From positions 1 to 38,315 of the forward strand of contig DVMV01000028.1 of NCBI GenBank assembly GCA_018714785.1: a DNA stretch of 38,315 nucleotides, given 5' to 3'. Below, piece by piece: positions 1 to 38,315 of this stretch (the first letter of the stretch is position 1; the number at the start of each line of letters is the position of its first letter). The notes under the pieces were generated by a model that was not told the DNA's origin, made no database searches, and saw nothing but the letters and a program-made list of their open reading frames with translations. Position numbers and translations under genes: made by a program. The stretch is from Candidatus Alloenteromonas pullicola. GTDB taxonomy: Bacteria > Bacillota_I > Bacilli_A > RFN20 > CAG-826.

Positions 1-153
1 TGAAACCTCTTTCATCAAAACAGCACTATTCAACCGGTTTCCTAATACTTCACTGGTGTTTTCCGACCTATTTCACGCGATTGCTAATTTTTGCCAGAGG
101 CGCGAAAAAATGTTTTTCCTCGCGCGTGCGAGTCTAAATTTTATATAGCAAAC

Positions 154-178
154 AAAAAAGCCTGGGTTGCTCCCAGGC
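154..178 (-). terminator. Intrinsic terminator downstream of rpmA
   Basis: Minus strand GCCTGGG-AGCAA-CCCAGGC followed by TTTTTTG, just after the rpmA stop. Confidence 0.9.
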
Positions 179-193
179 CGATTGCCCTACTTC

Positions 194-490
194 TTACTTG
201 GCTTCGACGGCGTAGACCGAGACCTGCTTCTGGCGGCGGCCGACGCGCTCGAACTTCACGACGCCCTCAATGGTGGCGAACAAGGTGTCGTCGCCGCCCT
301 TCTTGACGTTGTGCCCCGGGTAAACCTTGGTTCCCCTCTGGCGGTAAAGGATCGAGCCGGCGGTGACGATTTCGCCATCGGAGGCCTTGGCGCCAAGGCG
401 GCGGCCGGCGGAGTCGCGGCCGTTCTTGGTCGAGCCGACGCCCTTCTTGGAAGCGAAGAGCTGAAGATCTAGAACGAATTTCATTTTCAT
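194..490 (-). CDS. rpmA: 50S ribosomal protein L27 with N-terminal Prp-cleavable extension
   Basis: ORF 98 aa; ...[27 protein letters not shown]..., typical Firmicutes L27 with pre-ASKKG extension. Confidence 0.97.
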
Positions 491-801
491 ATCTCCCTTT
501 CTTTGATATCGATGGCCTTCGGGTAGGAGACCTCGATTGTCTTTAGCTGGATTAGCAGCGTTTCGATGACCGCTTGGTCGTGTTCGGATATGCCGGCTTT
601 GGCGATGCAGCTCAGCGTCCCCGGCTCCATCTCGATCTCGAAGTCCTCTTCGGGATTGGCGAGGGCGTTCATCGCCCCGACCGAGACCGCGCTTACCCCG
701 GCGCAGACCAGATCCTTGCCGTAGTCGCCGGTGTTCGCATGGCCCTTGATCAGCAGGCTATGGAACCCTTTGCCTTTGTATTCGACCTCGACTTTGATCA
801 T
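487..801 (-). CDS. prp: Ribosomal-processing cysteine protease Prp
   Basis: [19 protein letters not shown] motif (catalytic His/Cys context); located between rplU and rpmA; ATGA overlap with rpmA. Confidence 0.95.
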
Positions 802-807
802 CTTCGT

Positions 808-1116
808 TTAGGCGTTGATGGACTTGACGACCAGGCAGGTGTACGGCTGGCGGTGGCCGATGGTCTTGCGCTCATTGGCCTTGGCCTTGTACTTGTAGAC
901 GCGGACTTTCTTCCCGAGCCCCTGCTTCTCGACCTTGCACTCGACCGAGGCGCCCTTTACGTAGGGGTTGCCGACCTTGGTGGATTCCCCACCGAGGAAC
1001 AGGACCTTGTCCAGGGTGACGTCCTTGCCGACCTCGGCGTCGAGCTTCTCGACGTAGATGTGGTCGCCGACGGAGACGGTGACTTGCTTACCGCCGGTTT
1101 CGATGATAGCGTACAT
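808..1116 (-). CDS. rplU: 50S ribosomal protein L21
   Basis: [11 protein letters not shown]...[32 protein letters not shown] upstream. Confidence 0.97.
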
Positions 1117-1124
1117 TGGTTTTA

Positions 1125-1235
1125 CATTTCCTCCTTTGCGCTTGGCTTTTGATGACTCGCTATGGAGGCGGGTTTCCCGCTTGAGCCTCTTCTAGGCGGT
1201 TGCGCGCCTAAAGCCAAAGGCGGACAACGAGGCTA
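1125..1235 (-). promoter_or_regulatory. Putative L21 leader RNA with upstream -10 (TATACT)
   Basis: Minus strand TATACT then AGCCTC...GAGGCT closing helix and GCGGG-AAA-CCCGC hairpin in the rplU 5'UTR; resembles the described L21 leader by position, class not verified. Confidence 0.45.
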
Positions 1236-1272
1236 GTATAGTCGCTATTTCCCTATAAGGGAAGCCTTTTTT

Positions 1273-1887
1273 CTACAACATGCCGGCAGACCGGAAGGAA
1301 AACTGGCGTCCCTCGGCCCTTATCAGGTGGTCGATGAGCCTTATCGAGAGGGACGAGAGGCGCCTTTCGATAGATATCGTCAGCTCGATATCGGACTTCG
1401 ACGGCAGGGGATCCCCGCTAGGGTGGTTGTGCAACAGCACCACCGCCGCGGCCCCCTTCCTCACCGCCTCCTTCGCCACCATGCCGGGATCGAGGGGGAG
1501 ATGGTCGGAGAGGCTATGGCAGAGGACGCTATGTCCAAGCGGGTGGAGCGCGGAAGAGAAGCAATACAGCCGCACCTCCTCGCCCCGGAATCCAAATCCG
1601 GATATCCCACGCCGGCTGGCTATCTGGAAGCAGGCCTGCAGGCGCAGCGATATGGCGACGGAGACGCCGCCCCCATCCATTAGCTCCTCGGCCGAGCAGC
1701 GCGAAAGCCCCTTCAGCCCGCCATGCCGATATAGCAGGTCCCTGCCGATGTCCAATGCCGAGCGCCCCTTGACCCCCGACCCGATGAGGAGGGCCAAAAG
1801 CTCCTCGTCGGAAAGCGAATCGATGCCTTCGCGCCTTGCTTTTTCCCGCGGGCGGTAAAAGGAGGGGATGTCCTTGATCGCCCCCAT
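1273..1887 (-). CDS. radC: RadC family JAMM-domain protein (DNA repair/competence-associated)
   Basis: LLHNHPSGDPLPSKSDIELT JAMM motif; N-terminal IPSFYRPREKARREGIDSLSDEELLALLIGSG. Start chosen at ATG 1887 (MGAIKDIP). Confidence 0.93.
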   Translation of the reverse strand: MGAIKDIPSFYRPREKARREGIDSLSDEELLALLIGSGVKGRSALDIGRDLLYRHGGLKGLSRCSAEELMDGGGVSVAISLRLQACFQIASRRGISGFGFRGEEVRLYCFSSALHPLGHSVLCHSLSDHLPLDPGMVAKEAVRKGAAAVVLLHNHPSGDPLPSKSDIELTISIERRLSSLSIRLIDHLIRAEGRQFSFRSAGML

Positions 1888-2078
1888 CAGGGATGTAGTT
1901 CCCACTCGAATTTGTAGCCCCCTGGAAGGCTGACCTTCGACTCCCCGCCCACGAACAGTCGATACGCGACGATGGTCAGTATAACCACGGTGAACACAAC
2001 GAAAACCGTCGTTAGCGTCAGCGCCTCCCCCGGCCTTATGCCATCCATTTCCTCTTGGCTGAGTTTGCATAGTCCCAT
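1887..2078 (-). CDS. Small single-TM peptide with double-glycine-like leader (63 aa)
   Basis: MGLCKLSQEEMDGIRPG|EALTLTTVFVVFTVVILTIVAYRLFVGGESKVSLPGGYKFEWELHP; AGGAGG 8 nt upstream; stop overlaps radC ATG (TGATG). Confidence 0.8.
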   Translation of the reverse strand: MGLCKLSQEEMDGIRPGEALTLTTVFVVFTVVILTIVAYRLFVGGESKVSLPGGYKFEWELHP

Positions 2079-2079
2079 G

Positions 2080-2110
2080 GAAAAGACCTCCTACCGATTA
2101 AGTAGGAGGC
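2080..2110 (-). promoter_or_regulatory. Perfect hairpin containing the SD of the 63-aa peptide gene, possibly also valS attenuator/terminator
   Basis: Minus strand CCTCCTAC-TTAATCG-GTAGGAGG-TCTTTTCC-ATG; 8-bp stem whose 3' arm is AGGAGG. Confidence 0.7.
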
Positions 2111-2130
2111 CAATGGGGTTTGGGTAACGG

Positions 2131-4707
2131 TTAAGCGAGGCTTTCCAGCAGCTTCCTGACTTCCTGCAGCTGCTTGCGGTTGTCATCCAGCTTCCCCTGC
2201 TCCAGCTCGACCTTGGCCTTGGGGGCTTTGGCGAGGAATCCGGGGTTGGAGAGCATCTTCTCGCCGCGGGCGATCTCGGATAGGAGGGCCTGCTCCTTCC
2301 TCTGCAGCTTGGCGACCTGCTCCTGCTTCGGCTCAGCCGAGGAGAAGGCGATCACGAAGCCCGAGTAGGTGTAGGCGGAAAGCGACTTGATTTCCTTGGC
2401 TATGACGACCTTCGAGGCGAATAGGAACCTGGATAGGTAGTCCTCGATGCCTTTGAAGGGGGCCTTCGGGGCGATGTCGACCTCGATCGGCGCGTTGGGG
2501 GCCAGCCCGGCCTCGCTCTTGTAGGAGCGCCCGTCCTTGATCATCTTCTTCAGCAGCTCGCCCTGCCTCTCGGCGGAGGGGAATGAAAGCGCCTTGTCAT
2601 ACTCGGGGTAGCTCTCGAGCATTATCGATTCCTTGTGCAGCGGAAGGGAGAGGTAGATCTCCTCGGCGATGAAGGGGCAGTACGGGTAGATCATCTTGAC
2701 GATGGCCTCGATGACCTTGTATAGGACCGTCTTGATCATGGCCTTGTCAGCGCTCCTCTCGAGGCTCACCTTGCTCATCTCGAGGTAGAAGGAGCAGAAA
2801 TCGTCATAGACGAAGTCGTAGAGTACCGAGCTCGCGGCCCCGAACTGGTACCTCTCCATCTTGGAGGTGACCGAGGCGACGGTCTTGTTCAGGCGGCTGA
2901 GGATGTACTTCTCCAGCGTCCCAAGCCTCTTCCTGTCGAGCTGCTCGGGCGCGAAATCATCGCCCAGCGACATCTCGACGTAGCGGGCCGAGTTCCAGAT
3001 CTTGTTGAGGTAGTTGGCCGCGGCGGAGAGCTTCTCGTCGCTGTAGCGCATGTCCAGCCCCGGCGTGGAGTTGGTGGTGATGAAGTAGCGCAGCGCGTCG
3101 ACGCCGTATTTCTCGATGACGTCGATCGGGTCGACGCCGTTGCCTAGCGACTTGCTCATCTTCCGCCCCTGCTCGTCGCGGATGAGTCCGTGGATCACGA
3201 CCTCCTTGAACGGGGATTTGCCGGTGAAGTGCAGCGACTGGAAGATCATCCTCGAGACCCAGAAGAATATCAGGTCGTACCCGGTGAAAAGCACCGAGGT
3301 CGGGAAGTAGCGGTCGAAGTCCTCGCCGCCATCGGGCCAGCCCATGGTCGCGAAAGGCCATAGCCCCGAGGAGAACCAGGTGTCCAGCACGTCCTCGTCC
3401 TGGTCGTATAAAGATGGGTCGAGCGGGGTTTCGCTGACGACGACCGAGCCGTCCTTCTTGCTGTAATAGGCCGGGATGCGGTGCCCCCACCACAGCTGGC
3501 GGGATATGCACCAGTCCTCGCAGTTGGCCATCCAGCGGAGCAAAACCTTCTCAAAGCGCTTGGGCAGGAACTCGACCTTCCCCTCGCCCTTCTGGCTCTC
3601 TATGACCTTCTCGGCGAGCGGCTTCATCCGCACGAACCACTGCTTGGAAAGCATCGGCTCGACGACCGCCCCGCTGCGCTCGGAATGCCCGACGGAGTGG
3701 ACGATCTTCTCGATCTTCTGCAGATGGCCGCCGCTTCTTATGTCCTCGACCAGCTGACGGCGGCACTCGTAGCGGTCGAGCCCGGCGTATTTTCCGCACT
3801 TTTCGTTGGTATGGGCGTGCTCATCGAGCACCTTTATGAACGGCAGGCAGTACTTCTTGGCCAGGTTGAAGTCGTTGGGGTCGTGGGCTGGCGTGCACTT
3901 CATCGCCCCGGTGCCGAAGCTCAAATCGACGTAGGGGTCGGCCATGATCGGGAGCTCCTCGCCGTTGGCGGGGTTGATGACCTTCTTGCCGACCAATCCC
4001 TTGTAGCGCTCATCCTTGGGGTTGACGAAGACGGCGACGTCGCCGAACATCGTCTCCGGGCGGGTGGTGGCGACCACGATCTGGCGATCTTCCCCCACCA
4101 CGTCGTAGAGGAAGTAGAAGAACTCGCCCTGGTCGTCGCTATGGACGACCTCGATGTTGGAAAGCGCGGTGCATAGCTCCGGGTCCCAGTTGATGATCCG
4201 CTCGCCGCGGTAGATGAGCCCCTCGTCGTAAAGCGTCTTGAAGACGCGGAGGACGGCCTTGGACAATCCGGGGTCGAGGGTGAAGCGCTCGCGGGTGTAG
4301 TCGACGGAAAGCCCGACGCTGGCCCACTGCTGATGGATGGTCTTGGAGTACTCCTCCTTCCAGGAGAAGGCGACCTCGAGGAACTTCTCCCTCCCGAGGT
4401 CGTAGCGGCTTATGCCCTGCTTGCGCAGGCGCTCCTCGACCTTGGCCTGGGTGGCGATCCCGGCGTGGTCGACGCCCGGGACCCAGAGCACGTCGAAGCC
4501 CTTCATCCGCTTGTAGCGGGCGGTGATGTCGTCGGGCACGGTGTCCATTACGTGGCCAAGGTGCAGCTTCCCGGTGACGTTGGGCGGGGGGATCACGATG
4601 GAGAAGGGCTGCTTGCCCTTGTCCCCCGCGGTGAAATACCCTTTGCCCTTCCAGTTCTCGTATTTGCCTTCCTCGACGGCCTTGTGGTCGTAGCGTTTGT
4701 CTAGCAT
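2131..4707 (-). CDS. valS: Valyl-tRNA synthetase
   Basis: Class I aaRS motifs (PPPNVTGKLHLGHVMD, KMSKSLGNGVDP). Start ATG 4707 with SD GGAGG; the upstream ORF extension is T-box leader. Confidence 0.98.
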   Translation of the reverse strand: MLDKRYDHKAVEEGKYENWKGKGYFTAGDKGKQPFSIVIPPPNVTGKLHLGHVMDTVPDDITARYKRMKGFDVLWVPGVDHAGIATQAKVEERLRKQGISRYDLGREKFLEVAFSWKEEYSKTIHQQWASVGLSVDYTRERFTLDPGLSKAVLRVFKTLYDEGLIYRGERIINWDPELCTALSNIEVVHSDDQGEFFYFLYDVVGEDRQIVVATTRPETMFGDVAVFVNPKDERYKGLVGKKVINPANGEELPIMADPYVDLSFGTGAMKCTPAHDPNDFNLAKKYCLPFIKVLDEHAHTNEKCGKYAGLDRYECRRQLVEDIRSGGHLQKIEKIVHSVGHSERSGAVVEPMLSKQWFVRMKPLAEKVIESQKGEGKVEFLPKRFEKVLLRWMANCEDWCISRQLWWGHRIPAYYSKKDGSVVVSETPLDPSLYDQDEDVLDTWFSSGLWPFATMGWPDGGEDFDRYFPTSVLFTGYDLIFFWVSRMIFQSLHFTGKSPFKEVVIHGLIRDEQGRKMSKSLGNGVDPIDVIEKYGVDALRYFITTNSTPGLDMRYSDEKLSAAANYLNKIWNSARYVEMSLGDDFAPEQLDRKRLGTLEKYILSRLNKTVASVTSKMERYQFGAASSVLYDFVYDDFCSFYLEMSKVSLERSADKAMIKTVLYKVIEAIVKMIYPYCPFIAEEIYLSLPLHKESIMLESYPEYDKALSFPSAERQGELLKKMIKDGRSYKSEAGLAPNAPIEVDIAPKAPFKGIEDYLSRFLFASKVVIAKEIKSLSAYTYSGFVIAFSSAEPKQEQVAKLQRKEQALLSEIARGEKMLSNPGFLAKAPKAKVELEQGKLDDNRKQLQEVRKLLESLA

Positions 4708-4717
4708 AGGTTCCTCC

Positions 4718-4930
4718 AGAAAATAAAAAGCGCTCCGCGATGGGGCGCGGCGCGCTGTACCACCCATCTTCCCATCGCGTTGCGATGGCTCGATTCTGCC
4801 CCTTAACGCGGGGCGACGTACCCTAAGAAGCGACTCATGGGGACCGCGCGCCCAGCTTCCACCATCCTGGGCTCTCTATCTCACGGCTATCCCAATCCCT
4901 CTTCCTCAACGGGACGGGTGAATTATATGT
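4718..4930 (-). promoter_or_regulatory. T-box leader of valS, specifier GTC (Val) at 4832-4834
   Basis: Minus strand AGAGAG, GGTGGAAGCTGG, ATGA-GTC-GCTTC, GGGTGGTACAGCGCG T-box sequence, terminator AGCGCGCCGCG-CCCCAT-CGCGGAGCGCTTTTTATTTT. Confidence 0.93.
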
Positions 4931-4952
4931 TGGCTTGCCCTCAAGTTCAAGG

Positions 4953-5522
4953 CTAGGCGAGGCTACAGGCGATCGCGGCCCTGATCGAGCTTAGCGAGGC
5001 GCTGCTTAGGTCGGAGAAGATTATATTCTCTATCCCCGCCGAAGCGGCCCGCTTCTGGGCCAAGGCCCGCTGCTTCTGGTTCATCATGTCGGACTTGGTG
5101 CCGACGCAGATGAGCTTGCAGGGGAAGCCCTCCAGGTAGCGGAGGAAGGCGAGGTCATCCTCGCCCATCTCCCGCCGGAAGTCGACCAATAGGACGATGG
5201 CCTTAAGCCGCTTGTCGCCGTAATAGGACTCCATCATCCTCGAGAAGGAGATGGTGTTCATCGTGGCGAAGCCGGTCGAGCCGTATCCCGGGGAGTCGAC
5301 GAGGTAGAACCGCTCGTCGATCAGGAAGAAGTTGAGCAGCTTGGTCTTGCCCGCCTTCTTCGATGAGAAGGCGATCTTCTGCCCCACCAAGGCGTTGATG
5401 AGGCTCGACTTGCCGACGTTGCTCCGCCCCACCACCAACACCTCGGGGTAGGCGTCGCCCGGGCGGCCCTTGAGGTCGACCGAGGAGGTGACGAACCTCA
5501 CCTTCCGGAAGTCGATCCTCAC
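4953..5522 (-). CDS. engB: Ribosome biogenesis GTPase EngB/YsxC
   Basis: VVGRSNVGKSSLINALVG, DSPGYG, GTKSD G-motifs; GTG start (5520-5522) overlaps lon TGA. Confidence 0.95.
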   Translation of the reverse strand: MRIDFRKVRFVTSSVDLKGRPGDAYPEVLVVGRSNVGKSSLINALVGQKIAFSSKKAGKTKLLNFFLIDERFYLVDSPGYGSTGFATMNTISFSRMMESYYGDKRLKAIVLLVDFRREMGEDDLAFLRYLEGFPCKLICVGTKSDMMNQKQRALAQKRAASAGIENIIFSDLSSASLSSIRAAIACSLA

Positions 5523-7861
5523 GCCTTCTCCCTCACCAAGGCGCGATCCAACGCGTCGTCGACGGTCTTCATGAAGGTGATCTTGAGCGCCTTCTTGACC
5601 TCCTCGGGGAGCTCCTCGACGTCCTTCTTGTTGTCGATGGGGACGACGATCTCCTTGATGCCGCACCTGGCGGCGGCCAAGGATTTCTCGCGCAGCCCGC
5701 CGATGGCCAAGGCGTTCCCGCGGAGGGTAACCTCGCCGGTCATGGCCACGTTGGCGTTGACCGGGGTGTGGGTGAGGCAGGATATGATGGCGGTCGTTAT
5801 GGCGACGCCGGCGCTAGGACCATCCTTGGGCACCGCGCCCTCGGGGACGTGGATGTGGATGTCGTTGCTGGCGAATATCGCGTCGTCGATGTTGTACTTC
5901 TTCGAATTGGCGCGGACGTAGTCGAGCGCGATGGTCGCGCTTTCCTTCATCACCTCGCCAAGCTTGCCGGTGAGGACCAATCCGCCCTTGCCGGGGAAGT
6001 AGTTCACCTCGATCGGCAATATGTCCCCGCCGAAGTCGGTGTAGGCCAAGCCGGTGACGACGCCGACCTGGTTCTCCTTCTCCTTCTTGCTGCCCTCGAA
6101 TATCTCGACGCCGAGGTAGGAATGCAGCTTCGCGTCGTCGATGAGTATCGGGCGCGGGGTGGACTCATCCTTGAGTATCTCGACCACGGCCTTGCGGCAG
6201 CAGCTGGCGATGGTGCGCTCAAGCTGCCTCACGCCGGCCTCCATGGTGTAGTGCTCGATGATGGTCTTGAGGCTCTGCTCGGGGAAGCTGATGTCGGAAT
6301 CGGAAAGCCCGGCGAGCTTGACCTGCTTCGGGATGAGGAATCCGTTGGCGATCTTCACCTTCTCGATCTCGGTGTAGGACGGGACCTCGATGAGCTCGAG
6401 CCTATCGCGGAGCGGGCCCGGGATGTTGTCGAGGTTGTTCGCGGTGCAGATGAAGAGCACGTTGGAGAGGTCATAAGGCTCCTCGACGTAGTTGTCGTTG
6501 AAGGCGAAGTTCTGCTCGGGGTCTAGTACCTCGAGCAAAGCCGAGGACGGGTCGCCCTTGTAGTTGCTGCCGCCGACCTTGTCGATCTCGTCGAGCAGGA
6601 ACACGGGGTTGGTGACCCCGCACTTTATCATGCCGTGGATTATGCGGCCCGGCATCGAGCCGACGTAGGTACGGCGGTGGCCGCGGATCTCGGCCTCATC
6701 GGATATGCCGCCGAGGGCGGTCTTGAAGAACTTGCGCCCGAGGGCCCTCGCGATGGAGCGACCGAGGCTGGTCTTGCCGCATCCAGGCGGGCCGTAGAAG
6801 CAAAGTATCGGGGCCTTGAGCGACTTGGTCATCTTCTTGACGGCCAGGTACTCGATGATCCTCTTCTTGACCTTCTCCAGGCCATAGTGGTCCTCGTTTA
6901 GGACCTCCTCGACGTGGTTGAGGTCCTCGTCGTCCTCGGTCTTCTCGAACCAGGGGATCGAGAGGAGGGTGTCGATGTAGGTCATGATGAGGGAGGCCTC
7001 GAGGGAGGACTCCGGCATCATCTTGTAGCGGCGCAGCTCGGCCTTGATCTTGGCCTTGACGTTCTCCGGATAGGGGTTCTGCTCGAGCTTCTGGAGGATG
7101 GCGTCCTCGGAATGCTCCTGGTCGTCGCCCTCGCCTAGCTCCTCGCGGATGGCCTTCATCTTCTCGCGGAGGTAGTACTCCTTCTGGCTCTTCTCGGCCG
7201 AGGCGCGGACCTTCTTGGAGAGGTCGTCCTCGACCTCGGCGGCCGCCTTGGCGCCCTGAAGGCACTCAAGGAGGTAGGATAGGCGCTCGTTTATGTCCTC
7301 GATCTCGAGGAGCTTCTCCTTCTGCTGCAGCGACAAAGGCAGGTAAGGTGCCAATGAATCCGGCAGGTCGGCGCTCGGTATGCCTTTGGAGAAGGCCCCG
7401 GCGTTGATGCGGGGGAGGCCCGAGGCGGGGTCGGAGATGGTCTGGGTTATCTCGCGCAGGAGCTTGAGCTCGGTCTGCTTGTCGCCCTCGATGGGCTCGA
7501 TAACGCGGCCAGAGGCCACGAAATAGCCCCCTTCCTCGGAGAACTTCATCGAGTCGAACCTGACCCGCTTGCTGCCGACGACGCGGATGCGCACGCCCCC
7601 GTCATATGGGGTATAGGAGGTCACGCGGCAGAGGGTGCCGGCGGAATATATGTCGTCTATGGTCGGGGAATCGGTGGACTCGCCTTTCTGGCTGACCACG
7701 AAAAGAAGGTTGTTGGTGGCCGAGCGGGCCTGCTCGACGGCCTTCAGGGAGAACTCGCGCCCCACCTCGATGTCCTCGCTCATCGATGGGAAGACGACGA
7801 GGGAGCGGGCAACGAGCAGCGGCAGAGTCAGTATGGATTCACCGTTTGGGTTGTTGTTCAT
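5519..7861 (-). CDS. lon: ATP-dependent protease La (Lon)
   Basis: GPPGCGKTSLGRSIA Walker A; PKDGPSAG catalytic Ser motif; SD GGAGA before ATG. Confidence 0.98.
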   Translation of the reverse strand: MNNNPNGESILTLPLLVARSLVVFPSMSEDIEVGREFSLKAVEQARSATNNLLFVVSQKGESTDSPTIDDIYSAGTLCRVTSYTPYDGGVRIRVVGSKRVRFDSMKFSEEGGYFVASGRVIEPIEGDKQTELKLLREITQTISDPASGLPRINAGAFSKGIPSADLPDSLAPYLPLSLQQKEKLLEIEDINERLSYLLECLQGAKAAAEVEDDLSKKVRASAEKSQKEYYLREKMKAIREELGEGDDQEHSEDAILQKLEQNPYPENVKAKIKAELRRYKMMPESSLEASLIMTYIDTLLSIPWFEKTEDDEDLNHVEEVLNEDHYGLEKVKKRIIEYLAVKKMTKSLKAPILCFYGPPGCGKTSLGRSIARALGRKFFKTALGGISDEAEIRGHRRTYVGSMPGRIIHGMIKCGVTNPVFLLDEIDKVGGSNYKGDPSSALLEVLDPEQNFAFNDNYVEEPYDLSNVLFICTANNLDNIPGPLRDRLELIEVPSYTEIEKVKIANGFLIPKQVKLAGLSDSDISFPEQSLKTIIEHYTMEAGVRQLERTIASCCRKAVVEILKDESTPRPILIDDAKLHSYLGVEIFEGSKKEKENQVGVVTGLAYTDFGGDILPIEVNYFPGKGGLVLTGKLGEVMKESATIALDYVRANSKKYNIDDAIFASNDIHIHVPEGAVPKDGPSAGVAITTAIISCLTHTPVNANVAMTGEVTLRGNALAIGGLREKSLAAARCGIKEIVVPIDNKKDVEELPEEVKKALKITFMKTVDDALDRALVREKA

Positions 7862-7909
7862 GCTATCTCCTTTCCTAGGGGCAATGCCCCCAATAATCGG
7901 CTGGAGTAA

Positions 7910-7962
7910 ATAATAGCCGGAATTTTAGCACTGTCAAGTTTCGAGTGCTAATCCCGGCTATT
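7910..7962 (-). promoter_or_regulatory. CIRCE (HrcA operator, 7925-7951) over the lon promoter
   Basis: TTAGCACTG-N9-GAGTGCTAA, one mismatch to CIRCE. Minus-strand -35 TTGACA lies inside it and -10 TATTAT is 16 bp away; outer arms AATAGCCGG/CCGGCTATT extend the dyad. Confidence 0.9.
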
Positions 7963-7985
7963 GAGGTTTTTCCTTATTTGCCCAA

Positions 7986-9260
7986 TTAGGCGTTGTGGGC
8001 GAGCAGGAAGTCGTGGATCTTGGCGTTCACGAGGTTCGAGCGGAAGCCGTTGAGGTTGTCCCCATAGGCCTTGCGGAGGTCCTCGACCTTCATCCCGTAC
8101 TTCTCGGCGGTCTTGGCGAGCTCATGGTCGAGCTCGGCGTCGTCGACGAGCAGCTTCTCCTTGGCGGCGATGGTCTGCAGGACGAGGTAGCCCTTGACGT
8201 TGGCCTCGGACTCGTCGTGGATCTTCTTCTTGAGGTGCTCGAGCTTCTGCCCGGTGATCTCGAGGTACTGCTCGAAGGTCAGCCCGTTGCTCTCGACCTG
8301 CTTCTTGAGCTGGTCCTCGCTGGCGGCGGCTTCGTTATCGATGATGGTGGAGTTGCACTCGACCTTGGCGGCATCGACGATTAGCTTCACGAGCTCGTTG
8401 TAGTAGCGGGTCTCCTCCTGGCGGGTCTTGCGCTCGAGGAGGTCCTTCTTCTCGAATTCCTTGAGCTCATCGACGGTCTTGACGTCCTTGACGCCGAGAT
8501 CGGCGACCGCTTCGTCGGAGAGGGTCGGGATCTTCTTCTCCTTGACCTCGTGGACGGTGACCTTGAAGGTGGCCTTCTTGCCCGCGAGCTCCTTGACGTA
8601 CTGCTCGGGGAAGGTGACCTCGATGTCCTTGCTCTGCCCGGCCTTGATGCCGACTAGGCCTTCCTCGAAGCCCGGGACGAACGAATGGGAGCCGAGGACG
8701 AGCGAGTAGTTGTCGGCTTTGCCGCCGTCGAAGGCCTTGCCGTCGATGAATCCCTCGAAGTCGATGACGACGGTGTCGCCGTTTTTGGCTTCGGCGTCGG
8801 TGACGACGAGCTCGGCGTTGCGCTCGAGCCTAGCGGAGATGGCGTCGGCCACTTCCTTCTCGTCGACCGAGGGGACGTTCTTCTCGACGTGGAGCCCGGT
8901 GTACTCCCCGAGGGTGACCTTCGGGGCGAGGGTGACGGTGAACTTGACCTCGAGGTCGGTGTCGCTTAGCTTGGTGACCTCGACGTTGGGGCGGAAGAAA
9001 GGCTCGATCTTGCCTTCCTTTATGGCATCGGCGAAGACGGTCGGCAGGATCTCGTTGATGGCCTCGTCGATGACCTTCTGCCCGTTGACGTGGCTCTTGG
9101 CCATGGCTTCGGGGGCGTGGCCCTTGCGGAAGCCGGGGATGGTGACCTGCTCGCAGGCCTTCTTGAGCGCCTTCGCCTGGGCATCCTTCCAGATGTCGGC
9201 GGGGACGGTGGAGAGTATTTCGACTTTGCAGTCTTCTAGGTTGGTGAATTTGTGTTCCAT
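7986..9260 (-). CDS. tig: Trigger factor
   Basis: N-terminal ribosome-binding GFRKGHAP, FKBP-like and C-terminal domains; full length 424 aa. Confidence 0.96.
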   Translation of the reverse strand: MEHKFTNLEDCKVEILSTVPADIWKDAQAKALKKACEQVTIPGFRKGHAPEAMAKSHVNGQKVIDEAINEILPTVFADAIKEGKIEPFFRPNVEVTKLSDTDLEVKFTVTLAPKVTLGEYTGLHVEKNVPSVDEKEVADAISARLERNAELVVTDAEAKNGDTVVIDFEGFIDGKAFDGGKADNYSLVLGSHSFVPGFEEGLVGIKAGQSKDIEVTFPEQYVKELAGKKATFKVTVHEVKEKKIPTLSDEAVADLGVKDVKTVDELKEFEKKDLLERKTRQEETRYYNELVKLIVDAAKVECNSTIIDNEAAASEDQLKKQVESNGLTFEQYLEITGQKLEHLKKKIHDESEANVKGYLVLQTIAAKEKLLVDDAELDHELAKTAEKYGMKVEDLRKAYGDNLNGFRSNLVNAKIHDFLLAHNA

Positions 9261-9343
9261 ATCCTTTTCCTGATAAACGCAAAAGATACTATACCCGAAA
9301 CGGGCGCTAAGCCAAGCCTTTTTGCACTAAATACGCGTGCGCA

Positions 9344-10147
9344 CTAGGCCGGACGGTGGCTGTCGATGGCCCGCTGCAGGGTATCGGCCTCCTCCGAGGA
9401 CTCATCGGAGAGCTTGAGGTAGCGCCTGGCGAGGATGAGGCAGGCGAGCGCCAAATTGAAGCTTGGCAGCGGGAAGGGGTAATAGGCGGCGAAGGCGGAG
9501 ACGAGCAGCTCCGTGGCGGTCTCCCTGACCGCGGTGTCCTTCTCCTGGTCGATCGCCTTCTTGGCCGCTTCCATCCGCTTGACGTCCTTGGCGCTAGGCA
9601 ATTCATCGGGCGCCCCGACGAACTCCGCATCGCCGATTCTGAAATGGATTACGTGCGGGTCGTGGGCGAGGGAGAGCAGCTGCAGGCAAAGCTGCCTGGA
9701 GGGGTAATCCGCCCCGTGCAGGCAATATTCCCGAAGGCCGTCCACCCCCGCGGGGAGGGCGGCTTTGTGGCGGTAGAAGTAGTCGATGGCCTTCCTGGCC
9801 CGCTTCTCGTCCTTGGCCTTCAGTATCTCTATGGCATCCTCTAGCCCCATCGCCTCCGCCTTGCCCTTGGATCTATCGATCTGCAGGGGGAAGTCGCGGA
9901 GCATCTCCTCGGTCTGCTGGTCGACGTAAGGCAACTCGCGCAGCCCCTCGATGGCCCGCTCGCCCTCATCCTGCCGCCCTAGGTAGATCGAAAGCTCCTT
10001 CAATAGCAATAAGGTCCGCTTGGGGTATGACCCAAAAAGATCCTTATGGCAGTTAAGCAGTTTGGCGAAGGCGGAGTCGGCCTTCCCCGAGGACATGTCG
10101 CCCAGTATTTCCTTGAGCGATTCGGCGTTGTCTTTTCCCATCGGCAT
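9344..10147 (-). CDS. Alpha-helical TPR-like conserved hypothetical protein (possibly DUF3196-like)
   Basis: 267-aa ORF with typical codon usage and helical repeats; family assignment tentative. Confidence 0.7.
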   Translation of the reverse strand: MPMGKDNAESLKEILGDMSSGKADSAFAKLLNCHKDLFGSYPKRTLLLLKELSIYLGRQDEGERAIEGLRELPYVDQQTEEMLRDFPLQIDRSKGKAEAMGLEDAIEILKAKDEKRARKAIDYFYRHKAALPAGVDGLREYCLHGADYPSRQLCLQLLSLAHDPHVIHFRIGDAEFVGAPDELPSAKDVKRMEAAKKAIDQEKDTAVRETATELLVSAFAAYYPFPLPSFNLALACLILARRYLKLSDESSEEADTLQRAIDSHRPA

Positions 10148-10245
10148 AATTCAACTTCAAAGGCGAACCACAATCAACCCCCACCGACCTAGTATTCACT
10201 ACTAACTTTCCATCTTCGCCGGTTTGGCGCATACTTAGCCCCGTT

Positions 10246-11100
10246 ATGGCTTTGACGTCCTGCTTGCTACTACTGTCCGCCCTGCTGAGCCTGCTGACCT
10301 ACTTCGAGCTCTCGCTGCAGCAGGACTGGCGGATGTTCTTCGTCCCGATATTGCTCCTGCCCGCCTTCTTCCTCGCCCTGTTGGCGGCCCTCCTATTGGG
10401 GCTATTCCTCGCCTCGCTGCGCTTCGAAGTATCGAAGCGGCATAAGCCGTCGCCTTTTCTCATCGGACTGGTCGAGGAGCTGGCCTTCCTGGCTTGCCTA
10501 TTGACCAGGGTCCACGTCCGGGTGTCGGGGATCGGGAGGATAAAGGACCTCAACGCCATGGTGGCCATCAACCACCTCTCGAACTTCGATTTCATCGCCC
10601 TGCTGTCCGCCTTCCGCGGCAAGCGGGTGGTCGCGGTGGCCAAGCAGGAGATCGCCTCCTGGCCGCTAATCGGCAGGGTGCTTTCCCAGGCGGGCTTCAT
10701 CTACCTCCGACGCGACGACCTCAAGGAAGGGGTGGAGGCCATCGAGCACGGGGCAAGGCTTATTGAGGATGGGCTATGCTCGGTCGCCGTGAGCCCCGAG
10801 GGGACGAGGAACAAGGGCTTCCCCAACCCGAGGATGCTCCCCTTCCACCCGGGGACCTTCGCCCTGGCCAAGAAGTCATCTTGCCCCATCGCCTTGGTAT
10901 GCATTCAGAACACCAACGCGGTTAAGGACCGCTTCCCGCTTCGCGCCACCAATGTCTACATCGACGTGATCGACGTCATAGGCAAGGAGCAGGTCGAGTC
11001 GATGATCCTGCGCGATATATCCGACCTCGCCCATTCGAAGATGGATTCCTTCCTCAAGGAAAAGCAAGCCCGCGCCTATGGGGCGTTCGCCTTGGAATAA
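10246..11100 (+). CDS. plsC: 1-acyl-sn-glycerol-3-phosphate acyltransferase-like protein
   Basis: NHLSNFDF (H-x4-D) and PEGTRNKGF motifs, N-terminal TM segments. Confidence 0.92.
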   Translation: MALTSCLLLLSALLSLLTYFELSLQQDWRMFFVPILLLPAFFLALLAALLLGLFLASLRFEVSKRHKPSPFLIGLVEELAFLACLLTRVHVRVSGIGRIKDLNAMVAINHLSNFDFIALLSAFRGKRVVAVAKQEIASWPLIGRVLSQAGFIYLRRDDLKEGVEAIEHGARLIEDGLCSVAVSPEGTRNKGFPNPRMLPFHPGTFALAKKSSCPIALVCIQNTNAVKDRFPLRATNVYIDVIDVIGKEQVESMILRDISDLAHSKMDSFLKEKQARAYGAFALE

Positions 11101-11157
11101 TCGGCGCAGTCGCTTGCTTATAGTCCCAAGGCCAAACCGCGATTAGGGAAAATATCC

Positions 11158-11187
11158 TTGACAGGTTAACGGTGATAAAAATATTAT
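11158..11187 (+). promoter_or_regulatory. Consensus sigma-A promoter upstream of orphan RNA
   Basis: TTGACA (11158-11163), 18-bp spacer, TATTAT (11182-11187). Confidence 0.8.
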
Positions 11188-11194
11188 TTTCATT

Positions 11195-11322
11195 CAGTAG
11201 GGGAAGCCCGGTAACTCGCGCGTGGGATTCGCGCCTGGAGAAAGGCCTTAGTAATCCCCAGGACCGTGTCGTACTCCTAGGCACCCGGCACGCTCCCCCA
11301 GCTTCGCGGGCTGGGCTTTTTT
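11195..11322 (+). ncRNA. Putative free-standing structured non-coding RNA (~125 nt)
   Basis: Consensus promoter; closing helix GGGG-A-AGC-CCGG/CCGG-CAC-GCT-CCCC; hairpin GCGCG-UGGGAUU-CGCGC whose loop is complementary to AAUCCC (11253-11258); hairpin GUGUC/GGCAC; intrinsic terminator. No ORF. Confidence 0.65.
11297..11322 (+). terminator. Intrinsic terminator of orphan RNA
   Basis: CCCAGC-TTCGCGG-GCTGGG-C-TTTTTT. Confidence 0.88.
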
Positions 11323-11402
11323 ATTCATTTTGCCGATTAAGGTGAAATCAAGCAGCGTGGGTTAGGGACCGCCAAGGAGTTCTGCCATCGCCAGGATAGT
11401 GG

Positions 11403-11690
11403 ATGTTATTTCCCAGTCGCAGGGCGCCAAGGACGGCCATAAGGAAGGTGATGGAACAACGCAGAGGCATATTCGGGGTCAGTTTCATAAGATTCCATGG
11501 CTTGCCCCACAGCTGCGCCTCCCACTTAATCCACGACGGAATGGTCCCCATTCTGGTCGCAAAGCGCCTGCGGCATGCACCAGTTAAGGAAACGCTGGAT
11601 ATCGCGAACGCGGCGCCCAAAATGATCGAATCGTTTTTTCTGGCAAGAAGCAGTCAACTGAAGATAAATGTCTTGCAATATGTCTTGCAC
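11403..11690 (+). pseudogene. Decayed tyrosine recombinase/integrase C-terminal fragment
   Basis: IRFHGLPHSCASHLIHDGMVPILVAKRLRHAPVKETLDIANAAPK matches the integrase core pattern HDLRHSxASxLI...VxxRLGHxxxxxTLDTYxHxxP, but HxxR is HGLPH and the Tyr region is lost; stop codon just upstream in frame. Confidence 0.75.
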
Positions 11691-11693
11691 TCA

Positions 11694-11725
11694 TCAAAAA
11701 ATCCCGAGCGAATCGGGACTTTTTG
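11694..11725 (-). terminator. Intrinsic terminator downstream of tRNA-Arg
   Basis: Minus strand GTCCCGA-TTCGC-TCGGGA-TTTTTTG; A-rich 5' flank, so possibly bidirectional. Confidence 0.85.
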
Positions 11726-11730
11726 CTATA

Positions 11731-11807
11731 TGGCGCGCCCGAGCCGACTCGAACGGCTGGCCCACAGCTTAGAAGGCTGTTGCTCTATCCAGCTGAGCTA
11801 CGGGCGC
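11731..11807 (-). tRNA. tRNA-Arg (anticodon TCT), CCA encoded
   Basis: GCGCCCG-TA-GCTC...GAGC-A-ACAGC-CTTCTAA-GCTGT-...-AGCCG-TTCGAGT-CGGCT-CGGGCGC-G-CCA full cloverleaf. Confidence 0.97.
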
Positions 11808-11857
11808 AACGCGGTAATCTTAAACTTTATCCAACCCCTGGTAAAGGGAAACGGGCC

Positions 11858-13618
11858 TCAGCCATGAAGTTTCTCGTATAGCCGCTTCGCGACGTCGGAG
11901 GGCAGTATCTGGCTGAGCTCGAGCATCGAGGCCGATAATAGCGCCTCCTTGCTCTGGTATACCCGGTTTAGCTGCTCGATCCGCTTGGCGCCGAGGCCGC
12001 TGATGCCGTCGAATATGGAGGAAAACATCGCCTTGCTCCGCTTCTGCTTGTGGAAGGAGATGGCGAAGCGGTGGACCTCGTCCTGCATCCTCATCAGCAG
12101 GAAGAAAAGCGGGCTGCCCTGGTCGAGGGGGAAGACGTTGTTGTCCTCGTCGACCAAGGCGTCGGTCTGGTGGCGGTCGTTCTTGCGGAGGCCGAACACC
12201 GGGATATCCACCTCAGCCTGCTGCAGCCCCTGTTTGGCCGCCCTGACCTGGGTTATCCCGCCATCGGTTAGGATGAGGTCGGGGTAAGAGGCCCCCTCCT
12301 CCTTGAGTCGCGAATACCGCCTATAGGCGACCTCGACCATCGAGTGGTAGTCGTCGCCGGCCACCTCATCGGATAGGCGGAACTTGCGGTACATCTTCTT
12401 CTCCCGCTCGCCGTTGATGTAGCAGACCATCGCCCCCACCGCCTCCGAGCCCTGGAGGTGGGAGTTGTCGAAGAGTTCGATCCGGTATGGGGTCTTGATG
12501 CCAAGCAGTCTTCCAAGCTGCTCCAGTAACGCCACGTTGTCGTCTTCCAGCCTCGAGGATAGGAAGAACTCGTCGAGGGCGCTTTTGGCGTTGAGCTCGG
12601 CGATCCCCAATACCTCGCGGAGCCTACCCTCCTTGGGGACGACGACCTTGAGGTCGGGGGCGAAGGTCGATTCGAGGCCGTCCTTCATCGTCTCGAGCCC
12701 GATAACCAAGGTGGACGGCAGCTCATGGGAGGCGTAGTACTGTTCGATGAGGTCCTCAAGCTGCTCCTCCGGGGAGAGGAAGGCGGTCACGACGTGGGTC
12801 TTCTTGCCAAGCAGGCAGCCATGGCGGTAGGAGAGGATGGCGAGGCTCAGGTGCCCCTCCCGCTCGGAATAGGCCACGAAGTCGGCGCTCGGCAGGTCCT
12901 TGAACTCGACCCGCTGGGAGGAGAGGACGTGGTCGATGGCGTCGAGCATGTCCTTGCACGACTTGGCGTTCTCGTACTCCAGGTTCTCGCTGTATTTCTC
13001 CATCCTCTCCCTTAGCTCCGCCTTCTCCTTGCCGGCATCCCCGGAAAGGAAGCGCCTGATGGAGGAGGACAGTTCCTTGGCCTTTTCCTCGCTTATCTTG
13101 TTTATGCAGGGGGCGAGGCACTGGCCGAGGGAATAGTAAAGGCACGGCTTGTCGGGGATGTGGCGGCATTTCCTGGTCGGGAAGATCTTGTTGAGCAATC
13201 CGATGACCTGGGTTGCGCTATAGGAGGATGGGTAGGGGCCGTAGTACTCGTAGTGGCGGTCCTTCTTGTTGCGGGCGATCCTCAGGTGCGGGTCGTTGCC
13301 CTTGTGGAGGGCGATGTAGGGGTAATGCGAGTCGTCCATCAGCATGATGTTGTAGCGCGGGTGGTGGCTCTGGATGAGGTTCATCTCGAGGATGAAGGCC
13401 TCCTTGTCCGAATTGACCCGGATGGTCTCGAAATGGTGGACGTGGCTCACCATGGCCGCGACCTTGCCCACCTGGGGGCGCAGAAAATACTGGCTGACCC
13501 GCTTCTTCAGCGACTTGGCCTTGCCGATGTAGATGATCTTATCCTCCGCGTCGTGCATCAGATACACCCCGGGGGAATCGGGCAATAGCGATATCAATCG
13601 GGATAGCAATTCGGTCAT
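11858..13618 (-). CDS. uvrC: Excinuclease ABC subunit C
   Basis: GIY-YIG domain (PGVYLMHDAEDKIIYIGKAKSLKKRVSQYF), UvrC RNase H-like and HhH regions. Confidence 0.97.
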   Translation of the reverse strand: MTELLSRLISLLPDSPGVYLMHDAEDKIIYIGKAKSLKKRVSQYFLRPQVGKVAAMVSHVHHFETIRVNSDKEAFILEMNLIQSHHPRYNIMLMDDSHYPYIALHKGNDPHLRIARNKKDRHYEYYGPYPSSYSATQVIGLLNKIFPTRKCRHIPDKPCLYYSLGQCLAPCINKISEEKAKELSSSIRRFLSGDAGKEKAELRERMEKYSENLEYENAKSCKDMLDAIDHVLSSQRVEFKDLPSADFVAYSEREGHLSLAILSYRHGCLLGKKTHVVTAFLSPEEQLEDLIEQYYASHELPSTLVIGLETMKDGLESTFAPDLKVVVPKEGRLREVLGIAELNAKSALDEFFLSSRLEDDNVALLEQLGRLLGIKTPYRIELFDNSHLQGSEAVGAMVCYINGEREKKMYRKFRLSDEVAGDDYHSMVEVAYRRYSRLKEEGASYPDLILTDGGITQVRAAKQGLQQAEVDIPVFGLRKNDRHQTDALVDEDNNVFPLDQGSPLFFLLMRMQDEVHRFAISFHKQKRSKAMFSSIFDGISGLGAKRIEQLNRVYQSKEALLSASMLELSQILPSDVAKRLYEKLHG

Positions 13619-15927
13619 CTTAGGTGCACCACCGTCGCCCCGGCCCCGCCCTCGGCCTCGCCGGCCGGCTCGATCGACTCGACGAATTTGGCGTTCTTGC
13701 AGTATTCGGCGGTCATCCGCTTCAGCGCCCCCGAGCCGAGCCCGTGGATTATGCGGACGCGCTTGTAGTTCTTAACCCGGCAGGCGTCGAGGTAATGCGC
13801 TAGCTCCTCTTTGGCCTCGTCGTAATGGAGACCGATCAGGTTGCATTCGAGGCTCAGCCCCGACTTCCCGACCACGTCGACCACCGCGCCCTTGAGGCTC
13901 TCCTGCTCCGACTTGGCGGGCTGGCTCTTGAGGCAGCTGGAAAGCTCGACGGTGAAGCTCATCCCCTTGGCGGAGCTCACCTCGGCCTTCTTGCCGCGTA
14001 TCTTGGTGATGGTCCCGGACAATGCGTAATCCGGCACCTCGACGTAGTCGCCTTCCTTGAACTGCCTTGGGTCGGATATGGCCTTCGGCTTCTCGACGGG
14101 GGATTGCATCCGCTGCAGCTCTTCCTTGGCCTTGATGGCCTCGTGGAGCTTGACCCCGGGGGTGGACAGGCTCTTGATGGCCTGCTCGGCCCGCCGCTTC
14201 GCCTTGGCGATGACGTCCTCTTCCTTCCTCTTGAGCTCGGACTCGAAGTCGCGAAGCCGCCTGTCGAGCTCGCTTTCCTTCTTCTTCGACTCGGATAGCC
14301 GACGCTCAAGTTCTGCTTTCTCTTCAAATAGCCGCTTCTGCAGCCGGTCGTTCTCCTCGATCGTCTCCGATAGCTTCCTGATCGAGGCGGAGACCGAGGA
14401 GTCCTGCCCTTCCTTGTCGATCCGCTTGGCCTCGTCGACTATCTCGTCGGATAGGCCATACCTGGTCGCGGCGAGCAACCCATATGACTCGCCGGGCACC
14501 CCATCGAGCAATCGGTAGGTCGGCGAGAGGGTCTCGAGGTCGAACTCCATCGAGGCGTTCTTGGCCCCTTTGGCGGAAAGGGCGTAGGCCTTCACCCCCT
14601 CGAAGTGGGAGCTGATCAGGGCATAGCAGCCCCTGGAAAGCAGGTATTTGAGGATCGCGATGGCGAGGGCCTCTCCCTCATGGGGCGAGGTGCCGGTCCC
14701 GACCTCGTCGAGGAGGACCAGGTCGTCCTCCCCCACCCCGTCGATGGCCCTCGCGATGTTCCGTATGTGGCCGGAGAAGGTCGAGAGGTTGTCGTCGATG
14801 CTCTGCGAGTCGCCGATGTCGACGTTGACGTGGGCGAAATAAGGCAGCTCCGCCCCCTGTTCGGTCGGCAGCGGGTAGCCGAGCTTGAACATGAGCGATA
14901 GCAGCCCCACGGTCTTGAGGGCGACGGTCTTGCCGCCGGCGTTGGGGCCGGAGATCACGTAGACCCGGTTCTGCCTAGAGAGGGAGAAGGAGTTCGCCAC
15001 CGCCTTCGCCTTGTCTAATAGCGGATGCCTGGCATCGGGCAGGACTAGGTTCCCTGATTCTGATATCGCGGCCACGTGGCCCTTTATGTCCTCTCGGAAC
15101 AGTTCCTTGCCCAATAGGAAGTCGAAGTAGCCGAGCTTCCCGTTGGCGTCCTCGATGGCCGCCGAAAAAGAGGAAACCTCGGAGGACAGGCGCCGGAGCA
15201 CCTTGGCCTCCTCGTCCTTCTCCACCTCCAGCAGGTCGGCGAGCTTCTCGTTTAAGGAGGTGAGCGACGACGGCTCGACGAAGATGGTGCCGCCCGACCC
15301 GGAGCGGCCCAGGATCAGCCCGGGCACCTTGGAGCGGTAGGCGAGCTTGACCGGGAGGCAATAATGCCCCTCCCGCTCGGTGAGGGTGGCGCTGGAGAGG
15401 AACTCGCGGAACTCCCCGATCAGCTTGGGGAGCTTCTCCTCGATCGCCCGCCTGGTGGCCCGGAGCTGGTTGCGCACGTAGCGCAACCCGTCCGAGGCCC
15501 GGTCGAGTATTATCTTCGAGGGGTCGATGCAGCGGCGAATCTCATTGCGCAGCGATGTAAAGGAAAGTATGCCTCTGACGAATTCCAATAGCAGCGGCGG
15601 CTCCCCCGCTTCCTCCATGAAGGCCTTAAGCGAGCTGACGGCCTCCTCCTCGAAGGCGATGTCCAATAGCTCGGAGGGCTCAAGCGCCCCGCCCTTGACG
15701 GCCCGCTCAAGATAGGGTCGGAGGTCGAGGTAGGAGTCGATGGGCGGGATGCCATATCGGCTGACCAAAAAAGACATCTCGTCGAGGCGGGACAATTCGA
15801 CGCGGAGCGAATCCTTAGAAAGCCACCCATCCTCGCTGGCGCGGCGCTTGCCGCGCTCGCTCTTGCAGAATGAGGCGATCCGCCCCCTGACCTCGTCTAG
15901 TTGCAGCTGCTGCTCTTCTTTACCCAT
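13615..15927 (-). CDS. mutS2: Endonuclease MutS2 with C-terminal Smr domain
   Basis: GPNAGGKTVALKTVGL Walker A; Smr region NLIGLHYDEAKEEL...VRIIHGLGSGALK. Confidence 0.97.
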   Translation of the reverse strand: MGKEEQQLQLDEVRGRIASFCKSERGKRRASEDGWLSKDSLRVELSRLDEMSFLVSRYGIPPIDSYLDLRPYLERAVKGGALEPSELLDIAFEEEAVSSLKAFMEEAGEPPLLLEFVRGILSFTSLRNEIRRCIDPSKIILDRASDGLRYVRNQLRATRRAIEEKLPKLIGEFREFLSSATLTEREGHYCLPVKLAYRSKVPGLILGRSGSGGTIFVEPSSLTSLNEKLADLLEVEKDEEAKVLRRLSSEVSSFSAAIEDANGKLGYFDFLLGKELFREDIKGHVAAISESGNLVLPDARHPLLDKAKAVANSFSLSRQNRVYVISGPNAGGKTVALKTVGLLSLMFKLGYPLPTEQGAELPYFAHVNVDIGDSQSIDDNLSTFSGHIRNIARAIDGVGEDDLVLLDEVGTGTSPHEGEALAIAILKYLLSRGCYALISSHFEGVKAYALSAKGAKNASMEFDLETLSPTYRLLDGVPGESYGLLAATRYGLSDEIVDEAKRIDKEGQDSSVSASIRKLSETIEENDRLQKRLFEEKAELERRLSESKKKESELDRRLRDFESELKRKEEDVIAKAKRRAEQAIKSLSTPGVKLHEAIKAKEELQRMQSPVEKPKAISDPRQFKEGDYVEVPDYALSGTITKIRGKKAEVSSAKGMSFTVELSSCLKSQPAKSEQESLKGAVVDVVGKSGLSLECNLIGLHYDEAKEELAHYLDACRVKNYKRVRIIHGLGSGALKRMTAEYCKNAKFVESIEPAGEAEGGAGATVVHLR

Positions 15928-15930
15928 GGT

Positions 15931-15974
15931 GGGCCGATTATAGCACCTATTGCCCGCGTAGAGTATAATCGGCC
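15931..15974. promoter_or_regulatory. Divergent mutS2/rnhC promoters embedded in an inverted repeat
   Basis: GGCCGATTATA...TATAATCGGCC; two outward-facing TATAAT boxes, 10 and 9 nt from the respective ATGs. Confidence 0.75.
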
Positions 15975-15977
15975 TAT

Positions 15978-16889
15978 ATGGCCGAAAACGCGACTTTGCC
16001 GCTTACCGAGGAAAGGAAGCGGCGCATAATACGTGATTTCTCCCCCTTCGTCAGGGATGGTATGCCCCAGTATGCCACCTTCTTCGCCACCAAGGGGAAG
16101 ATAACCGTCACCCTGTACAAGGACAAGGCCCTCTTTCAGGGCGAGGGCGCCCTTGAGGCGGCAAGGAAATACGGCGAGCCCGAGCAGCGTAAGGTCAGCC
16201 TCAAGCCCCGCACCTGCCCCCGGCCCAAGCTCGAGCAGATCGGGTCCGACGAGACCGGGACCGGCAACTACTTCGGGCCGGTCGTCGTCTGCGCCGCACA
16301 CTTGACATTGGAGGACATCGCCTGGGCCAAGCAGATCGGGGCCACCGACTCCAAATTGCTTACCGACGAGCAGATCGCCATAGTGGCGAGGAAGCTCATC
16401 AAGCGCATCGACTACTCCTTGCTTTGCCTAAGCGCGAAACGCTACAACGAGGTCCACGCCAAGGGGTTCAACATGAACGCCGTCAAGGCCAAGATGCACA
16501 ACTCCGCCTTATTGCGGCTAAAGAAGAAGCACCCCCACGCCACCCTTTGCCAGGACCAGTTCGCCGAGCCCGAGGTCTATTTCTCCTACCTCCGCGGCGA
16601 GAAGCAGATCGCCAAGCCCATCGACTTCTCGACCAAGGGCGAGCTCGCCTTCCCCTCGGTCGCCTGCGCCTCGATCATCGCTCGGCATTGCCTTGTGAAG
16701 AAGATGGAGGAGCTAGGCAAAGAATACGGCTGTGAGTTCCCCTTTGGGGCGGGGGACGAGGTCGAGCGGTTCGCCAAGCAGCTGGTTAAGGAAAAAGGCG
16801 AGGATATCCTCGCCAAGGTCGCGAAGGTGTCCTTCAAGAACACCGCGCGGATATTATCTAAGACGGTCCAGGACTTCCTGGAAGTCTAG
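15978..16889 (+). CDS. rnhC: Ribonuclease HIII
   Basis: IGSDETGTGNYFGPVVVCAA motif, N-terminal TBP-like substrate-binding region. Confidence 0.95.
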   Translation: MAENATLPLTEERKRRIIRDFSPFVRDGMPQYATFFATKGKITVTLYKDKALFQGEGALEAARKYGEPEQRKVSLKPRTCPRPKLEQIGSDETGTGNYFGPVVVCAAHLTLEDIAWAKQIGATDSKLLTDEQIAIVARKLIKRIDYSLLCLSAKRYNEVHAKGFNMNAVKAKMHNSALLRLKKKHPHATLCQDQFAEPEVYFSYLRGEKQIAKPIDFSTKGELAFPSVACASIIARHCLVKKMEELGKEYGCEFPFGAGDEVERFAKQLVKEKGEDILAKVAKVSFKNTARILSKTVQDFLEV

Positions 16890-17759
16890 CGGCAGCTCCG
16901 ACCCGAAGCACATCCTCTCCCCGGTCCGCGGATGGGTGAGGATGAGCTTTTCGGCGTGGAGCAATTGCCTTTTGGCCCCGAGGCGGCGGTTGCCCTTCCC
17001 ATACACCTGGTCGCCGATGATCGGGTGGCCGATGTACTCGAGGTGGGCCCTGATCTGGTGGGTCCGTCCGGTCTCTAGCACCAACCGCAGCAAGCTGACG
17101 CGGTCAACGGGATAGACTTGCACCACCTCGAAGTGGGTGATGGCCATCTTGCCGGACTGCACGTCGACCGCCTGCTTGAGGCGGTTGTCCTTGTCGCGGG
17201 ACAAAGGGGCGATGATCTTCCCCCGCTTCTCCTGGAATATGCCATCCGCGAGGGCGACGTACTCCCGGTGCATCGAGTGGTCCTTCAGCTGGGATTGCAG
17301 GCTCAGCAGGGCCTCCTCGGTCTTGGCGACCGCGAGCAGCCCCGAGGTGTCCTTGTCGATCCGGTGCACCAGCCCGGGCCTTCCCGAGGCGGGGGCGAGC
17401 TCCTCCCCATAATGGAACAAGAGCCCATTGAGCAACGTCCCGTCGTAGTTGCCGGCCCCGGGGTGGACGACCAGCCCGGCGGGCTTGTCGATGATGATTA
17501 TGTCATCGTCCTCGTAGACCACGTGGAGGTCCATCTTCTCGGGGACGAGGTCGGTCGGGGGCTCGACGTAGTCCTCGTAGCTCACCACGTCACCCTCCTC
17601 AAGCGGGTAATGGGCCTTCTCGGGTTTCCCGTTGACGGCGACCTTGCCCTGCTTGATCAAGGCCTGGCACTTGCTCCGGCTTTTGGCGGCCCCGAAGGCG
17701 AAAAGCGCCTCGTCGAGCCGCTTGCCAGAGAGCTCCTTACTCGCCTTGAACTGACCCAT
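16854..17759 (-). CDS. rluD: RluA/RluD family 23S rRNA pseudouridine synthase
   Basis: S4 domain then VHRIDKDTSGLLAVAKT and RTHQIRAHLEYIGHPIIGD. Confidence 0.93.
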   Translation of the reverse strand: MGQFKASKELSGKRLDEALFAFGAAKSRSKCQALIKQGKVAVNGKPEKAHYPLEEGDVVSYEDYVEPPTDLVPEKMDLHVVYEDDDIIIIDKPAGLVVHPGAGNYDGTLLNGLLFHYGEELAPASGRPGLVHRIDKDTSGLLAVAKTEEALLSLQSQLKDHSMHREYVALADGIFQEKRGKIIAPLSRDKDNRLKQAVDVQSGKMAITHFEVVQVYPVDRVSLLRLVLETGRTHQIRAHLEYIGHPIIGDQVYGKGNRRLGAKRQLLHAEKLILTHPRTGERMCFGSELPLDFQEVLDRLR

Positions 17760-18369
17760 CCTTGCCCTCTTCCGCCGAATCGCTCGGCTGCTTTTGGGCG
17801 GCCTTCTTCTCCGGCTTGACCATGTCGATGACGAGAACGACGAGGAGCAATATGACCCCGACGGTGAGATAGGCGTCGGCGAAGTTGAAGGTCGCGAAGG
17901 GATTGACCGAGCTCGGCTTGGCGCCTGGCCCGCCGCCTAGGTAGAAGCTCAGGAAGTCGATGACCCCGTCGAAGCCGGTGGTCGACTCCCAGTAGAAGGC
18001 GCGGTCGACGAAGTTGCCGACCGCCCCGGCGAGCAGTAGCGCCCCCACGATGCGCTCGAAGGTCTTGAGCTTGGCGAAGGCGTAGAAGTAGTACCCGCCG
18101 ATGGCCAAGGACATCACGATGGAGATCAGGATGTTGACCACCCTCGAGCCGAGGCTCCCGGCCCCCAGCCCGAAGGCGATGCCGGTGTTGTAGGAGAGGG
18201 TGATGTAGAAGAAGTTCGGGATGACCTCGATCATCTGCCCCGGGACGGCGAAGCTCTGGACCAGCCATTTGCTGAGCAGGTCTAGGAAGAGCAATCCGCC
18301 GACGACGCAGGCGAAGACGATGAGCATCCTCATTCCCTTCTTGTCGGGCTTGACGTAGTTGAGCTTCAT
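17737..18369 (-). CDS. lspA: Lipoprotein signal peptidase (signal peptidase II)
   Basis: LSYNTGIAFGL, LAGAVGNFVDRAF and FNFADAYLTVGV catalytic Asp motifs, 4 TM. Confidence 0.95.
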   Translation of the reverse strand: MKLNYVKPDKKGMRMLIVFACVVGGLLFLDLLSKWLVQSFAVPGQMIEVIPNFFYITLSYNTGIAFGLGAGSLGSRVVNILISIVMSLAIGGYYFYAFAKLKTFERIVGALLLAGAVGNFVDRAFYWESTTGFDGVIDFLSFYLGGGPGAKPSSVNPFATFNFADAYLTVGVILLLVVLVIDMVKPEKKAAQKQPSDSAEEGKDGSVQGE

Positions 18370-21065
18370 TTATCCAAGGCCTCCAGGCAGCGATGGCATA
18401 GATGCCCGTCCTTTGTCTCGGCCAGCTCGTCGTAATGGCGGCGGCAGCGGTCGCATTCCGGGCGGGAATCGGCGCAGCAAGCGGCGGCATCATCCCCTTT
18501 TTCTAGCGACACATCGGAAACGTTGAACAGCAGGCAAAGTTCGTCCTTGGATAGCGACGAGAGCGCGTCGAACAGCTTGCCTTCGCGGCAGCTTAGCGAG
18601 AGCTTGGCGTCGCTTGAGGATCCGAACTCGCCCGCGGCGCGCTTCCCCTCGAGGCTCTTCAGCGCCACCTCGCGCAGCGAGAGGAACTCCCGGTATAGGG
18701 AGAGCATCTCCCCGTCGGGCTGCTTCTCCTGCACCATGTCCTCGAGCTGGACCGATTCCTTGTGCTCCAATGGCAGGTAGGAATACACCTCCTCCATCGT
18801 GAAGGGGAGGATCGGGTTGAGCAATAGGCACAGCGACTTGGCGCAGCGGAAGATGACCTCCAGCGCCCCCTGGCGGCGAGCCGAGTCGGCATTATCGCAG
18901 TATAGGACGTCCTTGAGGGCGTCGAGGTAGAGCGAGGAGAGGTCGAACGAGGCGAAGGGGATGATGGCGTTGACCACCCCGGCGAAGTCGTACTCGTCGT
19001 AGCTTTTGGTGGCCTTGGTTATGACCTCGTCGAGCCGGGCGAGGATCATCTTGTCGAGCAAGGAGTGCTCCTTCTTGGCCTCGGGGTGGTAGCTCGATAG
19101 GTTGCCGAGCATGAACTTGAAGGTGTTGCGGATCTTGCGGTAGTTGTCGGCGACCGAGCCGATGATGCGCTCGCCGATCCTGGCGTCGGCCTTGTAGTCG
19201 ACCGAGGCGGCCCACAACCGGAGTATGTCGGCGCCGTAGTTGGAGGCGACCTTGGTCGGGTCGACGCCGTTGCCCTTGGACTTGCTCATCTTCTGCCAGT
19301 TCTCGTCCATGACCCAGCCATGGGTGAGGCAGGTCTTGAACGGCGACTTCCCGCAGAAGGCGGTCGAAAGGGTCAGCGAGGCGTTGAACCAGCCGCGGTA
19401 TTGGTCGTTGCCCTCAAGGTAGAGGTCGGCCGGGAACTTGAGCCCGCGCTGCCGGAGCACCCCGTTCCAGCTCGACCCGGAGTCGAACCAGACGTCCATG
19501 ATGTCGGTCTCCTTGGTATAGGCCCTATTAGGCGAGGCGGGGTTGACGTATCCACCTGGAAGTAGCTGCTTCGGGGCGGCCTCGAACCAATAGGACGAGC
19601 CATGCTCGCGGATAAGGCTAGCGATGTGCTCGAAGACGGATTTGTCGATGATCGGCGACCCGTCCTCGTTGTAGATGATGGGGATGGCGACGCCCCACGC
19701 CCTCTGGCGCGAGATGCACCAGTCGGCGCGGTCCTTGATCATGTTGACCATCTTGCCCTTGCCCCAGCCTGGCACCCACTCGATGGAGTCGGCCTCCTCG
19801 AGGAGCTTCTGCCTGATCGGGGAGATCGAGCAGAACCACTGCGGAGTGGCGCGGAAGATGACCGGCTTCTTGGTCCGCCAGTCGTGCGGGTAGGAGTGGA
19901 CGATGTCCTCCTCCTTCAGTATCGCGCCCTTGGCGCTAAGCAATTCGATGACCTTGTCGTTGGCCTGGGCATAGAACATGCCGTCGAGCGGATCGCCCTC
20001 GCCCAGATGCATATACCCCTTCTCGTCGACCGGGCAGAACGGCTTTATGCCGTATTTGGCGCAGGCGTTGAAGTCGTCGAGGCCGTGGTCGGGGGCGGTG
20101 TGGACGCAGCCGGTGCCCGAATCGGAGGTGACGAAGGAGGCGAGGATCAGCGGCGACTCCCGTCCATACAGCGGATGGCTGGCGACCACCCCCTCGAGCT
20201 CCTGGCCCTTGAAGGTCTTCAGCAGCTCGCAGCTAGAGAACCCGAGCTCCTCGACCAGCTTGTCCTTGAGCTCGCAGAGGAAGAGGAAATCGCCCTTCTC
20301 GGTATGGTAAAGGCCATACTCGAACCGCGGGTTCAATGTGATGGCGAGGTTGGCCGGGATGGTCCAGGGGGTGGTGGTCCAGATGATGACCTTGCTCCCC
20401 TCGGGCAGCTTGCCCTTCCCATCCTTGACCTCGAAGGCGATGTAAAGCGTCTTGCAGGGCACGTCGTGGTACTCGATCTCGGCCTCGGCCAGCGCGGATT
20501 CGCTAGACGGCGACCAATACACCGGCTTGACGCCTTTGAAGATTAGCCCGTCGAGGGCCATCTTGGCGAAGACCTCGATCTGGCGGGCCTCGAACTCCGG
20601 CAGCAGCGTCAGGTACGGATGCTCGTAGTCGCCGAGGCAGCCGAGCCTCTTGATCTCCGACATCTGGCGGTCGACCTGGGCGTGGGCGTACTCGTCGCAC
20701 TTCTTCCGGAACTCGACGACGCCCATCTTCTTCCTGTCGACCCCGCTTTTGGTGACCATGACCTCGATGGGGAGGCCGTGCGTGTCGAAGCCGAAGACGA
20801 AGGGGGTCTTGAAGCCCTTCATGTTCTTATAGCGGACGACGAAGTCCTTCAGGCAGCGGTTGAGCGCGTGGCCGCAGTGGATGTCGCCATTGGCATAAGG
20901 CGGCCCATCGTGGAGCATGAACTCCTCGCAGCCCTCGCGGTCCGCGTTCATCTTCTCGTATAGCTTGATGTCGCCCCAGCGCTTGATCAGCAGCGGCTCC
21001 TTCATCGGCAGCCCCGCCCGCATCGGGAAGGCGGAGTTCGGCATCAGCAATGTGTCTTTGAGCAT
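18366..21065 (-). CDS. ileS: Isoleucyl-tRNA synthetase
   Basis: HDGPPYANGDIHCGHALN, KMSKSKGNGVDP; C-terminal zinc-binding Cys cluster; ATGA overlap with lspA. Confidence 0.98.
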   Translation of the reverse strand: MLKDTLLMPNSAFPMRAGLPMKEPLLIKRWGDIKLYEKMNADREGCEEFMLHDGPPYANGDIHCGHALNRCLKDFVVRYKNMKGFKTPFVFGFDTHGLPIEVMVTKSGVDRKKMGVVEFRKKCDEYAHAQVDRQMSEIKRLGCLGDYEHPYLTLLPEFEARQIEVFAKMALDGLIFKGVKPVYWSPSSESALAEAEIEYHDVPCKTLYIAFEVKDGKGKLPEGSKVIIWTTTPWTIPANLAITLNPRFEYGLYHTEKGDFLFLCELKDKLVEELGFSSCELLKTFKGQELEGVVASHPLYGRESPLILASFVTSDSGTGCVHTAPDHGLDDFNACAKYGIKPFCPVDEKGYMHLGEGDPLDGMFYAQANDKVIELLSAKGAILKEEDIVHSYPHDWRTKKPVIFRATPQWFCSISPIRQKLLEEADSIEWVPGWGKGKMVNMIKDRADWCISRQRAWGVAIPIIYNEDGSPIIDKSVFEHIASLIREHGSSYWFEAAPKQLLPGGYVNPASPNRAYTKETDIMDVWFDSGSSWNGVLRQRGLKFPADLYLEGNDQYRGWFNASLTLSTAFCGKSPFKTCLTHGWVMDENWQKMSKSKGNGVDPTKVASNYGADILRLWAASVDYKADARIGERIIGSVADNYRKIRNTFKFMLGNLSSYHPEAKKEHSLLDKMILARLDEVITKATKSYDEYDFAGVVNAIIPFASFDLSSLYLDALKDVLYCDNADSARRQGALEVIFRCAKSLCLLLNPILPFTMEEVYSYLPLEHKESVQLEDMVQEKQPDGEMLSLYREFLSLREVALKSLEGKRAAGEFGSSSDAKLSLSCREGKLFDALSSLSKDELCLLFNVSDVSLEKGDDAAACCADSRPECDRCRRHYDELAETKDGHLCHRCLEALDK

Positions 21066-21076
21066 GTGTTCCTCCT

Positions 21077-21305
21077 AAAAAGAAAAGCGCCCAGCTTAAG
21101 GGCGCGGGCGCGCTGTACCACCTTAATTCCCCTGCAAAGCAGGGCTCGTTTCCCCCGATAACGGCGGGGACCGGGGGACCTAGGCCGTTGGATTCGGCCC
21201 CCAGGCTCGGAAGTGATCTCTTTCCCAACGCCCCTTCTCAGCTTCAGCGGGGCTCTCTGTCTTTAGGGAAGGCGCTGTCTTCGTCTTCGCCACGGCTAAT
21301 ATATA
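21077..21305 (-). promoter_or_regulatory. T-box leader of ileS, specifier ATC (Ile) at 21215-21217
   Basis: Minus strand AGAGAG, GCTGAAGCTGAG, GAG-ATC-ACTTCC, AAGGTGGTACAGCGCG, terminator GCGCGCCCGCGCCC-TTAAGCT-GGGCGCTTTTCTTTTT. Confidence 0.93.
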
Positions 21306-21326
21306 CCACCGCCCCGCTTTTTGGAA

Positions 21327-21350
21327 AGGAAAACCCCTCAATGGAGGGGC
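21327..21350 (-). terminator. Intrinsic terminator downstream of ftsZ
   Basis: Minus strand CCCCTC-CATT-GAGGGG-TTTTCCTTT. Confidence 0.85.
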
Positions 21351-21354
21351 GATC

Positions 21355-22494
21355 CTATTTGTTCTGCGAATCCGAGAGGAAGGAAGGGAGTATCGACTCG
21401 AGGAAGTTGTCCTCGTCCCCATCGCTCCCCCGCTCGGCCTCGGCCTTCTCGGTCGCGGCCTTCCTGGCCTCGTCGACGCCGGAGAGGGCGGTCTCCTTGC
21501 TGACCCGGGCGTAGGTCGGGATGGAGGTGAAGTCGAACTCCTCGGCGAAGTCGGTGGCGATGATCGAGCAGATGAGCTCGTCGCCGAGCCGCTCATTCAG
21601 CGACACGCCGAGGACGATGTCGATCTGCCCGCCGGCCTGCCTTGTGATCTCGTCGACGCATTCCTGGATGCAGATTAGGTTGGCCTCGGTGCCGGCGGTG
21701 ATGCAGACGATCGCGCGCCTGGCGCCGGAGATCTGCGCTTCGAGCAGCGGGCAGTTGATGGCGTTCTCCGCCGCCTCGATGGACTTGTTGGGCCCCGTGG
21801 CCGATCCATACCCGATGAGGGCGATGCCCGAATTGGACAGCGTTGCCCTTACGTCGGCGAAGTCGAGGTTGATGTAGCCTGGCAGCAATATGAGGTCGGT
21901 TACGGTGTGGACCGAGCTAGACAGCACGCGGTCTGATTCGGAGAAGGCCTTGTTGGCCGAGGCGTTGCCGGCGGTCTGCAGCAGCTTGTCGTTGCTCACG
22001 ATGATGATGGAGTCGACCACGTCCTTGAGGTTGTTGAGCCCCTTGACCGAGTTGGCGTTGCGGACCCTCCCCTCGAGGGCGAAGGGCCTGGTGACGATGG
22101 CGACTACCAGCGCCCCGGCCTCCTTGGCGATCCTGGCGACCACCGGGGCGGCCCCGGTTCCGGTGCCGCCGCCCATGCCGGCGGCGACGAAGACCATGTT
22201 TGCCCCCGCCACGATTTGGGCGATCTTGTCCTTGCTCGCCTCGGCGGCCTTCTGGCCCACGTCGGGGTCTCCCCCGGCGCCTAGCCCCTGGGTGACCTCC
22301 TCGCCGATGACGATGCGGTTCTGCGCCTTGGAGGTGGCCAAGGCCTGCTTGTCGGTGTTCAAAACGTAGAACTCGACGTTCTCTATGTTGTCGTCGATCA
22401 TGCGGTTGACGGCGTTGTTGCCGGCCCCGCCGACGCCGATCACCACGATGCGGACGACCGGCTCGAATCCATCTAGATCATCATTAATGGCCAT
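21355..22494 (-). CDS. ftsZ: Cell division protein FtsZ
   Basis: Tubulin signature GMGGGTGTGAAPVVA; C-terminal peptide DNFLESILPSFL. Confidence 0.97.
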   Translation of the reverse strand: MAINDDLDGFEPVVRIVVIGVGGAGNNAVNRMIDDNIENVEFYVLNTDKQALATSKAQNRIVIGEEVTQGLGAGGDPDVGQKAAEASKDKIAQIVAGANMVFVAAGMGGGTGTGAAPVVARIAKEAGALVVAIVTRPFALEGRVRNANSVKGLNNLKDVVDSIIIVSNDKLLQTAGNASANKAFSESDRVLSSSVHTVTDLILLPGYINLDFADVRATLSNSGIALIGYGSATGPNKSIEAAENAINCPLLEAQISGARRAIVCITAGTEANLICIQECVDEITRQAGGQIDIVLGVSLNERLGDELICSIIATDFAEEFDFTSIPTYARVSKETALSGVDEARKAATEKAEAERGSDGDEDNFLESILPSFLSDSQNK

Positions 22495-22509
22495 TGCTTT
22501 GACCTCCTA

Positions 22510-23736
22510 TCACAGGGCGTCGTCCTCAGGCGAGGGGGCGACGTGGCCCCGCTTGCCCTTCCCGGATACCCTGTTGACCGGGACGACTCCCTTCTGCGTG
22601 TCGGAGAAGGAGCCTGAGTATTCGCCGCACAAGAGCATTCCAAGCAGGTTGGCATAGCTCGGGTCGCGGGCGCCGATGCTGCGCGGGGTGACGCGGCTGA
22701 TCGGGCGGTTGGGGAACCCCTCGGTCAGGAAATGGGTCAATCCGTTTAGCTTCGAGCCGCCGCCGATGCAGATGATCGGCAGGGTCGAGTATAGCGGGTT
22801 GGAGTACTGGGATAGCAGCGTCTCCACCGCGTTGTTGAGCGAGGAGATGTATTCGGAGAAGAACCCCTCGATGGAGCGATTGAGGTCCTTCTGGGTAATC
22901 TTTGCATAGTCGACGAGCGAGGGGGAATACGCCCTCTCGGTGGCCTCGTAGCCGTATTTTATCTTCAGCGACTCGGCCTGCTCGAAGCTTATGCCGAAGT
23001 CGGAGGCGATGCGCTCGGACAGGTCATCCCCGCCGCGGTAGAAGTATAGCGCCCCATATGGCGACCCCTCGCCGATGAAGGAGACGGTCGAGCCGCGGGA
23101 GCCGATGTCGAGCAGCACATAGGTCGAAGGCAGCTCGCCGTAGGTCGATAGGAGCTTAGCCGCGGTGTAGGAGGAGACGCAGGTCTTGCTTATCCGGAAC
23201 CCAGCCATGGTCAGCGCCTTGGTGTAGAGGTCCTTGACGGTTAGCGGCAGGCAATAAACCTTGGCCTGGATCTGCAGGAAGGCGGTCTTCTTGCCTATCG
23301 GGGGGTTGGAGTAAACGCTCCCATCGGCCAGGATGAACTGCTCGGGGATGACGTCTATGGTGGTCAGCCCCTCGGGAAGCTGCTGCTGCATGACGAGGCT
23401 CACCGCGTTGGCGACGTCGACCTTGCTCACCCCGATGTCGGGACGGACGATGTTGGTCGACTTCTCGTTGGCGTAGACCTTGAGCCCCGCCGAAGGCAGG
23501 ACCAGGCTGACGTTGGTAAGCTTGATGTTGATATGCTTGTGCTCGTCGCGTATGTCATGAAGCTTGGCGAGCTCGGCCGAAAGGTTGGTCAGGTTGACCT
23601 TATCGTCCTTGATGAGGTCCTTAGACTTCACGGTGGTGGCGTAGGTGACGATAGGGGCGTTCCCCAGCTGGTAGCCCACAACCAGCCTAAGCGCGGAGGA
23701 CCCTATCTCCAAACAGGCTATCTGATGCTGTTCCAT
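22510..23736 (-). CDS. ftsA: Divergent cell division protein FtsA
   Basis: Actin-like fold motifs (LLDIGSRGSTVSFIGEG, CIGGGSKLNGL) and position directly before ftsZ. Confidence 0.88.
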   Translation of the reverse strand: MEQHQIACLEIGSSALRLVVGYQLGNAPIVTYATTVKSKDLIKDDKVNLTNLSAELAKLHDIRDEHKHINIKLTNVSLVLPSAGLKVYANEKSTNIVRPDIGVSKVDVANAVSLVMQQQLPEGLTTIDVIPEQFILADGSVYSNPPIGKKTAFLQIQAKVYCLPLTVKDLYTKALTMAGFRISKTCVSSYTAAKLLSTYGELPSTYVLLDIGSRGSTVSFIGEGSPYGALYFYRGGDDLSERIASDFGISFEQAESLKIKYGYEATERAYSPSLVDYAKITQKDLNRSIEGFFSEYISSLNNAVETLLSQYSNPLYSTLPIICIGGGSKLNGLTHFLTEGFPNRPISRVTPRSIGARDPSYANLLGMLLCGEYSGSFSDTQKGVVPVNRVSGKGKRGHVAPSPEDDAL

Positions 23737-23844
23737 AAGTGACGCCCATATTGTAATATGGCCGAAGTTTTTAAGGAAGGGGCTATCGATAGTTTTTTAG
23801 TAGTTTTCTAGAAAGTATGCAGTAGAAGAAAAACTTCGATGGCA

Positions 23845-23880
23845 GCAAAAGAAAAGGCCGGGTGGAGGGAACACCCGGCC
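23845..23880 (-). terminator. Intrinsic terminator between the small TM protein gene and ftsA
   Basis: Minus strand GGCCGGGTG-TTCCCTC-CACCCGGCC-TTTTCTTTT. Confidence 0.9.
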
Positions 23881-23891
23881 GGTCGTGATGG

Positions 23892-24125
23892 CTATTGTAA
23901 GGTCAGCGGCTCCGATGAGGAGGTTTCCTCGGTCGTCTGGGTGAGCGAGGACTCGCTGCCCACGTCCGCTTTCGCCCCGCCACCGCTCAACGCCATTTGG
24001 TAGGTGATGGCGATCGGCATGGCGGAGATGGCGGCTCCGCACAGGAGGAAACTGCCCGCTATCAGGATCGACCTGAAACGGTAATAGGACCGGCGATGCC
24101 CGGTTTTGACAAGCTTGTCCTTCAT
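23892..24125 (-). CDS. Small single-TM protein at the ftsL position (77 aa)
   Basis: MKDKLVKTGHRRSYYRFRSILIAGSFLLCGAAISAMPIAITYQMAL... plus Ser/Thr-rich tail; ATGA overlap with rsmH. Confidence 0.75.
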   Translation of the reverse strand: MKDKLVKTGHRRSYYRFRSILIAGSFLLCGAAISAMPIAITYQMALSGGGAKADVGSESSLTQTTEETSSSEPLTLQ

Positions 24126-25057
24126 TGTTCCTCCTCCTTTTTCTTTCTTATCCCCCTTAGCTTGGCGGAGGCGCTCCTTGGATTCTCGAGCAGCTCCTTG
24201 TCGCTGGGGAGTATTGGCTTCTTGGTCAGCAGGGCGAACTCCTTTCGCTCTGGCAGGCGGATGTCGTGGCGGGATCCCTGTTCCACGCATAGGGAATGGA
24301 ACCTCCGCTTGACCAGCCTGTCGTCCAGCGACATGAAGGTGATGATGGCCATGCGGCCATCTTCGTTCAGGAGATTTGGCCCAACCTCCAGCAGCCTCTT
24401 GAGCGCCTCCTCCTCTTGGTTGACCTCGATTCGGATGGCCTGGAAGGTCTGCTTGGCGGGATGGCCCTTCTTGGAGAGCTCCTTCGCCGTCTTGGCCGCT
24501 TTGATGGCCTCGACCAGCTCGAAGGTCGTCTCGATGGGCTTGGTCTCCCTTCGCCTCGCTATTTGGCGCGCGATGCGCCGGGCGTCGCGATCCTCCCCGT
24601 ATTCGAAGATGATCCTCGCGAGCTCCTCCTCCTTGTAGCGGTTCACGACCTCGTAGGCGGAGAGGCTTGAAGTCTCGTCCATCCTCATGTCGAGGCGGGA
24701 ATCGAACCGGTAGGAGAAGCCGCGGCTCGGATCGTCGAATTGGGGGCTTGAGACGCCCAGGTCGGCGAATATTCCGTCGACCTTGCTTATCCCGAGATGG
24801 GACAGCTCCTCCGCGATGTTCGCGAAGGATGAGTGGACGAGGGTGAAGTTGTCCCCTATCTGGGAAAGCTTCTCCCTTGATTCCCCTATCGCCTCTTCGT
24901 CTAGGTCGAAGGCGATAAGGCGGCCATGCGGGATGGCCCGAAGCAGCTCGGAGGCATGTCCTGCCCGGCCGAGCGTGCAGTCGACGTAGGTTTTTCCGTC
25001 TTGCGGCGAAAGCAGGGAGATCGACTCATCCTTCATCACCGGATAATGGATACCCAT
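24122..25057 (-). CDS. rsmH: 16S rRNA (cytosine1402-N4)-methyltransferase
   Basis: HYPVMKDESISLL, DCTLGRAGHASELL, DLGVSSPQFDDPSRGFSYRFD. ATG at 25057 overlapping the mraZ TGA. Confidence 0.97.
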   Translation of the reverse strand: MGIHYPVMKDESISLLSPQDGKTYVDCTLGRAGHASELLRAIPHGRLIAFDLDEEAIGESREKLSQIGDNFTLVHSSFANIAEELSHLGISKVDGIFADLGVSSPQFDDPSRGFSYRFDSRLDMRMDETSSLSAYEVVNRYKEEELARIIFEYGEDRDARRIARQIARRRETKPIETTFELVEAIKAAKTAKELSKKGHPAKQTFQAIRIEVNQEEEALKRLLEVGPNLLNEDGRMAIITFMSLDDRLVKRRFHSLCVEQGSRHDIRLPERKEFALLTKKPILPSDKELLENPRSASAKLRGIRKKKEEEQ

Positions 25058-25479
25058 CACTTGGCCTCGGAGGCGAGGGACTCGTATTCCTTGTCCTTTG
25101 CCTTGAAGTACTCTTCCTGGGCCTTGGGCTCCCAGATCTCGAAGTGATCGATGACCCCGACTAGGGTCACCTCACCGTCGATGCGGTACTTGTCGAGCAG
25201 CTCGCGCCCGATGGTTATCCGGCCATGGGCGTCGATCCTGAGCTCAGCCATCGAGGCGAGGGCCAACCTCATATAGGCCCTCGACGACGGGTCGCGGAAG
25301 GAGAGGGATTGCAGTTTGTCCATGAGGCGGGAAAAGGCTTCCTCGGGATAAACCGAGAGGCAGCCGTCGAAGCCCTTCAGTATGTAAAGGGTCTTCTCGT
25401 CCTCGCTGGATAGCAGTTTGGGCGGTATCTGCAGTCTGCCCTTGTCGTCGATTGTGCGGCGGTAAGTTCCGAAATACAT
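25057..25479 (-). CDS. mraZ: Transcriptional regulator MraZ
   Basis: MYFGTYRRTIDDKGRLQIPPKL...RIDAHGRITI double SpoVT/AbrB-like motif. An alternative GTG start lies at 25488. Confidence 0.95.
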   Translation of the reverse strand: MYFGTYRRTIDDKGRLQIPPKLLSSEDEKTLYILKGFDGCLSVYPEEAFSRLMDKLQSLSFRDPSSRAYMRLALASMAELRIDAHGRITIGRELLDKYRIDGEVTLVGVIDHFEIWEPKAQEEYFKAKDKEYESLASEAK

Positions 25480-25632
25480 TTTGCCCACTTTTTCCCCTGC
25501 GTAAAAACATTAACACCTAAAGCGAAACCCATCAAGGGGAAAAGAATGCGCTTTTGCGCGCTTAATTTAAAGGTGGGAAGGCGCAGAAGGCGATAATCCC
25601 CCCATCGCTTCTAGGATTATGCCCCTTCCCAC

Positions 25633-25668
25633 TTAAAAAGGCCGCCGGGAAGGCGACCTTGTTTTTGA
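25633..25668. terminator. Bidirectional intrinsic terminator downstream of the pheST-yceD operon
   Basis: AAAAAGGCCGCC-GGGAA-GGCGACCTTGTTTTTG. Confidence 0.8.
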
Positions 25669-25675
25669 TTGCGGC

Positions 25676-26098
25676 TTACTCGACGTACTCGCTTGAGAAT
25701 ACGTATCCGTCGCCGGACTCGGGCAGGTCATCGCCTTTGCTCGGATAGGGATCCATCTCAAACAGTATGGCGCAGAAGGCGAGGTCGGCGGTGTCTAGCG
25801 CTGCCCCAGGCAGGATGAAGCCCTCGCCCTCCCCGTCTTCCTTCTCCAGGATCTCATAGTCCCCGGAGCAGGCGAAAGCCGATTTGAACGGCGAGCCGCT
25901 ATGTATGTCCTTGCAGGTCAGCGTCGCGCTGATGTCGACGTCGGCAAAGAGCTTTCCGTCGTCGTCGCGGTAAAGCAGCCCCTTGATGTGGCAGCCCTCA
26001 ATGCCAAGCAGGCTTCCGTATGACCTCCCGGAGAGATCGACGTCCTCGTCCAGCGGGACGTCGACCGCGAAAGTCACCTTGCTTTTGGAGACCTTCAT
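25676..26098 (-). CDS. YceD/DUF177-like protein
   Basis: 140 aa; VDVSGRSYG.. IKGLLYRDDDGKLFADVDISATLTCKD pattern and acidic C-terminus typical of DUF177; ATGA overlap with pheT. Confidence 0.65.
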   Translation of the reverse strand: MKVSKSKVTFAVDVPLDEDVDLSGRSYGSLLGIEGCHIKGLLYRDDDGKLFADVDISATLTCKDIHSGSPFKSAFACSGDYEILEKEDGEGEGFILPGAALDTADLAFCAILFEMDPYPSKGDDLPESGDGYVFSSEYVE

Positions 26099-28488
26099 CC
26101 CCTTACCTCAGCACCGATGGTGGACAAGCAGGCGAGGACCTTGCCCATCGCGGCATTGACTTCCTCGTCCAGCAGCGTCTTCTCCTCGGAAAGGAAGGAG
26201 ATGGTGATGGCAATCGCTTTCTTGCCCTCGCCCAGCCTGGCATCGGAATATACGTCGAACACATCGACGCTCTTGATGAGGGAGCTGGCGCCGGAGACCG
26301 CCTTCTTGATGGAGGCGAAGCTCGCATCGACGCCGATCACGAACGATAGGTCGCGCGTTACCGAGGGGAAGCGCGGGATCGGCTTGAACTTCTCCTGCCC
26401 CACCTTGGTCTGGAGCAATTCGCTCAGGTTGGCCTCTAGGATGACCCCCAAGGGGATGCCGAGCTCCTTGCATAGCGAGGGGTGCAGCTCGCCGAGGTAG
26501 GCGACCTGCTTCTTGCCCATCCTGACTTCCGCCGAGCGGTATGGGTGAAGCAGCCCGTCCTCGGGCGAGAAGGCGGCTATCGTGTAGCGGGTCGGGATGA
26601 TGCCGAGCAGGTCCATGACCGACTCGAGCACGCCTTTGGCATAATAGAAGTCGTAGCTCTTCCGGCTTAGTTTGCCCTGCAGCTCGCGCCTGCCTGAGGC
26701 GGCGAGGCATAGCAATGTGACCGAGCCGGACTTGGTGTCGACGTCGCTCACCTCGAACAAGGCGCCGTCCTTGGATTGCCTGGCGGCGTTATAGCCGATG
26801 CAGGAGAGCAGCCCGGCGGCAAGCGACTTCCGGACGACCTCGTGGTCGGCGGTTAGCGGGTTGTTGAGCGCATACGTCTCGCCCATGCCGAGGTAATCGA
26901 ATTTCTCGGCCGACTTTTTGTCGACCAAGGTGTAGGTCAAGGCCTCGTCGATGCCTAGGCTCAGCAGGTGGCGCCTCAGTTGGCGTTCCTTCTGCTGGAA
27001 GGGCGTGAGCCCGGTAAGGCAGAGCTTGGACTCCGGCAGGTCTGACTTGACCTTGTCGAGGCCGAGCAGCCTTATTACCTCCTCGCTCACGTCGGCCTTC
27101 CCATCGATGTCCAGCCTATAAGACGGCGAGAGGAGCTTCATTTGCCCGCCTTCGACGGACTCGACCCCGAAACCGTCCTTCTTCAATGTGCCGACGACCT
27201 CGTCGAGGCCGAACTCGGTCCCGAGGCGGGAGTTGATGTAGGAAAGGCTGACGTCGATCGGCTTCGAAGGCGAGCAGGACTGGCCGAATTCTTTCTCCGG
27301 CAAATAGACATTGGTCGCGTGGCAGACCTCAACGAGCAGCTTGGCGCTTAAGGCGATCGCGGCGTCCTGGCTTAGGTGGCTTATTCCCTTGACGAAGCGG
27401 AGGCTCGAGTCGCTCGAAAGCCCGATCCTGGCGGAGGTCTTCCTGATGGGCGCGCCCTTGAAGTAGGCGGCCTCGACCACGATGCGGCGGCTGTTCTCGT
27501 CGACCCGGCACTCATCGGCGGTCATTATGCCGGCTAGGCACATGCCGCGCCCCTGGCTGGAGACCAGCAGATCGCCTTTGCGCAGCTCATAGACCTTGCC
27601 GTCCATCGCCTTGAACTCGCCCTCGTAGTCGTCGATGACGGTAAGGCGCTTCTCCGGCAGCTTGTCCTCGTCGTACATGTTTAACGGCTGACCGGTAACG
27701 AGCATGACGTAGTTGCCGACGTCGACGACGTTGTTGATCGGGCGGATGTTGGAGGCAATGAGGACCGATTTCAGCCATAGCGGCGATTCCTCGGTCTTGA
27801 TGCCTTCGGCTATCACGGCCCTAAACAGGTCGCATGACGGGGTGAGGCTATCGACCGCGAAGTCGCGCTTCTGCAGCTTCGGAAGCTCAGCCTCCTCCAA
27901 GTTGGCCTTCACTCCATATAGGCAGGCGACTTCCCGGGCGACGTTATTGAGGGCGTATAGGTCCGGGCGGTTGGGGAGGAGGTCCATGTCGAGGCTTACA
28001 TCGTCGTAGCCGAGGCTCTTAAGCGGATCCTCGTCGCCGATCTGCATCTCCTCGGGCAGCTCCTCGATGCCGGAGCACTGCTTCTCAGAGAGGAACTTCT
28101 TGTCGACGCCCAGCTCATATAGGGCGCAGCACATGCCGTCGCTCTCGACGCCGCGGATGACGGAGGGCTTTATCTCCCCGCCGGGCAATTTGGCCCCGGT
28201 GCGGGCGACGATGACCTTGAGCCCGGTGCGGGCATTGGGCGCGCCGCAGACGATCTGGTGGACTCCGTGTACCGGCCCCTCATCGACCTGCAGGATATGG
28301 AGGTGATCGGAATCCGGATGGGCGACGCAGGACAGTATCTTGCCGACCACGAGATGGTCGCCGCTTGAAAGCCTGCAAAGGCCCTCAACCTCGGCTCCAG
28401 CGAAGGTGAGGCGCTTTGCAACGTCCTCAACAGTCACGTCGCTAGGCAAGTCGACGTGCCGTTTTAGCCAATTGAATGATACTTTCAT
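26095..28488 (-). CDS. pheT: Phenylalanyl-tRNA synthetase beta subunit
   Basis: N-terminal tRNA-binding domain, B3/B4, B5 and C-terminal anticodon-binding-like domain; 797 aa. Confidence 0.97.
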   Translation of the reverse strand: MKVSFNWLKRHVDLPSDVTVEDVAKRLTFAGAEVEGLCRLSSGDHLVVGKILSCVAHPDSDHLHILQVDEGPVHGVHQIVCGAPNARTGLKVIVARTGAKLPGGEIKPSVIRGVESDGMCCALYELGVDKKFLSEKQCSGIEELPEEMQIGDEDPLKSLGYDDVSLDMDLLPNRPDLYALNNVAREVACLYGVKANLEEAELPKLQKRDFAVDSLTPSCDLFRAVIAEGIKTEESPLWLKSVLIASNIRPINNVVDVGNYVMLVTGQPLNMYDEDKLPEKRLTVIDDYEGEFKAMDGKVYELRKGDLLVSSQGRGMCLAGIMTADECRVDENSRRIVVEAAYFKGAPIRKTSARIGLSSDSSLRFVKGISHLSQDAAIALSAKLLVEVCHATNVYLPEKEFGQSCSPSKPIDVSLSYINSRLGTEFGLDEVVGTLKKDGFGVESVEGGQMKLLSPSYRLDIDGKADVSEEVIRLLGLDKVKSDLPESKLCLTGLTPFQQKERQLRRHLLSLGIDEALTYTLVDKKSAEKFDYLGMGETYALNNPLTADHEVVRKSLAAGLLSCIGYNAARQSKDGALFEVSDVDTKSGSVTLLCLAASGRRELQGKLSRKSYDFYYAKGVLESVMDLLGIIPTRYTIAAFSPEDGLLHPYRSAEVRMGKKQVAYLGELHPSLCKELGIPLGVILEANLSELLQTKVGQEKFKPIPRFPSVTRDLSFVIGVDASFASIKKAVSGASSLIKSVDVFDVYSDARLGEGKKAIAITISFLSEEKTLLDEEVNAAMGKVLACLSTIGAEVRG

Positions 28489-28497
28489 ATATATTCC

Positions 28498-29529
28498 TCA
28501 CTTCGCCTTGAACTCTTTCAGGAAACGGTAATCGTTGGTGTAGAAGCGGCGGATGTCGTCAATGCCGTAGCGGAGCATCGCGACCCGCTCCACCCCGACG
28601 CCGAAGGCAAACCCGGACCACACCTCGGGGTCGTATCCGCACATCTGCAGGACCTTGGGGTTGACCATGCCGGCCCCGAGTATCTCGATCCAGCCCGACC
28701 CCTTGCAGATCGAGCATCCCTTCCCGCCGCAGTTGAAGCAGCTGACGTCGACCTCGACGCTGGGCTCGGTGAATGGGAAGTAGGATGAGCGCAGCCTGAT
28801 CTCGCGCTTGGGCCCGAACATCTTCTTGGCGAAGAGCTCCAGCGTGGCCTTGAGGTTGGCCAGCGAGATGTTCTTGTCGACCACCAATCCCTCGATCTGG
28901 GCGAACTGGTGAGAATGGGTGGCGTCGTCGTCGTCGCGCCGGTAGGTCTTGCCCGGCGAGATCATCTTGATCGGCGTTAGCCCGCCCCGCTCCTTCATGG
29001 CGTGGGCCTGGGCGGCCGAGGTCTGGGTGCGAAGCAGCCGATTGGCATCTAGGTAGAAGGTGTCCTGCATGTCGCGGGCAGGGTGGTCCTCGGGCACGTT
29101 GAGCAGCTCGAAATTGTATAGGTCGGTCTCAACGTCGCGGCCCGAATACACCTCGTATCCCATGTCAAGGAAGATGTCGGTCACCTCATCGATTATGAGG
29201 CGGAACGGGTTGGGGTGGCCGCTATTTAGGCTATCCCCTGGGAGGCTGATGTCTATCCGCTCGGCCTCGAGCTTCTTCTTCAGCGCCTCGGCCTCTAGCT
29301 CGGACTTCTTGGCTTCATAGGCCTCGGATAGCCCTTTCTTGAGCTCGTTTACTTCTTTGCCGAAGGCGGCCTTCTCCTGGGGCGGCAGCTCCTTCATATG
29401 GGAAAGCAAGGCGCTGACCTCGCCTTTCTTGGCCAAATAAGACGCATAGAATCGCTCCAGATCGGTGAGGCTGCCCGCCTCCTGCAGCGATTGTTTGGCT
29501 CTTAACGCCACTTCGTCGATTTTCTCCAT
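28498..29529 (-). CDS. pheS: Phenylalanyl-tRNA synthetase alpha subunit
   Basis: HPARDMQDTFYLD, TSAAQAHAM, AGMVNPKVLQMCGYDPE, GFAFGVGVERVAMLRYGIDDIR; start ATG 29529 with SD AAGGAGAG. Confidence 0.97.
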   Translation of the reverse strand: MEKIDEVALRAKQSLQEAGSLTDLERFYASYLAKKGEVSALLSHMKELPPQEKAAFGKEVNELKKGLSEAYEAKKSELEAEALKKKLEAERIDISLPGDSLNSGHPNPFRLIIDEVTDIFLDMGYEVYSGRDVETDLYNFELLNVPEDHPARDMQDTFYLDANRLLRTQTSAAQAHAMKERGGLTPIKMISPGKTYRRDDDDATHSHQFAQIEGLVVDKNISLANLKATLELFAKKMFGPKREIRLRSSYFPFTEPSVEVDVSCFNCGGKGCSICKGSGWIEILGAGMVNPKVLQMCGYDPEVWSGFAFGVGVERVAMLRYGIDDIRRFYTNDYRFLKEFKAK

Positions 29530-29544
29530 AACTCTCCTTAAACA

Positions 29545-29775
29545 AAAAAGGCCCCGCCAAGGAACGGAAATGCTCCGCGGTGCCATCCCTGTTCGGGCCG
29601 AGCAATCTTGTCGGCTCGCTCTCTTTTCCCTTTAACGCAGGGCGCGGGAGGGTCACCCCTCCGCCCTCTGAGGCGAATTCGCGGAACCTTCCTCGGGCGG
29701 TCTCACTATCCGCCCGTCCCTGTAAGGGAGGTCGCCCCGTTACTGCTCCTCTTCGCCGGGCCAAAGGGTATTCTA
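29545..29775 (-). promoter_or_regulatory. T-box leader of pheS, specifier TTC (Phe) at 29675-29677
   Basis: Minus strand CGAA-TTC-GCCTC specifier, AGGGATGGCACCGCGG T-box sequence, terminator GGCACCGC...GGCGGGGCCTTTTTTG. Confidence 0.88.
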
Positions 29776-29802
29776 CCCCGGGAAGCGAAACTATGGAAGA
29801 AG

Positions 29803-30735
29803 TTAGGCGATGCTCGCCGAACCATTTCCCGGGACGGTGATCTCCAACTCCTGATATTCGCTTTTGTCTGGGAGGTTAACCGCCACCCCGTCGTAGCTGA
29901 AGGCGATTCCATACTCCATGGCCATCAGCCCCTCGAAGGCGATGCTCAGGTCCATGCTGGTCAATAGGTCGCCGTATTGGTATGAGAACTTGAATTCATA
30001 GAGGTCGTGGCCGTCGATTGACTGATGGATGCTATCCAGGGCATCCTGGAGGTCCTGGCCCTGCAGCCCAGAGGCCTTAAGCGATGCCTCCTCGAACCGC
30101 CAGAAATCATCGATTGTGGTTATATTGGCGGATATATTGCCTTCCTCCACAACCCAAAGGTCCGATGTTTCGAGATATACGTCGTATAGATCGCCGACCT
30201 CCTGACCCTCCCCTTGGCCCGGAATGGTGCCGACGCCCGGGATGCCGGTAGAGGGCAATGACGCCCCATCGACCGGCACGTAGAACTTGCCCGGCACGGT
30301 CACGTCCATCCCATAGCTGCTGAGGACCGTCTGAATGAGCAGCCTCACCGCGGCGAAGGAAGGGGATGATATGTCGACGTAGACCGATTCCTTGTCGTAA
30401 TAAAACGCAAACGGCGCGTTGTTTATCGCGTAATCGCCGAACTTTATGCTGTCCGCGCCGGTCGAGACGACGCTTGCGCCGATGCTGCTGTCGACGTTGA
30501 TTTCCAACGGAAGCTTGCTGATCGAGATGCTCATGCCCGACTCGACGATGTTTGCCGATATCGGGGTGGTCGTCTTCGCTTTGTATTCGTCGGATGAATA
30601 CGTCGCTTCCTCGGCTTTGGCGAGCGAGTCGAACTCGGATTTTATCTGGTCTTCGTTGAGCGTTTTGCTGGCCTCAGGCCCGCAGGAGGCGAGAATCAGG
30701 GGCAGCGACAGCAATGCAAAAGGTAATTTCTTCAT
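29803..30735 (-). CDS. Putative lipoprotein (310 aa)
   Basis: MKKLPFALLSLPLILASCGPE lipobox; no recognised domain. Confidence 0.85.
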   Translation of the reverse strand: MKKLPFALLSLPLILASCGPEASKTLNEDQIKSEFDSLAKAEEATYSSDEYKAKTTTPISANIVESGMSISISKLPLEINVDSSIGASVVSTGADSIKFGDYAINNAPFAFYYDKESVYVDISSPSFAAVRLLIQTVLSSYGMDVTVPGKFYVPVDGASLPSTGIPGVGTIPGQGEGQEVGDLYDVYLETSDLWVVEEGNISANITTIDDFWRFEEASLKASGLQGQDLQDALDSIHQSIDGHDLYEFKFSYQYGDLLTSMDLSIAFEGLMAMEYGIAFSYDGVAVNLPDKSEYQELEITVPGNGSASIA

Positions 30736-30775
30736 GCGAATAGTTTAGCATAAATCCAAATGCTATGAGCAACGA

Positions 30776-31471
30776 CTACCCGACCAGAAATGTTTCGAAT
30801 CGATGCGTCTTCCCATAGGAATAATGGTCCTCGAAACGCTGATGGGCGAAGTCGAAAACTCCATCGACCAGGTCATATGCGAACGAATCCGGGAAAAGCG
30901 AAACCGCGGTCGCCCCCTTTTCGAACCGAAGGCATTCGTTTCCCTCGGCTTGGCTTATGCAAACGGCTTCATTGGCGGCGAAAGCCACCACCCCATAGCA
31001 GATATAGCCCTCGTCGGTTTTCAAAGATCCAAGGTCCAAATCGTCCTTGAACCCCGAGCAAACGTAGACTCCGCTTACGTCGGTGACATTGACCTCATCG
31101 TCTATGCGAACTAGGCCGACGACATCGAAATAGGAAGCGAAATCGTAGACGTCGTAGGCAAGACGCTTTCCATCCAAATCATAAATCGCGCGCACCAAAG
31201 CGAAGCTCGCCCCATCTGGAACGTGGGCGAAGTCATCGTATACCCCGTTGAAGCTTTGCCGGGGCGGCTCGCCATCACGATAGACGCTGACGAACTCCCG
31301 CCGATTGGCCAATCCAACGTCTATCTCAGCCTTATCGAAGAAACGGCCTTTGCCTATTAGCCCCATCGCCGTGCAATTGGTATGGAAACAGGCTTCCATG
31401 GAAGACGAACCGCAGGAGCACAGCGATGCGGATAGCGCAATTAGAATCGGAAAGAGGACTTTTGCTTTCAT
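30776..31471 (-). CDS. Putative lipoprotein with six Cys in the mature region (231 aa)
   Basis: MKAKVLFPILIALSASLCSCGSS lipobox; SD GGAGG upstream. Confidence 0.82.
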   Translation of the reverse strand: MKAKVLFPILIALSASLCSCGSSSMEACFHTNCTAMGLIGKGRFFDKAEIDVGLANRREFVSVYRDGEPPRQSFNGVYDDFAHVPDGASFALVRAIYDLDGKRLAYDVYDFASYFDVVGLVRIDDEVNVTDVSGVYVCSGFKDDLDLGSLKTDEGYICYGVVAFAANEAVCISQAEGNECLRFEKGATAVSLFPDSFAYDLVDGVFDFAHQRFEDHYSYGKTHRFETFLVG

Positions 31472-31523
31472 TTTCTTCGACCTCCATCAAGAATGGACGG
31501 AGGGAAAGCGGAAAACGTTCCGA

Positions 31524-32246
31524 TCATTTTTGGCACGAGGCCATGTGCATCAATATACCGCCGGCCACGCCGACGTTGAGCGAGTCTATTCCGGACATGC
31601 TGATCCTCAGCCGGTCGTCGGATAGCGATAGCAAGGAATCGCCCATGCCCTGCCCCTCGTTGCCCAGGCCGAGGCAGATCCGCTTCGGGAAGGCAAAGCC
31701 TTCGGCCGGGGTCGAGGAATCTAGCGCGGTGAAAACAATCCGGTATCCCAGCTCCTTAAGAAGCCTCACGGCCGCTGCGCCGTCCATCCGGTGCAGATTG
31801 AGGTCGAAGATCGCCCCCTGCGAGCTTTGGATGGCCTTTGGGTTGAAGAATGAACACGACCCCGGGGTGGCGATGACATCCCGGAAGCCGAAGCTAAGCG
31901 CCGTCCGGCAAAGCGTGCCCATGTTGCCGGGGTCCTGTATCCTATCCAGCAGCAGAACGCGGTCGGAGCTTATCTCCGCGGGCTCTTTCTCCTTAGCAAC
32001 CCCCACTACCCCTTCGGGCGAAAGCGAGGTCGACAGCTTTTTGATTATGTCCTCGGTCACTATCGATTGCAGCTCGTCCAGGTAATCTATGGGCTTCAGC
32101 GCGAAAGCCTCCTTGAGGCAGCCATGGGCGAAGGCCATCTCAACCAGGTGAAAGCCCTCGACCAGGAATAGTCCGTCGGACGGCTTGCCCTTCAAGGCAT
32201 AAGCCCGCTTGATCCGCTTGTTGTCCTTAGAGGTTATCTTTTCCAT
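31524..32246 (-). CDS. TrmH/SpoU family RNA methyltransferase
   Basis: LDRIQDPGNMGTLCRTA, GLGNEGQGM, IDSLNVGVAGGILM motifs. Confidence 0.94.
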   Translation of the reverse strand: MEKITSKDNKRIKRAYALKGKPSDGLFLVEGFHLVEMAFAHGCLKEAFALKPIDYLDELQSIVTEDIIKKLSTSLSPEGVVGVAKEKEPAEISSDRVLLLDRIQDPGNMGTLCRTALSFGFRDVIATPGSCSFFNPKAIQSSQGAIFDLNLHRMDGAAAVRLLKELGYRIVFTALDSSTPAEGFAFPKRICLGLGNEGQGMGDSLLSLSDDRLRISMSGIDSLNVGVAGGILMHMASCQK

Positions 32247-32847
32247 ACTTATGCGCGATTATCCGCTTCCTGAGGTTATCGTAATCGGGGCAATACTTCA
32301 GCAAAACCCCATAGAATTTGTCTGAATGGTCCATCGCGAAATGATGGGAGAGCTCGTGGATAACCACTGAGTCAACCACATCCTGCGGGAAATGGAACAT
32401 GTAGGTCGAGATGAATATCGTGTTGGTCCGGCTCGAATTCGACCCTAGCCTGGTCTTCATCGACTTGGCCTTGACTTTATAAGGCGGGGTTACGCCCATG
32501 ATCCGCTCATAAAGGCGCACCCGCGACTCGAAGTAGCGCTCAGCCTCGCGCTTGAAGCAAGAGGCGAAGGCTTCCTCATCGCCTTCGAAAGGCACCTTCT
32601 CCCCCAAAACATAGGCGGTTCCGCCCTGTATCGGCTTCGGGCGCGACACAAGTTTCCTCACCAGGTCAGGCAAGGCCTTGGAGATCGTCTTGTCGATCGT
32701 CGACACCGGCGTGCCATAGGGGCAGGAAAAGCGGAGGCGATGGTTTTCCACGTCGGCCCGCAAGGTCATGTTGCGGCAGCGCATGAAGACTATCTTCCCC
32801 TCGAAGACGGTATCTCGGTATTGATAATTACGGTACGCGGTCCGCAT
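32227..32847 (-). CDS. YgjP-like (DUF45/WLM-type) metallopeptidase
   Basis: VVIHELSHHFAMDHSDKFY zinc motif; start ATG 32847. Confidence 0.9.
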   Translation of the reverse strand: MRTAYRNYQYRDTVFEGKIVFMRCRNMTLRADVENHRLRFSCPYGTPVSTIDKTISKALPDLVRKLVSRPKPIQGGTAYVLGEKVPFEGDEEAFASCFKREAERYFESRVRLYERIMGVTPPYKVKAKSMKTRLGSNSSRTNTIFISTYMFHFPQDVVDSVVIHELSHHFAMDHSDKFYGVLLKYCPDYDNLRKRIIAHKYGKDNL

Positions 32848-32909
32848 AACGAAGTTATTATACACGGCTTTGTTTATTTCCTCCCCGGCGATGTGTAGAA
32901 TTGCGCCGT

Positions 32910-33650
32910 ATGGAAAAAGTGTTGGTTTCCGCTTGCCTGCTTGGGGAGAATTGCAGGTACGATGGTGGCAATTGCCACGTCGAGGGATTGGATGGCCTGA
33001 CCGAGTTCTTCGAGGTCGTCCCATTCTGCCCGGAGGTAGAGGGAGGGTTGCCCATCCCCCGCTTCCCGGCCGAGCTGCGGCGCGGATACGCCAAGCTGCA
33101 CAGCGGCGAGGACGTGACCCGGGCCTATGACCTCGGGGCGTCGAAGGCGCTCAACATCTGCTCCTATCTCGGGATAAAGCTCGCGATCATGAAGCAGAAC
33201 TCCCCCGCCTGCGGATCGAAGAAGATCCACAACGGGCTTTTCGATGGCAAGTTGGTCGAGGGAGAGGGAATTGCCTGCGCGCGGCTTAGGAAAGCCGGCA
33301 TCCGGGTGATAGACGAAGAAGAGGCCGTGCAGATGCTGCATAAGCTTAGGGAAAACAAGCTTCAGCGCGAGACCGCCAAGCTAGAGCCCAAAGAAGAGAA
33401 GAAGATTGAGCCCGGGGATAAAAAGGAAGCCAAAGCCGAGGCCAAGCCGAAGCGCGGTTTCCGAGCCAAGGGGGACTTTAAAGGTTTCCCGAAGAAGGGA
33501 TTCGGCGCCAAGAGGGCCACATTCGATAAGAAAGGCCGTTTTGGCAAAAAGGAATCATTCGATAGGAAAGGCGGGCGCGGCGGCAAGCCATTTGGACATG
33601 GAAATAGGAAAGCGGGACGCTTCGAAAAGAAGGAAGGCCCTAAGGAATAG
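32910..33650 (+). CDS. DUF523 (TudS-like Fe-S desulfidase family) with C-terminal basic low-complexity extension
   Basis: SACLLGENCRYDGG, PFCPEVEGGLPIPR, KQNSPACGSKKIHNGLFDGK; then ~90 aa K/R/G/F-rich tail. Confidence 0.92.
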   Translation: MEKVLVSACLLGENCRYDGGNCHVEGLDGLTEFFEVVPFCPEVEGGLPIPRFPAELRRGYAKLHSGEDVTRAYDLGASKALNICSYLGIKLAIMKQNSPACGSKKIHNGLFDGKLVEGEGIACARLRKAGIRVIDEEEAVQMLHKLRENKLQRETAKLEPKEEKKIEPGDKKEAKAEAKPKRGFRAKGDFKGFPKKGFGAKRATFDKKGRFGKKESFDRKGGRGGKPFGHGNRKAGRFEKKEGPKE

Positions 33651-34113
33651 CTGCCTGGTCGCGGTTTTCACCGCCCTAAGCTTCGTCGCCAACGCCTTCT
33701 TGGCGATACCCTATCCCGGCGGGTCGGGGTTCTTTTGCTTCGGCGATTGCTTCGTCTTGCTTTCCGGCGGCCTTTTCGGGCCCTTCGTCGGGGCCGCGGT
33801 GGGCATGATATCCGGCGTCGGGGCCGACCTATACGCCGGCTCGGCCATCTTCATACCGTTCACTTTGCTCGCCAAAGGCTCCCTCGGGGCGATTCCCTAC
33901 GCCTTGATGAGGCTAAGCAAGTCGAAAATCCTCGCCTATTCGTCGTTCTTCATCGCGGGGATCGCGATGGCGCTTTGCTACCTGCCAAGCTATCTCATCT
34001 ATTTCGGCGCCCCATACCTGGTGAATTCCGCCTTCGACTTCATCCAGGGCCTAGGATGCGCCGCCGTGTCCGCGATCCTATACGCCCCGCTGTCGAAAGC
34101 GCTGAAGCCCTAG
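33598..34113 (+). CDS. ECF transporter S (substrate-specificity) component
   Basis: Multi-TM; AVFTALSFVANAFLAIPYPGGSGFFCFGDCFVLLSGGLFGPFVGAAVGMISGVGADL; start inside the 3' end of the DUF523 gene. Confidence 0.82.
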   Translation: MEIGKRDASKRRKALRNSCLVAVFTALSFVANAFLAIPYPGGSGFFCFGDCFVLLSGGLFGPFVGAAVGMISGVGADLYAGSAIFIPFTLLAKGSLGAIPYALMRLSKSKILAYSSFFIAGIAMALCYLPSYLIYFGAPYLVNSAFDFIQGLGCAAVSAILYAPLSKALKP

Positions 34114-34349
34114 ATTCCATCGTCTTCCCTATCGGTGTCCCCGCTATAGGCGTCCTCGAGGGATTTTTTCTTATCGCGATACCTCGATTCGCCAAGCAGG
34201 AACGCCAATAGGCCCAAGCAGACATAGCCCCCTAGGTCGGGGAACCCACCTCCGGTGAAGTACTTCCACGACCCCATGGCCGCGAGCCCCGCGGCCACCA
34301 GCACGAAAAGAAGCCTCATGGTCTTCGCTTCCCTCAGTTCTTCTTCCAT
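34110..34349 (-). CDS. Small membrane protein (79 aa)
   Basis: Two hydrophobic segments, SD GGTGGAGG, convergent 4-bp overlap with the ECF gene. Confidence 0.65.
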   Translation of the reverse strand: MEEELREAKTMRLLFVLVAAGLAAMGSWKYFTGGGFPDLGGYVCLGLLAFLLGESRYRDKKKSLEDAYSGDTDREDDGI

Positions 34350-34392
34350 ATCCAGCCTCCACCATATAAGTAGGCGGAATGGCGTTGACGGG

Positions 34393-34944
34393 CTACGCGC
34401 GGACGTTGAGGGAAGAGTAGATCAGCAAAAGAAGGGCATCGTGGGCGAAATCGATGTCGATTCCGATGACTTCCCTGAGCTTGTTCAGCCTATATAGCAG
34501 CGAGTTGCGGTGAAGGTAGAGCGAGTCGGCGGCCTCCTTCTTGCTGCGGTGCTCAAGATAGGCGATGCCGCTTTTGACCCACTCAGGCCGTGCCAAGGAG
34601 AAATAGGAAAGAAGCTTCGGATAGAAGGAGAACGACCCGAAGATCGTGTCCCGGAGTATGACTTCGTCTGCAAAGCAGACCTGGTTTGGGAAATGCTTGA
34701 GCGCCCCCTCGGAGAGGTCGAGGGCGAATTGGCCCTTCACTCCGCTTACCAATATCCCGAGCGGGTAAGCGTCGGAAAGCAGGCCGGAAAGCGCCCTAAG
34801 CAGGCTCTCGCTGCTGGCGTCGGAAATGGCGAACCGCGCCTTGGTCTCGCCCGCAAATTCCGGCTCTGAGTAGCCGTTGTGAAGGCAGATACCCCTTACA
34901 GCCGATTGGTTGAGCGGGTATTTGGCGCACAGCAGGCAATCCAT
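34393..34944 (-). CDS. PucR/CdaR-type C-terminal HTH protein (183 aa)
   Basis: KEAADSLYLHRNSLLYRLNKLREVIGIDIDFAHDALLLLI matches PucR C-terminal HTH. Confidence 0.85.
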   Translation of the reverse strand: MDCLLCAKYPLNQSAVRGICLHNGYSEPEFAGETKARFAISDASSESLLRALSGLLSDAYPLGILVSGVKGQFALDLSEGALKHFPNQVCFADEVILRDTIFGSFSFYPKLLSYFSLARPEWVKSGIAYLEHRSKKEAADSLYLHRNSLLYRLNKLREVIGIDIDFAHDALLLLIYSSLNVRA

Positions 34945-34946
34945 CT

Positions 34947-36647
34947 CTACACCTTGAGCAGGAACGATTCGAAGGGCCGCAGGGTGAAGACGTGGTCGCT
35001 GTATAGGACCCCGTCGCAGTTATGCAATATGACGTCTTTTATCCGCCAATAGAAGGAGAACTTGACCTCATAGGGGCGGAAGTTGGATATGACGACCAGC
35101 TTGTCGTCGCCTTCGTGGATGTAGGCGAAGACGTCGGGGTGGTTCATGTCGAGTATCTTCAGCTCGCCATTGAGCACCTTGTCGTTTACCCATGGGATGC
35201 GGCGCTTCCCGATTGCGTACTGGAAGAAGTTGATTATCGACCACGGGTCGTTCATCTCGTCGAGGGCGTTAACCCCATGGAGGTAATTGGAATTGACCTT
35301 GCAGCGGCATTTCCCGCTGGAGAATCCGGCGTTGTACGAGCGGTCCCACTGGAACGGGGTCCTGGCATTGACCCGCGAGGTCCGCCTTAGATAAGAGAGT
35401 ATCCTGTCCTCGGCATAGCCCTGCTTGCGGAGCAAAGCCACCTCGTTCCTCTCCCCCACGTCGACGAAGAAATCCTCGACCGCGGAGTAATCGGCGTTGC
35501 TCATGCCTATCTCATCGCCCTGATATATGAACGGCGTCCCGTATAGGAAGAGGAGGGTAATGAGCAGGCATTTGGCCGACTCGTTGCGGAAAGCGGTCGA
35601 TCCGTACTGGGAAAGCACCCTTGGGTGGTCGTGGTTGCACCAATACACCGGCATGTCGCATCTCCCATGGCAGACGTCGTACCAGCGCATGAAGTTCTTC
35701 TTCAGCGATATGAGGTCGGTCTTGATCTGCGAATCGTCCTTGTCGATCGAGCCGAAGGCCCCGTTCTCCCAGACGGTGTCGAAGTTGAAGGCCATGTCGA
35801 TGCAGCCCGACTTCCTATCGACGAGCGTCGCGCACTGATCAGGGCTGATGCACCCGCCAGCCTCGCCGACGATTAGGCAGCGGTAATTGGAGAACACCTC
35901 GTCCTTGAATTCCTTGAGGTAATCGTAGACCTCGGGCCGGTTGGAGAACATCGAGGTATCCATCACGCAGCCGGTCGAGTCCTTTTCCTTCGGCGAATCG
36001 GGCAATCCGGGGGCCTTGGCGATGTGGGCCAAGGCGTCGAGGCGGAACCCATCGAAGCCGAGCTCTAGGTAATGCCTGGCTATCTCGTGGTAGCGCTGCC
36101 GAAGCTCCTTGTTGCTCCAGTCGACGTCGGGCATCGAGGAGGAGAACAGATGCAAATAGAAATCGTCGGTGCCGGGGACGTTCTCCCAGGCCGAGGTCAT
36201 GAAGAAAGATTCCCAGTTATTCGGCGGGAGCAGTTTCCCGTCGACCCGCCTCCCCTTGCGGAAGAAGTAGTATTTCCTTTCGGGGGAATCGGGATCCTCC
36301 AAGGCCTTCTTGAACCACGGATGCTCCTTGCTGGTGTGATTTATGGTTAGGTCGAGCAAGACCCGTATCCCCCGCTGGTGGGCGGCGTGGAGCATGTTGA
36401 TGAGGTCTTCGTTGGTCCCGAAGCGCGGGTTGACCTTATAGTAGTCGCTCACGTCGTAGCCGTTGTCATCCATCGGGGAGTCGAAAAGGGGGCATATCCA
36501 CAATAGGTTGACGCCCAGCTCCTTAAGGTAATCGAGCTTCGAGATGATCCCGTTGATGTCGCCGATCCCATCGCCGTTACTGTCGGCGAAGGCCTCGGGG
36601 TAGATGATGTAGCCGACGCTGTCGCGCCAGAACCGGTCTTTTTCCAT
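34947..36647 (-). CDS. GH13 alpha-glucosidase (oligo-1,6-glucosidase-like)
   Basis: YPEAFADSNGDGIGDINGI, DGFRLDAL nucleophile, VGEAGG acid, NHDHPR; start ATG 36647. Confidence 0.94.
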   Translation of the reverse strand: MEKDRFWRDSVGYIIYPEAFADSNGDGIGDINGIISKLDYLKELGVNLLWICPLFDSPMDDNGYDVSDYYKVNPRFGTNEDLINMLHAAHQRGIRVLLDLTINHTSKEHPWFKKALEDPDSPERKYYFFRKGRRVDGKLLPPNNWESFFMTSAWENVPGTDDFYLHLFSSSMPDVDWSNKELRQRYHEIARHYLELGFDGFRLDALAHIAKAPGLPDSPKEKDSTGCVMDTSMFSNRPEVYDYLKEFKDEVFSNYRCLIVGEAGGCISPDQCATLVDRKSGCIDMAFNFDTVWENGAFGSIDKDDSQIKTDLISLKKNFMRWYDVCHGRCDMPVYWCNHDHPRVLSQYGSTAFRNESAKCLLITLLFLYGTPFIYQGDEIGMSNADYSAVEDFFVDVGERNEVALLRKQGYAEDRILSYLRRTSRVNARTPFQWDRSYNAGFSSGKCRCKVNSNYLHGVNALDEMNDPWSIINFFQYAIGKRRIPWVNDKVLNGELKILDMNHPDVFAYIHEGDDKLVVISNFRPYEVKFSFYWRIKDVILHNCDGVLYSDHVFTLRPFESFLLKV

Positions 36648-36842
36648 TCCACGCCTCACTTTTACCAATCATATATTAAACAACAAAATGCAATGCCAGG
36701 CTATCATAGAGCCAACTGGAGCTTCGGCAGTCAAGCATCCGCCAATCCGGATAGACGCGCGTTCCCCCGCAAAAGGCCGATATTCGCTTTTCCCTGAATT
36801 TCGTAATGGACGGAAACGCATACTTTAGTATGATTATCTCTT

Positions 36843-38315
36843 ATGAAGAGCTTGCTGAAGACAATGCGGCAGATGATCAAAGGCACCGGGGTCATATACG
36901 CCTTCAACTTCGTCTTCCAGTTATTGATGTGCATCTGCTCGGTGTTCTCGACTTTCCTGGTCAAGGTGCTGGTCGATGCGCTTAATAGGGAGCTCGACCG
37001 GGCCGAGGCCCTCGAGAAGCTTATCATCCGCATCCTCTCCAATGGGCAGGGGCCGGATTTCATCTACGACAACCTCTACATCCTCCCGATAACCATCGCC
37101 GGGTTCGCCGTCATCGCCTTCCTGGTCTCCATGGGCCGCGGCCTGTTCCGCTTCCGGGCCTCCAGCTCCATAAACAAGAAGATGCAGCTCACCCTCTTCG
37201 AGCAGCTCGAGCGCCAGCCCTACCCCTACTATAAGGAGAACAAGGCCGGCGACCTCATCCAGACCTGCACCCGCGACGTCGAGGTCCTCCGCCGCTTCAT
37301 CATCATGGACGTCAACCAGGTGACCTACACCTTCTTCATTGCCGCCCTCTGCATCGGGGTGCTGCTTTCGCTATCCTGGAAGCTCACCGTGGTCTCGCTA
37401 TCCGTGCTGCCGATAATGTTCGTCTATTCCTTCTTCCTCATCAAAAGCGTCCGCACCCGGTATCGGAAAACCGACGACGCCGAGGCCGCGATGACCGAGA
37501 AGATAAGCGAGAACCTCGCCGCCGTCCGCATCGTGAAGGCCTACAACGCCGAGACCTTCGAGATAAAGCAGTTCGGGAAGAAGCTCGACGACTTCTCCTA
37601 CAAGTTCCGCCGCTGGAGGGTCCTGAGCTCCTTCTTCTTCGCCTCCAGCGACATCTTCATCTTCCTCGCCCGCTCCATAGCGCTGGCCTACTCGCTGCTA
37701 TTGGCCGTTCAGGGCGAGATCATCGCCGGCACCGTCGCCGTGGCCTTCATGTTCGTCAACATGATGGTCTGGCCGCTGCGCTCGACCGCCACCACGCTTT
37801 CCAACCTCGGCCAGGTCATAGCCAGCAACGACCGCGTCAGGCGGCTGCTAGACTCCCCCATCGAGGACATCGAGTCGGGCGAAAGGCTCGCCATAAAGGG
37901 CGACATCGAGTTCGACCACGTGAGCTTCGCCTACCCCGACGACCCGGATAACCTCGTCCTCGACGACGTCAGCTTCCACCTCAAGGCCGGCAAAACCATG
38001 GCGATCCTTGGCAGGACCGGGTCGGGCAAATCGACGTTGGCCGCCCTATTGACCAGGCTTTACGAGCCGACCGCGGGACGGATACTCATAGACGGCAAGG
38101 ACATCAAAGACCTATCGAAGAGCAGCCTCCGCCAGCAGGTCGTCCCGGTATTGCAGGACCCATTCCTTTTCTCCAAGACCATCGAGGAGAACATCCGCCT
38201 CGCCAACCCATCATCCACCGAGGAGGAGATAAGGAGCGCCGCCAAGACCGCCTCGGTCGAGAAGGCCATCGATGCCATGGACGAAGCGGGTTCTCGCATC
38301 CACCTCACTCACATC
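36843..38315 (+). CDS. ABC exporter, fused TMD-NBD (MsbA/LmrA type), partial at right edge
   Basis: 491 codons open to the window edge (absent from the ORF track because it has no stop); AILGRTGSGKSTLAALLTRLYEP Walker A. Confidence 0.94.
   Translation, partial: MKSLLKTMRQMIKGTGVIYAFNFVFQLLMCICSVFSTFLVKVLVDALNRELDRAEALEKLIIRILSNGQGPDFIYDNLYILPITIAGFAVIAFLVSMGRGLFRFRASSSINKKMQLTLFEQLERQPYPYYKENKAGDLIQTCTRDVEVLRRFIIMDVNQVTYTFFIAALCIGVLLSLSWKLTVVSLSVLPIMFVYSFFLIKSVRTRYRKTDDAEAAMTEKISENLAAVRIVKAYNAETFEIKQFGKKLDDFSYKFRRWRVLSSFFFASSDIFIFLARSIALAYSLLLAVQGEIIAGTVAVAFMFVNMMVWPLRSTATTLSNLGQVIASNDRVRRLLDSPIEDIESGERLAIKGDIEFDHVSFAYPDDPDNLVLDDVSFHLKAGKTMAILGRTGSGKSTLAALLTRLYEPTAGRILIDGKDIKDLSKSSLRQQVVPVLQDPFLFSKTIEENIRLANPSSTEEEIRSAAKTASVEKAIDAMDEAGSRIHLTHI

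What the first reader, a model, noticed from the sequence alone, without database searches (positions are those of the whole stretch)
1887..2110. Leader-type small peptide (double-glycine-like) between valS and radC
The 63-aa product MGLCKLSQEEMDGIRPG|EALTLTTVFVVFTVVILTIVAYRLFVGGESKVSLPGGYKFEWELHP fits the double-glycine leader pattern L(-12)S(-11)xxE(-8)[LM](-7)xxI(-4)xx G(-1), with Pro in place of Gly at -2. It is followed by a hydrophobic segment and a distinctive SLPGGYKFEW C-terminus. Double-glycine leaders are established in class II bacteriocins and peptide pheromones exported by C39 peptidase ABC transporters. Its stop overlaps the radC ATG (TGATG), suggesting translational coupling to a gene that is competence-induced in streptococci. 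A secreted or membrane signalling/toxin-like role is inference.
Basis: partly seen in the sequence, partly recalled or inferred. Interest (0 to 1): 0.72.

Follow-up and report, generated by a model that had tools for sequence, protein, structure and literature searches.

The report
Core membrane peptide with cleavable leader
This 63-residue gene is a real, single-copy, vertically inherited small membrane protein made with a "double-glycine" leader of the kind usually seen on bacteriocins; its likely leader-cutting enzyme is a conserved C39 peptidase that in this lineage has lost the ATPase of the export pump it came from, so it looks like a household membrane protein using a bacteriocin-type processing step, not a secreted toxin or signal.

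Summary
Window 1887-2078 (-) encodes a 63-aa peptide under strong purifying selection, with a C39-type leader (L-12, E-8, M-7, I-4, PG) and one membrane helix. Its stop overlaps the radC ATG by one base. Homologues occur once per genome in 88 of 96 relatives (62 of 62 at >=90% complete) and in other families of the class, nearly always between valS and radC; most outside the own family carry a canonical GG.

Its likely partner is a C39 peptidase encoded directly upstream of ybeY. In this order that protein has lost the ABC ATPase. In other families the slot holds a full C39-ABC transporter, a stand-alone C39, or nothing. In two sister genomes without C39 the peptide is leaderless, its start codon falling at the predicted cut site; a third without C39 has GG changed to GR.

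Best reading: a core membrane peptide matured by an export-uncoupled C39 peptidase. A Tad-pilin idea was tested and rejected. Mycoplasma-like genomes have C39-ABC at ybeY plus GG-leader peptides, suggesting a candidate substrate class for the orphan transporter 0401 of JCVI-syn3A. The mature peptide's function is unknown; cleavage is inferred.

The parts
1887..2078 (-). gene for the 63-aa double-glycine-leader membrane peptide (stop included)
   Evidence: ORF and Shine-Dalgarno; homologues in 88/96 relatives; dN/dS below 1
2028..2078 (-). leader, residues 1-17 (MGLCKLSQEEMDGIRPG); predicted C39 cut after G17
   Evidence: conserved L-12, E-8, G-1; missing in the C39-less genomes G211 and G284
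1968..2024 (-). single transmembrane segment, residues 19-37
   Evidence: hydropathy; helix 16-43 with pLDDT about 90
1902..1928 (-). conserved tail motif LPGGYKFEW, residues 51-59
   Evidence: F57 invariant; P52, G53, G54 and W59 at 90% or more in the order; a similar S..G.(I/V).(I/L)P....W tail in the other families
2087..2092 (-). ribosome-binding site AGGAGG
   Evidence: sequence
1273..1887 (-). radC; its ATG overlaps the peptide stop (TGATG)
   Evidence: Pfam RadC; peptide-radC adjacency in most loci
2131..4767 (-). valS, upstream neighbour in most of the order and in most f20 loci
   Evidence: Pfam tRNA-synt_1; contexts

Best explanation
A core single-pass membrane peptide is synthesised with a 17-aa C39-type leader. 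A dedicated C39 cysteine peptidase, encoded elsewhere at the ybeY-cdd-era-recO locus, cuts after Gly17. In this order that peptidase keeps membrane helices but has lost the ABC ATPase, so cleavage is uncoupled from ATP-driven export. The mature ~46-aa peptide stays in the cytoplasmic membrane, most likely N-out/C-in, with its conserved LPGG(Y/F)KFxW tail at the cytosolic face, where it acts as a small constitutive membrane component. Shown by sequence: conservation, leader consensus, C39 catalytic residues, ATPase loss, fixed loci, joint loss of leader and C39. Inferred: the cut itself, the enzyme-substrate pairing, topology and the housekeeping role. The cellular target is not known.
For: One copy in 62/62 good relatives, nearly always next to radC; same slot in other families of the class. 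C39 protein (C14 and H93 invariant; Q8, D109 near-invariant) directly upstream of ybeY; 18/18 without Walker A or signature motif, Pfam sees only C39. Six genomes without a C39 hit in the ybeY slot also gave no ybeY hit, so an assembly gap is likely. In f20 the ybeY slot holds a full C39-ABC, 10/10 with Walker A. Joint loss in f25: G211 and G284 have no C39 (phoH-ybeY slot empty) and a leaderless 41-aa peptide whose ATG aligns with residue +1/+2 of the mature form; G382 has no C39 and a GR leader; G369 and G322 have a C39 relative and GG. Net positive charge after the helix in 83-100% of order and f20/f25 peptides. Peptide and C39 persist in families without the Tad system.
Against: No cleavage data. 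The own genome has Pro at -2, where the C39 cleft is narrow (PMC6959990); other f1 genera have Val, Gly, Pro, Ser, Ala, Thr or Cys there. In PCAT1 cleavage needs the transporter core, so activity of an ATPase-less protein is not guaranteed. The f25 joint-loss pattern rests on six genomes and two or three events; the short f25 C39s lack the conserved Gln, and G452 has a short C39 with a GK leader. The two genes are unlinked, so pairing is by co-conservation. About 19 relatives also carry a full C39-ABC that could serve the same peptide. Own assembly is 86% complete.
Confidence: 0.6

Rival explanations
1. Secreted bacteriocin or peptide pheromone exported by a C39-ABC transporter.
For: Leader fits; an f20 homologue scores just under the cut-off of the lactobin/cerein class IIb model (21.1 vs 21.5 bits); full C39-ABC in f20 and in about 19 relatives.
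Against: Single-copy, vertically inherited, no immunity, kinase or regulator neighbour; conserved mature part; own C39 has no ATPase; leaderless homologues persist without C39.
Confidence: 0.12
2. Cell-surface peptide, exported in the families with a full C39-ABC and simply inserted from the cytosol in this order, where the export step has been lost.
For: Full C39-ABC at the ybeY slot in f20 and several mycoplasma-like genomes; repeated ATPase loss (G098, G111 and the whole order). Faecalibacterium MAM is a non-bacteriocin GG protein proposed to use a PCAT (PMC8836110).
Against: The leaderless f25 forms need no exporter; the charge pattern predicts the tail inside.
Confidence: 0.15
3. Flp-like major pilin of the order's compact Tad system, with C39 replacing the prepilin peptidase.
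For: TadA/B/C cluster in the own genome (L161); no Peptidase_A24 in 88/96 genomes.
Against: TadA absent in families f3, f4 and f5, which keep the peptide and mostly C39; the Tad cluster has its own small leaderless pilin-like ORF.
Confidence: 0.03
4. The leader is only an N-terminal extension; C39 and peptide are unrelated core genes.
For: Genes unlinked; P or V at -2 in much of family f1.
Against: -12/-8/-1 pattern kept across families; GG altered or leader absent in the three f25 genomes with no C39.
Confidence: 0.1

Closest known systems
Double-glycine (class II bacteriocin/pheromone) precursors processed by PCATs (consensus in PMC6959990)
   Same: Leader L(-12)xxxE(-8)[LM](-7)..G(-1); C39 peptidase in the genome
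   Different: Core, single-copy, unlinked to its C39; mature part is one membrane helix plus a conserved tail; no ATPase on the partner; leaderless homologues exist
Mbov_0121-family peptidase domain-containing ABC transporter (NCBIfam NF045998) and JCVI-syn3A gene 0401 (PMC6609329)
   Same: The C39-ABC at the ybeY slot of the mycoplasma-like genomes read here is presumably this family (not tested against the model); the own C39 matches NF045998 weakly (E 4.6e-7, far below cut-off)
   Different: The own protein has no ABC ATPase. No GG substrate had been named for 0401; a candidate class is proposed here
FapD (PMC5557850) and FilB (NCBIfam NF050078), C39 peptidases without an ABC transporter
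   Same: C39 cysteine peptidase working outside an ABC protein (FapD C38A abolishes secretion)
   Different: FapD is periplasmic and serves amyloid secretion; ours starts directly with the C39 domain and keeps membrane helices of an ABC exporter
Faecalibacterium MAM (PMC8836110)
   Same: GG-leader protein that is not a bacteriocin, proposed to use a PCAT
   Different: No sequence relation shown; PCAT intact
Flp/Tad and type IV prepilins
   Same: Short cytosolic leader ending in Gly before a membrane helix
   Different: No A24 peptidase, no E5 motif, independent of TadA

Membership tests
Double-glycine (C39) leader peptides | L(-12)xxxE(-8)[LM](-7)...G(-2)G(-1) leader | tested here: met
   E-8 62/65, G-1 64/65, L-12 57/65; -2 is Gly in 24/25 of f2-f8, but Pro in the window and 13 other own-genus members
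Double-glycine (C39) leader peptides | Removal of the leader by a C39 peptidase | not testable with these tools
   Catalytic C39 present; joint loss of leader and C39 in f25 is indirect
PCAT export substrate | Cognate C39-ABC transporter with functional ATPase in the same genome | tested here: not met
   Only C39 protein found in G000 is 402 aa with no ABC_tran, Walker A or signature; assembly 86% complete
Class II bacteriocin | Accessory, clustered with immunity and transport genes | tested here: not met
   Fixed valS-radC slot, neighbours all housekeeping
Class II bacteriocin | Match to a curated bacteriocin model | tested here: not met
   Window peptide: no NCBIfam match and no Pfam match above cut-off; best homologue 21.1 vs 21.5 bits
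ComC-type pheromone | Adjacent histidine kinase/response regulator | tested here: not met
   None in the conserved contexts
Flp/Tad pilin | Co-occurrence with TadA ATPase and A24 prepilin peptidase | tested here: not met
C39-ABC (PCAT) for the partner protein | C39 + transmembrane domain + nucleotide-binding domain | tested here: not met
   C39 and membrane segments only; 18/18 without NBD motifs
C39 peptidase for the partner protein | Catalytic Cys, His, Asp and oxyanion Gln | tested here: met
   C14, H93 invariant; Q8, D109 near-invariant

The most novel reading that the evidence does not exclude
An ancient, non-bacteriocin maturation pair conserved from gut Bacilli to mycoplasmas: a core GG-leader membrane peptide (valS-radC-...-rplU region) and a C39 protein at the ybeY locus. 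The C39 protein has repeatedly lost its ATPase, so the leader may act as a brake on membrane insertion and not as an export tag. The mycoplasma version would be the missing substrate of the orphan C39 transporter kept in minimal cell JCVI-syn3A (gene 0401).
Probability: 0.35. Interest if true: 0.85.

Novelty: new variant of a known kind. Interest (0 to 1): 0.66.

Why it matters
C39/double-glycine processing is taken as a mark of secreted bacteriocins and pheromones, and in PCAT1 cleavage is coupled to export (PMC6959990). Here it appears to serve a household membrane peptide, with the exporter's ATPase lost in several lineages. That warns against calling every GG-leader ORF a bacteriocin and gives a natural system for separating cleavage from transport. 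It also gives a testable substrate for a transporter retained in the minimal cell, for which the published model found no GG peptide and provisionally assigned lipoyl-peptide import (PMC6609329).

Tried and rejected
1) Tad/Flp pilin matured by C39: suggested by a TadABC cluster and missing A24 peptidase, rejected because families f3, f4 and f5 lack TadA yet keep the peptide, mostly with C39. 2) Multi-copy bacteriocin: rejected, one copy per genome apart from G085; among the f20/f25 loci read only L223 shows tandem copies. 3) Known family: no Pfam, NCBIfam or PHROG match above cut-off, no meaningful PDB relative. 4) SD-sequestering hairpin as a conserved regulator: strong in the window but not kept in relatives. 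5) Genomes apparently without C39 (G035, G057, G074, G094, G029, G033): no ybeY hit either, so an assembly gap is likely. 6) Literature: no description of this peptide family found.

Full report
Observation. The window encodes, on the minus strand at 1887-2078, MGLCKLSQEEMDGIRPG|EALTLTTVFVVFTVVILTIVAYRLFVGGESKVSLPGGYKFEWELHP, with AGGAGG eight bases before the ATG and a stop that shares one base with the radC start (TGATG). The neighbours are valS and radC in a run of housekeeping genes. The leader register (L-12, E-8, M-7, I-4, G-1) matches the published C39 consensus (PMC6959990) except Pro at -2.

It is a real gene. tblastn finds it once per genome in 88 of 96 relatives, and in all 62 that are at least 90% complete with at most 5% contamination (G085 has two). 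dN/dS is about 0.02-0.2 in most measurable pairs. In a 65-sequence alignment Gly(-1) is kept in 64, Glu(-8) in 62 and Leu(-12) in 57. Families f2-f8 have GG (24/25 Gly at -2); other genera of family f1 have V/G/P/S/A/T/C and the own genus mostly P. Mature part: one membrane helix, then a tail with LPGG(F/Y).F.W. AF2 gives a leader helix 8-13, a helix 16-43 and a small strand pair in the tail (low overall confidence).

Location. The peptide is nearly always immediately upstream of radC, usually with valS before it, even where valS has moved. A profile search of 395 genomes of the class finds it outside the order in two further families, f20 and f25, e.g. MYELTEMEMQSINGG|SALVYLVYVILGVGVYKLIRSKRGRIGLPRLIQIEWS. 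There it lies before radC-mreC-mreD, usually with minC-minD-spoIVF-type genes further on, sometimes with a SPOR-domain (SpoIIB-like) gene between.

Partner. The own genome has one detected C39-domain protein, 402 aa: C39 plus membrane segments, no ABC ATPase. Orthologues are found in almost all of the order, directly upstream of ybeY-cdd-era-recO in nearly all loci read, with catalytic Cys and His invariant. In f2, f4, f6 and f7 they are shorter (about 130-276 aa). Six genomes with no C39 hit in this slot, or only a fragment or an unrelated ABC hit, also gave no ybeY hit, so a gap in the assembly is the likely cause. In f20 the same slot holds a complete C39-ABC (10/10 with Walker A). In mycoplasma-like genomes read with code 4 the C39-ABC also lies just upstream of ybeY or in the same ybeY-era run; G098 and G111 lack Walker A and signature there. 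ATPase loss thus occurred more than once while C39 was kept.

Natural experiment. In f25, G369 and G322 have a short C39 relative upstream of ybeY and a GG leader; G452 has a short C39 and a GK leader. G382 has no C39 detectable and a GR leader. G211 and G284 (one genus) have no C39 in the phoH-ybeY slot, and their peptide starts directly with the mature part: MTTSSILMFVAIAAGIAAIYKLLTSGRGRVSIPGIEMTWGK, with GGAGG right before the ATG and in-frame stops upstream. Against G369 the new start codon falls at residue +1/+2. The simplest reading is that the leader exists for C39, the cut is after G(-1), and the mature peptide functions without any exporter. Caveat: six genomes, two or three events, and the short f25 C39s lack the conserved Gln.

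Mechanism. Shown: conservation, loci, catalytic residues, ATPase loss, joint loss. Inferred: C39 cuts in the cytosol; the mature peptide sits in the membrane N-out/C-in (positive charge after the helix in 83-100% of the order and f20/f25 peptides); the role is constitutive. In PCAT1 cleavage is coupled to transport (PMC6959990), so an ATPase-less partner would be an uncoupled version. The idea that the leader delays insertion until cut is a hypothesis only. What the mature peptide does remains unknown; gene neighbours hint at the cell envelope, but wall-less mycoplasma-like genomes keep what may be a diverged form.

Alternatives. A Tad pilin role was tested and rejected. A bacteriocin or pheromone is disfavoured by single copy, vertical inheritance, neighbours and the missing ATPase.

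Wider link. The JCVI-syn3A model paper states that C39 transporter 0401 has no known GG peptide (PMC6609329). GG-leader peptides lie immediately upstream of rplU in G252 (L222) and G098 (L330) and after ileS-lspA in G383 (L282). The profile scores are weak (2.5e-4 and 0.002 per genome; 0.08 for G098 with a profile that includes the other two), so the link rests on leader, helix, tail and synteny together. The syn3A sequence itself was not examined.

Noticed in passing
G000:C5, locus L161 1071-5155 (-): Compact Tad-like cluster (TadE-like, TadA, TadB, TadC, TadE-like) next to acpP, in a genome without a detectable prepilin peptidase (A24 absent in 88/96 relatives). A small leaderless pilin-like ORF (MSELKGQLLGILLTLVAF...) at about 895-1051 (-) could be its pilin.
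   Followed up: partly
L232-L235, L238, L239: Family f17: a C39-ABC transporter with one or more GG peptides just downstream, several ending in a shared S(S/T)(S/A)IRR...C tail; a separate, apparently conserved peptide system.
   Followed up: no
window 2087-2109: Perfect 8-bp inverted repeat (CCTCCTAC...GTAGGAGG) that would hide the peptide's Shine-Dalgarno in the mRNA; not kept in close relatives.
   Followed up: yes
L223 5478-6067 (+): Three tandem copies of the peptide gene between valS and the SPOR-protein/radC genes in one f20 genome.
   Followed up: no
L284 6287-8125 and L285: Mycoplasma-like C39 transporter (612 aa) whose ATPase part has lost Walker A and the signature motif while the C39 residues look intact.
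   Followed up: partly
L051 and L090 (G085): Two peptide copies on different contigs of one genome, one with GG, one with GK at the cut site; could be a real duplicate or mixed strains.
   Followed up: no
L212, L213, L218, L220, L221, L223, L224, L227, L228, L230, L231: A small SPOR-domain (SpoIIB-like) membrane protein gene lies between the peptide and radC in many f20 and f25 genomes.
   Followed up: no

Follow-up and report, generated by a model that had tools for sequence, protein, structure and literature searches.

What is the non-coding stretch between a plsC gene and an integrase remnant, and where did it come from? At this site in the window (the whole 38,315-nt stretch of DNA that was analyzed here), the sequence-only reading had placed an orphan structured RNA with its own promoter and terminator. 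The site and its surroundings comprised the following features:

10246–11100, + strand: plsC-like acyltransferase gene, the other flank of the insertion site and also a neighbor in genomes G029, G023, and G030
11158–11187, + strand: sigma-70 type promoter (−35 TTGACA, 11158–11163; 18-bp spacer; −10 TATTAT, 11182–11187)
11195–11322, + strand: predicted RNA of about 120–128 nt, delimited by the start of homology and the terminator, with its 5′ end at about CAGUAGG
11297–11322, + strand: intrinsic terminator, an 8-bp stem (11297–11315) followed by CTTTTTT (T6)
11388–11663, + strand: C-terminal piece of a broken tyrosine integrase, located by tblastn with the G029 integrase and containing an internal stop
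11731–11807, − strand: tRNA-Arg(TCT), the integration target of a related element, whose att repeats lie at the same tRNA in G029

The Predicted Transcription Unit

The promoter, the T6 terminator and both neighbors (plsC upstream, the broken integrase downstream) were recovered just where the sequence-only reading had put them. The promoter had 11 of 12 consensus matches, and a promoter search over 901 bp gave two overlapping matches against 0.6 expected. The homology between the window and its congener G029 began at CAGUAGG, which was 7 nt past the −10 element in the window and 5 nt past it in G029. There, a promoter (TTGATT-16-TATATT) occupied the equivalent place ahead of the same RNA 5′ end. 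The terminators found 3′ of hairpin P3 in G029 and in a second copy of the RNA in the window's genome were unrelated in sequence to the terminator of the window. Homology that starts just past the −10 element and ends at each copy's own terminator is the layout expected of an RNA gene. Reading frames within the RNA were short, and the copies had none in common. Judged from the sequence, this was most likely a stand-alone RNA gene, with transcription predicted from its own sigma-70 promoter to its own terminator.

With Rfam 15 at the gathering score, no family except the tRNA-Arg (11734–11807) was found in the window, and the homologous loci gave no family match. A relaxed Rfam search of 11100–11400 returned chance-level matches only (E 1.3, far under the cut-off). 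The earlier failure to recognize any known class was thus borne out. Two general types of RNA were considered and rejected. A riboswitch or mRNA leader did not suit the locus, because the terminator was followed only by the broken integrase in the window, and the next gene in G029 was on the opposite strand. A housekeeping RNA (SRP, 6S, RNase P, or tmRNA) did not suit an RNA present in 2 of 279 genomes of the order, with no Rfam or ARAGORN match. Pairing of GGACCGUGUC (11261–11270) with a stretch of 16S rRNA, which we take to be conserved and complementary to it, was dropped as a coincidence, since G029 had GGACCAUGUC instead.

Homologues and Their Distribution

Homologues were sought by blastn in 31 genomes of the genus, among them the window's genome (G000) and G029. 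Two were obtained: a second copy in the window's genome (G000:C10:5170–5253, 89% identity over 85 nt, E 1e-25) and a copy in G029 (C1:331096–331165, 81% over about 70 nt, E 4e-9). The close relatives G023 and G030 had no RNA. Searched with a covariance model of the 3′ domain, 224 genomes of the family yielded no further members, and among 279 genomes of the order the RNA was present only in the window's genome and G029. Among 85,462 GTDB species genomes, a motif scan picked out only the G029 contig CASFQA010000001.1. A motif by which further copies in the genus could be recognized is AGGAC-N5-10-ACTCCTAGGCACC. Two motif scans of viral contigs and a blastn search of phage records returned no match to the RNA, and blastn against plasmids gave just two chance-level matches (E 0.4). 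The RNA is genuine but very rare.

The second copy was truncated at the 5′ side: the homologous 5′ end was missing and no promoter was recognized, and its own terminator was kept. The locus as a whole (G000:C10:5152–5260, minus strand) lay about 0.3 kb from tRNA-Ser(GCT). Its 5′ end adjoined a divergent HxlR-like regulator gene, which was absent from G029.

Secondary Structure and the Invariant Loop

Comparison of the three copies gave the following candidate helices:

11200–11259, + strand: P1, GGGGA (11200–11204) with UCCCC (11255–11259); GGACC/GGUCC in G029
11218–11234, + strand: P2, GCGCG (11218–11222) with CGCGC (11230–11234); GCGUG/CACGC in G029
11261–11296, + strand: P3, GGA (11261–11263) with UCC (11294–11296), a C-C mismatch, and CGUGUCG (11265–11271) with CGGCACG (11286–11292)
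11273–11285, + strand: P3 loop ACUCCUAGGCACC, 13 nt, identical in all three copies and holding the palindrome CCUAGG

P3 paired in all three copies (100% of cells), and slid registers reached at most 59%. Two of its pairs had changed on both sides in a compensatory way (C-G to U-A and G-C to A-U), with a compensated double change carried by the second copy, and one pair showed a wobble change. With three sequences this covariation is thin, the observed values being reached in 62 of 500 shuffles. Compensatory changes in homologues, proposed in the sequence-only reading as a check on the structure, were thus found in P3 and support a structured RNA. The computed mean unpaired probability of the P3 loop was 0.79–0.96. 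On the strength of the compensatory changes, we propose a fold of hairpins in which P3 displays the invariant loop ACUCCUAGGCACC.

P1 and P2 are putative helices derived from one sequence pair, the window and G029. In both genomes P1 sat directly between the common CAGUA and AGGACC; the second copy was without the 5′ strand of P1 and had lost P2. The minimum-energy fold of the G029 RNA consisted, unaided, of P1, P2, P3, and the terminator, with pairing probabilities of about 0.97 for P1 and 0.8–0.95 for P2. For the window RNA, the fold with P1, P2, and P3 had −45.5 kcal/mol vs. a minimum of −47.6 kcal/mol. Here P1 was favored just within the 5′ domain taken by itself and in one longer stretch, P1 and P2 together were favored in no more than parts of the transcript, and the full ensemble was not clearly for them.

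The hairpin GCGCG/CGCGC described earlier is P2 and was retained unchanged. GGGATT (11224–11229) is indeed complementary to AATCCC (11253–11258), and the nested helix was present in the full-length minimum-energy fold of the window. However, neither a pseudoknot nor a nested helix of GGGAUU with AAUCCC was kept in the homologues, as G029 lacks the pairing and the second copy, with GAGAUU, has a mismatch in it. The closing helix (GGGG..CCGG with CCGG..CCCC) likewise exists as complementarity, but neither G029 nor the second copy, where it is mismatched, keeps it, and its proposed sharing of the terminator stem is left unsupported. In the second hairpin, GTGTC (11266–11270) is able to pair with either of two GGCAC copies, but the homologues back the GGCAC at 11287–11291 rather than the one at 11280–11284 chosen before, and the pairing so placed extends by GGA/UCC.

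The folding energy of the window RNA had a z-score of 0.03 against shuffles, so folding energy alone gave no evidence for a structured RNA. This would agree with promoter-like and hairpin-like sequence having met by chance in non-coding debris. However, one homologue occurred in another species and one at a second locus, and compensatory changes accompanied them, which made such a coincidence extremely improbable.

The Carrier Element

In G029, plsC was separated from tRNA-Arg by an apparently intact integrative element of 22.3 kb (C1:330601–352936). Exact 37-bp att repeats (C1:330601–330637 and 352900–352936) included the 3′ end of the tRNA-Arg. The tyrosine integrase (PF00589, 9e-21) abutted the tRNA-Arg, and the RNA was located inside the att repeats, 0.43 kb from the element end opposite the integrase. 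The element encoded an ATPase of 735 aa with the Walker A motif GAPGIGKT and a hydrophobic N-terminus, a DnaD-like loader, and several exported paralogs, some of which gave Ig-like matches. Relatives of the ATPase were detected in 26 of 224 genomes of the family, where rolling-circle Reps (PF23343, PF02486) and integrases were frequent neighbors. The ATPase itself had no Pfam Zot match, no Rep was recognized in the G029 element, and PADLOC found nothing among its proteins. By analogy, the element is probably an atypical inovirus-like prophage, a label that we infer. The record MT835493.1 ("Bacteriophage sp.") carried anaerobic ribonucleotide reductase, aminotransferase, and PcfJ genes around an inovirus-type Rep and ATPase, which suggests a piece of chromosome with a prophage in it.

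In G023 and G030, plsC was directly followed by tRNA-Arg(TCT), with no insert. In the window, the integrase piece was 44% identical to the G029 integrase over 97 aa (tblastn, E 2e-24), and the DNA from 11447 into the tRNA-Arg was 65% identical to the end of the G029 element over 437 bp. These two similarities indicated that the window holds a collapsed element, of which the RNA and the integrase tail are the recognizable parts. No ATPase of the element family was found in the window's genome. An RNA carried as element cargo at tRNA-Arg also explains the adjoining integrase remnant, a connection that the sequence-only reading had missed. Between the window and G029, the RNA had 81% DNA identity (about 70 nt) vs. 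51% protein identity for PlsC; that the RNA is the more alike of the two fits either transfer or strong constraint.

In a sibling element in G001, whose ATPase was 62% identical to that of G029, no RNA was seen at the equivalent end, which suggests that the RNA is accessory cargo. Since the relative in G029 resides in an apparently intact element, the RNA is probably a rare regulator derived from mobile DNA. We regard it as a true RNA gene that stems from a mobile element and had not been catalogued before.

Rolling-circle phages use ssDNA hairpins, and the ATPase family of this element adjoins rolling-circle Reps in other genomes. The conserved segment might accordingly be an ssDNA signal of a rolling-circle element (a minus-strand origin or a packaging hairpin) mistaken for an RNA. 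However, the homology spans from just past the −10 element to the terminator in both promoter-bearing copies, P3 includes a T-G pair in two of the three copies, and nothing is seen at that end of the sibling element. We therefore considered an ssDNA signal very improbable.

Possible Role of the RNA

The best reading, to which we give about an even chance, is that the RNA is a mobile-element sRNA of about 125 nt, left behind in a decayed element and acting in trans through the P3 loop. An integrative element that inserted in tRNA-Arg(UCU) would have brought it in. The element would then have decayed, leaving the RNA and the broken integrase as what remains in the window. Transcription would start from the RNA's own sigma-70 promoter and stop at its own terminator, and the P3 loop ACUCCUAGGCACC may pair with another RNA, as in prophage sRNAs like DicF. 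Antisense action would fit a GGUGCCUAGGAGU-like site common to the targets.

It is somewhat unlikely, though the most credible of the alternatives, that the RNA has its function in an intact element such as that of G029 and persists in the window as a recent remnant without a present role. The neighboring integrase is broken, no ATPase of the element family was detected in the host genome, and the second copy is missing its 5′ end and promoter, all of which is consistent with decay. On the other hand, the window promoter (11 of 12 matches), the hairpins, and the terminator are all intact, and even the truncated copy carries its compensated double change in P3.

Searches for targets of the putative trans-acting sRNA turned up none. 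Complements of the P3 loop with up to two mismatches were no commoner than the control in G000 and G029, and none occupied a clear ribosome-binding position in these genomes. Pairing of the loop with the start regions of element genes was no better than that of shuffled loops. The lack of an RNA target in these searches would suit a scaffold or self-assembling RNA, in which, instead of antisense pairing, P3 loops kiss through CCUAGG or the loop is bound by a protein. The palindrome lies within the invariant loop of every copy, and computed P3 dimers gained 13–15 kcal/mol over two monomers, a figure given without a shuffled-control comparison and from cofolding, which overstates dimers. However, the very invariance of the loop puts the palindrome beyond covariation testing, and no partner protein is known. 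We hold a scaffold to be unlikely. A broader proposal appeared doubtful to the same degree, namely a new class of small RNA that forms an independent cassette of inovirus-like prophages, works through an invariant 13-nt loop containing a palindrome (as a kissing dimer or on a dedicated target), and stays on as a host regulator after element loss.

Comparison with Known Systems

Some inoviruses have an atypical morphogenesis ATPase with an N-terminal membrane part (PMC6813254). The G029 element resembles such atypical inoviruses in its N-terminally hydrophobic ATPase, its integrase, and its att repeats in a tRNA gene (PMC6813254). It differs from inoviruses in its length and in having no Pfam Zot match or recognized Rep, and its filiation with them is a probable one. 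A size of 22.3 kb is large for an inovirus.

Among RNAs, ROOL and GOLLD are associated with phages. They are large ornate non-coding RNAs that form homo-oligomers (PMC12286853). ROOL and GOLLD measure hundreds of nucleotides vs. about 125 nt here, and neither Rfam model matched the window RNA. The repertoire of phage RNAs also includes the packaging RNA of phi29, a small RNA encoded near the element end, whose loops are able to join molecules. The RNA described here is likewise small, probably phage-borne, and near an element end, with possible loop joining. Unlike it, however, the window RNA had no Rfam match, and a PHROGs scan of 20 ORFs of the G029 element showed no phi29-type protein.

The defective Qin prophage encodes DicF, which is 53 nt long, stems from the dicB operon, and has ftsZ mRNA and mRNAs of metabolism as its pairing partners (PMC5069750, PMC12197685). 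As in the window, a phage-carried small RNA is still present there once its element has become defective (PMC5069750, PMC12197685). The window RNA differs in having its own promoter, and no sequence relation between the two was seen via Rfam. Of the known systems, DicF offers the nearest parallel for a phage RNA that stays on past the decay of its phage. What had been an orphan structured region is now a defined, testable RNA gene: homologues exist, one hairpin is supported, its loop does not vary, and a mobile element carries it. Should the gene be transcribed, a prophage type that has received little study would gain a small RNA, and there would be an example of a phage RNA that outlived its phage.
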